The notes under the pieces are model-generated. The model was given only the letters and a program-made list of their open reading frames with translations. It was not told where the DNA came from and searched no databases. A stretch of DNA of 64,000 nucleotides from Synechococcus sp. A10-1-5-1. GTDB lineage: Bacteria > Cyanobacteriota > Cyanobacteriia > PCC-6307 > Cyanobiaceae. The stretch's first letter is position 1. Every line of letters begins with the position of its first letter. Shown here in pieces: positions 1-64,000 of this stretch. The stretch lies in the NCBI RefSeq assembly GCF_023115425.1, contig NZ_CP096032.1, positions 868,001 to 932,000 on the forward strand. Direction: 5' to 3'. Made by a program: the position numbers and the translations under genes.

Positions 1-1
1 A

Positions 2-307
2 GGTGACCTCTGGTTTCACGCCCAGGAGTGTCCCGGTAGCCATGTGGTGCTGAAGAGTTCAGTCGCCCCGGCGGAGGACAGCGATCTCCAGGCGGCGGCC
101 AGCCTGGCGGCCCACTTCAGCCGTGCCCGCGGCAATCGCCAAGTTGCGGTGGTCATGACCCCGTGTGAGCAGCTGCAACGGATCCCTGGAGCGGGTCCGG
201 GAACCGTCAGGCACCGCGGAGGGGAAGTCCTCTGGGCCAATCCTGAGAGCGCTGACGCGCTACTGCGCGGAGAACCCCTTAGCCTCAACGGGGATCTAGA
301 GCCATGA
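2..307 (+). CDS. NFACT family protein (RqcH/Rqc2-like), C-terminal fragment
   Basis: This is the 3' end of a gene that begins before the window. The reading frame is open from base 2 and starts with GDLWFHAQECPGSHVVLK, the NFACT-R (DUF814) signature in which a Trp/His element is followed by PGSHVV. The family (Rqc2/RqcH, formerly fibronectin-binding) binds 50S ribosomal subunits carrying stalled peptidyl-tRNA and recruits tRNA-Ala for C-terminal tailing. A basic/Gly segment near residues 70-80, before the hydrophilic end, is typical. The stop codon overlaps the tatC start as ATGA, so the two are probably cotranscribed. The family call is firm; the exact role is inferred from homologues. Confidence 0.85.
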   Translation, partial: GDLWFHAQECPGSHVVLKSSVAPAEDSDLQAAASLAAHFSRARGNRQVAVVMTPCEQLQRIPGAGPGTVRHRGGEVLWANPESADALLRGEPLSLNGDLEP

Positions 308-1152
308 GCGATCAACCCCCGGGCCAAGGCGATCGCTCCACTTCGGACGGCACCCAAAGCCCTGCCGGGTTAGCGCCGCCTCCGCCCATCAAAATTCCTG
401 CGGCCTCGCTTGAGACCGAGGCTGCTGAGACCCAAGAGGACTTCCCCTCCGAGGTGGAAATGACCCTGGTGGGCCACCTCGAGGAATTGCGTAGCCGCGT
501 CCTGCGAAGCCTGCTTGCGGTAGTGATCGGGGCAGCGGCCTGCCTGCTCTTCGTGCGTCCGCTGGTGCGGATGCTGGAGGTGCCCGCCCATGGCATCCAC
601 TTTCTGCAGCTCGCCCCGGGGGAATTCCTGCTGGTCTCCTTAAAGGTGGCGGGATATGCGGGGCTCACCCTGGCGCTCCCCTACGTCCTCTACGAGGGCC
701 TGGCCTTCGTTCTACCGGGACTGACCCGCAGAGAACAAAAGCTGGTGGCACCGGCGGTGGCCGGCTCAGCCGTGCTGTTTATGGCGGGACTGGCCTTTGC
801 CTGGTGGGCGCTGGTTCCAGCCGCCCTGAACTTCCTGGTGAATTACGGAGCGGATGTTGTTGAACCGCTCTGGTCCATCGAGCGCTATCTCGACTTCGTG
901 CTGCTCTTGATGGTGGCCACGGCCTTGGCGTTCCAGCTCCCAGTCCTGCAGATGCTGCTGGCAGCCCTGGGGCTGGTGCGTTCCGAAGCCATGCTCTCGG
1001 CCTGGCGGTTTGTGGTGATGGCTTCGGCTTTGGCTGGGGCCGTGCTGACGCCTTCAACGGACCCCATCACGATGCTGTTGCTGAGCGGAGCTATCACGGC
1101 CCTCTATTTCGTTGGCGTTGGGCTCGCTCGGGTCGTCCAGCGTCCTGCCTGA
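304..1152 (+). CDS. tatC: Sec-independent protein translocase TatC
   Basis: Multi-spanning thylakoid/plasma membrane subunit that recognises twin-arginine signal peptides and exports folded proteins. After a Pro/Ser-rich tail of about 50 residues, longer than in E. coli TatC, comes the diagnostic VGHLEELRSRV element (residues 56-66). Six hydrophobic segments follow between about residue 67 and the C terminus, with the FxxxxK-type loop around APGEFLLVSLK. The start overlaps the preceding stop as ATGA. No TatA/B gene lies in the window. The likely client PetC is encoded 0.5 kb downstream. Confidence 0.95.
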   Translation: MSDQPPGQGDRSTSDGTQSPAGLAPPPPIKIPAASLETEAAETQEDFPSEVEMTLVGHLEELRSRVLRSLLAVVIGAAACLLFVRPLVRMLEVPAHGIHFLQLAPGEFLLVSLKVAGYAGLTLALPYVLYEGLAFVLPGLTRREQKLVAPAVAGSAVLFMAGLAFAWWALVPAALNFLVNYGADVVEPLWSIERYLDFVLLLMVATALAFQLPVLQMLLAALGLVRSEAMLSAWRFVVMASALAGAVLTPSTDPITMLLLSGAITALYFVGVGLARVVQRPA

Positions 1153-1153
1153 T

Positions 1154-1489
1154 CTAAAGGAGAAACTCGCTAGCTCGGCCTTCGGGAAGCTCCAGCGGCA
1201 GAGTCATCGCCTTACCCAAGCGAGGTTTGTCGTGAGTGGTGGTGAGCCATTCACGAACCTGCCCTGCCACCCCCAGACCGTTCAAGGTGGCCACGAGCTC
1301 ATCCAACTTGGCGACGTACTGGTCAGCATCCAGGGGAAAGGATTGCTGCTCCAGATAGGCCCACATCACCTGGAGGTAGAGACGGCCCCGACGGGAGGTC
1401 AGCTGCAGGTCATAGGAGGCCTGCCAACGGCTGCGGAGGGTCTCGAGGATCTCTGCGCTAGCCAGAGGAGCAGCTGGTGACTCAGTCAC
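1154..1489 (-). CDS. DUF3067 family protein
   Basis: Small soluble protein of a family found in cyanobacteria and plastid-bearing eukaryotes; biochemical function unknown to me. The conserved core is LRSRWQASYDLQL...RGRLYLQVMWAYLEQQSFPL near the N terminus, then a helical C-terminal half ending in LPLELPEG. I chose the GTG at 1489 because the family begins shortly before the LRxRW motif. An ATG at 1594 would add about 35 unlike residues and run into the petC promoter. It converges on tatC with one base between them and diverges from petC, so it sits between the Tat translocon gene and a probable Tat substrate. Confidence 0.8.
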   Translation of the reverse strand: MTESPAAPLASAEILETLRSRWQASYDLQLTSRRGRLYLQVMWAYLEQQSFPLDADQYVAKLDELVATLNGLGVAGQVREWLTTTHDKPRLGKAMTLPLELPEGRASEFLL

Positions 1490-1620
1490 AGGAAGGCAGA
1501 CAGACGAACCGCGCAACAGCATGTTGCAGGCTTCAACCACCTGCCTGCAGTTCGGGCCCGTTGTGGGAACGACAAGGTCCATAATGGCCCCCACGTCGTT
1601 GTGGCAGCCGGCCGCCCCGT

Positions 1621-2169
1621 ATGACCCAAATTCCAGCGAGCGCCTCGAACAGTGATGTCCCCGGAATGGGTCGCCGGCAGTTCATGAACTTGCTGACCTT
1701 CGGCTCGGTGACCGGAGTTGCCCTTGGCGCCCTCTACCCGGTTGCCAACTACTTCATCCCCCCGAAGGCTGCAGGCTCCGGTGGTGGTACTGCCGCCAAA
1801 GACGAACTCGGCAACGCTGTCACCGCCAGCGGTTGGCTGAGCGAGCACCGCGAAGGTGACCGCAACCTGGTTCAGGGCCTCAAAGGCGATCCCACCTACC
1901 TGGTGGTCGAAGGCAGTGACGCCATTGGTAGCTACGGCATCAACGCCATCTGCACCCACCTGGGCTGCGTTGTGCCCTGGAACGCCGCGGCTGACAAATT
2001 CATGTGCCCCTGCCACGGCTCGCAGTACGACGCCACCGGCAAGGTGGTTCGCGGCCCCGCACCCCTCTCCTTGGCCCTGGCACACGTCTCGGTTGAAAAC
2101 GACAACGTGTTCCTGAGCCAGTGGACCGAAACCGATTTCCGCACCGGCGAGAAGCCCTGGTGGGTCTGA
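1621..2169 (+). CDS. petC: Cytochrome b6f complex Rieske iron-sulfur subunit
   Basis: Rieske protein (182 residues) that carries electrons from plastoquinol to cytochrome f on the lumenal side of the thylakoid. The N terminus has a twin-arginine-like RRQFMNLL element (residues 18-25) before one membrane anchor (about 24-46). The flexible Gly-rich hinge is AAGSGGG. The [2Fe-2S] ligands are in CTHLGC (C111, H113) and CPCHGS (C129, H132), with C116 and C131 as the expected disulfide pair. Full length for the family. It is followed by petA after 38 bases, the usual petC-petA pair. Confidence 0.97.
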
Positions 2170-2207
2170 TCTCCTCCCCAACCGTTCCCCTCTCGCCAAT
2201 ACGCCCC

Positions 2208-3140
2208 ATGCGTCGCTCCTTCTCCCTGCTGCTGAGTTCGGTTCTGGTTCTCGGCGCCCTGTTCTTTGCCCCACAGGCCAGCTGGGCTTATCCCTTCTGG
2301 GCTCAACAGCAATACGACTACCCACGGGAAGCCACCGGAAAACTGGCCTGCGCCAACTGCCACTTGGCGAAAAAGCCCACCCATGTCGAGCTGCCTCAGG
2401 CGGTTTTCCCCGATGAGGTGTTCAAAGTCGAGGTTGAAATCCCCTACGACACTGACGTCCAGCAGGTCTCTGGCGATGGCTCTCCCACAGGCCTGAACGT
2501 CGGTGCTGTCGTCATGCTCCCCGATGGTTTCCAACTGGCTCCCGCTGATCGCCTCAGCGACGAGCTCAAGGAAGAAACCGAAGGTGTCTATGTGACCACC
2601 TGGGATGAAGAGAATCCCAACATCCTGTTGGTGGGTCCTCTGCCCGGTGATGACCACCAGAAAATCGTCTTCCCGATCCTTTCCCCTGACCCCGCTGCCG
2701 ACAGCAACATCCACTTCGGCAAGTTCCAGCTGCACGTAGGCGGCAACCGCGGCCGCGGTCAGGTGTATCCCACCGGTGAGAAGAGCAACAACAGCGTCTA
2801 CAACGCTTCTGCCGCTGGCACCGTTGAATCCATCAACGCTGGTGACGCCGGAGCCTCAGTGGTGGTCATCAAAACCGCCGACGGCAACAGCGTGAGCGAC
2901 ACAATTCCCGCTGGTCCGACCGTGATCGCCCAGGTCGGTGATGTGGTGGCCGCTGGTGCTGCCCTGACCAACGATCCCAATGTCGGTGGTTTCGGACAGC
3001 TCGACGCTGAAGTCGTCCTGCAGAACCCCGTGCGCATCTACGGCTTGCTGGCCTTCTTCGCCGCCGTGGCCCTCGCCCAGATCATGCTGGTTCTCAAGAA
3101 GAGGCAAATCGAAAAGGTGCAGGCCGCCGAAGGCGTTTGA
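2208..3140 (+). CDS. petA: Cytochrome f (apocytochrome f)
   Basis: c-type cytochrome of the b6f complex that passes electrons to plastocyanin or cytochrome c6. The 310-residue protein has a Sec signal peptide (about residues 1-27, ending ASWA) and mature N-terminal Tyr28, the expected axial haem ligand. The CANCH haem site is at residues 48-52. A C-terminal membrane anchor (about 273-295) is followed by KKRQ. The open frame extends upstream to 2121, but ATG 2208 gives the normal signal peptide. Its stop overlaps the lgt start (TGATG). Confidence 0.97.
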
Positions 3141-3994
3141 TGTCCCTCGCTGTGTTTACCTCTCCGGGCCCCTTGCTCTTTCAGCTGGGGCCCTTTTCTT
3201 TGCGTTGGTACGGACTGCTGATCGCCATTGCGGTGCTCTGCGGCCTTGCTCTGGCCACACGTCTCGGCAAGGAAAGAGGGATCGATTCGACGCTGATTGC
3301 CGATCTCCTACCGCTGCTGGTCCTGGCGGCCGTGGTCGGAGCACGGATCTACTACGTCAGTTTTGAATGGCGTCAGTACCGCTTCAACTGGCTCGATGCC
3401 CTAGCGATCTGGCGTGGGGGAATCGCGATCCACGGCGCCCTCATCGGAGGGACCTTCGCGGTCATCCTCTACACCCGCTGGCGCAAGATTGCCTTCTGGA
3501 ACCTGCTGGATGTCCTGTTGCCATCGGTAGCCCTGGGCCAGGCCATCGGGCGCTGGGGAAACTTCTTCAACTCCGAGGCCTTCGGTCTTCCAACTGACCT
3601 GCCTTGGAGATTGACCATCCCCTTTTCGAACCGGCCGGTTGAATTCATCGATCAATCGACCTTTCACCCCACCTTTCTCTACGAATCAATCTGGAACCTG
3701 GGGGTTCTGCTGCTGCTGCTCTGGCTGTTTCGAAAGGGGATCAACGGACAAATCAGGCTCCCTGCAGGCGCCTTGAGCTGCGTCTATCTCATTAGCTACA
3801 GCTGCGGCCGCCTCTGGATTGAAGGGTTACGCATCGATCCGCTCTGCCTGATGGGAACCCCGCCCTACTGCGCAGGTGGATTGCGGATGGCACAGCTGAT
3901 CAGCTTGGCCTTGATCGCCCTTGGCGGCCTTGGCCTCTATTGGCTGTACGGCCGTAAGCGCCCCCTACCGGATCCAAGCGGAGTGACCCCATGA
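3140..3994 (+). CDS. lgt: Prolipoprotein diacylglyceryl transferase
   Basis: Inner-membrane enzyme that moves a diacylglyceryl group from phosphatidylglycerol to the lipobox cysteine of prolipoproteins. About seven hydrophobic segments, the catalytic-region [10 protein letters not shown] (H98) and the Lgt signature [13 protein letters not shown] (137-149) are present. Length (284 residues) is normal. ATG 3140 shares its first base with the petA stop; an in-frame TTG three bases earlier is less likely. It overlaps cobM by four bases (ATGA), so petA, lgt and cobM may be one transcript. Several probable lipoproteins in this window would be substrates. Confidence 0.96.
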
Positions 3995-4764
3995 GCGAGA
4001 TGAAGGGCAAAGTCTGGATCGTGGGAGCTGGCCCAGGCGCTCCCGATCTGCTGACCCTGCGGGCAGCGCGAACGATTGAGCAAGCCGAGGTCTTGATCTG
4101 GACCGATTCGCTGGTGAATCCGCAGCTGGCCAGCATGGCTCCTGAGAGCTGCGAGCGGATCCGCACAAGCACCCTGACCTTGGAAGAGGTGATGGGTGTG
4201 ATGCTCGCCCGAGTCAAAGAAGGCAAGCGGGTCGTGCGACTCCACGATGGGGACACCTGCCTGTACAGCGCTCTCAACGAGCAGCTCTGCCGCTTGCTCG
4301 ATGCCGAAGTGGAGGTGGAGGTCGTCCCCGGACTGAGCGCCTATCAAGCAACTGCCGCTCGGTTAAAAAGTGAGCTCACCATTCCGGGCCTGGTTCAGAC
4401 GATCGTGATTGGCCGCGCTGGCGGTCGAACCGGAGTCCCTGAGACCGAAGCCCTTGAGCGACTGGCGTCATTGAAGGCTTCGCTCTGCCTGTATCTCAGC
4501 GCTCGCCACGTGGAGGAGGTTCAACGGGAACTGCTCCTGCACTACCCACCGGAGACCCCTGTGGCGATTGGCTATCGCGTCAGCTGGCCTGATGAGTGGA
4601 TCAGCGTGGTTCCTCTGAAAGAGATGGATCGGGTCAGCCGTGAACGGGAGCTGATTCGAACCACCCTCTATGTGGTGAGCCCGGCGCTTGCTGCCCCTGG
4701 GGAGGCCCGATCCAAGCTCTATTCGTTGAGCCACAACCACTTGTTCCGCGGGGGTGCCGAGTAG
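3991..4764 (+). CDS. cobM: Precorrin-4 C11-methyltransferase
   Basis: SAM-dependent tetrapyrrole methylase of corrin (B12/pseudocobalamin) synthesis that methylates C-11 of precorrin-4. The N terminus has the family's [18 protein letters not shown] pattern, then [18 protein letters not shown] and [15 protein letters not shown], and the C-terminal half carries [10 protein letters not shown]. Length (257 residues) matches CobM/CbiF. ATGA overlap with lgt. A CobT-like gene lies at 28.7-29.9 kb, so corrinoid genes are present but scattered. Confidence 0.93.
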
Positions 4765-4819
4765 CTCTGCCGCGCAGGCCATGATCTAAGCTCAGCTAGC
4801 GCGAGCGAAGAGCGCACGC

Positions 4820-4891
<72 letters not shown>

Positions 4892-4908
4892 CTTATTTGA
4901 TTCCCTTG

Positions 4909-4937
4909 GCCGGGCGCTTCTTTGCGTCCGGCTTTTT
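4909..4937 (+). terminator. Intrinsic terminator downstream of tRNA-Val
   Basis: Nine-base stem GCCGGGCGC / GCGTCCGGC (one G-T wobble) with a six-base loop TTCTTT and a run of five T. It insulates psbA from the upstream tRNA. Confidence 0.85.
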
Positions 4938-5043
4938 GATGGTCCAAGCCAGTAGCAACGGGTCATAAGCCTGGCTGATCGAGGTCATCAGCGGCTTAGA
5001 TCCCAGAACGCCTTCGGTGCAGCGAAAAACGCCTAAAGTTTCA

Positions 5044-5071
5044 TTGCTGGACATTTCCAGCTCTTCATAAA
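5044..5071 (+). promoter_or_regulatory. Candidate psbA promoter
   Basis: TTGCTG (5044-5049) and CATAAA (5066-5071) are separated by 16 bases and end 39 bases before the psbA ATG, in the only gap between the tRNA terminator and psbA. The match to sigma-70-type consensus is partial, so this is tentative. Confidence 0.3.
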
Positions 5072-5110
5072 CCGCCAAGCGCTCGCGCAAGGCATCTCTT
5101 ACCCGTACTC

Positions 5111-6190
5111 ATGACGACCACCATCCAGCAGCGCCAAGGCGCTTCTGCGTGGAACCAGTTCTGCGAGTGGGTCACCAGCACCGACAACCGCCTCTATGTG
5201 GGTTGGTTCGGCGTTCTGATGATTCCCTGCCTGCTGGCCGCCACCATCTGCTTCATCGTTGCCTTCGTGGCAGCACCCCCCGTCGACATCGACGGCATCC
5301 GTGAGCCTGTTGCCGGCTCCCTGATCTACGGCAACAACATCATCTCTGGCGCTGTCATCCCCAGCAGCAACGCCATTGGTCTGCACTTCTATCCCATCTG
5401 GGAAGCTGCCAGCCTCGACGAGTGGCTGTACAACGGCGGTCCTTTCCAGCTGGTTGTTTTCCACTTCCTCATCGGCATCTACGCCTACATGGGTCGTGAG
5501 TGGGAACTCTCCTACCGCCTCGGCATGCGCCCCTGGATCTGCGTTGCTTACAGCGCACCCGTGGCTGCTGCTTCCGCTGTGTTCCTGGTGTATCCCTTCG
5601 GTCAGGGCTCCTTCTCGGACGCCATGCCCCTCGGCATCTCCGGCACCTTCAACTACATGTTGGTGTTCCAGGCTGAGCACAACATCCTGATGCACCCCTT
5701 CCACATGCTTGGTGTGGCTGGTGTCTTCGGTGGTTCCCTGTTCTCCGCCATGCACGGCTCCCTGGTGACCTCCTCCCTGGTGCGTGAAACCACCGAGAGC
5801 GAGTCCCAGAACTACGGCTACAAGTTCGGCCAAGAGGAAGAGACCTACAACATCGTGGCTGCCCACGGTTACTTCGGTCGCCTGATCTTCCAATACGCCT
5901 CCTTCAACAACAGCCGCAGCCTGCACTTCTTCCTGGCTGCCTGGCCTGTGGTTGGCATCTGGTTCACCGCCCTGGGCGTGAGCACCATGGCGTTCAACCT
6001 GAACGGCTTCAACTTCAACCAGTCGATCCTGGATTCCCAGGGTCGTGTGCTGAACACCTGGGCTGACGTGCTGAACCGCGCCAACCTCGGTATGGAAGTG
6101 ATGCACGAGCGCAACGCTCACAACTTCCCCCTCGACCTGGCTGCTGCTGAGTCCACTCCTGTGGCTCTGCAAGCTCCCGCCATCGGCTGA
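5111..6190 (+). CDS. psbA: Photosystem II D1 protein, Glu130 type
   Basis: Core reaction-centre protein of PSII (359 residues). Key residues fall at canonical numbers: Tyr161 (Yz), Asp170, Glu189, His332, Glu333, His337, Asp342 and Ala344 around the Mn4Ca cluster, His198 for P680, and Ser264 in the QB pocket. Residue 130 is Glu, the form associated in cyanobacteria with high-light or stress-induced D1:2; Gln130 marks D1:1. A C-terminal extension of 15 residues after Ala344 would be removed by CtpA. It is monocistronic, flanked by terminators on both sides. Other psbA copies are expected elsewhere in the genome but are not in this window. Confidence 0.99.
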
Positions 6191-6248
6191 GGCTGAACCC
6201 AACCAACGATTCAGCTTCTTCTCGAACCTCGAGGACGGTTGAATCAGA

Positions 6249-6276
6249 AGCCCCCACCGAAAGGTGGGGGCTTTTT
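6249..6276 (+). terminator. Intrinsic terminator of psbA
   Basis: Perfect ten-base stem AGCCCCCACC / GGTGGGGGCT with a GAAA tetraloop, followed by TTTT. It lies 59 bases after the psbA stop and before the convergent ppx gene. Confidence 0.92.
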
Positions 6277-6309
6277 GTTGTTGGAACCCTGAATTTTGCG
6301 TGGAGATCC

Positions 6310-7902
6310 TTAGCTGACGCTCAAGGTCAAACCAACGGCCTCTTCGACATAGCTCTGGCAGGCCTGCAAACTCCAGCGCTCCAAGTTCAGGTCCACCTCT
6401 GCGGTGAGCGGCATGAGCTGGATCGCAAGGCCACCATCGCCATGGCCTTTCAGAACACAATCGGCAATCACCTTCTGGGGGCGACGATCCATCGCTACTG
6501 CCAGACGCAAGAGCAGAGCCATCGCGGACACCGTGCGGCGTTGGTCACGAGCTTCAATCAGCTGCCAGGACTCGTGGCGTTTTTTCGGCAGGGAGCGGCG
6601 GTGATAGCGAGCGATTGCAGCGACCATTAAATGCTCGCTTTGGGAATAGCCCAAGAGATCGCCGTGGCGAATCAAATACCAGGTGTGTTTGTGATACGCA
6701 CCGACATTGATGTGCTGACCGCAGCTATGCAGCATCGCCGCGGCCCACAACAACTGACGCCCCAGACCATCGTCTTGATGCAGCAGGCCTTGGCTTTGGT
6801 CGTAGAGGCGAATCGCTAGGGAAGCGACCCGCTCGGCCCGGGGGACATCCACGCCATAGCGCTGGGCTTGATGCAACACCGTCCGTTGACGAATGCTGCT
6901 TTGAAAAGCAAAGCGATCAACGATCAAATCGTTGCGCAGCATCCAATCAACAATCAGGCCTTCTCTGAGGGCTCGTTCGCTGATCACTAATTCCTCAGCG
7001 CCGATCATCCCCATCGCCGTCTGCAGAATCAACGCGCCGGGGACGATGATTTCAGCCCGTCGTTCATTCAGCGCAGGGTGTGCCCTCCGCTCGGCCGGGG
7101 TCATCGCCAACAGGCGATCGACAATCTGATCCAGTTTTTGCCGGGAGACGCGGTAACCCTGCATTCGCAAGGGCGGACGTGAATCCTCCGCTGCCGCCAT
7201 CGCCGCAACCGCCATGGCCGTTCCGCTGGTGGCGACCAACACCGGCTGATGACCCAAACGCTTGAGTCCTTCACGGACCTTCAGCACCGCAGGCTCAAGC
7301 GCCCCCTGGATAAAGGCCCGCAGGAAGGTGACCCGCTTGGCAGGCATCGGGTCGTCCTGAACGAAATCCCGCTGCAGACGGACTGCACCAATGCGGGTAC
7401 TGGTCAGGGCGTGGGAGTCGGAGCCATCGGCAAGCACCAACTCGGTGGAGCCGCCCCCGATGTCGATGATCACGTGGGGCTGATCCCCAAAGGACATGCC
7501 CGAGAGCACGCCCAGATAAATCAAGCGAGCCTCTTCCGGACCGCTGACCAGGTCGACCGCCAGACCCAATTGCTCTTGGATCGACTGCAGGAACTCCCGG
7601 CCATTGGGTGCTTCACGAACCGCGCTGGTGGCGGCCGTGACGACATCCCCAGGGGCGACACCATGGCTAGCAGCTAGTTCACTGCAATGGCGAAGGGTCG
7701 TGAAGGCCCGCTCAATCGCTTCCGGGGAAAGGTCGCCGCTGACTGGATCACGCTCGCCCAGGCGAGTCGTTGATTTTTCAGTCAGGACCACCGAAAAGCT
7801 ACGCAAGTCGGGATCGACGCTGGCGATCAACAGGTGGATCGAGTTGGTGCCGATGTCGATGCCTGCCACGGGGCGTAGGGCACCAATGCGGGGCTCACTC
7901 AC
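6310..7902 (-). CDS. ppx: Exopolyphosphatase / guanosine pentaphosphate phosphohydrolase (Ppx/GppA)
   Basis: ASKHA-fold phosphatase that removes terminal phosphate from polyphosphate and possibly pppGpp. The ATP-binding phosphate-1 motif GIDIGTNSIHLLIA is near the start and phosphate-2 IDIGGGSTELV is about 130 residues later. A helical HD-like C-terminal region follows with HSCGQHINVGAYHKH. Total is about 530 residues, normal for the long form. I chose GTG 7902 (VSEPRIGALRPVAGIDIG); an ATG at 7935 would overlap the divergent ubiA start. It converges on psbA. Confidence 0.93.
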   Translation of the reverse strand: MSEPRIGALRPVAGIDIGTNSIHLLIASVDPDLRSFSVVLTEKSTTRLGERDPVSGDLSPEAIERAFTTLRHCSELAASHGVAPGDVVTAATSAVREAPNGREFLQSIQEQLGLAVDLVSGPEEARLIYLGVLSGMSFGDQPHVIIDIGGGSTELVLADGSDSHALTSTRIGAVRLQRDFVQDDPMPAKRVTFLRAFIQGALEPAVLKVREGLKRLGHQPVLVATSGTAMAVAAMAAAEDSRPPLRMQGYRVSRQKLDQIVDRLLAMTPAERRAHPALNERRAEIIVPGALILQTAMGMIGAEELVISERALREGLIVDWMLRNDLIVDRFAFQSSIRQRTVLHQAQRYGVDVPRAERVASLAIRLYDQSQGLLHQDDGLGRQLLWAAAMLHSCGQHINVGAYHKHTWYLIRHGDLLGYSQSEHLMVAAIARYHRRSLPKKRHESWQLIEARDQRRTVSAMALLLRLAVAMDRRPQKVIADCVLKGHGDGGLAIQLMPLTAEVDLNLERWSLQACQSYVEEAVGLTLSVS

Positions 7903-7928
7903 AGTCCAATCTCTGGAGCTGAGCCACT

Positions 7929-8885
7929 TTGGCACTGCCCTTCAGCCCTAGGGTGCAAAGAATCTTTCCCCTGCTGAACGTGCCTGCCGACAGCAAGGGC
8001 CTTGGATCGTTGCTCCGGGCTTGGCTGGGTCTGCTGCGCTGGGACAAGCCCAGCGGACGGTTGATTTTGTTGATCCCCGCCGGATGGAGCCTGTGGCTTC
8101 AAGGCCAGAGCCCTCCCAGCATCAACTTGGTGGCGGCCATCGTGATCGGGGGCTTGGCCGTCAGTGGCGCCGGTTGTGTCGCCAATGACCTCTGGGATCG
8201 GCGGATCGATCCTCAGGTGGAGCGGACCCGCCAACGCCCCCTCGCCAGTGGGCAGATCGGTGTCATGGGAGCCGTGGTCCTACTGCTCATCTGTTTAATC
8301 GCCGCCTTAGCCGTGGTGCTTTGGGGCCTCCCTGCGGCCCACCGGACCCTGTGTCTGCAGCTGGCGATCGCGGCACTCCCTCCAGTGCTGCTGTACCCAT
8401 CCGCTAAACGCTGGTTTGCCTACCCACAGGCGGTCCTGGCCCTCTGCTGGGGCTTTGCGGTTTTGATCCCCTGGGCCGCCGCCCGAGGCAGCCTCCAGGG
8501 AGGCTGGCCCCTGCTCTGTCTCTGGCTCGCAACCCTGCTCTGGACCTTCGGCTTTGACACGGTTTACGCCATGTCAGATCGGGAGGATGACCGCACTGTC
8601 GGGGTCCGCAGCAGCGCTCTGAGCCTGGGCGAGCGGGCCCCCCTGGCTGTGGCCCTTTGCTACGCAGGCGCTGGTGTTTTGTTAGCGATCGCCTCAGGCC
8701 TGCAGGGCGTTCAGCCCTTCTTCTGGCTGTTCTGGATCGTCGTTGTCCTCGGTCAGCTCAAGGAGGCCCTCGCGTTGCAGCAGCCGCAACTGCCGCGTTC
8801 GGCCTACGGCCGGCACTTCAAACACCAAGTGCTCCTGGGTGCGCTCTTGCTTCTCGGCCTGGTCGCTGGGCGGATCTGGGCATGA
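7929..8885 (+). CDS. ubiA: 4-hydroxybenzoate polyprenyltransferase (plastoquinone pathway)
   Basis: Membrane prenyltransferase that attaches the solanesyl chain to 4-hydroxybenzoate, in cyanobacteria for plastoquinone. The two Asp-rich Mg-diphosphate motifs are NDLWDRRID (residues 86-94) and DTVYAMSDREDD (210-221). About eight hydrophobic segments surround them. Length is 318 residues; a start a few codons further in cannot be excluded because the first 25 residues are poorly conserved in type. Its stop overlaps the next gene (ATGA). Divergent from ppx. Confidence 0.9.
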   Translation: MALPFSPRVQRIFPLLNVPADSKGLGSLLRAWLGLLRWDKPSGRLILLIPAGWSLWLQGQSPPSINLVAAIVIGGLAVSGAGCVANDLWDRRIDPQVERTRQRPLASGQIGVMGAVVLLLICLIAALAVVLWGLPAAHRTLCLQLAIAALPPVLLYPSAKRWFAYPQAVLALCWGFAVLIPWAAARGSLQGGWPLLCLWLATLLWTFGFDTVYAMSDREDDRTVGVRSSALSLGERAPLAVALCYAGAGVLLAIASGLQGVQPFFWLFWIVVVLGQLKEALALQQPQLPRSAYGRHFKHQVLLGALLLLGLVAGRIWA

Positions 8886-9793
8886 ACGAGCGCCCCTGGC
8901 CCCAGCCGCTTCAGTCTGGGGATCGCGTTCAGCTTGCCGCCGCCAGTTCCGCCCTCCAGGGCGAGGCCATCAGCCGTCTGGAAGCGGGGATCGCCGTGCT
9001 TCAGCACTGGGGCCTCGAGGTCAGCAGCCATCACAACCTTGAGCGGCACTGGGGCTACTACGCCGGCACGGACCAGGAACGCCTGGCTGACCTGCAGGCC
9101 TGCGCTCCTTTGGTGGCGTGCATTCGAGGCGGCTGGGGCTCGGCTCGACTGCTGGAGCATCCGCTGATGGATGACCTGCTGGGGGCAGCCTCCTCCCACT
9201 GGCTGCTGGGCTTCTCCGATGTGACCTCCCTGCTCTGGGCCCGTCAGGCTGCAGGCATTCCAGGCGGCGTCCATGGACCGATGCTCACCACCTTGGGCGC
9301 AGAACCCGAGTGGAGCCAAGAGCGTCTGCGGGCCCTGCTCTTTGGGGAGCCTCTTCCTGCTCTGAAGGGGACGAGCTGGAGCGAAGGTCAGGCGAGGGGC
9401 CCCTGCCTGGTCGGCAATCTCACCGTGGCCACGCACCTGCTGGGCACACCCCACCTGCCGGAGCTGCGCGGAGCGATCTTGCTCCTCGAAGACGTCGGTG
9501 AGGCTCCCTATCGAATCGATCGGATGCTCTCCCACTGGCGCCTCAGTGGAGCCCTCCAGCAAGTCGCAGGCATTGGTTTTGGCAGCTTCAGCGACTGTGA
9601 GGCGGATGAGGAGGACGCCCGCGACCCCCAACGGTCCTTTGGTCTCAACGCAGTGCTGCAGGAGCGCTGCGGTGACCTCGGAATCCCAGTGATCGCCGAC
9701 CTGCCGTTTGGTCATCGCTGCGGCAACGCCGCAATCCCCATCGGACGCATGGGGCATCTGGACGGGACGACGGGAGAGCTGCAGCTGCTCTAG
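8882..9793 (+). CDS. LD-carboxypeptidase (peptidase family S66)
   Basis: Likely cytoplasmic muramoyl-tetrapeptide carboxypeptidase that trims the terminal D-Ala during peptidoglycan recycling; MccF-like self-immunity enzymes share the fold. The chain shows [11 protein letters not shown], then the nucleophile-region [13 protein letters not shown], the [17 protein letters not shown] block with the catalytic Glu, and LPFGHRCGN with the catalytic His. At 303 residues it is full length. The ATG at 8882 overlaps the ubiA stop by ATGA, although the frame is open further upstream. The 3' end overlaps convergent ispD by four bases. Confidence 0.88.
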
Positions 9794-10467
9794 CGGGACG
9801 AGAGAACCGCTTCAGCGATCGTCAGATCAAAGGGGGTGGTGATCTTGATGTTCGAGGGGGATGACTCCATCACCCGCACGGGCCATCCCAGGCGTTCAAA
9901 CAATGAGGCGTCATCGGTCACGCTCCAACCTTCCTGTCGCGCCTGAGCATGGGCCTGGCGCAACTGCTCCACCGGAAAACCCTGGGGGGTTTGCGCGCCC
10001 CAGAGGACGGAGCGATCGGGGGTGTCCTGAATCACCCCATCGGCATCGACCCGCTTGATCGTGTCGGTCACCGGCGCCGCAGCAATGACGGCAGCACCGG
10101 AGTCGACCGCGGCGGAACAACGGTCAATCAAGGCTGGATCCACCAAGCAACGGGCGCCGTCATGGATCAACACCGAGCGGGCCTGCGAAGGCAGCGCCGC
10201 CAGGCCGTTGCAGACCGAATCTTGACGGGTGTCTCCTCCTTGAATCCACTGCACAGGCCGGTCGGGCTTCGCTGCTTTCACCAGGGCTTCAATGTCGGGA
10301 CGGTCAATCTCTTGGCCCACCACGCCGATCCAGCGCACGCTGCTTGAGGCCAGAGCTGCGTCCAAGGTCCACGCCAAGACGGGCCGCCCACTGACCTCAA
10401 GCAGCAGCTTGTTGCGCTCCGCCCCCATCCGCCGACCGCTCCCGGCACAGGCAATCAGCAGATGCAT
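9790..10467 (-). CDS. ispD: 2-C-methyl-D-erythritol 4-phosphate cytidylyltransferase
   Basis: MEP-pathway enzyme joining CTP and methylerythritol phosphate, feeding carotenoid, phytol and quinone side-chain synthesis. N-terminal nucleotide-binding motif [21 protein letters not shown], then [30 protein letters not shown] and a C-terminal TDDASLFE...IKITTPFDL. Length (225 residues) is typical. Divergent from the GT9-like gene. Confidence 0.96.
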
Positions 10468-10502
10468 GGCGCGCTCCTGAGGACTAAGTAATCCGACCTA
10501 CA

Positions 10503-10508
10503 TACAAT
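10503..10508 (+). promoter_or_regulatory. Candidate -10 element for the GT9-like gene
   Basis: TACAAT lies 32 bases before the ATG at 10541 within the short ispD/GT9 divergent gap. I see no convincing -35 element, so confidence is low. Confidence 0.3.
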
Positions 10509-10540
10509 CAGCCAGCGATCCGCTTCACACCCGCGCGTCC

Positions 10541-11374
10541 ATGCGAGTCCTCTTTTTGGTGCCGGGTGGTGTCAGTGCGCAGCTGCAAACCATTCCAGCG
10601 GCAGCCCAGGTCGCACAAGACCTCAAGGCCCAGGTGCAAGTCGCTTGTGCCCCTGCTGCTGCGGCCGCCTGGTCCCTGCTTCCGGCAGTGGAAAAGGTGA
10701 TTCCGTTCGCCTTTGATGACGGCCCCAGCCTGGCCGATTGGGCCAACCTGCTCGGCAATGTGCGCGAGCCCGACTTCCAAGCCTGCATCAACCTCGCCAG
10801 CGGACGGCAGGTCGATCTAATGCTGTCGATGAGTCACATCCCCAATCGCGTGGCCGCCTCAGGGTTCTCGGCGACCTCGACCGTGACCCCGGAAACTGGA
10901 TGGGGAGCACAAGCGCTCGCCCCCTTCCTGCGCCAACTGGGAGTGGAATTGGAGGCGAGCCAATTTCGCCTGTCCTTGCCCAAAGGAGCGCTGGAGCAAG
11001 CCGCGGCCTCCATGCCAAACGGTCAGGGTCCTGCTCTCCTGCTGGCCCCCTCAGGCGACCGTCAGGACTGGCCTGACGAACACTGGAGAGCCCTGCCGGA
11101 GGCCATCCGCGGCAAGCTGCCTGACCTGCGGGTCATCCAGGCCGGTGGAGCCAATTTGCTGCAGCGGGCCGCGCAACTGGCCAGCTGTGACGTGGTCCTC
11201 AGCAGTGATCCCATCACGACCCAACTGGCCCTGCTCAGCGGGATGCCTCTGGTGGCCTTAGGCCAGGACCCGACTTCCCTGCCGCAACGTTCTGGGGTTC
11301 AAGTGGTGGGCCAGGCAGGAGCTCTACACAACCTCAGCGTCACCGAGGTCTTACAAGCCCTCGGTTTGGGATGA
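10541..11374 (+). CDS. Glycosyltransferase family 9-like (heptosyltransferase-type) protein
   Basis: Probable GT-B enzyme related to ADP-heptose:LPS heptosyltransferases. The N terminus MRVLFLVPGGVSAQLQTIPA resembles the GT9 nucleotide-fold start. The C-terminal half has LLLAPSGDRQDWPDEHWRAL and CDVVLSSDPITTQLALLSGMPLVALGQ, matching the GT9 pattern in which a donor-binding Asp-Pro-Gly-like turn precedes an Ala/Ser-rich helix. At 277 residues it is shorter than most heptosyltransferases, and cyanobacterial LPS often lacks heptose, so the true sugar is unknown. ATGA overlap with the next gene. Confidence 0.7.
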   Translation: MRVLFLVPGGVSAQLQTIPAAAQVAQDLKAQVQVACAPAAAAAWSLLPAVEKVIPFAFDDGPSLADWANLLGNVREPDFQACINLASGRQVDLMLSMSHIPNRVAASGFSATSTVTPETGWGAQALAPFLRQLGVELEASQFRLSLPKGALEQAAASMPNGQGPALLLAPSGDRQDWPDEHWRALPEAIRGKLPDLRVIQAGGANLLQRAAQLASCDVVLSSDPITTQLALLSGMPLVALGQDPTSLPQRSGVQVVGQAGALHNLSVTEVLQALGLG

Positions 11375-12504
11375 CTCCAATGCGGCAGCGACCCCGTTCA
11401 CTGCCCCGCGGACGCGGCCTCTTCAGCCCCATTCGCTCGCACGTGGCCCAGCGCCCTTGGGCCGGTCCGATCCTGGCCTTGGCCACGGTGGTGAATGCCG
11501 GCGCGGTTGGCTACCGGCTCGCCGAAGGCTGGGACTGGGGTGATTGCTACTGGATGGTGCTAATCACCCTCAGCACGTTGGGGTTTAGCGATGAGCACAC
11601 CCAGCTGATCCACACCGGTGGCCGCATCGTGACGGCGCTGCTCCTGGTCGGCGGCCTGGTGGTGGTCCAGCAAACCATCCAAAAACTGCTGGAATTAACC
11701 AACTCCGGCTACTTTCGCCGCATCCGCCAGCGGCGTTACCGCGAACAGCTGCAGCGATCGATGAATCAGCACGTCATCCTCTGCGGCTACGGCCGGATGG
11801 GCCGCGAAATCGCGGACCAACTCATTGGAGAGAACATCCGGCTGTTGGTGGTTGAGAACGACAGCGATCGCATCGAAGAAGCCCAGCAACGAGGCCTGAT
11901 GGTCCTCCAGGGCGACGCGACGCTCGATGAAACCCTTGAGGAAGCCGGTATCCATCGCTGCCGGGCGCTGGTGGCCGCACTCCCCAGCAACGCCTCCAAC
12001 CTCTACGTCATCCTCAGCGCGCGGGGGTTGGCGCCGGGCGCTCGCCTGATTGCTCGCTCCGACAGCGAAGAAGCCGAAGGCAAATTGCGCTTAGCCGGGG
12101 CCGACCAGGTGGTCAGTCCCTACGTTGCCGGAGGCCGTGCCATGGCGGCCACCGCCCTCAGGCCCCTGGCAGTGACCTTCATGGACCTTCTGGCTGGCAG
12201 CGATTGCGAGGTGGATGAATTTCTGCTGAGTGAGCGGCCCGACGACCTCGGGGACCTCAACGGCGCCAGCCTCTCGGAATTGCAGTTGGGACGCCGGAGT
12301 GGGGCCCTGGTCTTGGCGATCCGCAACCCAGCTGCCAGTCAACTCAGCACTGGGGCCCCGGAACCACTGATCGCCAATCCTGGCGGTGATGTCCGCCTCG
12401 GCCCCGGCCAATTGCTGGTGGTGATGGGCAGCAAACACCAATTGCAGCGCTTTGGTGACCTTCTGGGCCCAGCCCTGGCCGACGTGAAAAACATGCCCGC
12501 CTAG
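11371..12504 (+). CDS. Potassium-channel-like protein with RCK/TrkA domain
   Basis: Membrane-linked ion channel or K+ uptake regulator. Residues about 31-52 and 84-104 form two membrane segments around a pore loop with filter TLGFSD (69-74). The usual T-V/I-G-Y/F-G-D is altered at the second Gly to Ser. A cytosolic RCK (TrkA-N) Rossmann domain begins at [17 protein letters not shown] (135-151), with the acidic [13 protein letters not shown] TrkA-C module lies at about 280-365. Transcribed with the GT9-like gene (four-base overlap). Whether it conducts K+ with this filter cannot be judged from sequence. Confidence 0.82.
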
Positions 12505-12530
12505 CCTGGGCCGACTTTTCTGCGTTCTCC

Positions 12531-13283
12531 ATGGCGGACAGCACCCCCCTTGCCGGTCAGGTTGCGCTGGTCACCGGGGCCAGCCGAGGCATCGGGGCCT
12601 CGATTGCCCGCGAACTGGCGCAAGCCGGGGCAACCGTGGTGGTGAACTACGCCAGCTCTCCCGCCGCGGCCGAAGCGGTGGTGGCTGACATTCAGGCGGC
12701 TGGCGGACAGGCCTGGTCCCACCAGGCCAACGTGGCCGATGAAGAGCAGGTTGAGGCCCTAGTGAAGGCCGTCCTGGAGAAGGAAGGTCGCCTCGATGTG
12801 CTGGTCAATAACGCGGGTATCACCCGTGATGGACTGCTGATGCGCATGAAGAGCGCCGACTGGCAAAGCGTGATCGACCTGAACCTCAGCGGCGTCTTCC
12901 TCTGCACCCGCGCGGTGAGCCGAGCGATGTTGAAAGCCCGCAGCGGCCGAATCATCAACATCACCTCGGTGGTGGGACTCATGGGCAACCCTGGCCAGGC
13001 CAACTACAGCGCCGCAAAAGCAGGCGTGATTGGCCTAACCCGCAGCAGCGCCGCGGAATTCGCCAGCCGCGGGGTCACCGTGAATGCGGTGGCCCCTGGG
13101 TTTATCGAAAGCGACATGACCGCGGAACTCGACAAGGAGCCGATCCTCAAAGCCATCCCCCTGGGGCGGATGGGCCAACCGGCTGAAGTCGCCGGTGCCG
13201 TTCGGTTCTTGGCTGCTGACCCCGCAGCCGCGTACATGACCGGTCAGGTCCTGCAGGTGGATGGCGGCATGGTGATGCGCTGA
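12531..13283 (+). CDS. fabG: 3-oxoacyl-[acyl-carrier-protein] reductase
   Basis: NADPH-dependent short-chain dehydrogenase of type II fatty-acid synthesis. Cofactor motif TGASRGIG (15-22), NNAG (93-96) and the catalytic Ser146, Tyr159, Lys163 triad are all present. The C-terminal [13 protein letters not shown] end is typical of FabG. Length (250 residues) is exact. The stop is three bases from the convergent small membrane gene. Confidence 0.95.
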
Positions 13284-13286
13284 GCC

Positions 13287-15341
<2,055 letters not shown>

Positions 15342-15348
15342 TGCCGGC

Positions 15349-15573
15349 CTACATCGCCCGAATCAAGCGGGCGTGAATCCGGCAAACGGCCAGGGCTTCT
15401 CGGGGCGGGTTGCTGCAGAGGCGACCCAACTCCCGATTCAGCGCTTCAAGCTCAACGATGGGCAAGCCCGCCATGGGCGTGGCCAATAGCGTCACGCCCA
15501 CCACCACAGAAAAAATCGGCAGCGCACGCTGGGAGCCCATCAGCCTTCCTCCCACTTGAGACCACTGAGACAT
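15349..15573 (-). CDS. Small secreted protein of unknown function
   Basis: A 74-residue protein. A hydrophobic segment at about 19-37 looks like a signal peptide or anchor, followed by ELEALNRELGRLCSNPP and a C-terminal CRIHARLIRAM, with two cysteines that could form a disulfide. No family recognised. It converges on groEL with a seven-base gap. Composition is protein-like and it is the best use of this 230-base interval, but the call is moderate. Confidence 0.55.
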   Translation of the reverse strand: MSQWSQVGGRLMGSQRALPIFSVVVGVTLLATPMAGLPIVELEALNRELGRLCSNPPREALAVCRIHARLIRAM

Positions 15574-15631
15574 GCTCAGCTTGTCTCAGCCTGGGCCCCA
15601 GGTCTCGCTCCTTCAGAAAGCTTTTTGGTGG

Positions 15632-16321
15632 CTAGGACTCCAGGGTGCGGCGATAGGCCGCCACCTGCAGATCCACGCCGGTGATTGCCGTGCCTACAAC
15701 GACAGCATCGGCGCCCCCATCGAGGGCCTGACGAGCTTGCTGGGCCGAGGCGATCCCCCCCTCACAGATCAACATCACCTCCGCTGGCAAACGCTCCCGC
15801 AAGGGGCGAAGCACTGACCAGGCCGGAGGGCGAAGAGAAGCCGTGGCCTCGGTGTAGCCGTAGAGAGTGGTGCCAACCCAATCGCAGCCGAGCTCTGCGG
15901 CTCGCAAACCGTTGTCCAAGCTGTCGACATCAGCCATCAAGCATGCACCGAGCTCCTGCTTGGCCCGCTGAAGCAACACGGACAACTGCGCTCCATCAGG
16001 ACGACGCCGTTCCGTGGCATCGAGGGCGATGACATCGGCACCAGCTGCCCAGACGGCCTGAATCTCCTTCCAGCCTGGGGTGATGTAGACGGAGCTATCG
16101 GGGAACGTGCGCTTCCAAAGCCCAATGATCAAGGCCTCTGGGCAGCGGCGGCGAACCGCCCCAATGTGCTCTGGGCTCTCCAAGCGAACACCCACCGCGC
16201 CGTTGTTCAGACTGGCCTCGGCCATGGCCGCTATGACCTGCGGATCGCGCATCGGCGAACCCTCAGGAGCCTGCACAGAAACGATCAGGCCAGCCCGAAG
16301 CTGGGAGGAATCAGGCAGCAC
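15632..16321 (-). CDS. nanE: Putative N-acetylmannosamine-6-phosphate 2-epimerase
   Basis: TIM-barrel epimerase that interconverts ManNAc-6-P and GlcNAc-6-P. Family motifs are SVQAPEGSPMRDPQVIAAMA at the N terminus, GLWKRTFPDSSVYITPGWKEI, DADVIALDAT-type AGADVIALDATERRRP, MADVDSLDNGLRAAELGCDWVGTT, and EGGIASAQQARQALDGGADAVVVGTAITGV at the end. Length (229 residues) is normal. No sialic-acid lyase or kinase is nearby, so a role in amino-sugar recycling is more likely than sialate catabolism. Start overlaps the preceding gene by 11 bases. Confidence 0.9.
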   Translation of the reverse strand: MLPDSSQLRAGLIVSVQAPEGSPMRDPQVIAAMAEASLNNGAVGVRLESPEHIGAVRRRCPEALIIGLWKRTFPDSSVYITPGWKEIQAVWAAGADVIALDATERRRPDGAQLSVLLQRAKQELGACLMADVDSLDNGLRAAELGCDWVGTTLYGYTEATASLRPPAWSVLRPLRERLPAEVMLICEGGIASAQQARQALDGGADAVVVGTAITGVDLQVAAYRRTLES

Positions 16322-16874
16322 GGGAGTCTTCCGAGCTCGGGAGCCAAGAGCGCAACTCAGCGAGGGCTGGATGACTCGGGGCAGGAGCAGGACGGGGTGT
16401 GCCAGGGCGACGACGCACGGAGCGCTTCAGCGCCTCCTTGGCGATGGGCGCAGGGGCCGCCGTCACCGCAGGCTCAGGTTCTGACACCGGTTCAGGGATG
16501 GGCTCTGGAGCGCTCTCCTCTGGCACGAGCTCCCTCTCGGCAACGACCAGAGGAATGGGATCAAGCTGCGCAGGCGCAGGGTCCGCCGTGACCAGAGGCT
16601 CAGGTTCCGATGCCGGTTCAGGTTTGGGCTCTGGCTCCGGCTTCGGCTCACCAAGACGCCACCAGCTCAGGCCTTCGGGATCGTCCTGCTCTAGCTCTTG
16701 AAGCAATGGCTCGAGGCCATCGACACCATGGCGATGGACCCACTGCCCGAGCAGCCCATCAACCCCCAAGCGATCCCGCTGAGCGAGGGCCTGACGCAGG
16801 GACAGGACATGAGCCTGGCGGCGTGCCTGTGGTGAGGGAGGAGGGGAAGGGCGTTGGGCCACGATCGCGTGCAA
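16311..16874 (-). CDS. Pro/Glu-rich protein of unknown function
   Basis: 187 residues in three parts: a helical N-terminal module (about 20-75, with LRQALAQRDRLGVDGLLGQWVHR and DPEGLSWWRLGEP), a low-complexity middle rich in PEPEPKPEP repeats, and a basic RRRPGTPRPAPAP tail ending in a short helix. No signal peptide or membrane segment. The Pro-Glu spacer suggests an extended linker between two small binding modules. Its 3' end overlaps nanE by 11 bases. No family recognised; reality is supported by frame length and tight spacing. Confidence 0.65.
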   Translation of the reverse strand: MHAIVAQRPSPPPSPQARRQAHVLSLRQALAQRDRLGVDGLLGQWVHRHGVDGLEPLLQELEQDDPEGLSWWRLGEPKPEPEPKPEPASEPEPLVTADPAPAQLDPIPLVVAERELVPEESAPEPIPEPVSEPEPAVTAAPAPIAKEALKRSVRRRPGTPRPAPAPSHPALAELRSWLPSSEDSRAA

Positions 16875-16879
16875 AAAAA

Positions 16880-17746
16880 TCAGGCGAGCTTGCGATCCAG
16901 CAAGGGGCGGATCAGCAGAAACAAACCCAACGCCAGGGCAGCCAAAACCCCCAGACAGGCTGCGGCAGTCAGATCCCCGTAGGGGGCATGCAACACCACA
17001 GCAGTAAGGGAGAAGTGACCGGCGTAAGCGGCGCGAATCGGCTCAATGGCGAAGGTAAGGGGATTTACGGCCGCTAGCCAGCCCAACCAAGCCGGCATAA
17101 AGGAAATCGGAGCCAAGGCCGTGCTGGCAAACAGCAGTGGCAAGTTGGCCACGAAAATCACGGCAATCAGCTCGATGTGGCCCGGCAGAGCGAAGGCCAA
17201 ACCCAAACTCAGGCCGGTGACAGCAAAGACCAAGAGCAACAAGGTGAGCAGCACCAACACCAATCCACCACCACCCGGCCAGCCGTAGCCCAAAAGCCAG
17301 GCGGTAGCCATGATCGCGACGCTCTGCACCAAGCTCAGCGCCGTGATGTAGAGCACCGACGCCAAGACAATCGAGCTGCGGGAGCGCAAAGGAGCGACCA
17401 GCAAACGATTGAGGAAACCGAACTCCCGGTCAAACATCACCGGCAAGCCCGCATTCAGTGCCGCACTGAACGCGGTGAAGACAATCACACCGGCACCGAG
17501 GAAGCGTCCGTAGCTCATGCCTTCTGGCAGGAGCCCCTCTGGGGCATTCGCGAAGAGCGCACCAAAGAGAACCAGCCATATCAGAGGTTGCAGCACCCCT
17601 GCCACCAAGGTGGAGGGACGACGCGCCAATTGCAGAAACAGACGGCGGGTCAGGGCCAGGGTTTCCTGGATCAGATCAGCCATGGCCGAACGCGGAGCGC
17701 TGGCGCTGGGGGCCGGACTGAGCAAAGAGGAGGAAGCGCTGGTCAT
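16880..17746 (-). CDS. ABC-2 type transporter permease (DrrB-like)
   Basis: Integral membrane half of an ABC-2 exporter, with six hydrophobic segments over residues 40-285. Typical features are RRPSTLVAGVLQPLIWLVLFGALF at the first segment and GLPVMFDREFGFLNRLLVAPLRSRSSIVLA in the coupling loop. LSFMP...WLAAVNPLTFAIEPIRA before the last segments is the DrrB-family signature. It is encoded just downstream of its ATPase, 51 bases apart. The substrate is unknown; proximity to heme A genes suggests a link to oxidase assembly, but this is inference. Confidence 0.88.
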   Translation of the reverse strand: MTSASSSLLSPAPSASAPRSAMADLIQETLALTRRLFLQLARRPSTLVAGVLQPLIWLVLFGALFANAPEGLLPEGMSYGRFLGAGVIVFTAFSAALNAGLPVMFDREFGFLNRLLVAPLRSRSSIVLASVLYITALSLVQSVAIMATAWLLGYGWPGGGGLVLVLLTLLLLVFAVTGLSLGLAFALPGHIELIAVIFVANLPLLFASTALAPISFMPAWLGWLAAVNPLTFAIEPIRAAYAGHFSLTAVVLHAPYGDLTAAACLGVLAALALGLFLLIRPLLDRKLA

Positions 17747-17797
17747 GTCAGAAAACAGAAAAGTCCATCCACGGGAAATCCCGAAACAAAGCAGAGG

Positions 17798-18844
17798 TCA
17801 ACGCATCGACTGCTTGCGTTCCGCCTTGGGATCACGCACACCGGCCACGGCCAATTCAGCATCCATCAACGTGCGACCCGTTGCCTGCAGGTAGACGTCA
17901 TCCAGGCTGGGGCGACTCTGGGCCAAGGCGAAGACCGGCAGTTCGGCCTCAGCCAGCTGACGCCGGAGTTGCTCCACCACTCCATCGTTTTCGACCACCA
18001 GGTTCAAAGAGAAGCCCTGGGCACGGTTGACCACCACCTGGCGCACTCCGGGGCAGGCCAGCAGCAGTTGTTGAACCCGAAGGGCCTCCGGTTCATCGCT
18101 GAACTCCCGAACCCGCAAGGTGACGCGATCGCCGCCGAGGGCCGCCTTGAGTTCCGAAGGAGGACCAGCGGCGATGACCCGGCCACCCTCGATGATCGCC
18201 AACTGATCGGCCAGGGCGTCGACCTCCTCGAGGTAGTGACTGCTCAGCAACACCGTGGTCCCCTGGTCCCGCAGTTGACGCAACACAGTCCAGATGGCGG
18301 CGCGACTCTCGATATCCAGGCCGACGGTCGGCTCATCGAGCACCAACACATCGGGGCGATGCAGGAGTCCAGAGGCCAAGTCCAGGCGGCGGCGCATCCC
18401 GCCGGAATAGGTGCCGCTACGGCGGTCGATCCATTCGGCCATCCCCAGCAGTTCAATCAGCTCAGCAATGCGCTGATCCCTCGTTGAGCGGGGCAGGTGA
18501 TACAGATCCCCCTGCAGCTGGAGCAGCTCGCGGCCGCTCAAAATCTTGTCGAGGGCGACCTCTTGGGCCACATAACCCAAGCGCTCGCGAACGCCCCTGG
18601 GGTCAACTAGAGCATCGAGACCAGCCACCTGAACGCGGCCGCTGGACGGAGCCAGCAAGGTTGCGAGGATGCGCAGGGTGGTGGTTTTACCCGCCCCATT
18701 GGGGCCGAGCAACCCAAACAAGCTGCCTGCGGGGACCTTCAAGTTGAGACCGTTCAGAGCATCAACGGCCTTCTCGCCTTTGCCATAGCGCTTGGAGACG
18801 TTTTCCAGATCAATCACTGGATGAGTCACCGCCGCCGACCTCAC
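17798..18844 (-). CDS. ABC transporter ATP-binding protein (DrrA/CcmA-like)
   Basis: ATPase partner of the adjacent ABC-2 permease. Walker A GPNGAGKT (47-54), signature YSGGM (146-150), Walker B VLVLDEP (166-172) and the switch His in LLSSHYLEEVD are intact. A C-terminal domain of about 110 residues, typical of DrrA-type ATPases, follows. The pair sits downstream of ctaB on the same strand, with 22 bases between ctaB and this start, so ctaA-ctaB-ATPase-permease may be one operon. Confidence 0.92.
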   Translation of the reverse strand: MRSAAVTHPVIDLENVSKRYGKGEKAVDALNGLNLKVPAGSLFGLLGPNGAGKTTTLRILATLLAPSSGRVQVAGLDALVDPRGVRERLGYVAQEVALDKILSGRELLQLQGDLYHLPRSTRDQRIAELIELLGMAEWIDRRSGTYSGGMRRRLDLASGLLHRPDVLVLDEPTVGLDIESRAAIWTVLRQLRDQGTTVLLSSHYLEEVDALADQLAIIEGGRVIAAGPPSELKAALGGDRVTLRVREFSDEPEALRVQQLLLACPGVRQVVVNRAQGFSLNLVVENDGVVEQLRRQLAEAELPVFALAQSRPSLDDVYLQATGRTLMDAELAVAGVRDPKAERKQSMR

Positions 18845-18866
18845 TGAAGCATTAAGGAGATTGAAT

Positions 18867-19883
18867 CTAGAAAGCGTTGCTCACCAGCGATGCGACCAGG
18901 GTGAAACCTGCATTGCCGGACCCACTCCAACCGAGCAAGGCAAAGCCCTGTTGCGAAAACTGTTCGCCAGCCGGCATCCGCGCCAGCAGAAGCAGCAGAC
19001 AAACACCAAAGAGGTAGAAGATCGACCAGCGAAACAATCCCTTCGCCCGCTGAAGATCGTCGGGGTCCTGATGCAAGTTCCAGGTCATCTGAAGCAGCCG
19101 GGCATTGAACGGAAGCAGCAGTAGCCCATAGAGCAGACCACCTCCGGGCAAGGCCCAAACACCAAAGAGACTGAGCAACACAGTCGCCAGGGCGTACCAG
19201 CGAATCGCCTCAGCCGTGGCACCACTGCCCTTGACCACAGGGAGCATCGGAATCCCAACGGCGCGGTAGTCCTCCTTCAGCAGCAAGGCCAACGCCCAGA
19301 AATGAGCTGGCGTCCAAAACATCACCAGAGCAAACAACCACCAACTGCCCAAGCCCAGGTGTCCCGTTGCTGCGGCGGCACCCACAAGCGGGGGAATAGC
19401 ACCAGCGACGCCGCCGATCACAATGTTCTGGGTGGTCCGTGGTTTCAGGAGCACCGTGTAGAGCAGCACGTAACTGCAGAGTCCCAGCAGCGACAAACTG
19501 GCGGCCAGGCAATTCACGCCCCCCACCAAGAGCGTCGCTGCCGTGAGGGTCAGGGTGACGGCGATGGCGAAAGCCGTCGTGATGGAGAGGCGGCCAGAAG
19601 GGAGAGCGCGGCCACTGGTCCGCTGCATACGGCCATCGAGCTCTTGCTCCCAAAGACAGTTCAGAACCCCCGCCGCGGCCGCCGCCAAGGCGCCACCACC
19701 CAAGGTGCAGGCCATGCGCAAGGGAGGCAGGGGCCAACCCTCCGACATCGCCATCCCACCAAGAGTGGTCGCCAACAGCAAGGGAATCAACCGCGGCTTG
19801 GCGATCTCCAACCAGGGCGGCAACTTGAGTCGCTTCCTGGAGGGAACAATCTCCTCTCGGGTCAGGGTCAGTGAATTAGCCAC
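18867..19883 (-). CDS. ctaB: Protoheme IX farnesyltransferase (heme O synthase)
   Basis: UbiA-superfamily membrane enzyme that farnesylates heme B to heme O, the first step to heme A for the cytochrome oxidase encoded next door. The prenyl-diphosphate motif reads [21 protein letters not shown] (N75 to D83), with Glu79 where most homologues have Asp. About nine hydrophobic segments are present, and the second Asp-rich region is around [20 protein letters not shown]. Length is 338 residues. Overlaps the ctaA stop by eight bases, indicating translational coupling. Confidence 0.95.
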
Positions 19884-20757
19884 GAAGGACCTCCGGCCAA
19901 CTACGAACGGTCAAGGCCGCCAGGACGGCCACCAGCAGAGCGGCCCCGAGCTGGTGGGCAACCGTCACCGCCGGGACAGACAGGCTGAGGCGCAAACTCA
20001 GCACTCCCAGTGCGATCTGAAGCAGCACCAGCAAGGCTGCAGCCAAAGCCAAGGGGCGATCGCTGGGACGCTTCCACAGCAGGAGCCCCGAACCAAGGAG
20101 TACGAAGACACCCACCGGCCGAGCGCCAAGGCGGTGCAGGAAGAGCCAAGAGCACCCCTCACCAGCCGTCAAGCAACGGCCCGCCGCCCACTGACTGGCC
20201 ATCAACCCGCCCAACAGGCACTGGACGAGCACCGCAAGCGCAAGGCCAGCGGCCAAACCAGCCCATACCAGGGAGCCTCCCGAAGCCCGAGCCAGCGAAC
20301 CCGCCCTCAGCAATTCGCTCAAACCACTCAAGAGGGCCACCAGCACCAAGGCGGTCAGCAAGTGAGCCGTCACCACAGGGAACGGCAACAGCAAGGTCAC
20401 CGTTAACGCCCCCAGTCCCGCTTGGACGGCCACAAGCAGCAGGCTCAAGCTGGCCCCCAGGGGAAAGCCTCTGGGCAAATCGCGTCGCCACCACCAACTC
20501 ACCACGGTGAGCACGAGCAGGCCCACCCCGACAACGAAGGCATCGAGGCGATGGAACCACTCCAGGAAGACCTGGAGGTTCATTTGACGACCCGGCAAGA
20601 AGGAGCCGTAGCAGAGGGGCCAGTCGGGGCAAGCCAGGCCCGCCTCCATCACGCGCGTCGCTCCGCCGATGACCACCAGCGCAATCAGAGCCACCAGAAG
20701 GTGGGCGCAGAGTGTGGCGAGGCCGTCTCGTTTGCTGGGCTGTGTGGCGCCGAACAT
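19876..20757 (-). CDS. ctaA: Heme A synthase (COX15/CtaA)
   Basis: Membrane monooxygenase that converts heme O to heme A. Two four-helix halves each carry conserved histidines: [11 protein letters not shown] and [12 protein letters not shown] in the first half, [12 protein letters not shown] and [12 protein letters not shown] in the second. The [15 protein letters not shown] element near residue 42 holds the Cys pair typical of the extracytoplasmic loop. Length (293 residues) is normal. Divergent from ctaC across a 206-base gap. Confidence 0.95.
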
Positions 20758-20963
20758 CTCAGGTGGAGAAGGGCGATTGGCGTCAAACTAATGACGTCTC
20801 ACCGGCTTCGCTGACGACAGCAATCAGCAGTCCAAAAGCGACACCAACAGTGATCAACGGGTGAGCATTCCCTCACCGACCCGCGGCGGATTACTGCAAA
20901 GAACCACGAACGCCGCGCCAATGGCCAACCCTCCATAGGCTGAACGCGATCGATTCCAGGACT

Positions 20964-21803
20964 ATGCGGATTCCAGCCGCAATCCTCACCCTGATCACCG
21001 GCATGGCCCTCGTTCTGATGGGTCTCTGGATCGGGCAGAACGTCAACCTGCTCCCGGTGGACGCCAGTGCAAACGCGCCGGTCTACGACGAGCTGTTCAA
21101 GGTGCTCTTCAGCATCGGAACAATCCTCTTTGTTGGGATTGCTGGACTCATCGTCTACAGCTTGGTGAAGTTCCGGCGAAAGCCCGGCGAAAGCGGTGAT
21201 GGAGAGGCCGTGGAGGGGAACCTCCCTCTCGAAATCCTCTGGACCGCCATTCCTGCTGTGGTGGTCCTGTTTGTCGGCATTTACAGCTACGACATCTACG
21301 ACCGCATGGGCGGCATGGCGCCGCTCAATGACCACAGCATGCACGCCATGGGCGGAGAGATGCAGGAGTCCCGCACCTGGGGTGGCATCAGTCCGGTCAG
21401 TCTCGAGAGTGACGGTGCATTGGCGCCACTACCGATCGATGTGACGGCGATGCAGTTCGCCTTCATCTTTCACTACCCCGGCGCCGAGATCACCAGCGGC
21501 GAGCTGCACGTCCCCATGGGACAGCCGGTGGCTCTGAACATGAAGGCCAACGACGTAATCCACGCCTTCTGGGTCCCCGAATTCCGGCTCAAGCAAGACA
21601 TCATTCCGGGGCAGCCCACCCTCTTGAGCTTCACCGCCACTCGCCCTGGCCGCTATCCGATCGTCTGCGCCGAGCTTTGTGGCCCGTACCACGGCGGCAT
21701 GCGCTCGACCGTGATCGTCGATGAGCCCGAGACCTTCGAAGCCTGGGTCAACCAAAACAGTCCGATTGCCAACGCAGCTCCACAAACACCGGTGCAGTCA
21801 TGA
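20964..21803 (+). CDS. ctaC: Cytochrome c oxidase subunit II
   Basis: Electron-entry subunit of the aa3-type oxidase. Two N-terminal membrane segments (about 4-26 and 48-68; a third hydrophobic stretch at 91-109) precede a cupredoxin domain. The CuA ligands are His200, Cys235, Glu237 (backbone), Cys239, His243 and Met246 in CAELCGPYHGGM. Between the anchor and the cupredoxin is a Met/His-rich loop (residues 115-133). The aromatic electron-entry region reads QFAFIFHYP, the cyanobacterial form. Four-base overlap with ctaD. Confidence 0.96.
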   Translation: MRIPAAILTLITGMALVLMGLWIGQNVNLLPVDASANAPVYDELFKVLFSIGTILFVGIAGLIVYSLVKFRRKPGESGDGEAVEGNLPLEILWTAIPAVVVLFVGIYSYDIYDRMGGMAPLNDHSMHAMGGEMQESRTWGGISPVSLESDGALAPLPIDVTAMQFAFIFHYPGAEITSGELHVPMGQPVALNMKANDVIHAFWVPEFRLKQDIIPGQPTLLSFTATRPGRYPIVCAELCGPYHGGMRSTVIVDEPETFEAWVNQNSPIANAAPQTPVQS

Positions 21804-23476
21804 CAATCAGCCTGACCCCCGAGCACAGCACTCCTCTGCAACCCCAGGGCTGGCTCCGCTATCTGAGCTTCAGCACCGATCACAAGGTGATCGGACTGCA
21901 GTATCTGGTTTGCGGCTTCATCTTCTATCTCATCGGTGGAGCCCTCGCTGGAGCAATTCGAACGGAGTTGCTCACACCGATTTCTGACTTCCTGCCGCGA
22001 GAGACCTACAACGAAGTCCTGACCCTCCACGGGACGGTGATGATCTTTCTCTGGATCGTCCCAGTGGTCAATGGCGCCTTCGGCAACTACCTGATCCCCT
22101 TCTACGTGGGTGCCCGCGACATGGCCTTCCCCAGGCTCAATGCGGTGGCCTTTTGGCTGATCCCACCTGCGGGATTGCTCTTGATCAGCAGTTACTTCAT
22201 CGCCAGTGCCCCCCAGTCGGGCTGGACCGCCTATCCACCCCTCAGCATCACGACCCCGGCAACCGGTCAGATCATCTGGATCTTGAGTGTGCTGTTGCTG
22301 GGCGGCAGCTCCATTTTTGGAGGCATCAACTTCATCGCCACGATCCTCAAATTGAGGCGTCCGGGACTGAAGCTGATGCAGCTGCCGATGTACTGCTGGG
22401 CCATGCTCGGCACCAGCATCTTGGTGGTTCTCTCAACACCAGTCCTCGCTGGAACACTGGTGTTGCTGAGCTTCGACATCATTGCTCACACCGGCTTTTT
22501 CAACCCAAGCCTGGGTGGTAATGCGGTGGTTTATCAGCACCTCTTTTGGTTCTATTCCCACCCGGCGGTTTACATCATGGTGCTGCCAGCCTTCGGCCTG
22601 GTAAGCGAAATCCTCCCCATCCACTGCCGCAAGCCCCTGTTCGGCTACACAACGATGGTGTACTCGATTTTGGGCATTGTCTTCCTGGGTCTGATCGTCT
22701 GGGCCCACCACATGTTCACCAGCGGCACGCCTCCTTGGATGCGGCTGTTCTTCACCATCGCCACCTCGTTTATTGCCGTACCAACGGGCATCAAATTCTT
22801 TAACTGGCTGGCCACGATGTGGGGCGGCCGCATTGCCCTCAACAGCGCAATGCTGTTCTCCTGCGGCTTCATCATCAACTTTGTCTTTGGCGGGATTACG
22901 GGCGTCGCCCTCGCCCAGGTCCCCTTCGACATCCACGTGCACGACACCTACTTCGTCGTCGCCCACTTTCACTACATCGTCTACGGAGGAACGGTCTTTG
23001 TGATCTTTGCCTCGATCTACCACTGGTATCCCAAGGTGACCGGGCGCTTACTCAATGAAGACCTTGGACGACTGCACTTTCTTCTCACCTTCGTCGGCTT
23101 CAACCTTTGCTTCGCTCCGCAGCATTGGCTTGGACTGAATGGAATGCCGCGGCGTGTGGCCGAATACGACCCCCAGTTCGAACTGATTAACCAACTCAGC
23201 AGCGTGGGGGCACTGCTGATGGCGATCAGCACCCTGCCTTTCCTGTTGAACGTCGTGATGAGTGCGTTCAACGGCGCCCCTGCTGGTGACAACCCCTGGA
23301 ACGCCCTCACCCCCGAGTGGCTCACCAGTTCTCCCCCACCGGTCGAGAACTGGAAAGGGGAAGCCCCCTTGGTGCAGGAGCCCTATGGCTACGGCACCCC
23401 CGCCGGTGAACTCCAATTGGCCGCCACTTCGGGCTCTGAGCTCTGGAAGCTCGGCGACTCTGACCAGCGCTCCTGA
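21800..23476 (+). CDS. ctaD: Cytochrome c oxidase subunit I
   Basis: Catalytic subunit with heme a, heme a3 and CuB; 558 residues and 12 hydrophobic segments. His77 (LTLHGTV) is a low-spin heme ligand. The CuB site begins at YSHPAVY (252-258), where Tyr258 should cross-link to His254, and continues with AHHMFTSG. VVAHFHYIV carries the heme a3 and heme a histidines. The usual GHPEV Glu is replaced by the YSHPxV arrangement of type A2 heme-copper oxidases. D107 of the D-pathway region GARDMAFPRLN is kept. Confidence 0.97.
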   Translation: MTISLTPEHSTPLQPQGWLRYLSFSTDHKVIGLQYLVCGFIFYLIGGALAGAIRTELLTPISDFLPRETYNEVLTLHGTVMIFLWIVPVVNGAFGNYLIPFYVGARDMAFPRLNAVAFWLIPPAGLLLISSYFIASAPQSGWTAYPPLSITTPATGQIIWILSVLLLGGSSIFGGINFIATILKLRRPGLKLMQLPMYCWAMLGTSILVVLSTPVLAGTLVLLSFDIIAHTGFFNPSLGGNAVVYQHLFWFYSHPAVYIMVLPAFGLVSEILPIHCRKPLFGYTTMVYSILGIVFLGLIVWAHHMFTSGTPPWMRLFFTIATSFIAVPTGIKFFNWLATMWGGRIALNSAMLFSCGFIINFVFGGITGVALAQVPFDIHVHDTYFVVAHFHYIVYGGTVFVIFASIYHWYPKVTGRLLNEDLGRLHFLLTFVGFNLCFAPQHWLGLNGMPRRVAEYDPQFELINQLSSVGALLMAISTLPFLLNVVMSAFNGAPAGDNPWNALTPEWLTSSPPPVENWKGEAPLVQEPYGYGTPAGELQLAATSGSELWKLGDSDQRS

Positions 23477-23481
23477 ACACC

Positions 23482-24093
23482 ATGACAAGCCTGAGCCCCA
23501 GCGAGTCCCTGAGCGAACAACAGGGTGTCGAGCACCAAGAGCATCAAGAGCACCATGGCGATTTCCGAATGTTCGGCCTTGCGACCTTTCTGGTCGCCGA
23601 TGGCATGACCTTCGCCGGGTTCTTTGCGGCCTACCTGACCTTCCGGGCCGTTAATCCGCTGCCATCCGGGGCCACCTACGAACTGGAGCTGGTGCTGCCC
23701 ACCATCAACACCCTGCTGCTGCTGGTCAGCAGCTTCACCTTCCATCGCGCGGGCGCGGCGATGAAGCGCAACCAACGGGCCTTAGGCCAGCGCTGGTTGC
23801 TGATCAGTGCAGCCCTCGGCTTCGCTTTTCTGGCAGGGCAAATGAAGGAGTACTTCGAGCTCCCCTTTGGCCTCACCGACAACCTCTTTGCCAGCACCTT
23901 CTACGCGATCACCGGCTTCCACGGCCTGCACGTCACCTTGGGCGGTCTGATGATCCTGATCGTCTGGTGGCAATGCCGTGAGGGCGGTCGTGTCAGCTCA
24001 GAGAACCTCTTTCCCTTGGAGGCCGCTGAGCTTTATTGGCACTTTGTCGATGGCATCTGGGTGGTCCTCTACGGAATCCTTTATCTGCTGTAG
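23482..24093 (+). CDS. ctaE: Cytochrome c oxidase subunit III
   Basis: Accessory membrane subunit of the oxidase (203 residues, five hydrophobic segments, the short form). Typical parts are MFGLATFLVADGMTFAGFFAAYLTFR, ITGFHGLHVTLGGLMILIVWW and the terminal ELYWHFVDGIWVVLYGILYLL. A His/Glu-rich N-terminal tail (EQQGVEHQEHQEHHGD) precedes the first helix. Five bases after ctaD, completing ctaCDE. Confidence 0.96.
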   Translation: MTSLSPSESLSEQQGVEHQEHQEHHGDFRMFGLATFLVADGMTFAGFFAAYLTFRAVNPLPSGATYELELVLPTINTLLLLVSSFTFHRAGAAMKRNQRALGQRWLLISAALGFAFLAGQMKEYFELPFGLTDNLFASTFYAITGFHGLHVTLGGLMILIVWWQCREGGRVSSENLFPLEAAELYWHFVDGIWVVLYGILYLL

Positions 24094-24220
24094 TGGAGCT
24101 GTTTGATCACAGTTCTTGCAAGTTGCCCTTGCGAAGCATTGCTAGGGATCGGCACAATCGGGCCGCCAGCGCCTCACTGCACCGGTGTTCGTCGAAGAGA
24201 AGACAACAAAGCCAACCCAG

Positions 24221-24592
24221 ATGCTGGAAGGCAAGGCGCTGCTTGATAAAGCTCGCTCCCTCAGCAATCGCCCAGAAGATCAGATCGCCAGGGCCTGCGG
24301 CTACGTCGGACCCAGCGGCCGTCTTCTGAAAAAAAGCTTCTACCGCGCCCTCGTCGAAGCCAAGGGCTACAAACTTCCTAGCCAAAGCGGCGGCGGAAGC
24401 GGCACCAAAGGCCGACAAGCCGAATTCCGCACCAAGGTCCACGGCAATGGAAACCTGTTGATCGGGAACGCCTACACCAGGCGCATGGGCCTTGAACCCG
24501 GCCAAGAGTTCAAAATCGAAATCCACAAAGAAACGGGCTCCATTTGGCTCCTTCCCCTTGGGCAGGACGGGAGCGCAAACGAAACCCTTTGA
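24221..24592 (+). CDS. AbrB-like transcriptional regulator (cyAbrB type)
   Basis: Small DNA-binding protein (123 residues) of the cyanobacterial AbrB family that tunes carbon/nitrogen and stress genes. The N-terminal part LEGKALLDKARSL...QIARACGYVGPSGRLLKKSFYRAL is the cyAbrB signature. The C-terminal swapped-hairpin region is EFRTKVHGNGNLLIGNAYTRRMGLEPGQEFKIEI. I chose ATG 24221, where the family normally begins; GTG 24185 is also in frame. It is 127 bases after ctaE on the same strand. Confidence 0.85.
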   Translation: MLEGKALLDKARSLSNRPEDQIARACGYVGPSGRLLKKSFYRALVEAKGYKLPSQSGGGSGTKGRQAEFRTKVHGNGNLLIGNAYTRRMGLEPGQEFKIEIHKETGSIWLLPLGQDGSANETL

Positions 24593-24607
24593 AGCGCGAC
24601 CAGGCGC

Positions 24608-25192
24608 TCAGCGCTCGTCGGGGGCGTGGAAGGCGGCACTGAAGACCAGAAGGTCAATCCCGCTGAACAGGAAGCTGATCCCGACCAGGATGCCGAGCAC
24701 GCTCAGCAAACCAAGGCCCTTCATCGAAACAATGATCAGGCCGAGGACGAAGGTGACGATGCCGTTGGCCAAACCCCAGCCCCAGCCAGCCATCTCGGTG
24801 TGGGAGAGAGAGACGATGCTGGCCACCACACCCTCCACCAAAAAGACGATGCCAATGGCGAAGGCCAAGGCCGCAACTTGAGCTGCAGCCGGCTCCACAC
24901 CAGCACTGAACTGCTGGATGATCCAAGCGCCGGTCACCACGAACAAGGTGGAGACCACGAGCCGCCAGAAGCAGTGCCATTTGCTGAGCTGCCGGGAGCG
25001 ATTGAGGCTGTTCACCCAGCCGATGAGTCCACCAACCAGAAAGGCCAGAGCCACCACCACCGTGACCCAGGCGGAGGCAATCATCGGGAAGATCAGGGCC
25101 AGAACACCCAGCACCAGCAGCAGGATGCCCTCGGCGACGGTGAAGCTGCGCAGGGCGCCTACCGCCAGATCGGAATTGTCGTCAGAAGCCAT
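24608..25192 (-). CDS. HdeD/DUF308 family membrane protein
   Basis: 194 residues with six hydrophobic segments arranged as three repeated pairs. Features such as EGILLLVLGVLALIFPMIAS and GLANGIVTFVLGLIIVSMKG, where a two-helix unit ends in a P/G turn, are typical of the DUF308 repeat found in HdeD acid-resistance proteins. Function in cyanobacteria is not known to me; a stress-related membrane role is the family-level guess. Convergent with the AbrB-like gene. Confidence 0.85.
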   Translation of the reverse strand: MASDDNSDLAVGALRSFTVAEGILLLVLGVLALIFPMIASAWVTVVVALAFLVGGLIGWVNSLNRSRQLSKWHCFWRLVVSTLFVVTGAWIIQQFSAGVEPAAAQVAALAFAIGIVFLVEGVVASIVSLSHTEMAGWGWGLANGIVTFVLGLIIVSMKGLGLLSVLGILVGISFLFSGIDLLVFSAAFHAPDER

Positions 25193-25247
25193 GAAGTGTT
25201 CAGCAGGAACACGAACCCCCGGAAGGTAGGCATGGCTTCTGGCGTTG

Positions 25248-25913
25248 TCAGCTCCAGCCGTGGTCTTTCAGCCAGGCATCACTAATGGGCGCCACCGAAG
25301 GAGTGCCCCCCGCTGAACCGGACTGCAACAAGCGTTCGGTGTACTTAGCGAGGAGATCCGCCTCCAAGTTCACAGCCGTCCCCCGCTGCAGATGCTGCAA
25401 GGTCGTGCTGCCCCAGGTGTGGGGAATCACCGCAATCCAAAACTCAGCCCCGTCCGCGCTGCAGCCCGCCACCGTCAGGCTGATGCCATCAACGGCGACG
25501 CTGGCCTTCTCGCAGATGTAGCGACCAAAGGCCGGATCCTCCCAACGCAGGGCCAGCTTCCAAGAGGCGCTTTGCTGCTCCACCGCCACCACATGGCCCA
25601 AGCCATCGACGTGGCCACTGACCAAATGACCCCCAAGGCGGTCCTGAAGACGCAAGGCCGGCTCCAGGTTGACCCAACCCCCTCGGTCGGCCTTCACCGC
25701 GAGGGTCGTGCGACCCAGTGTTTCCTCGCTGACGTCAGCACGGAACCCATGGGCAGAGTGCTCGGTCACCGTCAGACAGACCCCATCGACCGCAACGCTG
25801 TCCCCCAGGGCTAACTGGGCAGGATCGAGATCAGCACCCGGAGGAATCCGCAGCGTCACGCCGCCGCTGCTGCGCTGCAGTTGTCCGGTGGCCTGAACCA
25901 GCCCAGTGAACAT
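25248..25913 (-). CDS. ribE: Riboflavin synthase alpha chain
   Basis: Dismutes two 6,7-dimethyl-8-ribityllumazine molecules to riboflavin. The two lumazine-binding barrels are visible as an internal repeat: GDSVAVDGVCLTVTEHSAHGFRADVSEETLGRTTL in the first and KASVAVDGISLTVAGCSADGAEFWIAVIPHTWGSTTL in the second. The N terminus MFTGLVQATGQL is the family start. Length (221 residues) is usual. Divergent from the bifunctional nuclease gene. Confidence 0.96.
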   Translation of the reverse strand: MFTGLVQATGQLQRSSGGVTLRIPPGADLDPAQLALGDSVAVDGVCLTVTEHSAHGFRADVSEETLGRTTLAVKADRGGWVNLEPALRLQDRLGGHLVSGHVDGLGHVVAVEQQSASWKLALRWEDPAFGRYICEKASVAVDGISLTVAGCSADGAEFWIAVIPHTWGSTTLQHLQRGTAVNLEADLLAKYTERLLQSGSAGGTPSVAPISDAWLKDHGWS

Positions 25914-25968
25914 GAGGTGGCCCGATCAACACTGGCCATAATCGGGCAGAAGGGAGAACGGGCAAGCC

Positions 25969-26511
25969 ATGGTCGAAATGCGTGTGGCCGGCATTGCCCT
26001 TGACGCCGCCAGTCGAAGTCCGATCGTGCTGCTTCGCGATCCGTCGGGGCGCCGTCAGGTCCCGATCTGGATCGACCAGGCCCAAGCCCAAAACATCATG
26101 GCGGGGCTCAGCGATCAGACCCCGCCCCGACCCCTGAGCCATGACCTCATGGTGGAACTGCTGCAGGCCGGGGGCCTGGAACTCACCAAGGTGATCGTTC
26201 ACACCATTGAGGACAGCACCTTTCGCGCCGTGCTCAAACTGCAGACGGCGGGCGAAGAAGAACTCGAGCTCGACGCCCGGCCCAGCGATGCCATTGCCCT
26301 GGCCGTCCGCACCGGCAGCGGGATCTGGATGCTGGAGGAAGTGGTGGCCGATGCCTCCATCCCTGTGGATGCGGAAGCCGATGCAGAAGATGCCGCCGAT
26401 TTCCGTCGCTTCCTCGATGGCATTAGTCCGGCTGAACTGGTGAGGAATATCAGCCAAGCCCAGGCGGAAGCGGAGCGCTCCGCCGACCAAACGGAGGAAG
26501 ACCCTGGCTGA
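25969..26511 (+). CDS. Bifunctional nuclease family protein (DUF151)
   Basis: Cytosolic protein of the BFN family; plant members have RNase and DNase activity, while bacterial roles are less clear. The core shows GIALDAASRSPIVLLRD, RQVPIWIDQAQAQNIMAGL, RPLSHDLMVELLQAGGLELTKVIVHTIEDSTFRAVL and DARPSDAIALAVRTGSGIWM. An acidic C-terminal region follows, with Asp/Glu-rich DADAEDAADFRRFLD. Length is 180 residues. Divergent from ribE by 55 bases. Confidence 0.9.
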   Translation: MVEMRVAGIALDAASRSPIVLLRDPSGRRQVPIWIDQAQAQNIMAGLSDQTPPRPLSHDLMVELLQAGGLELTKVIVHTIEDSTFRAVLKLQTAGEEELELDARPSDAIALAVRTGSGIWMLEEVVADASIPVDAEADAEDAADFRRFLDGISPAELVRNISQAQAEAERSADQTEEDPG

Positions 26512-26563
26512 ACGCCGCCCTTTTGGCCGGGGACCGCTGGTCTCCCCGTTCTGCCTCGGCACG

Positions 26564-27634
26564 ATGCGGGCCACCACGAGCCCGCAGCAGATGGCGGAAG
26601 TGCTCGATGCAGCTCTTGCAGCGGGGATTAACCACATCGAGACCGCCCCGGCCTACGGCCCGGCGGAAGCCTTCCTCGGCGAGGCCCTGAGCGCACGCCG
26701 CCAACGGCATGGGCCTGAAGAACTGGTGATCACCAGCAAGCTGCTGCCAGAGATCGGCTTCGAGGATGGAAAGACGCAACTCCTCGGGATCCTCCAGCGC
26801 CTAGGCCTGACGCGGCTCGACAACCTGGCGGTTCACGGACTCAACCGCCCTGATCACCTGGATTGGGCCCTCAAGGGAGCTGGAGCCGAGCTACTGCAGT
26901 GGGCCCTGGGGGAGGGGCTCGTCACCCAGGTGGGGTTTTCCAGCCACGGTGAGCTAGGGATCATTGAAACGGCGCTTGCCTCAGGCCGCTTCAACTTTTG
27001 CAGTCTCCATCTGCACTGGTTTGATCAAACCCGACTCCCCCTCGCCCAGGCGGCCCTGCGGGAGGGAATCGGGGTCCTGGCCATCTCTCCAGCAGATAAA
27101 GGGGGCCGCCTCTATGCCCCCCCCGAGCAGCTCCGCGCCGATTGCGATCCCTTTGAGCCCCTGGAATTGGCCTATCGCTTCCTGCTCGATGCGGGCATCT
27201 CCAGCTTGACCCTGGGGGCCGCCCAAGCCAGCGACCTAGCCCTCGCACACCGCCTTCGCTCTGAACAGGGAAGCTGGCTGCGGGACAGCCATCGCCAGGT
27301 CCTGGAGCGGGCCTGGGAAGCCGGTCAAACCCGTCTGGCTGCAACCGCCTGTCAGCAATGCCGCGCGTGTCTTCCCTGCCCCAATGAGGTGCCGATCCCC
27401 GAGCTCCTGCGCCTCCGCAATTTGGACCTGGGCCACGGCATGAGCGCCTTCGCCCAAGAGCGCTACAACCTGATCGGACGCGCTGGGCATTGGTGGGAGA
27501 GCGTGAACGCCTCCGCCTGCGAAGCCTGCGGCGATTGCCTGCCCCGCTGTCCCTACGACCTCCCGATTCCGGAGCTGCTCGCGGAGACCCATCAACGGCT
27601 GGCTGCTGCACCGCGGCGCAGGCTCTGGGGTTAA
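26564..27634 (+). CDS. Aldo/keto reductase with C-terminal Fe-S motifs
   Basis: AKR-fold oxidoreductase (residues about 1-260) fused to a Cys-rich tail. Motifs include INHIETAPAYGPAEAFLGEAL and VITSKLLPE. The two Cys clusters are CQQCRACLPCPNEVPIP and CEACGDCLPRCPYDLPIP, arranged for one or two 4Fe-4S centres, as in a subgroup of bacterial AKR-ferredoxin fusions. The only ordinary start is ATG 26564, but clear AKR sequence (ERRPFGRGPLVSPFCLGT) continues in frame upstream to 26504, so the true N terminus probably begins at a non-standard codon. Substrate unknown. Confidence 0.85.
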   Translation: MRATTSPQQMAEVLDAALAAGINHIETAPAYGPAEAFLGEALSARRQRHGPEELVITSKLLPEIGFEDGKTQLLGILQRLGLTRLDNLAVHGLNRPDHLDWALKGAGAELLQWALGEGLVTQVGFSSHGELGIIETALASGRFNFCSLHLHWFDQTRLPLAQAALREGIGVLAISPADKGGRLYAPPEQLRADCDPFEPLELAYRFLLDAGISSLTLGAAQASDLALAHRLRSEQGSWLRDSHRQVLERAWEAGQTRLAATACQQCRACLPCPNEVPIPELLRLRNLDLGHGMSAFAQERYNLIGRAGHWWESVNASACEACGDCLPRCPYDLPIPELLAETHQRLAAAPRRRLWG

Positions 27635-28722
27635 CGGCTCAGGGCCTGATCCCAGAGGGTTTGCCAACGGCTGCGCTCAACCGGGCTGAACATCGGCAGG
27701 CTGTTGCAGCGTTGCAAGACGGCGTCGCTCGGGAGCAACAACGGCCGCAGTCGTTCAGGCCAGCGCCGCAGCACAGGCTCCAGCTGTTGACGCGGAAGCG
27801 GCGGCACCCAACCGGCCGCCAGCAGGCGATCAAGCAGGGGCAGCGAGAGGCCATCCCGAATCCACTCCAAGGGCAGCGGCGGATCCACCAATGCACTGTC
27901 ACGGGGGGCCAGACGCAGCAAGAGCTGCCACCAGAGTGGGGAGCCGGACTCCGGCAACAGTGCCGAGAGGCGTGGATCCTTCTTCAGCAGGGGAATCGCC
28001 CGATGACTGGGGACCACAGCCGCATCCGCCTCCCCGGCCAAGAGCAGATTGAGTCCGTCCCGCTCATCAAGGGCCAGGGCCTGGTCCACCAGCTGAGAGA
28101 CCTGGTTAGGCAGCGCTGGATTGGTGAGGGATTGGGGATCGGCGCTGGACAGTCCCAATTGACGCAGAGCCAACTCGATCACCACCCGCGGGCTGGAGGG
28201 CAGCACCACCTTGCCCCGCAGGCTTGGATCCAACAGCAGTGACCAACCCCGTTGGCGCTGACGCCAGAGGTCGGGGCGGCTGCGCAGCACCAGCAGCCAG
28301 GTTCCAAAGGCCCAGGGAAAGGCCAAGGGCACATTGCCTTCAGCCGCGAACAAACGACTCGGGGCCTGGGCGATCGGGGCCAGCTGCTCCAGCAGGGCCG
28401 ATGCCTCAAGGGGCTGGAGCCTGGCTCGATCGAGCTGTTGGGCCCAGCCATCACCCAAAGCCAGTAGCGCAGCCCCCGCCAAAGCCTCCTCCTGGAGGGC
28501 CGAGCTGTCCACCAAGCTCAGAACCTGCTCAGGACGATCCAAGCTTCGAGGCTGCCAGGGGGACGGCAGCTCCTGCAGCCAGGCCTTGGGCAAATCCCCT
28601 GTCACGTTCAACAGTTGCGGCTGGCCGGAACGGGCAGGCGCGCAGCCGCCAGCGGTTCCGAGGGCCACCACCGAACCCATCAGTTGCAGGACTTGGCGGC
28701 GGGAGGTCACAACCGAGGGCAA
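27631..28722 (-). CDS. Extracellular solute-binding lipoprotein (PotD-like)
   Basis: Substrate-binding protein of the ABC polyamine/iron type II fold. The N terminus SRRQVLQLMGSVVALGTAGGC combines a twin-Arg-like element with a lipobox (Gly-Gly-Cys), predicting a lipoprotein. The mature part contains FPWAFGTWLLVLRS, LLDPSLRGKVVLPSSPR and AAVVPSHRAIPLLKKDP, all PotD-like. Length is 363 residues. No transport permease or ATPase is adjacent. Convergent overlap of four bases with the aldo/keto reductase. Confidence 0.8.
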   Translation of the reverse strand: MPSVVTSRRQVLQLMGSVVALGTAGGCAPARSGQPQLLNVTGDLPKAWLQELPSPWQPRSLDRPEQVLSLVDSSALQEEALAGAALLALGDGWAQQLDRARLQPLEASALLEQLAPIAQAPSRLFAAEGNVPLAFPWAFGTWLLVLRSRPDLWRQRQRGWSLLLDPSLRGKVVLPSSPRVVIELALRQLGLSSADPQSLTNPALPNQVSQLVDQALALDERDGLNLLLAGEADAAVVPSHRAIPLLKKDPRLSALLPESGSPLWWQLLLRLAPRDSALVDPPLPLEWIRDGLSLPLLDRLLAAGWVPPLPRQQLEPVLRRWPERLRPLLLPSDAVLQRCNSLPMFSPVERSRWQTLWDQALSR

Positions 28723-28734
28723 AGCGCTTTGAAC

Positions 28735-29853
28735 CTAAGCCGGGTGCTGGAGTTGGTCACAGGCCTGCTCACAGGCCTGCTGCAGCGCCTGAAGTGAGCG
28801 GCCGCTGAGCTGCCAGAGGGCCGCCAAACCACCAGCGCCGACCCCCTCCTTGACATAGCCCCGCTCGTAGTCGAGCAACTCCTGCCGGCGGCTGCCCGTA
28901 AAGCGCAGACCCGTCGCAAAGGCCAACGGCTCGATGGCAAAGCGCTGTGCCAGCTGGGCCATCAACCCTTCAAAATCGCTGGCCGCTTCATAGGCCACCC
29001 AGGCGGTGGTCACCACGGCCGCCTGGGTGGCCAGTTGCTGGCGCTCCAGCGGGGTGCATGCCGCCAACGCCAGGGCTAAGACCGCCGCCATTTGGCTACC
29101 GCCCGCCAAGAGCACTGGCGTCCCCGCCAAGGCCGCCCGCTTCAGCAAGGCAGCAGCCACCACCTGCATCGGGTCACCAACCGCCGCCAATACAGCCTTA
29201 GGGCTGGCCAATGGGCCGAGCTGGGCCGCCTCCAAACCCTGCTGCACCAGTTGCCGCTTGAGCTGGTGATCAGGTTGACGAACGCTGCCACTCACCAGGC
29301 CCGTGGAGGGCACCCCCAGGGCCTCCAGCACCGCCAGAGCCGTCGTCGTCCCCCCGGGGACACACTCGCTGAGCAGCACCGGCTGGCCGGAGCGTGCCAA
29401 GCCACGGCCCCAGCGCTCTCCCCACAACCAGAGCGCCTGCACCCGATCGAGATCCATCGCCGCCCCAGTGCTGAGGCAGCGGGCGGGGGACTGGTTCAGC
29501 TGGAGATGGGGAATGGCCGGCGCAACCGGAGCGCCAAGATTCAGCACCAAAGGCTCCAGATCCAGGCCCTGGAGCACGGCCCAAGCAATCAACGCCGGTG
29601 TGACACCCGCCGGCAGGGGCGGCAAGGCATGGGGCCGCCGGGCGGCGGGGCCCTGCCAGAGCAACTCCGCATCCGCTGCCGCCGTGAAACGGCGGGAGTC
29701 CGGTGTCGCTCCCGCCGCCGAGATCCCAGGCACCGCAGCCGTATCCGTGCCGGCCAACAGCAACAAGACCCGAGTCTGGGCCGCAGCCGTAGCCAGGAGC
29801 TCGCACCACCGCTCGGCGACGTCGCACGCTCCGCTCAGGCGCTCCAGAGTCAA
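28735..29853 (-). CDS. CobT-like nicotinate-nucleotide phosphoribosyltransferase (UPF0284)
   Basis: Family resembling CobT, which activates dimethylbenzimidazole or adenine for the lower loop of corrinoids; the cyanobacterial UPF0284 members are probable adenine-type enzymes. The sequence has LLLLAGTDTAAVPGISAAGATPDSR near the N terminus, LLSECVPGGTTTALAVLEALG in the middle and ALAGTPVLLAGGSQMAAVLAL later. Length is 372 residues. It overlaps the DUF2232 gene by four bases. Pairs functionally with cobM. Confidence 0.82.
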   Translation of the reverse strand: MTLERLSGACDVAERWCELLATAAAQTRVLLLLAGTDTAAVPGISAAGATPDSRRFTAAADAELLWQGPAARRPHALPPLPAGVTPALIAWAVLQGLDLEPLVLNLGAPVAPAIPHLQLNQSPARCLSTGAAMDLDRVQALWLWGERWGRGLARSGQPVLLSECVPGGTTTALAVLEALGVPSTGLVSGSVRQPDHQLKRQLVQQGLEAAQLGPLASPKAVLAAVGDPMQVVAAALLKRAALAGTPVLLAGGSQMAAVLALALAACTPLERQQLATQAAVVTTAWVAYEAASDFEGLMAQLAQRFAIEPLAFATGLRFTGSRRQELLDYERGYVKEGVGAGGLAALWQLSGRSLQALQQACEQACDQLQHPA

Positions 29854-30488
29854 AGGGGATCGAGGGCGAGCAGGGGGCGCAGCAGCGCAGGCGGCTCACT
29901 GATCGGACTCTTCAGCCGGGGAAAGATCCAAAGGGCCACCGCATGCAAGGCCAGCACGTAGATCAGGTTTTGAAGCAGCACCAGGGCAAGGGCCATCAGC
30001 TGCACCTGAACCAGATCCGGACCACCACCGATGTGAACCAAGCCCAGCAGGCGATCGAGAACCTGGGAGGCCGCGGAGGTGATCAGCACCCACAGGTTCT
30101 CGCCCAACAGGATCGAAAGCACCGCCACCCGCACCAGGAAGCCGCCACTGCCGATCAACAGACCCACGCCCCAGCTCAGGTACCAACTCAGGCGCCGGCT
30201 CCAACACCAACCGAGCCAAAGGGCTAGGAACCCATAGGGGAAGAGCACCAACGGGCCGCGAATCGGCCCCATCAAGGCCACCAGCAGCAGGGCCGCCACG
30301 GTGACGCCTTCCACCGCGCAGCGCCCGTTGTGGCGAAGCTGAAGCAGGGCCAGGGGCAGAGGTAAGGCCAAGCGAAACAGAGCGCCTCCGACCGGGAGGT
30401 AGTACAGGCCAACCCAGAGCAACGCCGTGGCGGCCGCCAGATAGGCCGTATCGGTGAGCTGTCGGGCCTGACGGCGACTCAAGGACAT
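29850..30488 (-). CDS. DUF2232 family membrane protein
   Basis: Integral membrane protein of 212 residues with about six hydrophobic segments. The start MSLSRRQARQLTDTAYLAAATALLW and the second part LRHNGRCAVEGVTVAALLLVALMGPIRGPLV match the cyanobacterial DUF2232 family. Function unknown; some members resemble S-component-like or transporter-associated proteins. In a minus-strand chain with the CobT-like gene and, after 14 bases, the upstream lipoprotein gene. Confidence 0.78.
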   Translation of the reverse strand: MSLSRRQARQLTDTAYLAAATALLWVGLYYLPVGGALFRLALPLPLALLQLRHNGRCAVEGVTVAALLLVALMGPIRGPLVLFPYGFLALWLGWCWSRRLSWYLSWGVGLLIGSGGFLVRVAVLSILLGENLWVLITSAASQVLDRLLGLVHIGGGPDLVQVQLMALALVLLQNLIYVLALHAVALWIFPRLKSPISEPPALLRPLLALDPL

Positions 30489-30502
30489 GGGTAGAGGCCG
30501 GC

Positions 30503-30925
30503 CTAGCGCGGATCAGGCGCAGGGGTACGTGTTGGCGTTGTCCCGTCGGAAACGCGCTCAATGGTCTCCACTTCAAAGGCCAAACCAGCGGCGCGCAAGG
30601 CCTGGGTCAGCACCTCCGCAGGGGCGGAGGGGTCAGCGGCGGGCAACTTGATCGTGACCCGATAGGGGGCCGGAGGGGAGCTCCGACGAGGAGCAGCCGG
30701 GGTCTGAGGAGGCTTCGGCGTGGGCTTTTGCACCACCGGCGGCTCATCCTTCTTGGCGGCCGGTGCAGGGGCAGCCGGTTGGCTGGGGGGCGCAGGGGAT
30801 GGGGCCGGTGCAGCAGGGAGGGGGTCCGAGAAACTGCGGGAGAGCTGATCGCCCAGGGGCGTGCCCTGGCAACCGGAGAGGGCGGCTGCCAGGAGCACGA
30901 GCGAACCCCAGCGCAGATGCGCCAT
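30503..30925 (-). CDS. Small Pro-rich lipoprotein of unknown function
   Basis: 140 residues. A signal peptide ending in the lipobox LSGC (Cys19) is followed by a long Pro/Ala spacer (about 35-85) and a compact C-terminal domain with YRVTIKLPAADPSAPAEVL and AGLAFEVETIERV. The layout, a lipid anchor, flexible spacer and small beta-alpha domain, suggests a periplasmic binding or peptidoglycan-crossing role, but I recognise no family. Its ATG shares base 30925 with the topA stop, which fits one mRNA. Confidence 0.7.
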   Translation of the reverse strand: MAHLRWGSLVLLAAALSGCQGTPLGDQLSRSFSDPLPAAPAPSPAPPSQPAAPAPAAKKDEPPVVQKPTPKPPQTPAAPRRSSPPAPYRVTIKLPAADPSAPAEVLTQALRAAGLAFEVETIERVSDGTTPTRTPAPDPR

Positions 30926-33657
30926 CAGCTATCAGCCGCCTTCACGATCCTCACAGCGCTGGCCCGCAGGCGACCTGTCTTGGTGGTGGCCGGAGCTTTC
31001 TTCGCGGCTGGCTTCTTGGCGGCTGGCTTCTTGGCGGCTGGCTTCTTGGCAGTCGTGGACTTCGCCGCGGTCTTGCGGCCCTTGCCCTTGCCAGCCGCGG
31101 CCTTGGCCGCCAGCAATTCCACCGCCTGCTCCAGGGTGATGGTGTCGGCTGTCGTCCCCTCGGGAAGTGAGGCGTTCACCTTGCCCTGCTTGACGTAAAG
31201 GCCATAGGGGCCATCAAAGAGCTGGATCGCCTCATCGGCTCCCTCGGGGGTGCCGATGTCCTTCAGCGCTGTGCGGCCACCACGGCCCCGCTTGGGCATG
31301 GCTAGCAATTCCAGGGCGCGGGAGAGGCCCACCATCAGGACATCGTCTTCGGCCTTCAAGGAGCGGTAGTCCTTTTCCCCCTTGCCCTTGTGGTGAACGA
31401 CGTAGGGGCCAAAGCGGCCCAAGCCGGCCTCCACCTTGCCGCCATCGGGGTGTTCCCCCAGGTGCCTGGGGAGACGCAACAAGCCGAGGGCGTCCTCAAG
31501 GGTGAGATCCTCGGGTTTGGTGCCCTTGGGCAGGGAGGCGCGCTTGGGCTTGGGGTTCTCGTCGCTGACCTGGCCGCGCTGCACGTAGGGCCCGTACTGA
31601 CCAAACAGCAGATAGACCAAATCGCCGGTCTCGGGATCTTCACCCAGCGATTCGGGACCATCCGCTTTCTGCTTGAGAATGAGCTCCGCTTTTTCAGAGT
31701 CGAGATCCGCAGGGGTGATCTCATTGGGGAGGGTGGCCTTCAGCAGCTCTTCACTGCCGTCATCAGCCACGCGCTTGGTCTCCAGGTAGGCACCAAAGCG
31801 GCCGATCCGCACCACACAGGGCAGACCTTCAAGAGCAATCGTTCGCGAGGCGGTGGGATCGATGTCCCCTTCGCGTTGCTGAACCTGGGTCTCGAGACCC
31901 TGGTCACCCTTGTAAAAACTTTCGAGGTAGGGCAACCACTGCACCTTGCCGGTCGAGATGTCGTCGAGGGTGCCCTCCATCCGCGCGGTGAAGCTCGTAT
32001 CCACCAGATCGGGGAAGTGCTCCTCCAGCAGGGCTGTGACTGCAAACGCCGTGAAGCTGGGGGTCAGCGAGTTGTTCTGCAGCGTCGCGTAACCGCGGTC
32101 AACAATCGTGCCGATGATCGATGCATAGGTGGAAGGGCGACCGATGCCCTCCTTCTCGAGCATCTTCACCAGGGCCGCTTCGCTGTAGCGAGCGGGGGGC
32201 TGGGTTTGGTGGCCCAATGCTTCCACCGCTTTACAGCTGGGGCTGTCGCCGGTTTTCAGGCTCGGCAGCAGCACTTCCTGACCTTCCAAAGCGGCATCGG
32301 GGTCATCGCTTCCCTCGACGTAGGCACGGAAGAAACCAGGAAAATCAATGCGCTTGCCATTGGCCCGGAAGTTGGCAGGCCCCAGGTTTCCGCCGTCGAC
32401 CTCGAGCTCAACGCTGAGCATGGTTAGACGGGCCTCCGCCATCTGGGAGGCAACGGTGCGTTTCCAGATCAGCTCATAGAGGGCCAGATCACGGCCATCC
32501 AGGCCGGTGGCCGAGGGGTCGCGGAAGCTTTCACCGGCGGGCCGGATCGCCTCGTGGGCCTCCTGGGCGTTGCGGGCCTTGGTGGAGAACTGACGGGGTG
32601 AACCGCTGAGGTAGTCCTTGCCGTACTTGTCAGCGACGCAATTGCGGGCCGCATTGATGGCCTGGTCACTGAGATGCACCGAGTCGGTGCGCATGTAGGT
32701 GATGAAGCCACGTTCGTACAGCCCCTGGGCCGTGCGCATGGTCTCGCGGGCCGAGAGACGCAGCTTGCGGTTGGCCTCCTGCTGCAGGGTGCTGGTGGTG
32801 AAGGGCGCCACCGGCTTGCGGGTGGTGGGCTTTTCCTCCACGGACGACACCCGCCAAGGGGCCGCCAAGACCGCTTCACGCAGGCTGCGGGCGTCGGCTT
32901 CGCTCAGCAAACGAACCTTGCTACCGGCCTTCAGCCCACCGGTGTTTTCGTCGAAATCCGACCCACCGGCAATGCGCTCGCCCTTGAGATGGGTGAGCTT
33001 GGCGTCAAAACTGCTGCTGCCCTTGGCCAGCTCAGCCTTGAGATCCCAGTAGCTGCCGCTCTTGAAGGCTCGGCGAGCCCGCTCGCGTTGCACCAGCAAC
33101 CGGACGGCCACGGACTGAACCCGGCCTGCACTGAGGCCCCAGGCGACCTTTTTCCAGAGCAGAGGAGAGAGCGTGTAGCCCACCAGGCGATCCAGGATCC
33201 GCCGTGTTTCCTGGGCATGGACAAGCTCCATGTCGAGCTCACGGGTCTGGTCGAGGGCCCGGCCGATGGCCTCTTTGGTGATCTCGTGGAACACCATCCG
33301 CTTGACCGGAACCTTCGGGTTCAGCAGCTGCAGCAGGTGCCAGCTGATGGATTCCCCTTCCCGGTCTTCGTCCGTAGCCAAGAGGAGTTGATCGGCGCCT
33401 TTGAGGGCGTCCTTGAGTTCTTTCACCACCTTCTTCTTGTCCTTCGGCACCACGTAAAGCGGCTCGAAGTCGTTGGTGGTGTTCACGCCGAGATTGGCCC
33501 ACTTCTCACCCTTGTGAGCCGCGGGGATCTCGCTGGCGTTGTTGGGCAAGTCACGCACGTGCCCCATTGAGGCTTCAACTTTGAAGTCCTTCGGCAAGAA
33601 CCCGCGGATGGTGCGGGCCTTGGTGGGGCTTTCAACGATGACGAGGGTGTGCGCCAC
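30925..33657 (-). CDS. topA: DNA topoisomerase I
   Basis: Type IA topoisomerase that relaxes negative supercoils. The Toprim motif is [15 protein letters not shown] (acidic D96, D98) and the active-site Tyr321 is in [10 protein letters not shown]. Several C-terminal beta modules carry [18 protein letters not shown] and YGLYVKQG; these replace the Cys zinc fingers of E. coli TopA. A Lys/Ala/Pro-rich tail ends the 910-residue chain. I chose GTG 33657 ([14 protein letters not shown]); the frame runs on to 33852 without homologous sequence. Divergent from ndhB. Confidence 0.95.
31004..31048. repeat. Three tandem 15-base repeats in the topA tail
   Basis: Unit GCGGCTGGCTTCTTG, three perfect copies, encodes KKPAA repeats on the minus strand. 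Such tails are histone H1-like and bind DNA without specificity. The copy number is likely to vary between strains. Confidence 0.9.
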
Positions 33658-33774
33658 AGGCAGGCGGTGAACCGCTTCCCTCTTTATCGCATCGGCGGTC
33701 AACCCCGTCGAGAAACGCCGAAGGATGACGCCAGCGCAGCTACAGTCCAGCCCAACGGGCGTGTTCCAACAGCT

Positions 33775-35358
33775 GTGCTCTCTCTTCTGGCTGCCGCCGA
33801 CACCGTTGCAACTGCGGCTGCACCAGCGGTGAGTGGCATTACATCGCTGCAACTCAATGCAGGTGCCATCGCGCCAGAAGGTGCTGTCTTACTGGCGATG
33901 GTGGCCTGCCTGCTCGTGGATCTGGCCGGCGAGAAAGCTGCTGCACGCTGGGTTCCACTGTTCTCTTACATCGGTCTGGGCGGAGCCCTGGGCCTGCTCG
34001 CCCTGCAATGGGATGCGGCGCCACTGGAGCCCTCATTCCTGGGCGCCTTCCTCGCCGACAACTTGGCCATCGCCTTCCGGGCCGTGGTCGCCGCCTCAAC
34101 GCTGGTCTCCCTTCTGATCAGCTGGCGCTATGTCGAGCGGGCCGGAACACCGGTTGGTGAATACGCCTCGATCCTCTTGGCTGCCACGCTCGGGGCCATG
34201 CTGCTCTGCGGCGCCACCGATCTGGTCAGCATTTTCGTCTCCCTCGAGACCCTCTCGGTCGCGAGCTACCTGCTGTCGGGCTACATGAAGCGCGATGCCC
34301 GCAGCTCTGAAGCAGCACTGAAATACCTGCTTGTCGGCTCAGCAGCAGCAGCCGTCTTTCTCTACGGCGCCTCCCTCCTCTACGGCCTGACAGGCGGCAG
34401 CACCAGCTTGGAGGCCGTGGGGCTGGCCCTACAAACCAGTGCCTCACCAGTCGCCGCCCTGGCGTTGGTGTTCGTCTTGGCAACGGTCGCCTTCAAGATC
34501 GCCGCGGTGCCTTTCCACCAGTGGACCCCTGACGTCTACGAAGGATCTCCGACCCCGGTGGTGGCGTTCCTCTCAGTGGGTTCTAAGGCCGCTGGCTTTG
34601 CTCTTGCTTTGCGGATCCTGGTGGGCTGCTTCGAGCCGTTCGAAGCCCAGTGGAAATTGCTGTTCACGGTCCTAGCCATCTTGAGCATGGTCCTAGGCAA
34701 CGTCGTTGCTCTGGCCCAGACTTCCATGAAACGGATGCTGGCCTACAGCTCGATTGGTCAGGCCGGTTTCGTGATGATCGGCTTGGTCTGCGGCACGGAA
34801 GACGGCTACGCCGCCATGGTCCTCTACATGGCGGCCTACCTCTTCATGAACCTGGGCGCCTTCGCCTGCATCATCCTGTTCTCCCTTCGCACTGGCAGTG
34901 ATCGCATCAGCGACTACGCCGGCCTGTACCAAAAGGACCCCCTGATCACCCTCGGCCTAAGCCTCTGCCTGCTGTCCTTGGGAGGCATTCCCCCGATGCT
35001 GGGCTTCTTCGGCAAGATCTACCTCTTCTTTGCCGGCTGGGCCGACCAGCAATATCTCCTGGTGGTGGTGGGTCTGCTGACCTCTGTGGTCTCGATCTAC
35101 TACTACATCTCTGTGATCAAGATGATGGTGGTCAAGGAGCCCCATGAGGCTTCTGAAGTGGTCAAGGCCTACCCCGACTTGAACTGGAGCCTGGCTGGAC
35201 TGCAACCGCTGCGCGCCGCACTGGTCTCCTGTGTGGTGGTGACCGCCGTTGGCGGCATCCTCTCCAACCCCCTCTTCAACTGGGCCAGTGGAGCCGTCTC
35301 TGGCACACCCATGCTCCAGAAAGCCCTGGCCTCGGCCGCGGGCCTCCCGGTTGGCTGA
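33775..35358 (+). CDS. ndhB: NAD(P)H-quinone oxidoreductase subunit 2 (NDH-1 subunit N)
   Basis: Membrane-arm antiporter-like subunit of NDH-1, used in respiration, cyclic electron flow and CO2 uptake. About 14 hydrophobic segments. Conserved charged sites include [17 protein letters not shown] (Glu in the lateral helix) and [20 protein letters not shown] (the central Lys region), with [17 protein letters not shown] further on. GTG 33775 gives 527 residues, near the usual 520. The open frame to 33649 overlaps topA and adds nothing recognisable. The stop overlaps the next start by one base. Confidence 0.95.
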
Positions 35359-36068
35359 TGACAAGCGGCACCGGGCCGGTCATTGCCGAACTCGAGCACA
35401 TCCGCAAGACCTACGGCAGCGGAGACACAACGGTCGTCGCTCTCGATGATCTGACCATGAGCGTTCGCCGCGGGGAGTACGTCGCCGTGATGGGCACCTC
35501 CGGTTCAGGCAAGAGCACAGCGATGAACATCCTGGGCTGCCTCGATCGACCCACGAGCGGCAGCTATCTCCTCAACGGCACCGCCGTCGAGGAGCTCACA
35601 GACGATCAACTGGCCGATCTTCGAAACCGCGAGCTGGGATTTGTCTTCCAGCAGTTTCATCTTCTCCAGGAGCTCACGGCCCTCGAGAACGTGATGTTGC
35701 CCATGGTCTACGCGGGAGTTACGGCCGAGGAGCGCGAGGAACGCGGCATCCATGCCCTCGAGCGCATCGGCCTTGGTGAGCGGCTCTACAACAAGCCCAA
35801 CCAACTCTCGGGCGGCCAGCAGCAGCGTGTCGCTCTGGCTCGCGCGATCATCAACCAACCCAATCTTCTGCTGGCGGACGAACCCACTGGAGCGCTCGAT
35901 TCCCGCACCACTGCCGAGGTTTTGGACCTCTTTGACGAGCTGCACCGGCAGCAGGGAATAACGATCCTGCTGGTCACCCACGAACACGACGTGGCAGCAC
36001 GGGCCCAACGGGTGGTCCATTTCCACGACGGTCGCCTGGTGAGCTCAGGCGCTGGCTCCCAGGTTTAA
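35358..36068 (+). CDS. ABC transporter ATP-binding protein (MacB/LolD/DevA-like)
   Basis: ATPase of the MacB-LolD-DevA group (236 residues). Walker A GTSGSGKST (about residues 46-54), FVFQQFHLLQELTALENV, signature LSGGQQQRVALARAI, Walker B LLLADEPTGALDS and switch His in LLVTHEHD are all intact. These ATPases drive mechanotransmission-type permeases that release lipids or export with an outer-membrane channel. No permease of that class adjoins it here, so its partner must be elsewhere. Starts on the last base of ndhB and overlaps the convergent M23 gene by four bases. Confidence 0.88.
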   Translation: MTSGTGPVIAELEHIRKTYGSGDTTVVALDDLTMSVRRGEYVAVMGTSGSGKSTAMNILGCLDRPTSGSYLLNGTAVEELTDDQLADLRNRELGFVFQQFHLLQELTALENVMLPMVYAGVTAEEREERGIHALERIGLGERLYNKPNQLSGGQQQRVALARAIINQPNLLLADEPTGALDSRTTAEVLDLFDELHRQQGITILLVTHEHDVAARAQRVVHFHDGRLVSSGAGSQV

Positions 36069-37030
36069 CCGCTAGGACGCTCCAGGCTGCTGATCAGCTG
36101 CCCCATCAGCAGGGCGACCGCATCGCTCCCGCGCAGGGCAGATCCAGCATCGAACTCCCCGGGATCCACGGCCACCCAGCCACCAGAAACCGGCTGACGC
36201 AGCTCGAAATGCAGGTGAGGGCCGGTGCTCAAGCCCGTGCTGCCCACCCGGCCCAACACCTCCCCTTGGAGCACACGATCACCGGCGCGGACATAGAGCT
36301 CCGAGAGATGGCCATAGAGGCTGCGCCGCCGCGGCCGTTGGTGCTCCACCTCCACCGCCAAGCCGTAGCCACCAGCCAAACCACTGCTCACCACCCGACC
36401 GGCCAAGGCCGCGACCACCGGGGTGCCCTCTGGGGCCGCCAGGTCATCTCCGGCATGGAGACGCCAGCCCCCCAGCAGAGGATGCAGACGCCAGCCAAAA
36501 CCGCTGGATTTGAAGGCAGAGCCAAGGATCGGCAACAGCAAACGCCGGTTGCCATTGCCCGCAACCGGTGCCGGCCGCGGAGTGACCCGAAACACCTTCG
36601 CCATGTCAAAGCGTCCGCCCAATAGGGCCGACACCGGGACCGACAAGGGAGGACGCCGCGATCCCTCCTGCCGCAACCCCCAACGCAGGGCTATGCCACC
36701 ACGGCATTCACGGGCGGAGAGTGCCCCACTCCGGCAGCCCTTTTGGAAGGCCCCCACATCCAGCGGCTGCAGATCCATGCCTCCCCGCCGCAGGGCTCGG
36801 CGCTCTGAGGGGGTGACAATGCCCTGACGCACCAAGGCATCGAGGGACTGATCAAAGCGCTTGGGGGGAGGGACAGCCTGAAGCTGTTGAAGCGATGGAC
36901 GCAGGGCGGGCTCTGGAGCCGGTATGGGCGGCGGAGCCAACGGTCCACCGGGCTCAGACGCCACAGGTCCAGCCAGCAGCAAGGGCGTCAGCAGCAGCCA
37001 ACGGAGCCGTGGGATGAGGATCACAGCCAC
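36065..37030 (-). CDS. M23 family metallopeptidase (LytM domain)
   Basis: Exported endopeptidase for peptidoglycan cross-links. Signal peptide at about 1-25, a Pro-rich linker, a helical region (60-110) with a Cys pair, then a LytM domain. The zinc ligands are His192 and Asp196 in LHAGDDLAAP and His274 in PHLHFEL, with catalytic His241 (YGHL); all are present, so it is probably active rather than a degenerate EnvC-type activator. Length is 321 residues. Confidence 0.88.
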   Translation of the reverse strand: MAVILIPRLRWLLLTPLLLAGPVASEPGGPLAPPPIPAPEPALRPSLQQLQAVPPPKRFDQSLDALVRQGIVTPSERRALRRGGMDLQPLDVGAFQKGCRSGALSARECRGGIALRWGLRQEGSRRPPLSVPVSALLGGRFDMAKVFRVTPRPAPVAGNGNRRLLLPILGSAFKSSGFGWRLHPLLGGWRLHAGDDLAAPEGTPVVAALAGRVVSSGLAGGYGLAVEVEHQRPRRRSLYGHLSELYVRAGDRVLQGEVLGRVGSTGLSTGPHLHFELRQPVSGGWVAVDPGEFDAGSALRGSDAVALLMGQLISSLERPSG

Positions 37031-37062
37031 CGGGGCACGAATGAAGCCAAGACTAGGAAGCC

Positions 37063-37809
37063 CTAAAAACGCCGCCGCAGGACCATCGCGCCCGAGGCGT
37101 TTTGGAGTTGCAGGCCACCATCACGGCTGAGTCCTCTGACGGTCCATTGCTGGCCATCGTGCTCAAACCCTCCGGAATTCCACAACCGCTGCTCAGCCTG
37201 ACGCCGCACCAGTTCCGGCTGGTCCGCCGCTGCTACGGCCCATTCCAGGGCCTGAAGGACGCGGGCTCCCAACTCCGCGGGCCGCTGCTGCCCCAGCAGC
37301 TGATGCAGGCTGACCGCTCCAGCAGGGACAGCATTGGAGCCGTTTAATCCCAAGCCCACCCGGGCATAGCGAAGGCGGCCAGCGCGCCAGGCCAGCCGCG
37401 GCAGGAAACCACAGAGCTTGAGGCCCGACACCAGCAAATCATTGGGCCACTTGATGGCGGGTGCCAGTCCCAGGTCCTCCAACTCAAGCGCCAAACCCAC
37501 GGCAACCGCCAAGGCCAGGGAGGCCGCCGCCTCCGGATCCGAGTGCCAAGGCAAGGCGGCACTGAGCCAGATCCCACCGGCTGGAGACGACCACGGGCGT
37601 CCCTGTTGCCCATGACCGAAGCCCTGGCGGCGGGCCAGGACCACGCGTGCTGCTGACCCCATCGGATCGTGCTTGATCCAACGGTCCAGCTCAATCTCGG
37701 TGCTGGCGCAGATTCGTCGCACCTGAATCCTCCACGGCAGGGGGTAGTCCCCGGGAGAGTGACGCAACTGCCGCGCCAGAACTCCGGCGCTTAAAGGCTT
37801 TGTAGCCAT
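37063..37809 (-). CDS. birA: Biotin-[acetyl-CoA-carboxylase] ligase
   Basis: Transfers biotin to the carboxyl carrier protein of acetyl-CoA carboxylase. The biotinyl-AMP motif region reads RRQGFGHGQQGRPWSSPAGG, followed by IKWPNDLLVSGLKLCGFL and a C-terminal beta domain. At 248 residues it is the short form without the N-terminal DNA-binding HTH of E. coli BirA, so it is not expected to act as a repressor. Overlaps the next minus-strand gene by 19 bases. Confidence 0.9.
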   Translation of the reverse strand: MATKPLSAGVLARQLRHSPGDYPLPWRIQVRRICASTEIELDRWIKHDPMGSAARVVLARRQGFGHGQQGRPWSSPAGGIWLSAALPWHSDPEAAASLALAVAVGLALELEDLGLAPAIKWPNDLLVSGLKLCGFLPRLAWRAGRLRYARVGLGLNGSNAVPAGAVSLHQLLGQQRPAELGARVLQALEWAVAAADQPELVRRQAEQRLWNSGGFEHDGQQWTVRGLSRDGGLQLQNASGAMVLRRRF

Positions 37810-38999
37810 GCCCCCATGCGCTGGGCGCCAGCCTCCAGGGCCGCCATGTCATGCACCAAGGCCAGGCGTGCAAACCCCTCTCCCCCCTCGCCAAAGCCAT
37901 TACCAGGGGTTAGGCAGACCCCCGTTGCGTCCAGCAACTGCCCGCAGAACTGCTCGGAGTTCCAACCGCGCAGACGAGCCTGCTCGGGCAAGGCAAGCCA
38001 GAGATAGAGCGCCATCGACGGACAGCGAACGGGCCAACCCGCCCCCGCCAAGGCCGCCATCATCCGGTCCCTGCGCTCCCGGTAGATCGGTTTCAGCCGC
38101 TCGGGCCAATCTGGCGCCTGCGCAAGGGCCGCGATTCCCCCAGCCTGAAGGGCCAAGGACTGGTTGAAATCCACCACACCCTTGAGTTGGCGGAGCGCTT
38201 GGATCAGCGGAGCGGCGCCGATCGCGAAGGCCATCCGGAACCCACCAAGACACCAGCCCTTGGAGAACGAGAAGAACTCAATGCCGCACTGGCGCCAATG
38301 GGGTGAACGGAGCAGGGACGGTGCCTCCCCCTCGAGGGCTAGATCGACATAGGGGTTGTCGTGGGCGAAGACCAGACCATGGCGGACAGCCCTCGAGGCC
38401 GCCTCATCGACCCAGGCCTGCTCGCCGGTGGTCGCCGTTGGGTTGTGGGGGAACCCCAGGACCATCAACTTGAGCGCATCCCACTCGGAATCACTCAGTT
38501 GATCAAAGTTGGGAGCAAAGCCCCGCTCCTTCTCGAGCCGCAGGAAACGCGGCTGGGCAGAAGCCAAGCGCAGCCCCCCCAGGTGGGAGGGATAAAAGGG
38601 ATCAAGCAGCAGGGCGGAATCCCCGGGGTTGAGCACCGCCAGCGGCAGGTGGGCTGTTCCCTCCTGGGAACCCACCAGAAACAGGACCTCAGTGGCTGGA
38701 TCCACAGCCACACCAAAGCGACGCTGGGCCCAGGCGGCGACCGCCTCGCGCAAGGGGGCGGTCGCGCCGTGAAGGCAATAGGAAGAACTATCTGGCTCCC
38801 CTAAACGTTGACGGATCGCCTCAATCGCCACCGGGGGGGGTTGAAGATCCGTCGACCCCAACGACAAATCAAGTAGGGGGGCCAGCCCGGCCTCGGACCG
38901 GGCCCGATAGGCCACCTTGCGTTTGTCGTTGCGGGCAAAAACGCCGCTACCTAGGCCACGAACCCGTTCAGAAATCGTGAACGGATCAGAGCTGGGCAT
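37791..38999 (-). CDS. Class I/II PLP-dependent aminotransferase
   Basis: Fold-type I aminotransferase (402 residues). Motifs: LLDLSLGSTDLQPP, SSYCLHGATAPLREAVAAWA, GSQEGTAHLPLAVLNPGD, GFPHNPTATTGEQAWVDE, AHDNPYVDLALEG and the PLP Lys in FFSFSKGWCLGGFRMAFAIG. It resembles LL-diaminopimelate or aspartate-type aminotransferases, but the precise substrate is not clear. I chose ATG 38999 (MPSSDPFTISERV), which overlaps trxA by 14 bases. Confidence 0.82.
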   Translation of the reverse strand: MPSSDPFTISERVRGLGSGVFARNDKRKVAYRARSEAGLAPLLDLSLGSTDLQPPPVAIEAIRQRLGEPDSSSYCLHGATAPLREAVAAWAQRRFGVAVDPATEVLFLVGSQEGTAHLPLAVLNPGDSALLLDPFYPSHLGGLRLASAQPRFLRLEKERGFAPNFDQLSDSEWDALKLMVLGFPHNPTATTGEQAWVDEAASRAVRHGLVFAHDNPYVDLALEGEAPSLLRSPHWRQCGIEFFSFSKGWCLGGFRMAFAIGAAPLIQALRQLKGVVDFNQSLALQAGGIAALAQAPDWPERLKPIYRERRDRMMAALAGAGWPVRCPSMALYLWLALPEQARLRGWNSEQFCGQLLDATGVCLTPGNGFGEGGEGFARLALVHDMAALEAGAQRMGAWLQSL

Positions 39000-39318
39000 C
39001 CAAGAAACCCTGGAGCTGGGACTTGGCCATGGCACCCTCGTGGCGGGCAATTTCTTGGCCGTCCTTAAAGAGCAACAGGGCGGGCAGTCCCTGGACCTGC
39101 ATCCGGTCGCGGCTGGAGGGATTGGGATCCGCTTCCAACTTGCCCACGGTCAGACGACCGGCGTACTCCTCAGCCGCCCAATCCATCAGCGGGGCCATCA
39201 GGCGGCAGGGGCCGCACCAGGTGGCCCAAACATCGACCAGCACCGGGGTCGAGCACTCCAGCACCTCGGCCTGGAAGTTGGCATCGGTGAGCTGAATAAC
39301 GGACACGGCGGCAGACAT
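38986..39318 (-). CDS. trxA: Thioredoxin
   Basis: Thiol-disulfide reductant (110 residues). The redox site WCGPC is at 34-38, preceded by VLVDVWATWCGPCR, and the cis-Pro is in QGLPALLLF. The region after the active site, GKLEADPNPSSRDRMQVQGLP, departs from standard m-type thioredoxins, so it may serve a special partner. Transcribed with the aminotransferase; 24 bases after vipp1. Confidence 0.9.
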   Translation of the reverse strand: MSAAVSVIQLTDANFQAEVLECSTPVLVDVWATWCGPCRLMAPLMDWAAEEYAGRLTVGKLEADPNPSSRDRMQVQGLPALLLFKDGQEIARHEGAMAKSQLQGFLDAQL

Positions 39319-39342
39319 GGGTGAGGCGATTGTATGGAGGGC

Positions 39343-40110
39343 TTAGAGGTTGTCGATCGAACGCCTGAGCTCTTCAAGCTCCGTATCAACCTCACTCACC
39401 TTGACCGGCTGAACCCCTTCAGTGCCGGCGGGCAAGGACGGGGCCGCGGAGGAACCCGAAAGCTTGCCTTTTAGGGCCTCAAGCTCGGAATCCACTTCGG
39501 GGGCTCCTTCCAGGGCAGCGAACTGACTTTCAAGATCCGCTCCGGCCAGTTCAGCGGCTGCCTGACTACGGGCCTCCAGGGCTTGCACCTTCTCCTCCAT
39601 TTGCTCAAAGGCCGCCATGGCGGAATTGGTGCCGAGATTGCCGACGGCGCTCTGCAGTTGTTCCTGGGCTTGGGCCGCTTGGGCCCGTGCCTTGAGCATG
39701 TCTTTCTTGGTCTTGGCTTCGGCGATCTTGCTCTCGAGCTGCACCAGGCTCTTCTTGAGCTGATCCACCTGGCCGCATTGGCTCTGCAACTGCCCTTGCA
39801 GGGCCGTGGCGGTGTCCTGGCAAGTCTTGCGTCGCCCTAAGGCTTCACGCGCGAGATCCTCTTCCCCCTTCTTCAGGGCCAACTCAGCACGCTCGTACCA
39901 GGTCTTGGCCTGGGCATCGGCCTGATCCGCCTGGTTTTGGATTCGCTTTTGACTGGCAATGGCCGTGGCGACGGCCTGGCGAAGTTTGACCAGATCGGCC
40001 TGCATATCCGCGACCGACTGTTCGAGGATTTTTGCGGGATCTTCAGCCGCACTCAGGGCTGCGTTGGCATTGGCACGAACCAGCCGGCCGAGGCGATCAA
40101 AAAAGCCCAT
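39343..40110 (-). CDS. vipp1: PspA/IM30 family protein (Vipp1-like)
   Basis: Membrane-remodelling ESCRT-III-like protein that protects and shapes thylakoid or plasma membranes. The N-terminal amphipathic helix MGFFDRLGRLVRANANAAL leads into AEDPAKILEQSVADMQADLVKLRQAVA and a long coiled coil to about residue 185. A linker and a C-terminal helix (VSEVDTELEELRRSIDNL) follow; this extra helix distinguishes Vipp1 from PspA. 255 residues. No psp regulator is adjacent. Confidence 0.9.
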   Translation of the reverse strand: MGFFDRLGRLVRANANAALSAAEDPAKILEQSVADMQADLVKLRQAVATAIASQKRIQNQADQADAQAKTWYERAELALKKGEEDLAREALGRRKTCQDTATALQGQLQSQCGQVDQLKKSLVQLESKIAEAKTKKDMLKARAQAAQAQEQLQSAVGNLGTNSAMAAFEQMEEKVQALEARSQAAAELAGADLESQFAALEGAPEVDSELEALKGKLSGSSAAPSLPAGTEGVQPVKVSEVDTELEELRRSIDNL

Positions 40111-40186
40111 GAAGCAAGCAGAGCTGAGGCCGAGACTAACCAGTGTGAGCCGCCCTGCACAGCGCCAATTCCACTAGGTTCGATCC

Positions 40187-40756
40187 ATGGGCATCGCCCC
40201 CCGCAACCAGACGCGCCGCCAGGGGGATGTGAACCTCTTGGTGCCGCCGCCGAGGCCACCGATTCAAGGCCTGGGGGAATCCCTCAGCAGCCTGCAGCGG
40301 GAGTGGAAAGACGAGGGGAGCCTGGCGGGCCTCTGGCAGGCCTGGCCGCGAATCGCCGGCCCCCAACTCGCTCCCCACTGCCGGCCACTGCGGTTGCACG
40401 GCGGACGGCTCGTGGTGGGAGCCAATCACCCCCAATGGCTCCAGGCCCTGCGGTTTAACAAGCACCAGCTACTCGGCGCCCTGCGCGGAGCAGGCTTTGC
40501 TGTGAAAGATCTGCAGTTTCAGCAGCACCAAAGCACCCCCTTGCCCCCAGCCGGCAGCGGTCTGGAAGAGGAGGTCTGGGCTGAGCATCCCAGCCGAGTC
40601 GATGTCTTTGGCATGGGCTCCTGTCCCAAGTGCAACCGGCCCTCACCCTGCGGGGAGCTGCAGCGTTGGGGACACTGCAGCTTCTGCCAACGGGACACCA
40701 TGGATAACGGTGTCGCCATGGGGACTTCGAGCCAGGAGACAGAGGCTGATCAGTAG
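40187..40756 (+). CDS. DUF721 (DciA-like) protein with C-terminal zinc ribbon
   Basis: The DUF721 domain (about residues 25-110) has LAGLWQAWPRIAGPQLAPHCRPLRLHGGRLVVGANHPQWLQALRF. Families with this domain include DciA, the ancestral loader of the replicative helicase DnaB. The C-terminal part contains CPKC and CSFC, spaced like a four-Cys zinc ribbon, which E. coli-type DciA lacks. 189 residues. Overlaps the convergent glycosyltransferase by seven bases. The helicase-loading role is inferred only from the family. Confidence 0.8.
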   Translation: MGIAPRNQTRRQGDVNLLVPPPRPPIQGLGESLSSLQREWKDEGSLAGLWQAWPRIAGPQLAPHCRPLRLHGGRLVVGANHPQWLQALRFNKHQLLGALRGAGFAVKDLQFQQHQSTPLPPAGSGLEEEVWAEHPSRVDVFGMGSCPKCNRPSPCGELQRWGHCSFCQRDTMDNGVAMGTSSQETEADQ

Positions 40757-42561
40757 CGCTCAGGGCGCGGATCCTGCCAATCCGTAGCAAGGCCAGCCTG
40801 TGCCCCCAGATCTTGGGACCACTGGGCCAGGGCTAAGCGGGGAACCCGCCAAAGCTGATAGAGACCGATCGCTCCGAGACGCTGGTGCTGAACCCCGCGC
40901 CAGTGGGGCAGCGTTGCGGTCTGGCCATCGATCACCACCAGAACGCTGGATCCAGGGGACGCCGGCGTCGGTCGTTGACCGCGCCGCTCCTCACGGGCCA
41001 AGCGGTCGTTCAGGTTCAGCGGACCATTGGGCTGAATCCCCTCGTACACCACGACTTGCTGGGTGTAGTAGTGCAGGGAGGGCTTCAGGATGCCCACCAT
41101 CGCCAGGGGTTCCTGCGGCCGCTGCTGCTCGAGCACAAGGGCCGCCATCCGGCGCACGGGGAGCTGACGCAGGCGATCTCCCAACTCGACCATGGGCACC
41201 AGGGCCGTCAAGACAAATGCCCCCATCCCCAGCTGCTGAACCAACAGCCAGCCCCTGCGGGAACTGGAGGGCCCCCACCAGAGCAGCAGTGCCGCCACCC
41301 CGCCCAGTCCGAAGCAGAGCGCAGCCCGCTGAATGGCACCACTCGCCAAGAGCGCCGAGGACAAGGTCGGCATCTCCGGTTCATTGATCAGGGGAACCCA
41401 GAGGTTCCCGGCGGCCAAACCGACCGTCAGCAGACCCACCAGGGCCAGGGTGGCAGCCCTCAGAGCAGCGGAGCGCCATCCCGCCCGCAGGTTTTGCGCC
41501 GCCAAGGCGATCAAGAGGCCAGCGGCCGGCGTCGCGGGGATCCAGTAGCTGGGGAGCTTTGTGGCCGCTGCGGTGAAAAAGACAAAGACAGCCAGCAGCC
41601 AGCAGGCTGCAAAGCGTTGGAGTGACTGTTCGGGAGCAACGGGCCTGGGACGCAGGGCTCCGGCTAAGCCTGCCAACAGCAACGGGGTGAAGGGCAGCGA
41701 GGCCACCACCAACACCGGAAAGAAAAACCACCAGGGCTGCAGGTGGTTGTTGACCACGCCGGTGAAGCGCTGAAGGTTGTGGTAGCCAAAAAAGCTGTCC
41801 CAGTAGGGCTGCCCTTCCACCAAGAGCTCCAGGGCGTACCAAGGCAAGGCCACTGCCCCGGTCAGGGCCAATCCACGCCAGGGTCTCCAGAGGACCCAAA
41901 GGCCGGGTAGATCCCGCTGCAGCAGGGCAAAGAGGAGCGCCGTCAGGCCGGCCAGGACCACCGCCACGGGACCCTTGGCAAGCATGGCCAGACCCAGCAC
42001 CAGCCATGGGAGCCACCAACGGCAAAGCCCGGCATAGCGCCACCAGAACAGCAGCAACGCCGCCGACAACAAGCCACTGAAGAGGGCATCACTCACGGAG
42101 ATGCGGCTCCAGAGCAGCACCAGCGGCGAAAGTCCAAACGCCAAGGCCGCCGCCATCGCGGTGATGGCCTGTTGCTGGGCATCAGGCCAGTGGCCCTGCG
42201 GGGAGGGCTGGGGGCGGCGCAGCAGGGTCAGCGCCAGCAGCAGCATCAGACCGATGGAGCTGAGGGCCGACGGCAGGCGGGACGCCCAGGTCCCCAGCGG
42301 ATTCCACAGTTCCTGACCCGGCAGGGCGTAACCCAACCCCATCAGCCAATAGACCAAGGGCGGCTTGTCGTAGCGGGGTAAACCATTCACCCGTGGGGTC
42401 AGCCAATCCCCTGTCTCCGCCATGGCCTTAGCGGAAGCGGCAAACAGTGGCGGCGTCTCATCCACCAAACCGGTCGTGCCGAGCCGCCAGACGAACAGCA
42501 ACAGGCCGAAGACCGCAACCAGCAAGAGCACCAACCAGGGCTTGCCGTTCCGAGGCACCAC
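40750..42561 (-). CDS. ArnT-like glycosyltransferase (GT39/PMT family)
   Basis: Polytopic membrane glycosyltransferase (about 603 residues, roughly 12 hydrophobic segments). The first extracytoplasmic loop has LVDETPPLFAASAKAMAETGDWLTPRVNGLPRYDKPPLVYWLMG, the Asp-Glu catalytic region and polyprenyl-sugar binding pattern of ArnT/PMT enzymes. Acceptor could be lipid A or protein; unknown. I chose GTG 42561 because the open frame to 42681 overlaps the neighbouring gene and lacks homologous sequence. Adjacent GT4 gene suggests a surface glycan role. Confidence 0.85.
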   Translation of the reverse strand: MVPRNGKPWLVLLLVAVFGLLLFVWRLGTTGLVDETPPLFAASAKAMAETGDWLTPRVNGLPRYDKPPLVYWLMGLGYALPGQELWNPLGTWASRLPSALSSIGLMLLLALTLLRRPQPSPQGHWPDAQQQAITAMAAALAFGLSPLVLLWSRISVSDALFSGLLSAALLLFWWRYAGLCRWWLPWLVLGLAMLAKGPVAVVLAGLTALLFALLQRDLPGLWVLWRPWRGLALTGAVALPWYALELLVEGQPYWDSFFGYHNLQRFTGVVNNHLQPWWFFFPVLVVASLPFTPLLLAGLAGALRPRPVAPEQSLQRFAACWLLAVFVFFTAAATKLPSYWIPATPAAGLLIALAAQNLRAGWRSAALRAATLALVGLLTVGLAAGNLWVPLINEPEMPTLSSALLASGAIQRAALCFGLGGVAALLLWWGPSSSRRGWLLVQQLGMGAFVLTALVPMVELGDRLRQLPVRRMAALVLEQQRPQEPLAMVGILKPSLHYYTQQVVVYEGIQPNGPLNLNDRLAREERRGQRPTPASPGSSVLVVIDGQTATLPHWRGVQHQRLGAIGLYQLWRVPRLALAQWSQDLGAQAGLATDWQDPRPERY

Positions 42562-42584
42562 AGCGGATCGCGACAGGCCTGACC

Positions 42585-43673
42585 CTATCGCCCTTTCTTG
42601 ATCAAGCCGTCTACGAGCCACTGCTCGAGCCGTTCCGCCAGAACAGCCTTGGAGGCCTGCCGCTCCACCCATTGCCGGCACTGACGGCGATCAATCTGAT
42701 CGACCTGCTCCAGCGCTTCGGCCAAGGCGGACGGCTGGTCGGGCTCCACCAACCAGCCGTTCACTCCGGGCTGAACCAACTCCCCTGGACCGCCCCGGCG
42801 GTAGGCCACAACGGGTACACCACAGGCCATGGCCTCGACGACGACGTTGCCGTAGGCCTCATTCCACTTCGGGGTGTTGAGCAGAGCGCGGCAGCGGCCT
42901 AGCTGCGCCTGGAGGGAAGCGGTGGGCAAAAAGCCACGCCAATCCAAGGTTCCGGGCGGAACGGAGGCCTGGACCCGCTCGGCATAACCGGGATCCTCCA
43001 CCAGGCCCCAAACCGCCAGGCGTTGGCCCACTTCAGCCGCCGCCGCGGCCGCGTCCTCCAACCCCTTTTCAGGGGCCACCCGGCCCACCCAACCCAGGAG
43101 GGGCTCGGGCTCCAGGCAAAGGGTGTAGTCCGCGAGATCAAAACCATTGCCCACCACCACTGGGGGCTGCGGCAGGTCGAAATCGGCCGCCTGGGTGGCG
43201 GTGTGGAAGGCCAGCCGCCGTTGATCCCATCGGGCCAGCTCGGCAATGGCCCCATCCATGACCTGGTTCACCGAGCCCATGCTGACCAGGTGAAAAATCG
43301 GCACCTCAACCAGAGGAGTCAGCCAAAACGGCAGCCAGTCGTAGCCGAGGTTCAGCACCACATCGATGGGCTCCTGCAGCGCCCTCTGCCAGAGCCGTGG
43401 CAGGAGTCCCTGGGCTGGGATCCACATATCAGAAGCGCGTGGAGCGTGCTGGCAGCTCTCTTGGGGCGCACCGCTTTCAGCCAACAGAGCGGCTCCCGCG
43501 CAACTGGAGGGCAGGCGAGAGCCCGCGGCCGCGGCCACCGTCAGGCGATGGCCGCGATCGAGCAGCCCACTCACCAGGCTCACCAGGGTGAGCTCCACAC
43601 CCCCAGACTTCCCGCTCCCCAGGGGACCCAGCGCAGGAGCGACCACCAGGATCGAAAGCGACCGCGTGCTCAT
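42585..43673 (-). CDS. Glycosyltransferase family 4
   Basis: GT-B retaining transferase (362 residues). N-terminal APALGPLGSGKSGGVELTLVSLVSGLLDRGH, then LGWVGRVAPEKGLEDAAAAA, KWNEAYGNVVVEAMACGVPVVAYRRGGPGELVQPGVNGWLVEP, the EX7E nucleotide-sugar motif of GT4. Uses a nucleotide sugar to build a cell-surface or storage glycan; acceptor unknown. Overlaps the upstream EamA gene by four bases. Confidence 0.88.
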   Translation of the reverse strand: MSTRSLSILVVAPALGPLGSGKSGGVELTLVSLVSGLLDRGHRLTVAAAAGSRLPSSCAGAALLAESGAPQESCQHAPRASDMWIPAQGLLPRLWQRALQEPIDVVLNLGYDWLPFWLTPLVEVPIFHLVSMGSVNQVMDGAIAELARWDQRRLAFHTATQAADFDLPQPPVVVGNGFDLADYTLCLEPEPLLGWVGRVAPEKGLEDAAAAAAEVGQRLAVWGLVEDPGYAERVQASVPPGTLDWRGFLPTASLQAQLGRCRALLNTPKWNEAYGNVVVEAMACGVPVVAYRRGGPGELVQPGVNGWLVEPDQPSALAEALEQVDQIDRRQCRQWVERQASKAVLAERLEQWLVDGLIKKGR

Positions 43674-44635
43674 GGAATGAGTTCCTGCTCGATTGGATCG
43701 GGCTGCCAGAGCTGGGTGCGTCGATTAATCAGAACCACACTCAACAACGCCAGGGCCGCGCCGAGCCACTGCAGGGGGCTCAGTTGCTCCTGGAGCAGGG
43801 CCACTCCACAGAGAAGCGCGAAGACGGGGGTCAAAAACGTGAGGGCCGTGAAGCTGGTCAGCTCTTCATGGTTCGCAAACCAGAAGAACAGTCCGTAGGC
43901 CAGGGCGCTGCCAAACAGGGCCGCATAGGCCATCAGCAGCCAGCCCATCGCTGACCACTGCGGCCACGGGCCCAGGGCCACGGGATTCCAGAGCGGCTCA
44001 AGGGCCGCGCCCGCCAGCAGTGGCAAAGCCCCTAGCGCCAGATGCCAGCCGGTCACTGCCACCGGATCACTGTGGCGGCAGGCATAGCGGCTCAAGACCG
44101 TCCCTAAGGCCATGGCCAACGCCGCGGCCAACATCCAGAGCTCACCGTGGCTCCATGCTTTCTCGCCAAACACCTCCGGTCCCATCAACCACCACTGCCG
44201 AAGCAAGGACTCCGGCAGTCCCAGACAAAGGATGCCGAGCAAGCCCACGAGCAGGCCCACCCAACCCACAGGGTTGATCGCCTCACCAAACAGGCTCCGG
44301 GCCAACAGGGCCACCAGCAGCGGCTGGGAGTCAATCAACACCGAACCCAGGCCAGCACCGGTTCCGCCAAGGCCCCGGGCGAGCAAGCCCTGAAAGGCCG
44401 TGGCATCCACCACCACGAACAGCGCAAACCAAAGCCAATCGCGGCGATCAACCGTCAGGGATCGCCCCAAGACTTGGGCTGCCACCAAGACCACCAGACC
44501 TGCAGGAAGAAGCCGCATCCAGGCCAAGGTCAGGGGACTAGCCCCATCCAGCAGGGGCCGCATCGCCGCCATCGCGGTCCCCCAGAGCGCAAAGGGGAGC
44601 ACCATTGCCAGCCAGCGCAGGTTCACCGGCTCCAA
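43670..44635 (-). CDS. EamA family (DMT) transporter
   Basis: Ten hydrophobic segments arranged as two EamA repeats over 321 residues. The first repeat has LPFALWGTAMAAMRPLLDGASPLTLAWMRLLPAG and the second EKAWSHGELWMLAAALAMALGTVLSRYA, with closing LTPVFALLCGVALLQEQLSPLQWLGAALALLSVVLIN. Such proteins export metabolites or move drugs; substrate unknown. Divergent from sppA across 47 bases and in a chain with the GT4 gene. Confidence 0.88.
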   Translation of the reverse strand: MEPVNLRWLAMVLPFALWGTAMAAMRPLLDGASPLTLAWMRLLPAGLVVLVAAQVLGRSLTVDRRDWLWFALFVVVDATAFQGLLARGLGGTGAGLGSVLIDSQPLLVALLARSLFGEAINPVGWVGLLVGLLGILCLGLPESLLRQWWLMGPEVFGEKAWSHGELWMLAAALAMALGTVLSRYACRHSDPVAVTGWHLALGALPLLAGAALEPLWNPVALGPWPQWSAMGWLLMAYAALFGSALAYGLFFWFANHEELTSFTALTFLTPVFALLCGVALLQEQLSPLQWLGAALALLSVVLINRRTQLWQPDPIEQELIP

Positions 44636-44682
44636 CCGCCCACAGGCTCCTTTTTAAGATCCAGCGATTGCAGATCGACTCG

Positions 44683-45495
44683 ATGCCCTGGCCCTGGCGA
44701 CGCAAGTCACGCCGCAAACTCGCGCGCATTGCCATTGAAGGGCCCATCGCCTCCGGCACCCGCAAGCGCGTCCTCAAGGCCCTAAGGGAAGTCGAGAAAC
44801 GGGAATTCCCCGCCCTGCTGCTGCGCATCGACAGCCCCGGCGGGACCGTTGGGGACAGCCAAGAAATCCATGCCGCCCTGCTGCGCCTGCGTGAGAAGCA
44901 CTGCAAGGTGATCGCCAGCTTTGGCAACATCTCTGCCTCCGGCGGCGTCTACATCGGTGTTGCAGCCGACAAGATCGTGGCCAACCCTGGCTCCATCACC
45001 GGTTCCATCGGCGTGATCCTGCGGGGCAACAACCTCTCGCGCCTGCTGGAGCGGATCGGCATCCAGTTCGAGACCGTCAAAAGCGGTCTGTACAAGGACA
45101 TCCTTTCCCCTGACCGCGCCTTGAGTGCTGGCGAGCGGCAGCTCCTTCAGGAGTTAATCGACTCCAGTTACGGTCAGTTCGTCAGCGCCGTTGCTGAAGG
45201 GCGCGGTCTGAGTGAAGAAGAGGTTCGTCGCTTTGCCGATGGACGCGTCTTTAGCGGTGCCCAGGCCAAAGATCTGGGCCTCGTGGATGCTTTGGGCGAT
45301 GAGGAGCAGGCCCGGCGCCTGGCCTGTGAACTGGCCGAGCTGGATCTTGAAAAGACCAAGCCCATCACCTTTGGACAAGAGAAAAACCGGTTCGCAGGGG
45401 TCATCCCTGGCCGCTCTCTCTTCTCCCTGGCCCTGCAGTGGCTCAAGCTGGAACTGAGCAGCAGTGGCCAACCCCTTTGGTTGCATCGTCCATGA
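44683..45495 (+). CDS. sppA: Signal peptide peptidase SppA
   Basis: S49 membrane-associated serine protease that degrades cleaved signal peptides, in cyanobacteria also implicated in light acclimation. The nucleophile Ser86 is in NISASGGVYIG, and the general-base Lys lies in the VKSGLYKDILSP segment (about residues 132-143). The Asp/Ser region LLLRIDSPGGTVGDSQEI is typical. At 270 residues it is the short single-domain form and shows no clear N-terminal membrane anchor. ATG 44683 was preferred over the open frame to 44605. Confidence 0.9.
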   Translation: MPWPWRRKSRRKLARIAIEGPIASGTRKRVLKALREVEKREFPALLLRIDSPGGTVGDSQEIHAALLRLREKHCKVIASFGNISASGGVYIGVAADKIVANPGSITGSIGVILRGNNLSRLLERIGIQFETVKSGLYKDILSPDRALSAGERQLLQELIDSSYGQFVSAVAEGRGLSEEEVRRFADGRVFSGAQAKDLGLVDALGDEEQARRLACELAELDLEKTKPITFGQEKNRFAGVIPGRSLFSLALQWLKLELSSSGQPLWLHRP

Positions 45496-45863
45496 GCCCT
45501 GAGCAATCGCTCCGTGCCCTCAGGGGTGCCACCACAGTGACGAGCAACAGCCGTGAGGCCATCCAAGAGGCGGTGGAAGAGCTGCTCGATGCTTTGGCAG
45601 AGCGGAACAACTTGAAAGGCGAACAAATCCTGTCGCTCACCTTTTCGGTTACCGCCGATCTCGACGCCTGCTTCCCCGCTGCCATCGCCCGGCAGCGGCC
45701 CGGCTGGGACGGTGTGGCCCTGCTGGATTGCCAGCAAATGGCTGTAGCTGGCGACCTGGAGCGCTGCATTCGTCTGTTAGCCCATGTCTGGCTGACGCAA
45801 CCCGCCCGCCACGCTTACCTGCGGGAAGCGGCACGGCTCAGACCAGACCTCGCCAATTCCTGA
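45492..45863 (+). CDS. aroH: Chorismate mutase, AroH type
   Basis: Trimeric alpha/beta-barrel mutase that turns chorismate into prephenate for Phe and Tyr. Matches the AroH fold: LRALRGATTVTSNSREAIQEAVEELLDAL, then ILSLTFSVTADLDACFPAAIARQ and GVALLDCQQMAVAGDLERCIRLLAHVW, with the active-site Arg/Glu positions in these blocks. 123 residues. ATGA overlap with sppA gives coupled translation. Confidence 0.92.
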   Translation: MSPEQSLRALRGATTVTSNSREAIQEAVEELLDALAERNNLKGEQILSLTFSVTADLDACFPAAIARQRPGWDGVALLDCQQMAVAGDLERCIRLLAHVWLTQPARHAYLREAARLRPDLANS

Positions 45864-45984
45864 CCTCGCCGATACCTAGGCAGTCGCATCTGGTCACAAC
45901 TGCCAGCTGCTTGGCCGCCCACCGGCCCCGGTCTGAACCCCTTACCCCCTGAGAATGGCCCTAACGGGCAATGTTTGAGGAACC

Positions 45985-46590
45985 ATGATCAATCGCAACC
46001 GGGTGTCCTTCAAACGGACTGCTTTCAAACTTGCGGCCCTGGCTGGCTGTGGTGCAGCCCTGACTGGAGCCCAGCTGGGTCTCGCTCCTCAAAAGGCGCT
46101 GGCGCAAGGGACCCCGAGCATCATGGAGTTCCGCTGGGATAACACCAAGGACTACCGAAAGCTCTACTACTTCACGACGAATACCGTTCGTCAACAACGC
46201 GCTGAATACTATTTTTTGCTGAAGCCGAAGGATCGCAAAACAGCGATCTTGAAGCTGGCGATTTCGGTACCGCAGACCTTCGATACAACGCTTGATCCCC
46301 AAAAAATCAAGCTCTGCTACATGAAATCGGGCAGCATGACCAAACGCACGCGGTGCGAAGAGACCATTCCCGCGACGGTTGAAGTCACCGCCGATGGACG
46401 CTCGATCGAAATCTTCCCGGACACCCCTGTTCCGGTTGGCAAGACGATCGGGGTCTACATGCAGGTGATCAATCCACGCAGCGCGGGAATGTTCCAGTTC
46501 AACGCCTTGGCTCAAGCTCCCGGTGCCGTCCCAATCTCTGGCTACCTAGGCAGCTGGCTGATCCAGGTGGACGCCACCTCGGATTTCTGA
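45985..46590 (+). CDS. DUF2808 family secreted protein
   Basis: 201 residues. A signal-like N terminus with two basic patches (RNRVSFKRTAFK) precedes a hydrophobic stretch ending near ALAQG (about residue 41). The mature domain has IMEFRWDNTKDYRKLYYFTTNTVRQQRAEYYFLLKP and FPDTPVPVGKTIGVYMQVINPRSAGMFQF, matching cyanobacterial DUF2808. Function unknown; likely periplasmic. Codon use and composition do not differ obviously from neighbours. Confidence 0.82.
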   Translation: MINRNRVSFKRTAFKLAALAGCGAALTGAQLGLAPQKALAQGTPSIMEFRWDNTKDYRKLYYFTTNTVRQQRAEYYFLLKPKDRKTAILKLAISVPQTFDTTLDPQKIKLCYMKSGSMTKRTRCEETIPATVEVTADGRSIEIFPDTPVPVGKTIGVYMQVINPRSAGMFQFNALAQAPGAVPISGYLGSWLIQVDATSDF

Positions 46591-46647
46591 GTCACTCCAA
46601 CTGATAAGTTGACGGATCGACGTTGAAGGCGCAGCCGAGCCGGAGCC

Positions 46648-46785
46648 ATGACCAAGCGCACCCTTGAAGGAACCAGCCGTAAGCGCAAACGGGTGTCCGG
46701 TTTCCGTGTTCGTATGCGGAGCCATACCGGCCGTCGCGTGATCCGCTCCCGCCGCAAGCGCGGTCGGGCCCGTCTGTCGGTCTGA
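46648..46785 (+). CDS. rpmH: 50S ribosomal protein L34
   Basis: A 45-residue, very basic protein [19 protein letters not shown]... continuing with [19 protein letters not shown], the L34 signature. Starts at ATG 46648 and ends at TGA 46783-46785. Immediately upstream of rnpA, as in nearly all bacteria. Confidence 0.97.
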
Positions 46786-46832
46786 TCCCGTCCATTTCCA
46801 AAGACGCTTCGGCCCTAGCACCGAAGTCCCAC

Positions 46833-46901
46833 CGCCCCCTCAGCCAACCCCGCGTAGCCCCAAGCCATGGCGCTTTCTCGGGAACACAGGCTGAGGGGGC
46901 G
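46833..46901 (+). promoter_or_regulatory. 13-base inverted repeat spanning the rnpA start
   Basis: CGCCCCCTCAGCC (46833-46845) is the exact reverse complement of GGCTGAGGGGGCG (46889-46901). The 43-base loop contains the rnpA start region (ATG 46867) and the 3' arm is followed by TTTTGT. In RNA this could sequester rnpA initiation or act as a weak attenuator after rpmH. Confidence 0.55.
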
Positions 46902-47256
46902 TTTTGTCTTTGATCGGATCTACCAAAAGGGGCGGCGAATCCATGGGCAATGGATGGTCCTGCGGACGATGAGGGCCGAACCCCAGCTCCTGAAAGCCGA
47001 TCCAAGGGACCAAAGCCCCCTGAGCTGCCGCCTGGGTGTTGTCGTCAGTAGCAAGGTCAGCAAGCGCTCCGTTCAACGCAACCGCCTGCGCCGGCTCCTG
47101 CACGGCCATCTCAGCCGGCAACTTCCTGAAATCCCCACTCAGGGAGAGGGACTTTGGCTGCTGATCTCCCTGAAACCCGGAAGCGCGGACGCGGAAGAGC
47201 GACTCCTCCTGGGAGAATGTTGTGAACTCATTGCCAAGGCAGGACTGAGACCATGA
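46867..47256 (+). CDS. rnpA: Ribonuclease P protein component
   Basis: Basic protein subunit (129 residues) of RNase P, which matures tRNA 5' ends. The N terminus HRLRGRFVFDRIYQKGRRIHG and the RNR box KRSVQRNRLRRLLHGHL are diagnostic. A family-typical glycine-rich ending follows. Overlaps the next gene by four bases. Neighbour order rpmH-rnpA-(PH)-yidC is conserved. Confidence 0.96.
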   Translation: MALSREHRLRGRFVFDRIYQKGRRIHGQWMVLRTMRAEPQLLKADPRDQSPLSCRLGVVVSSKVSKRSVQRNRLRRLLHGHLSRQLPEIPTQGEGLWLLISLKPGSADAEERLLLGECCELIAKAGLRP

Positions 47257-47705
47257 GCGCTGCCTCCCAACCCGCTCCCGTGGCCCCGGGGGCCAGCATC
47301 AACGAAGAGGTCTTCTATGAGGGCGGGCCTGCCAAAGGAGATCTGATCAGCAACATGCTCTTCGGACTCACCCTGATCGGCCTGCCCTTTGCCGTGGGTG
47401 CTGTGGTCCGGGCCCTCTGGCTGCGCTTCCGCATCACGAGCCGACGGGTTGAGGTCACCGGCGGCTGGCTCGGCCGCGACCGCACCCAGGTGGTCTACAG
47501 CCAAATTCGTGAGGTCCGCTCGGTCTCCCGGGGCTTCGGCTTCTGGGGTGACATGGTCCTGGTGCTCAGCGATGGGATGAAGCTCGAGATGCGCGCTGTG
47601 CCCCGCTACCGCGATGCCCAAGCGTTCATCGAGGCACGGCTGAAATCCGGTCCCGCCGCCAAGAGCGCTGGCACCGCCGGTTTCGGTAGCGACGCCGCTG
47701 CCTGA
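47253..47705 (+). CDS. PH domain-containing membrane protein
   Basis: Bacterial PH-like (bPH2, formerly DUF304) protein of 150 residues. Two close hydrophobic segments (about 33-55) anchor it, then the PH fold with LRFRITSRRVEVTGGWLGRDRTQVVYSQIREVRSVSRGFGFWGDMVLVLSDG. Bacterial PH proteins are poorly understood; being fixed between rnpA and yidC suggests a role in membrane biogenesis. ATGA overlap with rnpA. Confidence 0.82.
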   Translation: MSAASQPAPVAPGASINEEVFYEGGPAKGDLISNMLFGLTLIGLPFAVGAVVRALWLRFRITSRRVEVTGGWLGRDRTQVVYSQIREVRSVSRGFGFWGDMVLVLSDGMKLEMRAVPRYRDAQAFIEARLKSGPAAKSAGTAGFGSDAAA

Positions 47706-47746
47706 GACACTGAACCACTCCCCCAACCCCCTCCGTTAGCGACGCC

Positions 47747-48883
47747 GTGATCGGATACATCTCCGACAACCTGCTGCTGCCAATCCTGGATTTCTTCTAT
47801 GGATTGGTACCGAGCTATGGGCTCGCGATCATTGCCCTAACGGTGGTGATTCGCCTGGCTCTCTTCCCCCTGAGCGCCGGCTCGATTCGCAATGCCCGCC
47901 GCATGCGAATCGCTCAGCCGGTGATGCAAAAGCGTCAGGCCGAGATCAAAGCCAAGTACGCCAACAACCCCCAAAAGCAACAGGAGGAGCTGGGCTCCCT
48001 GATGAAGGAGTTCGGCAGCCCCCTCTCCGGCTGCCTGCCCTTGTTGGTGCAGATGCCGATCCTGTTTGCACTCTTCGCGACTTTGCGGGGATCACCGTTC
48101 GCCGATGTCCCCTACACCTTGAATCTGAAGGTGTTGCCGGCCGATCAGATCGCCGCTGTTGAGCCCAAGCCCTTCAACAGTGCCAGTCATTCCATTTTCG
48201 TGACCACGACCGATCACGTCCCCGTGATCGCCAGCCTGGAAAAGGGAACCAAGCTTGGAGTGGGTGACACCGAGACCGTCAGCCTGCACACCAAGGACGG
48301 CTCGAGCTTCTCGTCGGTGTTGAGCGGTGTCGAGAACGGTTCCTCGTTTGCCCCCACCTGGTCCGTCACCAAGGGTGAAGGGGTGGTCAGCGTGGATCAG
48401 AACGGCGCCATCCATGCCATCGCCGCTGGGGACGCCACCGTCGAGGCCAAGATCCCTGGCCTGGCAGCCCGCAGCGGCTTCCTGTTCATCAAGGCTCTGG
48501 GCCAAGTCGGCTTCTACACCGATGGCGCCATCAACTGGGATATCGCGATCCTGGTGGGCGGCTTTGGCATCACCCTCTTCCTGAGCCAGATCCTTTCGGG
48601 GATGGGCATGCCCGCTAACCCCCAACAGGCCACGGCCAACAAGATCACCCCCGTGATGATCACCGGGATGTTCCTGTTCTTCCCCTTGCCTGCTGGGGTG
48701 CTGCTTTACATGGTGATTGCCAACGTCTTCCAGGCAGTCCAGACCTTCCTGCTCACTCGTGAGGCACTGCCCGACAACCTGCAGACGATCCTCGATCAGC
48801 AAAGGGCTGCCGAAGCGAAAACCGTGACGGCGACGGTCACTGGCAGCAGTCGCATGCCGTTTGAACCCAAGGGCAAGAAATAG
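47747..48883 (+). CDS. yidC: Membrane protein insertase YidC with Ig-like insertion
   Basis: Oxa1/Alb3/YidC insertase for membrane proteins, including photosystem subunits. TM1 (about 22-42) carries the groove Arg36 (VVIRLALFP). Then come the coiled C1 region [43 protein letters not shown] (TM2), and TM3-TM5 at 264-340. Between TM2 and TM3, residues about 125-255, lies an extra lumenal/periplasmic segment. Part of it reads [31 protein letters not shown], like a Big_2 Ig-like fold. GTG start at 47747; 378 residues. Confidence 0.95.
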
Positions 48884-48886
48884 GGC

Positions 48887-49429
48887 ATGGGCGACGGCCT
48901 CCAGACCGGTGATCCGCTCATTCCAGTCCCGCTCCAGGAGCTCTCCCTTCTTGAGCAGGGCAAGCAGTGGAGGATCAATCAACGGCTCAGTGAGCTGGAA
49001 AGCCTGACTCCCGTCCGCGGACAACTACGCGCAGTCCATCGCGGCAATATTCTCGAGTTGGACGGCGAAGCCAGCACCATCGTCACCCTCTGCTGTGACC
49101 GCTGCCTCCAGCAGTTCAATCACCCCCTGAGCTTTGAAACCCACGAGGTGCTCTGGCTTGGAGAGCAGGCTAGGGAGCAGGGGATGGATCTCGAAAGCGT
49201 GCTCGAGGCGGGCGGTGCTGTGATTGAGCTCGACCCCGATGAGCTCACCGAAAGCATGGATCCCCGAGCGGATTTCGATCCCGAGCACTGGGTCTTTGAA
49301 CAACTGAATCTCCAGCTGCCGGTCGTGAATCGCTGCGGATCGGACTGTCCTGGACCCAACCTGAACGCAGCGGTCGCAGACGAACCGATCGATCCCCGCT
49401 GGGCTGCCCTGAAGAAACTGAACCCATGA
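48887..49429 (+). CDS. DUF177 (YceD) family protein
   Basis: Cytosolic protein linked in bacteria and plastids to 23S rRNA accumulation and large-subunit assembly. The DUF177 core has LDGEASTIVTLCCDRCLQQFNHPLSF and a later NRCGSDCPGPNLNAAV, giving four cysteines (CDRC, CGSDC) that may bind zinc. Acidic patch around residues 108-125. 180 residues. Start is three bases after yidC and the stop overlaps ycf46 by four bases. Confidence 0.85.
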   Translation: MGDGLQTGDPLIPVPLQELSLLEQGKQWRINQRLSELESLTPVRGQLRAVHRGNILELDGEASTIVTLCCDRCLQQFNHPLSFETHEVLWLGEQAREQGMDLESVLEAGGAVIELDPDELTESMDPRADFDPEHWVFEQLNLQLPVVNRCGSDCPGPNLNAAVADEPIDPRWAALKKLNP

Positions 49430-50913
49430 GTCAGGCCTGGGCGGACCACCTTGATCTGTTGATCCGGGCACGGACGCCCATCCTCTGGATCCGCAGCCAA
49501 GAGGAAGAACGGATCGCCAACCTGCTCAGCGACGCCGCCAAACGCCTGGATCAGCGATCCCTGGCCCGCTGGGATTTCATTAGCGGGCTCAAGGGATGGG
49601 CCGGCCGCGATGGAGAGGCTGCTCGCAATCCGTTGGGTGCCCTCGAAAGCCTCAGCGCTCTACCAGCCGAGCAGCCAGCCCTGCTGGTGCTCCATGACTT
49701 CCATCGCTACGCCGACGACAGCAGCATCTGCCGCAAGCTCCGCAACCTGGCATCGAGCCTGCGCCAACAGCCGCAAACCCTGGTGATCACAGCGGCTGAA
49801 TGGCAGCTTCCTCGGGAATTGGAGGAGTGCATCACCCTGCTGGATCTCCCCCTACCCAACCAACAGGAGATCCAGACGTTGCTGGGGAATATCGCCCAGG
49901 CAAGCGGACAGCCCATCGGCGCCGATCTGCTGGAGCTGCTGACCCACAGCTGCAGCGGACTCAGTGAACAGCGAATCCGCCAGGTCGCCGCCCGGGGCCT
50001 AGCCAGCCGGGGCCAGCTGGGAGGGGCGGACCTCGATGAGGTACTCGAAGAAAAACGCCAGGCGATCGCCCGCAGCGAACTGCTGGAGTACTGCCCAACC
50101 GAGGCCACTCCTGCAGACATCGGTGGACTGGATGCCCTTAAGCGCTGGCTCGAGCAGCGCCACATGGCCTTTAGCGATGAGGCGCGCCGCTACGGCCTGC
50201 CGCTCCCACGGGGCGTGCTGTTGGTGGGGCCCCAGGGCACCGGGAAATCACTGACGGCCAAGGCCATTGCCCATAGCTGGAGCATGCCGCTACTGCGCCT
50301 GGATGTTGGACGGCTGTTTGCCGGCCTGGTCGGCGCATCCGAAGCCCGGACCCGGGACATGATTCAACGGGCCGAAGCGATGGCACCTTGCGTGCTCTGG
50401 ATTGATGAGATCGACAAGGGCTTTGGCAGTGCCGATGGCCGCAGCGATGGGGGCACGAGCCAACGGGTGCTGGCGAGTTTGCTGACCTGGATGGCGGAGA
50501 AGAGCACCGCTGTTTTTGTCGTGGCCACCGCGAATGGTGTGGACAAACTTCCTGCGGAACTGCTTCGCAAAGGCCGCTTTGATGAGATCTTCCTGCTCGA
50601 TCTACCTGACGCCCAGGAACGCCGCACCATCCTTGATTTGCAACTCAGGCGCAGGCGCCCAGAGCATCGAATCCCCCTGGATGTCGTGGTGGATCGCACC
50701 CAGGGATTCTCCGGAGCGGAGCTCGAGCAGGTGGTGATCGAAGCGATGCACCAGGCCTTCAGCGAATCCCGTGAATTCGGTGAAGCCGACCTCAGCAGCG
50801 CAGCCGCACAACTGGTGCCCTTGTCTCGCACCGCCCGCGAACAACTGGAGCAACTGCAACAGTGGGCCAGCAGCGGCCGGGCCCGCCCCGCCTCGACACA
50901 TTGCAGCGGGTAA
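49426..50913 (+). CDS. ycf46: AAA+ ATPase, Ycf46 family
   Basis: FtsH-like AAA+ ATPase (495 residues) without a protease domain, encoded in cyanobacteria and some plastids; linked to photosynthesis or stress regulation. N-terminal domain about 1-225, then GVLLVGPQGTGKSLTAKAIAH (Walker A 268-275), Walker B LWIDEI (324-329), second region of homology with GRFDEIFLLDLPDAQERRTILD. Arginine-finger region LLRKGRFDE is present. ATGA overlap with the DUF177 gene. Confidence 0.92.
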   Translation: MSQAWADHLDLLIRARTPILWIRSQEEERIANLLSDAAKRLDQRSLARWDFISGLKGWAGRDGEAARNPLGALESLSALPAEQPALLVLHDFHRYADDSSICRKLRNLASSLRQQPQTLVITAAEWQLPRELEECITLLDLPLPNQQEIQTLLGNIAQASGQPIGADLLELLTHSCSGLSEQRIRQVAARGLASRGQLGGADLDEVLEEKRQAIARSELLEYCPTEATPADIGGLDALKRWLEQRHMAFSDEARRYGLPLPRGVLLVGPQGTGKSLTAKAIAHSWSMPLLRLDVGRLFAGLVGASEARTRDMIQRAEAMAPCVLWIDEIDKGFGSADGRSDGGTSQRVLASLLTWMAEKSTAVFVVATANGVDKLPAELLRKGRFDEIFLLDLPDAQERRTILDLQLRRRRPEHRIPLDVVVDRTQGFSGAELEQVVIEAMHQAFSESREFGEADLSSAAAQLVPLSRTAREQLEQLQQWASSGRARPASTHCSG

Positions 50914-51003
50914 AGAAGACCAACTCCAGGTAAAGAAGTCCGCTGGCCGATCTCCCCGAATTGAAAGACCAGCCCAAGCTGCTTGGAACGCATCCAAGCC
51001 GCC

Positions 51004-51165
51004 ATGGATCAACGCCCTTCCCTCACAACGCAACTGCTGGTTGCTGGCCTTGGCGCTGGTGTGATTACGACCTATGCAGTCGCCCAAGGACAAAATCCCT
51101 TGACCGCCCTGAGCATTACGGTGTTTTCAGCCTTGGCTGCCGTCATGGTCGGCCAGGTCCTGTAG
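51004..51165 (+). CDS. Small hydrophobic membrane protein of unknown function
   Basis: 53 residues: MDQRPSLTTQLLVAGLGAGV then a second hydrophobic stretch ending FSALAAVMVGQVL, so two short membrane helices. No family recognised. ATG 51004 is preferred over 50983. First of a run of tiny plus-strand genes downstream of ycf46. Confidence 0.5.
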   Translation: MDQRPSLTTQLLVAGLGAGVITTYAVAQGQNPLTALSITVFSALAAVMVGQVL

Positions 51166-51187
51166 ACACGAGCCCGAGTTGACTGCC

Positions 51188-51412
51188 ATGCCCGCAGACA
51201 CACTCTCGACCAGTCAGCGGGAGAGTCTGATTGACGCCCTGCGTTCCTGCCGAAGCACTGAGGAACGCCTGGCGTTTTCCAAGGACTATGCCCAGACCGG
51301 ACGCGAACCCCTCTGGGAATTGATCTGCGACCTGTTGATCAGCCGCTCGATCTCACGGGCCGTAGCGGCCCATTGGCTCAAGGACCTGATCGAAGAAGGG
51401 AAAGCCTCTTAG
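51188..51412 (+). CDS. Small soluble protein of unknown function
   Basis: 74 residues, predicted mostly helical, with LSTSQRESLIDALRSCRSTEERLAFSKDYAQTG and CDLLISRSISRAVAAHWLKDLIEEG. ATG 51188 is the natural start; a TTG at 51179 is in frame. Two cysteines; no signal peptide. Its stop codon lies on the end of the convergent minus-strand gene. Confidence 0.55.
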   Translation: MPADTLSTSQRESLIDALRSCRSTEERLAFSKDYAQTGREPLWELICDLLISRSISRAVAAHWLKDLIEEGKAS

Positions 51413-51570
51413 CGGGACGTCCGCTCGGCATCCGCCTTGATCGAGGCTTCAAGCTGACGCCGCTTGTCTTCAATCAGATGGGCGCTGCTGACGAAGGCAC
51501 AGGCCGTGTGGCCATCTTTGGTAAGGCAAACCTTGTAACCGAGGCCATCGGTTGTGGGTTCAAAGTCCAT
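51409..51570 (-). CDS. Small hypothetical protein, 53 residues
   Basis: Frame found by reading the minus strand. It begins MDFEPTTDGLGYKVCLTKDG, continues HTACAFVSSAHLIEDK and ends in ADAERTSR. A beta-strand-rich first half with two cysteines precedes a charged helix. Start CAT at 51568-51570, stop TTA at 51409-51411, overlapping the stop of the plus-strand neighbour. The protein-like composition supports it; no family recognised. Confidence 0.45.
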   Translation of the reverse strand: MDFEPTTDGLGYKVCLTKDGHTACAFVSSAHLIEDKRRQLEASIKADAERTSR

Positions 51571-51665
51571 CAGACGCGTGCCGATGCGCCATTAGAGCTC
51601 GCAGGTTCAAAACCAACAAGGGATTGTCACCAGTAGTGTTCAAACCCACAACGCAGAGGGCAGGC

Positions 51666-51764
51666 ATGGACGGACGGCTTGTGGTGATTGGCTTATTGCT
51701 GGTGTTTGCAGGGTTATACGTCTCGGTTTACTTCGTCACCCAGGGCATCACGCCTCCAAGTTGA
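51666..51764 (+). CDS. Very small single-span membrane protein
   Basis: 32 residues: MDGRLVVIGLLLVFAGLYVS followed by VYFVTQGITPPS, one membrane helix with a short lumenal or periplasmic tail. A GAGGG stretch just upstream of ATG 51666 is a plausible ribosome site. Size and design resemble small photosynthetic-complex subunits, but I match none of them. Confidence 0.45.
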   Translation: MDGRLVVIGLLLVFAGLYVSVYFVTQGITPPS

Positions 51765-51770
51765 AGCCAA

Positions 51771-51968
51771 ATGCTCCGACCCAGCACTCGGTCCTGGCGC
51801 AACTTCGCCATCAAGATTGCCCTGTTTTGGTTCGCCAAGCTGTGGATCTGCCAAATCGATGTCACTAGACCCATCTGCCACATCGTGGAACGCGGATTCC
51901 TGCCCTGCCTGATGAGCTTCGCCGTGATGGATTTCTTGCTCCTGCCCTGGCTGCGAGGCAGGCGCTAG
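51771..51968 (+). CDS. Small membrane protein of unknown function
   Basis: 65 residues with two hydrophobic stretches (about 11-26 and 45-58), three cysteines and Arg-rich ends. Six bases after the previous small gene, so possibly cotranscribed. No family recognised. Confidence 0.4.
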   Translation: MLRPSTRSWRNFAIKIALFWFAKLWICQIDVTRPICHIVERGFLPCLMSFAVMDFLLLPWLRGRR

Positions 51969-52027
51969 CAAGCACTCAGGCCAACCGTTAAAACACCAGA
52001 GCGCCAGAAGCCCAGGCCAGCCGCTGC

Positions 52028-52258
52028 ATGTTCAAGATCTACCGGAAGGTCTCTGAGTTCCTGGCTCGCTTTCTGACGGTGGGGCACCCCCTGCGGATCC
52101 CAGCGCTGCTTGTCTCGCTGTTGTTTTTCTGCCTGGCTGCCACCTGGACCTTCTGGGCCACCTGGGCCCTGATCAGCGGCGTGCTGGGCCTCTCGAATGT
52201 GATCGGCATCAGTGCTGGAGTGGGGATGAATATCGCTGTTCTCAAGCTGCCCGCTTAG
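52028..52258 (+). CDS. Small membrane protein of unknown function
   Basis: 76 residues; basic N terminus MFKIYRKVSEFLARFLTVGH, then two hydrophobic helices rich in Trp (AATWTFWATWALISGVLG). No family recognised. Convergent with the following minus-strand gene; they overlap by four bases. Confidence 0.5.
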   Translation: MFKIYRKVSEFLARFLTVGHPLRIPALLVSLLFFCLAATWTFWATWALISGVLGLSNVIGISAGVGMNIAVLKLPA

Positions 52259-52428
52259 ACGCGGCCAAAGCGGAGATAGGCCAAATAACAGATCAGGGTC
52301 AAGGCCAAGACCTGGGCCAGTGAAGGCACCAGGAAACAGCCGACGAGAACGCCAAGCGTGAGCAAGACGATGGTGGAGGGTTGCTCGAGGTTGAGGTGCT
52401 TCTGGGGCCGTCCACGAAACGGATTCAT
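52255..52428 (-). CDS. Small membrane protein of unknown function
   Basis: 57 residues; hydrophilic N terminus MNPFRGRPQKHLNLEQPSTI then two helices (VLLTLGVLVGCFLVPSLAQV and LALTLICYLAYLRF). ATG at 52428. The pattern, a soluble N-terminal tail and two close helices, recurs in small cyanobacterial proteins. No family recognised. Confidence 0.5.
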   Translation of the reverse strand: MNPFRGRPQKHLNLEQPSTIVLLTLGVLVGCFLVPSLAQVLALTLICYLAYLRFGRV

Positions 52429-52526
52429 CGGGAGATCGCGGCTCCCCCCCCTTATCCGGCACAAGTCAGAGAAAGACCAGGGGAAGAGATCCTGATGAAA
52501 CATTCGACCTTGACATCGCTCAGGCC

Positions 52527-52760
52527 TTGGCTTGGATCGTCCCTAACAGGGGCGGTGCGATGGGCGGTTATTGGTATCAATTCAACAATGGTGACCTTCT
52601 GCACTCGGGGATCCATCCCTCCGAGGTGGACTGCCAGCCCGCGGCCGCAAAACAAGGTCAGGTCGTCTATCAGGTGTTCAGTAGCCGCGAACGCTTCCGG
52701 CTACTCCGCCTCCATCGCGGCAGGATCAACCAGGGAATGAACCTCGATCAATGCGCGTGA
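52527..52760 (+). CDS. Small protein of unknown function, uncertain start
   Basis: Up to 77 residues, with GGYWYQFNNGDLLHSGIHPSE, then KQGQVVYQVFSSRERFRLLRLHRG. The frame continues upstream (ETFDLDIAQALAWIV) but has no ATG or GTG; TTG 52527 and ATG 52560 are the choices. Protein-like composition. Its end overlaps the next small gene by ten bases. Confidence 0.4.
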   Translation: MAWIVPNRGGAMGGYWYQFNNGDLLHSGIHPSEVDCQPAAAKQGQVVYQVFSSRERFRLLRLHRGRINQGMNLDQCA

Positions 52761-52936
52761 TTCGCCCGATGACAGCCACGGGGAGAGCCGTGCGCTTTAT
52801 CGCCTTGATCATTGTCATCGGCCTCCTGGCCTGGATCACGCGGCATCAACCCCGCACCGCTCCAACCAGCGGCGGCGGGCTTCCTGCATCCGGGATGGGA
52901 TCACCAAGGCCAGGAATGCGCAGCCTGGGGTACTGA
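52751..52936 (+). CDS. Small membrane-anchored protein of unknown function
   Basis: 61 residues; basic N terminus, one hydrophobic helix (FIALIIVIGLLAWIT) and a Gly/Ser/Pro-rich tail. Ends 12 bases before the aminotransferase class V start. No family recognised. Confidence 0.35.
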   Translation: MRVIRPMTATGRAVRFIALIIVIGLLAWITRHQPRTAPTSGGGLPASGMGSPRPGMRSLGY

Positions 52937-52948
52937 GGGGATAACCAG

Positions 52949-54112
52949 ATGTTTCGCGATCTCTGCCCAGCCCTCACCAACAAGACCTACTTCAACTACG
53001 GCGGTCAGGGGCCATTGCCGACCCCATCGCTGGAGGCGATCAACCAGAGCTGGAGAACGATTCAGGAGCTCGGGCCATTCACAACCGATGTCTGGCCGTT
53101 CATCGAGCAGGAGACGAGCCGGCTGCGCCGGGCCCTCGCCGGCTGGTGCGGAGTCGGCCCCCATCGGATGACCCTGACGGAGAACGTGACCAGCGGCTGT
53201 GTCTTGCCGCTCTGGGGATTGCCCTGGGAGGCCGGCGATGAACTGCTGATCAGTGACTGCGAGCACCCAGGAGTCGTCGCCGCCTGCCAGGAACTGGCTC
53301 GCCGCCACCAGCTCAGCCTGGCCACATTGCCGGTCCTCGCGCTCTGCCAGACCACAGCTCAGGCGGAACTGGAGTCCGCTGTGCTGCAGCAGCTCGAAGC
53401 AGCCCAAACCCCCCGTACCCGGCTCGTGGTTCTCTCCCACCTGCTCTGGAACACCGGGGCGGTGATGCCCATCCCGGCGGTCGCCGCTCAGCTCGAGCAA
53501 CACCCCAAACAACCTTGGCTGCTGGTGGATGCAGCCCAGTCCATGGGAAGCCTTCCCGTCGCGGAGGCGGCAAGGGCCGCCGACATCTATGCCTTCACTG
53601 GACACAAATGGTGCTGCGGGCCAGAAGGTCTAGGGGGTGTGGCCCTCTCTGAGCGCGTCCTCGATCAAGGTCAGCCCACCTTGATTGGCTGGCGCAGCCT
53701 GGAGAACGAGGGCAGCGCTGGCAGCAGCTGGCACCGCGATGGTCGCCGTTTTGAAGTCGCCACCTCCTGTATCCCCCTCTTCAGCGGACTGCATCAATCC
53801 CTGCAGTTGTTGGCCGAGGAAGGAAGCGACGAGGATCGTCTGGACAGGATCCGGCAGGGCAGTCAGCAGCTCTGGGAAAGGCTGCAGTCGCTCCCGGGCT
53901 GCCAAACCCTGCTGCCAGAACCACCGCCTGCTGGACTGGTCAGCTTCCGGCTTGAGGGCATTGAGACCTCCCAAGCGGTCCATGCCTTGGGTCAAGCCGG
54001 GCTCTGGATCCGCCGCCTGGATTCACCGGATTGCCTGAGGGCCTGCACCCACATCTGCACGACCCCCGCGGAAATCGAAGGCCTGATCGCAGCACTCAAC
54101 AACCTCAGCTAA
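52949..54112 (+). CDS. Class V aminotransferase (cysteine desulfurase or C-DES type)
   Basis: PLP enzyme of the cysteine desulfurase family (387 residues). N-terminal [19 protein letters not shown], then [45 protein letters not shown] and the PLP Lys in [19 protein letters not shown]. The lack of a conserved C-terminal SufS-type active-site Cys loop, and closeness to cyanobacterial cystine lyase C-DES, favour the latter. AGGGG ribosome site upstream. It converges on murE with four bases overlap. Confidence 0.82.
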
Positions 54113-55620
54113 CAAGGCCGATTGCGCAGAGCCTTCTCGGCCTCCTCGCGATCATCGAAATGCACCTTTTTGGTGCCAAGGATTTGATAGTCCTCGTGGC
54201 CCTTACCCGCGATCAAGATCAGGTCCTTGGGCTGGGCCATGGCGATGGCCTCGGCGATGGCCTGGGCCCGATCCGCATCGACTCGAAACTGCGCTCCCTC
54301 AGGAATTCCAGCCACGACGTCCTTGAGGATTTGCTGGGGATCTTCCGTGCGGGGGTTGTCGGAGGTCACCAGCACCTGATCGGCCAACCGCGCTGCGATC
54401 GCCGCCATCTGGGGACGCTTGGTGCGGTCGCGATCCCCACCGCAACCAAACACGCAAATCAGTTGTCCCTCAACAAAGGGCCGGCAGGCATTCAGCGCAC
54501 TCTCGAGACCATCGGGGGTGTGGGCGTAATCCACCAAGACCGAGGGCAAACCGGCATCGCAACATTCCGCCCGGGCCACCTGAACCCGCTCCATCCGGCC
54601 CGGCACCCCCTTGAAGCTCCCCAGGGCCTCCAACATCGAGGACAAGGGCAGCCCCTGCTGCAGCAGGACCCCAACCGCTTCAAGCAGGTTCATCAGATTG
54701 AACTTGCCCAGCAAAGGAGAGGAAAACGCTCCGCTGCCGACCGGGGTGATCAGGGTTCCACTGACCCCCTGGGAACCCATCTGCAACGCCTCCATCCGCA
54801 GCTCAGCTGAGGCGCCCGGCTCCAGGGAGGCACGCCAGCACCGATCGCCCAAGCGCTCGGCCAGGCGCATCCCCCAGGGATCATCAACATTGACCACGGC
54901 CCGAGCGTCAGACCGCAACAAGGGGGCCTCAAACAACTTGGCCTTGGCCTCGAAGTAGTCCTCCATCGAGGGGTGGTAATCGAGGTGGTCCTGGGTCAGG
55001 TTCGTGAAAATCGCCCCGGCAAAGCGGCAGCCACTAATCCGCTGCTGATCGAGGGCATGGGAGCTCACCTCCATGGCCGCAATCCGCGAACCGGCTTCAG
55101 CCGCCATGGCCAGCTGCGCCTGCAGCTCGTCGGCAAAGGCGGTGGTGTGCTGTGCCGTCACGCTGTGACCCGGCCAGCGGTTGATCAACGTGCCAAACAG
55201 TGCCGCTGGGTAGCCGCATCGGCTGGCCAGATGCTCCAGCAGATAGGTCGTGGTGGTCTTGCCATTGGTCCCCGTCACTCCGATCAGGGCCATCCGCTGG
55301 CTGGGTTGCTGCCAAAACTCGGCGGCCAGCAAACCTGCCCAACGAGAGACCGGATCGGAGACCACCAACACCGCGTCGCCATCGGCTGGGGGCCTGGCCT
55401 CAGCGGCAGCGCGACCAATCACGGCCAAGGCCGCACCGGCCTGAAGCGCCTCCGGCCAAAAGGCACCGCCATCCACGGTGGCGCCAGGCAATCCGACAAA
55501 GACGGTCCCAGAGCCAACGCGGCGCGAGTCACAGCTCACCCCCTCCAACTCGACATTCCCAAGCCCAGGTGGCACCGCCAGCCCGACCTGTCGCAGCAGG
55601 GTATGGAGCCGTTGGGACAT
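54109..55620 (-). CDS. murE: UDP-N-acetylmuramoyl-tripeptide synthetase, meso-DAP adding
   Basis: Mur ligase that attaches meso-diaminopimelate to UDP-MurNAc-L-Ala-D-Glu. P-loop [19 protein letters not shown] (114-132), [37 protein letters not shown] and the DAP-specifying DNPR motif ([11 protein letters not shown]) are all present. I set ATG 55620 ([13 protein letters not shown]); the frame runs to 55752 with no further homology. 503 residues. Followed on the same strand by the glutaredoxin-like gene upstream. Confidence 0.96.
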
Positions 55621-55724
55621 GGAGGAGGGTTGCGATAACGCTGTTTTAAGTCGGTTCTGCGCTGAAAACGTCGCCGCTGAGACCAGTCCCGTGAGCCTCA
55701 ACCAAGACAATTCAAGGAGCCGGG

Positions 55725-55982
55725 TTAAAGGACCCCCTGCTGGGCCAGCCAAGGGGCCAACTGCGGGACGCTCACCCTGGGGGAAAGCCGAGGCAGAACC
55801 CTTTCTCCATCTGGAGTTCGGTGAATCAGAACTGGGACTTCGAGATCAAAACGGGCCAGCAGCTGGGGATCACTGTCGACATCGACCGTTTCAAAAGAAA
55901 CCGCTGCAGCGCTCAACTTCTCCTCCAGGCCTTCGCAGAGGCAGCAGCCCACCCGGGTCACCAGCACCAGAGTCGCCATCAA
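55725..55982 (-). CDS. Glutaredoxin-like protein (DUF836)
   Basis: 85 residues with thioredoxin-fold start [19 protein letters not shown], where CCLC replaces the usual CPYC. The cis-Pro region is [18 protein letters not shown]. Likely a thiol-redox or metal-related small protein. Overlaps yidD by four bases. The exact substrate is unknown. Confidence 0.8.
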
Positions 55983-56206
55983 TCCGGCACCGGGTCACAA
56001 CCACAGGGCGTCCAGGGGTGACAGCGCAGCAGGCGCTTGAGCGTCAACCAACTGCCGCGCCAGGGGCCATGGCGCTCAATCGCCTCCAGGCCATAGGCGC
56101 TGCAGCTGGGGATGAAGCGGCAACGGGGAGGACCCAGCAGCGGCGAGATCGCCAGGCGATAGAAGCCAATCAGGGCCAGGAGCAGGCGTTGAAGCAGGGC
56201 GTTCAT
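55979..56206 (-). CDS. yidD: Membrane protein insertion efficiency factor YidD
   Basis: Short amphipathic inner-membrane protein that helps YidC-dependent insertion. Carries the diagnostic [36 protein letters not shown], then [11 protein letters not shown] 56206 gives 75 residues. In many bacteria yidD lies between rnpA and yidC; here it is 8 kb away from them. Divergent from rpsD. Confidence 0.93.
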
Positions 56207-56260
56207 AGGCGCTTCAGGCCGAGCGATAAGATCGACAACTGGCGTGGCATCAAGCCTTGC

Positions 56261-56288
56261 AGTGGAGAGAGGTCCAAGGACCACCACT
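56261..56288 (+). promoter_or_regulatory. Hairpin in the rpsD leader
   Basis: AGTGG (56261-56265) pairs with CCACT (56284-56288) and GGTC (56271-56274) with GACC (56279-56282), with a CAAG loop. It lies 49 bases before rpsD in a 131-base gap and could be an S4-binding leader structure. The function is inference. Confidence 0.35.
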
Positions 56289-56337
56289 CCATGCTCTCAG
56301 GCAAGCCATGTCTGGATCAACCTGAACATCAGTTCCT

Positions 56338-56946
56338 ATGTCTCGCTACCGCGGCCCTCGCCTGAGGATTACGCGGCGCTTGGGAGACCTCCCTGGTCTC
56401 ACCCGTAAGTCCGCCAAGCGGTCTTATCCCCCCGGTCAGCACGGCCAAGCCCGTCGCAAGCGCTCCGAATACGCCATCCGTCTGGAAGAGAAGCAGAAGC
56501 TTCGCTTCAACTACGGCATTTCCGAACGTCAGCTGGTTCGCTACGTCAAGAAGGCCCGTGCCCAAGAGGGCTCCACGGGTACCAACCTGCTGAAATTGCT
56601 CGAGAACCGTCTCGACAACGTTTGCTTCCGCCTTGGCTTCGGCCCCACCGTCCCCGGTGCACGCCAGCTGGTGAACCATGGCCACGTGACCGTGAACGGC
56701 CGCGTCGTGGACATCGCGAGCTACCAGTGCAAGGCCGGCGACGTGGTCGCCATCCGTGAGCGCAAGCAGAGCCGGAAGCTGGCTGAAGGCAACCTGGAAT
56801 TCCCTGGCCTCGCCAACATCCCCCCTCACCTCGAGCTCGACAAGAACAAGTTCACCGCCAAGGTCGGCGGCAAGTGCGAGCGCGAGTGGGTCGCTCTCGA
56901 AATCAACGAACTGCTGGTGGTGGAGTACTACTCCCGCAAGGTCTGA
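56338..56946 (+). CDS. rpsD: 30S ribosomal protein S4
   Basis: Primary 16S rRNA-binding protein that nucleates small-subunit assembly (202 residues). N-terminal [20 protein letters not shown], the characteristic [23 protein letters not shown] and the S4 RNA-binding domain [39 protein letters not shown]. Monocistronic here, with a strong terminator 28 bases after the stop. Confidence 0.98.
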
Positions 56947-56973
56947 TCCCGATCAGACACCCCTCAGATCACC

Positions 56974-57001
56974 AAGCCCCCGCTTCGGCGGGGGCTTTTT
57001 T
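56974..57001 (+). terminator. Intrinsic terminator of rpsD
   Basis: Perfect ten-base stem AAGCCCCCGC / GCGGGGGCTT with a TTCG tetraloop and a run of T through 57001. The A-rich 5' side may let it also work for the convergent trpC. Confidence 0.95.
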
Positions 57002-57029
57002 GTGCCCGTTTTCAAGCGGGCAGCTGGCC

Positions 57030-57920
57030 TCAGCCCCCAATCAACGATTCCAGCGCTTGGGTGACGTCGTCTTGGCGCATCAGCGATTCACCCACCAACA
57101 CCGCATCGGCACCGGCGCTCTGGACCCGATCGAGATCGTCGCGGTTAAACAGCCCCGATTCGCTCACCAAGAGGCAACCCTTGGCGCGCAGCTGCTCGCC
57201 ATAGCGCGCCATCAACTGCTCGGTCGTCGCCAGATCGGTGTGGAAGGTGGCCAGATCGCGATTGTTGATCCCGATCAGCTGGGCGCCTTCGAGGGCCAGC
57301 ACCCGCTCCAGTTCAGCCGCATCGTGCACCTCAACCAGGGCCGTCAGCCCGAGGCTCTTGGCCACCTTGAGGAGGTAGGCCATGTCCTGGTCGCTCAGGA
57401 TCGCCGCGATCAACAGAGCTGCATCGGCCCCAGCCGCCCGGGCCTGATAGAGCTGATAAGGCGTGAGGATGAAGTCCTTGCACAGCAGCGGCAGGTCCAC
57501 CACCTGACGCACCTGCACCAGAACCTCAAAGCCCCCCTGGAAGAACTGCTTGTCCGTCAGAACCGACAGGCAGCTGGCACCCCCAGCGGCGTAGCCCTTA
57601 GCAATCGCCTCGGGATCGAAGTCCTCGCGGATCACGCCCTTACTCGGACTGGCCTTCTTCACCTCCGCAATGACCGCCGGCTTGCGGCAGGCGGATTTCA
57701 GCGCGGCAAGGAAGTCGCGGGGAGCGGGCAGAGCTGCGACCTGGTTTTTGAGTTGATCCAGGGGGACCCGATCACGGGCCGCCGCCACTTCGCGGTCCTT
57801 CTCCCAGACGATCTTCTCGAGGATGTTGCGAGGTTCGCCCTCCTCATGGGGACAGGCGTACTCCAGGTGGGCCACCTTCACCTTGGGGTTCGGGGGCCTG
57901 CGGCGGATCTCCATGGTCAT
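57030..57920 (-). CDS. trpC: Indole-3-glycerol phosphate synthase
   Basis: TIM-barrel enzyme of tryptophan synthesis that closes the indole ring. Motifs: [109 protein letters not shown] and [31 protein letters not shown] 40-residue N-terminal extension carries [18 protein letters not shown]. 296 residues, normal for cyanobacteria. Not in a trp operon. Confidence 0.96.
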
Positions 57921-57939
57921 CTCGATCGGGTGATTGAAA

Positions 57940-59382
57940 TCAGGCGGCGACCGCCATGGCGGCTTGCTTGTAGGCCACTTCCACCACCTCGCTCAAGGTG
58001 GGATGGGTGTGCACCTCATTGGCCAGTTGCTTCACGCTCTGGCGGCGGGCCACGGCGTTAGCGATCTCCTGAATCAGATCGGCCGCATGGAGTCCATAAA
58101 TGTGGGCGCCCAGCACCTCACCGGTGGCCTTGTTGAAGAGCAGCTTCATCAAGCCATCACTCTCCAGCTCAGCCAGGGCCTTGGAGTTGGCCTTGAAGTA
58201 GCTGCGGACCGAGCCCAGCTCAAAGCCCTCCTTAGCCGCCAACTCCTTGGCGTCGGCTTCGCTCAGACCCACCGAGCTGATCTCCGGGTGGGTGAAGGTG
58301 GCTGCCGGAATCGAGCGGTAGTCGATCGTGCGGGGGTGACCCAGGATGTTGTCCACCGCCACCGTGCCCTGGGCCGCTGCGGTGTGAGCCAGCATCATCT
58401 TTCCGGTCACATCACCAACCGCCCAGAGGTGGGGGACCGGAGCACCGTTCACCAGGACCCGCAGCTGATCGTCCACGGGAACAAAGCCGCGGTTGGTCTC
58501 AATGCCGCAGGCTTCGAGGTTGAGCTCCTTGCTGGTGGGGACCCGGCCGGTCGCCACCAGGACCGCGTCCACCTCCAGGGTCTCCACGGGCTCGCGTGTC
58601 TGCATATCCACCAGTTCGATCTGCACCGGGGCACCAGGCTTGATCGACTTGGCCAACACCCCGGAGCGGGCGTCGATGTCACGGCCGTCAATCAGGTTGC
58701 GGGCGGCAATCTTGGCGATGTCGGGATCGAAGGTGGGCATCACCCGATCCAAGGCCTCGATCATCGTCACTTCACAGCCCAGGGCCGTATAGACGTCGGC
58801 GAACTCCAGGCCGATGTAGCCACTACCAACAATGGCCAGCCAGCGGGGCAGCCACTCGAGATTGACGGCCTCATCGCTGGTGAACACCGTGCGGCCGTCG
58901 GTTTCGATACCGGGGGGGACAAACGGATCCGAACCGGTGGCGATGATCACGTCGCGGCCGGTCAGTACCCGATCAACACCGCTGACCTCCCGCACACCAA
59001 CCTTCTGGGCACCCTCCAGACGGCCAGTGCCGCGGATGATCGTCACCCCGGCGCGCTCCAGAGTTTTGGTCAGGTTGGTGCGGATCGTCGCCACCAGCTG
59101 GTTGGCGTGATCGGCGATTTTCTGGCGCTCAAAGCGGACGGGAGCGGCGTGGATGCCAAACCCCTTGAGATGCTCCGCATCAGCCAACTCGCGCACGCGA
59201 CCACTGGCGGCCAGCAGGGCCTTGGAGGGAACGCAACCGCGATTGACGCAGGTGCCGCCCATGTCGCGGCTTTCGATGATCGCGGTGCGCAGCCCGTGTT
59301 CAGCGGCGTGCTTCGCAGCATCGAAGCCGCCATAGCCCGCGCCAATCACGATGACGTCAAAGTCGAAACTGCCGTCGCTCAC
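57940..59382 (-). CDS. lpdA: Dihydrolipoyl dehydrogenase
   Basis: FAD flavoprotein (480 residues) that reoxidises dihydrolipoyl groups of pyruvate dehydrogenase and glycine cleavage. FAD motif [16 protein letters not shown], redox disulfide Cys45/Cys50 in [16 protein letters not shown] motif [19 protein letters not shown]-terminal His-Glu in [18 protein letters not shown] chose GTG 59382 ([14 protein letters not shown]); the open frame upstream adds 24 unlike residues. Nineteen bases after trpC on the same strand. Confidence 0.95.
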
Positions 59383-59417
59383 CTGAGGCCTGCCCAATTG
59401 GGGGGCATTCTCCCCTG

Positions 59418-60227
59418 TCAGCCCCCCAAACCCAAGTTGTGTTGCTGCCGCCATCGCTCAAGCAGCAAGGGAGCGGCCGCCACACCGACGTTCAGGGACT
59501 CCACGGCCGTGCTGTGGGGGATGTTCACCTGGTGACTGGCCAGGGCCGCGAGCTCGGGATGAAGCCCAGCCCCTTCGTTACCGAGCAACAGCACCGTGGG
59601 GCGAGTCCAATCCAGCTCCCAATAGGGATGCGTCTCGGCTGGATCCACCAAGCTGGCCACCACCTGGTGACCTGCAGCGCGCGCCTTCGCCACGCGCTCC
59701 CCCAAGGCCGCCCGATCGAGGCCACGCCAATGGGGCAAGGCCAGGGCAGCCCCAGCCGAGGCACGCAAGACCTTGGGCTGGCAGGGATCGGCCCCACCCC
59801 CCAGCCAGAGGTCATCAACACCCGCGGCCAGGGCAGTCCGCATCAAGGTGCCGAGATTGCCGGGATCCTGAAGTTGATCCAAGGCCAGAACAAACGAGCC
59901 CAGCCCTTGGGTCTTTGGCAACGCCTCTTGCCTGAGGGTCGCCACCACCCCGTCTGGGGTTTCGGTGGTGGCCACAGCCGCTAAGACAGCCTCCCCGACC
60001 GGCTGGAGACACGCGTCGTCAGCCAGGCCCTCCAGCAAGGACCCATGGCGCTCCAGCCAAGCCGGGGTCGCCAGCAACTGTTCGGGCAACAGCCCAAGGC
60101 GGAGGAGTTCTTGGAGCTGATGGGTTCCTTCCAACAGCAGCAAGCCTTGCTCGCGGCGACCCTTCGACTGATGCAGAGCACGCAACCGGCCAACAAGGGG
60201 ATTGCGGCGGCTGGTGATCAGCTCCAT
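59418..60227 (-). CDS. SpoU-family tRNA/rRNA methyltransferase
   Basis: SAM-dependent 2'-O-ribose methyltransferase with the trefoil-knot fold (269 residues). The N-terminal substrate-binding part begins MELITSRRNPLVGRLRALHQS and GLLLLEGTHQLQELL. The SpoU motifs are FVLALDQLQDPGNLGTLMRTALAAGVDDLWLGGG, VLLLGNEGAGLHPELAALA and IPHSTAVESLNVGVAAAPLL. Probably RlmB/TsnR-like; target unclear. Overlaps the next gene by one base (TGATG). Confidence 0.9.
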   Translation of the reverse strand: MELITSRRNPLVGRLRALHQSKGRREQGLLLLEGTHQLQELLRLGLLPEQLLATPAWLERHGSLLEGLADDACLQPVGEAVLAAVATTETPDGVVATLRQEALPKTQGLGSFVLALDQLQDPGNLGTLMRTALAAGVDDLWLGGGADPCQPKVLRASAGAALALPHWRGLDRAALGERVAKARAAGHQVVASLVDPAETHPYWELDWTRPTVLLLGNEGAGLHPELAALASHQVNIPHSTAVESLNVGVAAAPLLLERWRQQHNLGLGG

Positions 60228-60475
60228 CAGAAGGTTTCGTGACGCCTCACGTGCAGCCCCTCGCCCACAACAATATTTTTGTCATCAAGATCGAGACCTC
60301 GCACCGCGGCCACCTCGCCCTTGAGGCCCTCAGCCTGCAGGTTCTTGATCAATTCCTTAATCAGCACGTCTTCGATCGTTTTTTGATCGAAGGCATCAGG
60401 GGTGAGGGCTTCGAGGAAGCGCCCCATCTTGGAGGCCACCACTTCCGGGGCATTGGTGATCTTCAGAACGAGCAT
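60227..60475 (-). CDS. Conserved small protein of unknown function
   Basis: 82 residues beginning MLVLKITNAPEVVASKMGRF, continuing LEALTPDAFDQKTIEDVLIKEL and ending with DLDDKNIVVGEGLHVRRHETF. Predicted beta-alpha-alpha-beta-beta and soluble. ATG 60475 is preferred over 60529 because the first 18 upstream residues look non-coding. Coupled to the methyltransferase by a one-base overlap. Confidence 0.6.
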   Translation of the reverse strand: MLVLKITNAPEVVASKMGRFLEALTPDAFDQKTIEDVLIKELIKNLQAEGLKGEVAAVRGLDLDDKNIVVGEGLHVRRHETF

Positions 60476-60549
60476 CGACTCAAAAACAGAAGGAAGCGCT
60501 GGGTTGGGCACCGACCCCAAAGCTGGCAACAGCCTCGAGGATCAGCAAT

Positions 60550-60580
60550 AAAAAAGCTCCTCCCCAACGGGAGGAGCTTT
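60550..60580 (-). terminator. Intrinsic terminator downstream of tRNA-Leu(CAG)
   Basis: On the minus strand the eleven-base stem AAAGCTCCTCC / GGAGGAGCTTT has a six-base loop and is followed by a run of T (complement of 60550-60555). It ends the minus-strand tRNA-Leu transcript. Confidence 0.9.
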
Positions 60581-60583
60581 CAG

Positions 60584-60667
60584 TGCGGATGGGGAGACTT
60601 GAACTCCCACGACATTGCTGCCACTAGTACCTGAAACTAGCGCGTCTACCAATTCCGCCACATCCGC
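60584..60667 (-). tRNA. tRNA-Leu (anticodon CAG)
   Basis: Long-variable-arm type II tRNA read on the minus strand. Acceptor GCGGATG pairs with CATCCGC, discriminator A at 60584. Anticodon stem CTAGT/ACTAG encloses loop TTCAGGT, anticodon CAG (reads CUG). The T arm GGGAG-TTCAAGT-CTCCC is intact. CCA is not encoded. Confidence 0.95.
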
Positions 60668-60854
60668 AGGGGTGGGCGACGCCGCTTGGCGCGACCAGCG
60701 AAATGTACCCCATCAAGGTCCCTCTTCAGGGCAGGGGATCATTCGGCCACAAACCAGGCCAGCAACGGCTTCGAGCCAGTTCGCTTGCCGGCCGTCTTGC
60801 CGGTCTCATTCGTTGTTGCCAGGATGAGGCCCCCCAGGCGGGACGCCTTTAGCT

Positions 60855-62150
60855 ATGACCGCGACTCTCGTCCCGTCTCAACAGATTCTCACGCCGCAAC
60901 TGGAAATTGCCGGTGGTCGCCGCCTGTCCGGCGAGCTGCGTGTCAGTGGAGCGAAGAACTCTGCGCTGGTCCTGATGGCCGCCAGCCTGCTCACCACGGA
61001 GCAGCTGCGCCTTCGCAACGTGCCGCCCCTCACCGACATCGGAGGGATGGCCGACATCTTGATTTCCCTCGGTGTCGCCACCTCCCACAACGGCGACACC
61101 CTTGAGATGGACGGCTCGGGGTTGAGCCAGTCCTCACCTCCCTATGAGCTGGTCAACAGCCTTCGCGCCAGCTTCTTCTGCATCGGCCCCCTGCTGGCTC
61201 GCCTCGGCATCGCTCGAGTCCCCCTTCCCGGCGGATGCCAGATCGGCACGCGCCCGGTGGTGGAGCACGTCAAAGGACTCAAAGCCCTGGGCGCCCAGGT
61301 CACGATTGAGCACGGCGTCGTCTCCGCCGTGGTCCCAGGCCGCAGCCACCGCCTGACTGGCGGACGCATTCACCTCGATTGCCCCAGTGTTGGCGCCACC
61401 GAGACCTTGATGATGGCGGCAGCCCTCGCCGAGGGCGAGACCGTCATTGAAAACGCGGCCCTTGAGCCCGAGATTGTCGATCTAGCAGGCCTGCTCTTGG
61501 CCATGGGCGCCAAGGTTCGCGGTGCTGGCACCCCGACGATCACCATCGTTGGGGTCGAGCGGCTGCACGGCGCGGACTACGCCGTCATTCCCGATCGGAT
61601 CGAAGCCGGAACCTTTCTGCTGGCTGCAGCCATCACGCGTTCCTGCCTAACCGTTGCGCCAGTCGTGACTGATCACCTCGGCGCCGTGCTGACCAAGCTC
61701 GAGGAAGTGGGCTGCCGGTTGGAGATTGACGGCACCAACGTGACCATCAGTGCCGACACGATTCAGGCAGTTGATCTACGCACCCAGCCCTTCCCCGGAT
61801 TCCCCACCGACCTGCAGGCCCCGTTCATGAGCCTCCTGGCCACAGCCAACGGCAACAGCGTCGTCACCGAAAACATCTTTGAGAACCGGCTGCAACACGT
61901 CGCCGAGCTCCAGCGCATGGGAGCTGCCATTCGCACCCAGGGCAATACGGCCTTCATCGAAGGGGTTCCACGGCTCAGCGGTGCTCCGGTGCAGGGCTCG
62001 GACCTGCGGGCCTCCGCCGCCATGGTCCTGGCCGGCCTCGCCGCCGATGGAATCACCACGGTCCAAGGGCTGGAGTACCTCGATCGCGGCTACGCCGATT
62101 TCGAGGGGAAGCTGAACGCGGTCGGCGCCTCGATCCGCCGACTCGGCTGA
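60855..62150 (+). CDS. murA: UDP-N-acetylglucosamine 1-carboxyvinyltransferase
   Basis: First committed enzyme of peptidoglycan synthesis. [21 protein letters not shown] (Lys34, Asn35) and the catalytic Cys128 in [20 protein letters not shown] are present; the Cys rather than Asp predicts fosfomycin sensitivity. Other motifs are [18 protein letters not shown]-type [33 protein letters not shown] and [20 protein letters not shown]. 431 residues, with a short N-terminal extension. Confidence 0.97.
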
Positions 62151-62179
62151 TCCCCGCTGCCCTTTAGAGTCGCAAGCGC

Positions 62180-62261
62180 GGGAGCGTGCCGGAATTGGTA
62201 GACGGACTCGACTCAAAATCGAGCGCCTTCGGGCATGTGGGTTCAAGTCCCACCGCTCCTA
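62180..62261 (+). tRNA. tRNA-Leu (anticodon CAA)
   Basis: Type II tRNA with a long variable arm. Acceptor GGGAGCG pairs with CGCTCCT (one G-T pair), discriminator A at 62261. Anticodon stem CTCGA/TCGAG encloses loop CTCAAAA, anticodon CAA (reads UUG). T arm GTGGG-TTCAAGT-CCCAC. Lies in the gap between murA and argD. Confidence 0.95.
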
Positions 62262-62302
62262 TTTCTCCCCCACCCACGACATCGCCGGCTGAGACGGCGG
62301 TG

Positions 62303-63517
62303 ATGAACACCTACGGCCGCTTCCCCCTGGAGCTGGTTCGCGGCCGGGGTGTCTGGGTTTGGGATCAACAGGGTCGCCGCTACCTCGACGCCGTGGCCGG
62401 CATCGCGGTCTGCACCCTGGGCCACAGCAGCCGCGCCATGCGCAAGGCGCTTGGTGGACAGTTGCGCAAGCTTCAACACGTCTCCAACCTCTATCGGATC
62501 CCCGAGCAGGAGCAACTGGCCGGCTGGATTCGCGACAACAGCTGCGCCGACAGGGTCTTTTTCTGCAACTCAGGCGCTGAAGCCAACGAAGCGGCCATCA
62601 AGCTCGCCCGCAAGCATGGTCATGTGGTGCGAGGCATCGACACCAGCAGCGAACGGGGCCCGCTGATCCTCACGGCCCATGCCAGCTTCCACGGCCGCAC
62701 CCTTGCTGCGGTCACCGCGACCGGACAACCCAAGTACCACCAGGGCTTTGAGCCCATGGTGCAGGGGTTCCGCTACTTCCCTTACAACGACATCTCAGCC
62801 TTTGAGGCGCTGCTGCATCGCTGCGAGGCCGCCGGTCCGCGCGTAGCGGCCGTCATGCTCGAGCCGCTGCAGGGAGAAGGGGGAGTCAATCCCGGGGATG
62901 TGACCTTCTTCCAGCGGGTGCGCGACCTGTGTGATCAGTACAAAATCCTGCTGATCTTTGATGAGGTCCAGGTCGGCGTTGGCCGCACCGGACGGTTGTG
63001 GGGCTACCAAAAGCTCGGGGTTGAGCCCGATGCCTTCACCCTGGCCAAGGGTCTCGGCGGCGGGTTCCCCATCGGCGCCCTCTGCGTCAAAGCCCTGGCG
63101 GATCAGCTCAAGCCCGGTGAACATGCCAGCACCTTTGGCGGGAACCCCATGGCCTGCCGCGCTGGTCTGACGGTGGCCGCGGAACTGCATCGCCGCAACC
63201 TTCCGGCCCATGCCGAGCAGATGGGCGAGCTTCTGCAGCAGCTATTGCTGGAGCTCGCCAAGCACCATCCCCAATTGGTGAAAGGTGTTCGAGGCTGGGG
63301 ACTGCTGCAGGGCCTCGTCCTGCAAGCCGACGGCCCCAAGGCGATTGACGTGGTCAAAGCCGCCATGGACCAGGGCCTGCTGGTGGTACCCGCCGGCAGC
63401 GATGTGGTGCGTTTTGTCCCCCCCCTGACGATCCAACCGCGGCATCTGCGCCTAGCGGTCAAACGACTCGAGAAAGCTCTGCTGGCGTGTCCATCTCCGA
63501 CCCCTTCAGCGAGCTAA
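62303..63517 (+). CDS. argD: Acetylornithine aminotransferase
   Basis: PLP enzyme of arginine biosynthesis (404 residues). MNTYGRFPLELVRGRGVWVWD at the start, FFCNSGAEANEAAIKLARKHG, ILTAHASFHGRTLAAVTATGQPKY, IFDEVQVGVGRTGRLWGYQ and the PLP Lys249 in FTLAKGLGGGFPIGAL. ATG 62303 sits after the tRNA gene; the ORF extending to 62186 is within tRNA sequence. Overlaps folC by 31 bases. Confidence 0.96.
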   Translation: MNTYGRFPLELVRGRGVWVWDQQGRRYLDAVAGIAVCTLGHSSRAMRKALGGQLRKLQHVSNLYRIPEQEQLAGWIRDNSCADRVFFCNSGAEANEAAIKLARKHGHVVRGIDTSSERGPLILTAHASFHGRTLAAVTATGQPKYHQGFEPMVQGFRYFPYNDISAFEALLHRCEAAGPRVAAVMLEPLQGEGGVNPGDVTFFQRVRDLCDQYKILLIFDEVQVGVGRTGRLWGYQKLGVEPDAFTLAKGLGGGFPIGALCVKALADQLKPGEHASTFGGNPMACRAGLTVAAELHRRNLPAHAEQMGELLQQLLLELAKHHPQLVKGVRGWGLLQGLVLQADGPKAIDVVKAAMDQGLLVVPAGSDVVRFVPPLTIQPRHLRLAVKRLEKALLACPSPTPSAS

Positions 63518-64000
63518 TTGCTCCCTTCAGCCGCCGGGGTGTGGATCTGGGGCTGAACCGAATCGAAGCAGCCCTCGCTGAACTGGGGCATCCAGAGCAG
63601 CGCTTCGTCGCCCTGCAGGTGGCTGGAACCAATGGCAAAGGGTCCATCGCCACGATGGTCGAGCGAATCGCTACCGCCGCCGGGGTGCGCTGCGGGCTGT
63701 ACACCTCCCCCCATCTCCTGAGTTGGTGTGAGCGAATCCGCCTTCCCAAGGGAACCATTGCAGAGGAAGAGCTGAAACGCCTTCTGCGACGGCTGCAGCC
63801 CGTGGCTTTACGCCACGACCTCACCCCCTTTGAACTGATCACCGTCTCTGCCTTTGTCGCGTTTGCTGAAGCCGAGGTGGAACTGGCCGTCCTTGAAGTG
63901 GGACTCGGCGGCCGGCTCGATGCCACAACGGTCCACCCGCGGCGAGACGTTCTGGCCTTCGCCAGCATCGGCCTGGACCACATCGAACACCTCGGCCCCA
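63487..64000 (+). CDS. folC: Folylpolyglutamate / dihydrofolate synthase, 5' part
   Basis: Runs off the window. From GTG 63487 the frame reads VSISDPFSELIAPFSRRG and then the Mur-ligase-like P-loop VAGTNGKGSIATMVERIA, GLYTSPHLLSWCERIRL, EVGLGGRLDATTVHPRRDVLAFASIGLDHIEHLG. These are FolC landmarks for ATP and folate binding. The start codon overlaps the end of argD. Confidence 0.92.
   Translation, partial: MSISDPFSELIAPFSRRGVDLGLNRIEAALAELGHPEQRFVALQVAGTNGKGSIATMVERIATAAGVRCGLYTSPHLLSWCERIRLPKGTIAEEELKRLLRRLQPVALRHDLTPFELITVSAFVAFAEAEVELAVLEVGLGGRLDATTVHPRRDVLAFASIGLDHIEHLGP

Follow-up and report, generated by a model that had tools for sequence, protein, structure and literature searches.

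The window, i.e. the whole 64,000-nucleotide stretch of Synechococcus sp. A10-1-5-1 DNA analysed here, carries on its forward strand a yidC gene at positions 47747–48883, which is preceded by rnpA (46867–47256) and a PH-domain gene (47253–47705) and followed by a yceD-like gene (48887–49429) and a gene for an AAA ATPase (49426–50913). The gene between rnpA and yidC, which encodes a bPH_2-domain protein, is a conserved neighbour, occurring within the flanks of yidC at 71 of the 75 loci L116–L190. The yidC ORF has a GTG start and encodes a membrane protein insertase of 378 amino acids, with a five-TM core that lacks the TM1 and P1 domain of E. coli YidC. This assignment is based on profile matches to NF002734 (cyanobacterial YidC; E 5e-191, 634.5 bits against a cut-off of 324) and PF02096 (E 6e-36, 124.4 bits, cut-off 35), and on Foldseek and VIA matches to the YidC proteins of B. 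halodurans and E. coli; the five-helix core of our AF2 model overlaid the solved YidC chains 3wo7_B and 6al2_B with VIA Z values of 17.6 and 17.1 respectively. As the NF002734 match runs from profile position 4 to 379 of 384, loop included, the loop that concerns us here is already part of that family model. Insertase activity is reported in passages of PMC9764255 for the Synechocystis YidC homolog.

The AF2 model, which was built on a 63-row alignment and has a mean pLDDT of 80.5, places the TM helices of the core at residues 24–38, 92–114, 264–285, 292–311 and 316–337. Of these, core TM2 (residues 92–114; 48020–48088), which was delimited by DSSP on the model and by alignment with E. coli YidC, and core TM3 (residues 264–285; 48536–48601), which was delimited by DSSP, are TM3 and TM4 respectively in the numbering of the E. 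coli helices. In the sequence alignment with E. coli YidC, query residues 9–130 correspond to chain residues 339–458 and query residues 273–338 to 471–533, the second stretch being weak when taken alone (0.099) but in agreement with the structural alignment, and the loop between the two stretches is left out.

The preliminary description of this DNA had proposed a Big_2-type Ig-like segment at 48119–48511, which is residues 125–255 of the ORF, in the loop between TM2 and TM3 and outside the compact YidC core. The motifs that it quoted are present, [16 protein letters not shown] at residues 205–220 and [14 protein letters not shown] at residues 221–234, and the window protein does carry about 125 inserted residues between core TM2 and TM3, although the limit at residue 255 has to be moved. 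In the 13 insert-less YidCs of the phylum that we aligned, TM2 is followed by about 8–12 residues, then by an FLFI..L element and then by TM3, and the loop from GSPF to the start of TM3 measures 29–70 aa, compared with 133–160 aa in the aligned Cyanobacteriia, where the insert stands between GSPF and the FLFI element. Because the insert-less proteins carry the same element, residues 245–255 belong to the ancestral YidC loop, and the extracytoplasmic insert itself spans residues of about 119–244 (48101–48478, forward strand). It opens with an N-terminal beta extension outside the Big_2 match (residues 119–154; 48101–48208), with strands at 121–130 and 148–151 by DSSP on the model, and continues with the Big_2-type Ig-like core (residues about 155–239; 48209–48463), which is delimited by the VIA matches of residues 151–242 and by Pfam Big_2 in orthologs, the window protein itself being below the Pfam cut-off. 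A conserved junction, PGLAARSG, leads into the ancestral [11 protein letters not shown] element, and the two together occupy residues 237–256 (48455–48514). Over 58 aligned rows the mean column entropy was 0.63 bits for this junction and FLFI stretch, 1.69 for the Ig core, whose surface is variable, and 0.33 for TM2.

The structure prediction that had been proposed as a check of the loop gave an all-beta model that overlays Ig-like chains at modest Z values (5–7). In the full AF2 model, residues 121–236 form beta-strands and short helices with block pLDDT values of 82–94, and the insert folded alone (residues 118–262) showed the same strands with a mean pLDDT of 82. When the full model was submitted to Foldseek, the YidC chains 3wo7 and 6al2 came first and a chain of Big_2-CBM56 was ranked 14th (E 0.37, probability 0.77); for the insert alone nothing scored at E≤0.001, a tail protein of phage SU10 coming closest at 4.7e-3. 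With VIA, 998 chains were aligned to the insert model, 237 of them at Z≥2, 16 at Z≥5 and none at Z≥8; since all of these lie below 8, in the range where common arrangements also score, the Z values alone are not decisive. The chains above Z 5 come from SU10, phage Douge, T5 pb6, Big_2-CBM56, LigA and the S-layer protein SbsB, and almost the same set recurred with residues 115–243 of the full model; SbsB, which scored 5.1 with the insert model, is absent from the 50 rows listed for the full model. Residues of about 151–242, which also have intimin among their neighbours, fit Big_2-CBM56 (7r3t) with Z 5.9, rmsd 2.9 and 27% identity over 71 aa, and LigA (8gyr) with Z 5.7. Taken over the solved Big_2 chains 7r3t and 7quz, the Ig-like sandwich of the predicted model overlays 68–74 residues with Z 5.5–5.9 and 23–27% identity. 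The MATH domain of SPOP spans the whole insert, but with Z of about 4.4 and rmsd 4.5–5.2, and was judged to be a common arrangement.

Given these modest Z values, the reading of the fold draws support from sequence profiles, in which Big_2 passes its cut-off in orthologous loops. The window YidC itself does not reach the Pfam gathering cut-off for Big_2 (PF02368), scoring 15.4–16.9 bits against 22.8, and its domain can be named Big_2-derived only through its orthologs, not as a Pfam-level member. Three of the four early-branching Cyanobacteriia scanned did exceed the cut-off (L193, 35.7 bits; L198, 31.7; L192, 25.9), whereas the fourth (L199) and the two inserts examined from Melainabacteria gave no Big_2 hit. 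When 63 inserts were scanned one at a time, Big_2 led all other families, with 33 matches at E≤0.05 (best 1.2e-5) against six for the next family. In addition, a profile of the insert found the Hoc-like PDB chain 7x30 (E 1.6e-6 for the whole and 0.009 for the best stretch). Model, structural neighbours and ortholog profiles together support an Ig-like, Big_2-type fold for the insert, as the preliminary description had proposed from its motifs. The likeness to the Big_2 domains of Big_2-CBM56 and LigA consists of an overlay of about 70 residues at 20–27% identity and of the profile hits in orthologs; in contrast with those domains, that of YidC occurs only once, within a polytopic insertase, has an extra N-terminal beta extension and, in the window, falls below the cut-off. 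The usual settings of Big_2 domains are surface or phage proteins. Genome G409 has no Big_2 match at E≤0.001 other than its YidC insert, and the genome of the window has none at all at that threshold.

A YidC match was obtained in 383 of 386 genomes of the phylum and in 380 of 388 genomes of the class. The preliminary description had suggested alignment of YidC from other cyanobacteria, and the insert was present in all 118 loci that we checked singly (115 distinct sequences, several from Prochlorococcus), with a length of 111–127 aa; as these loci were picked among good full-length matches, they show constancy rather than provide a census, and one of them lies on a contig labelled Chloroflexaceae bacterium. 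The latter (L177) encodes a cyanobacterial-type YidC about 53% identical with that of the window and is probably mis-binned. Another contig, NZ_JAHLYT010000063.1, carries two yidC loci (L180 and L189) that lie about 15 kb from each other and point in opposite directions, a duplication or an assembly artefact. Two families among the lowest-scoring of the class (f50 and f58), presumed to be Gloeobacterales, keep the insert in a shorter form, with a loop of 136–140 aa as against about 147, so that the loop of other Cyanobacteriia is longer by about 7–11 residues. Comparison with two relatives of the same genus, at 97 and 93% identity, gave dN/dS values of 0.045 and 0.101 for residues 118–240, 0 and 0.005 for residues 1–117, and 0.010 and 0.072 for residues 241–345, indicating that the insert is constrained, but less so than the core. 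A chance match is ruled out by this constraint, together with the ortholog Big_2 scores, the 7x30 hit and the presence of the insert in every locus checked.

Outside the Cyanobacteriia, 32 YidCs of the phylum were aligned. Six (families f38 and f42) have an insert on the same side of the FLFI element as in Cyanobacteriia, another 13 (f31, f39, f40 and f41) have theirs on the opposite side, and the last 13 (f30 and f32–f37), with loops of 29–70 aa, have none. Loci resembling f38 (L112–L115) are labelled 'Candidatus Melainabacteria'. In the f38/f42 YidCs (L043–L048) the cytoplasmic C1 loop is also longer by about 12 residues, which Cyanobacteriia do not have, and in one of them (L046, genome G240) the match runs across one in-frame TAA. 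When a profile of the 118 cyanobacterial inserts was compared by hhalign with one of seven f38/f42 inserts, a score of 42.8 (E 6.8e-7) was obtained, whereas 50 column-shuffled controls reached at most 17.95. These inserts are, by their sequence profiles, homologous. The insert on the other side, which we call A-type (L049–L051, L057, L059, L060, L206 and L209–L214; 13 sequences of 117–134 aa), occurs in families presumed to be Gastranaerophilales and relatives, f31 presumably being gut Gastranaerophilales. It lies in the same YidC loop as the cyanobacterial insert, but after and not before the FLFI element and without detectable homology: hhalign scored 14.2 against shuffled controls of up to 18.7, which leaves room for a very distant relation, and the two A-type inserts scanned had no Pfam hit over cut-off.

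To place these inserts in a history, an RpoB tree was rooted with E. coli, a single distant sequence on which its root rests. Of the 30 genomes sampled, three had no RpoB match and G013, with no more than a fragment, was excluded, and in G053 an in-frame stop shortens the protein; families f33, f34 and f39 are for these reasons absent from the tree. Cyanobacteriia, f38/f42 and the A-type families formed one clade (97/92) with the sampled insert-less families f30, f32 and f35–f37 outside it, and within it f38/f42 and the A-type families were grouped together (100/99). In a tree of the YidC core (199 columns), f38/f42 instead joined the Cyanobacteriia (97/89) and not the A-type clade, but the RpoB arrangement was not rejected by the YidC core data (AU p 0.232). 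The core tree gives no support to a recent acquisition of yidC by f38/f42 from Cyanobacteriia, as it places f38/f42 outside the Cyanobacteriia clade (100/99). From these trees we infer, as the simplest history, one gain of the insert before the split of Cyanobacteriia from their sister clade, followed by a single replacement, with an ancient transfer of yidC as a possible alternative.

The carriers outside the Cyanobacteriia also bear on the age of the insert. A match to Photo_RC (photosystem II reaction centre) was found in five of five Cyanobacteriia, in one case by a fragment, but in none of nine f38/f42 genomes and in none of eight other non-Cyanobacteriia genomes, all searched as drafts that are 94–98% complete. 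For six of the nine f38/f42 genomes the alignment shows the insert directly, and the other three match YidC over its full length. As relatives among the Melainabacteria in which no Photo_RC match was found have a homologous insert, and the families branching outside have no insert of any kind, the insert is probably older than oxygenic photosynthesis in this lineage.

The best explanation of these data, and one that we hold to be reasonably probable, is a five-helix insertase core with one Big_2-derived Ig-like insert, probably gained once, that would act as a rigid module for docking and spacing. A single domain of this type with its short beta extension would have entered the first loop on the outer face, after TM2 and before the FLFI element, probably in one event that preceded the divergence of Cyanobacteriia from the non-photosynthetic sister clade. 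Held by the almost invariant junction, it would face the periplasm or lumen and most likely keep extracytoplasmic partners (translocon parts or assembly factors) or substrate loops near the exit of the groove. A lumenal placement and partners for YidC are supported by the proximity labelling and the Ycf48 co-purification cited below. Lineages with thylakoids may later have recruited the domain for factors of photosystem assembly. Against a docking role stand the variable surface of the Ig core, on which no conserved binding face is evident, and the statement in PMC13174344 that most of the P1 domain of E. coli, a different domain, can be deleted without harm.

The main rival to the docking module is a specific contact with the translocon, by which the domain would bind extracytoplasmic parts of SecDF or SecY and hold YidC beside the lateral gate, much as E. 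coli YidC uses parts of P1 with SecF. Such a role would not depend on photosynthesis, which is what the distribution calls for, and a YidC–SecF contact through P1 is reported for E. coli in the text and a reference title of PMC13174344; however, sister lineages without the insert share this insertase core and do without the domain, and we consider this reading unlikely.

Also improbable, in our estimate, is an insert that evolved as a photosystem or thylakoid assembly module, gathering lumenal photosystem factors or directing YidC to thylakoids; a related thylakoid idea for the domain appears in passages of PMC13174344. In favour of such a module, the literature presents YidC as indispensable for integrating D1 and as lying near lumenal parts of PSII (PMC9764255, PMC7880944): it was enriched with lumenal PsbU-APEX2 in Synechococcus 7002 (PMC7880944) and found in the oxygen-evolving neighbourhood of PSII (PMC9764255), and Ycf48 co-purifies with it (review PMC11449106). 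The longer loop of Cyanobacteriia other than the Gloeobacterales-like families would also fit. The preliminary description had connected the Ig-like fold with photosystem or oxidase assembly, but as the origin of the insert this is not supported, in view of the homologous insert in f38/f42, where Photo_RC was not detected, and of that in f50 and f58, the presumed Gloeobacterales, an order without thylakoids according to passages of PMC13174344. A later role of the insert in photosystem assembly may nevertheless exist.

Extending the docking module further back, one can picture a common ancestor of Cyanobacteriia and part of the Melainabacteria that built the Ig-like platform before photosynthesis, one clade then replacing the domain across the FLFI element, so that a module at this loop would have been selected repeatedly, and photosystem assembly later taking the platform over; we put this forward tentatively, as somewhat short of an even chance.

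It is very unlikely that the insert is merely a tolerated lineage-specific loop with no selected role, a stable fold kept since its loss would disturb the core. Only the C-terminal tail varies more than the insert, and on the RpoB tree the insert was seemingly replaced by another domain in one clade, as a tolerated loop might be; against this stand its presence and narrow length range in all loci checked, Prochlorococcus included, its low dN/dS and its nearly invariant junction.

The E. coli P1 domain is beta-rich and extracytoplasmic, as is the insert, and lies between TM1 and TM2, before the core. The cyanobacterial YidC, in contrast, starts at E. coli residue of about 332–339, past TM1 and P1, with VIA aligning the model to E. 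coli YidC residues 332–529 only, and its insert falls between E. coli residues 458 and 471, i.e. between TM3 and TM4, whereas P1 comes before the aligned part. Homology with the large P1 domain, which is implied where preprint PMC13174344 names the cyanobacterial domain P1, is ruled out by this position, and we give it practically no credence.

The same preprint, of 2025–26, shows that the domain is not without a published description, as had been supposed: in the passages concerned, the periplasmic domain of cyanobacterial YidC is modelled, described as conserved except in Gloeobacterales and called P1, with extra helix loops possibly related to thylakoids. What stands of the supposition is the Ig nature, as neither 'Ig-like' nor 'immunoglobulin' occurs in its main text. 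The Synechocystis protein described and modelled there, Slr1471 (NF002734/PRK02654), is of the same family over its full length, insert included; differing from our account, those passages give neither the loop in which the domain sits nor its presence in non-photosynthetic relatives. Among the matches listed in a search of openly accessible articles and few preprints, none names an Ig-like fold for YidC; in the parts of PMC5898192 and PMC8151025 concerned, YidC and Ig terms both occur, but the Ig terms refer to other proteins, and the loop terms looked for in PMC6175206 were absent. The present analysis shows a loop different from that of P1, a predicted Ig-like fold, a shortened form in presumed Gloeobacterales and occurrence in relatives with no detected PSII reaction-centre gene.

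YidC is needed for D1 insertion, and the present analysis gives a domain of its lumenal part in cyanobacteria a name, limits and a probable age. Two readings are corrected, that the domain is the P1 of E. coli and that its presence explains the origin of thylakoids. As non-photosynthetic relatives and presumed Gloeobacterales carry it, mere presence cannot explain that origin, on which at most the extra segments of the insert could bear. For the plastid relative Alb3, passages of PMC2706819 doubt a descent from cyanobacterial YidC, and the topology of Alb3 is given in PMC8733628. Finally, PMC13174344 in places calls Slr1471 a V4R-domain protein and names Slr0147 in its legends; Slr1471 is YidC, and this is probably a slip.
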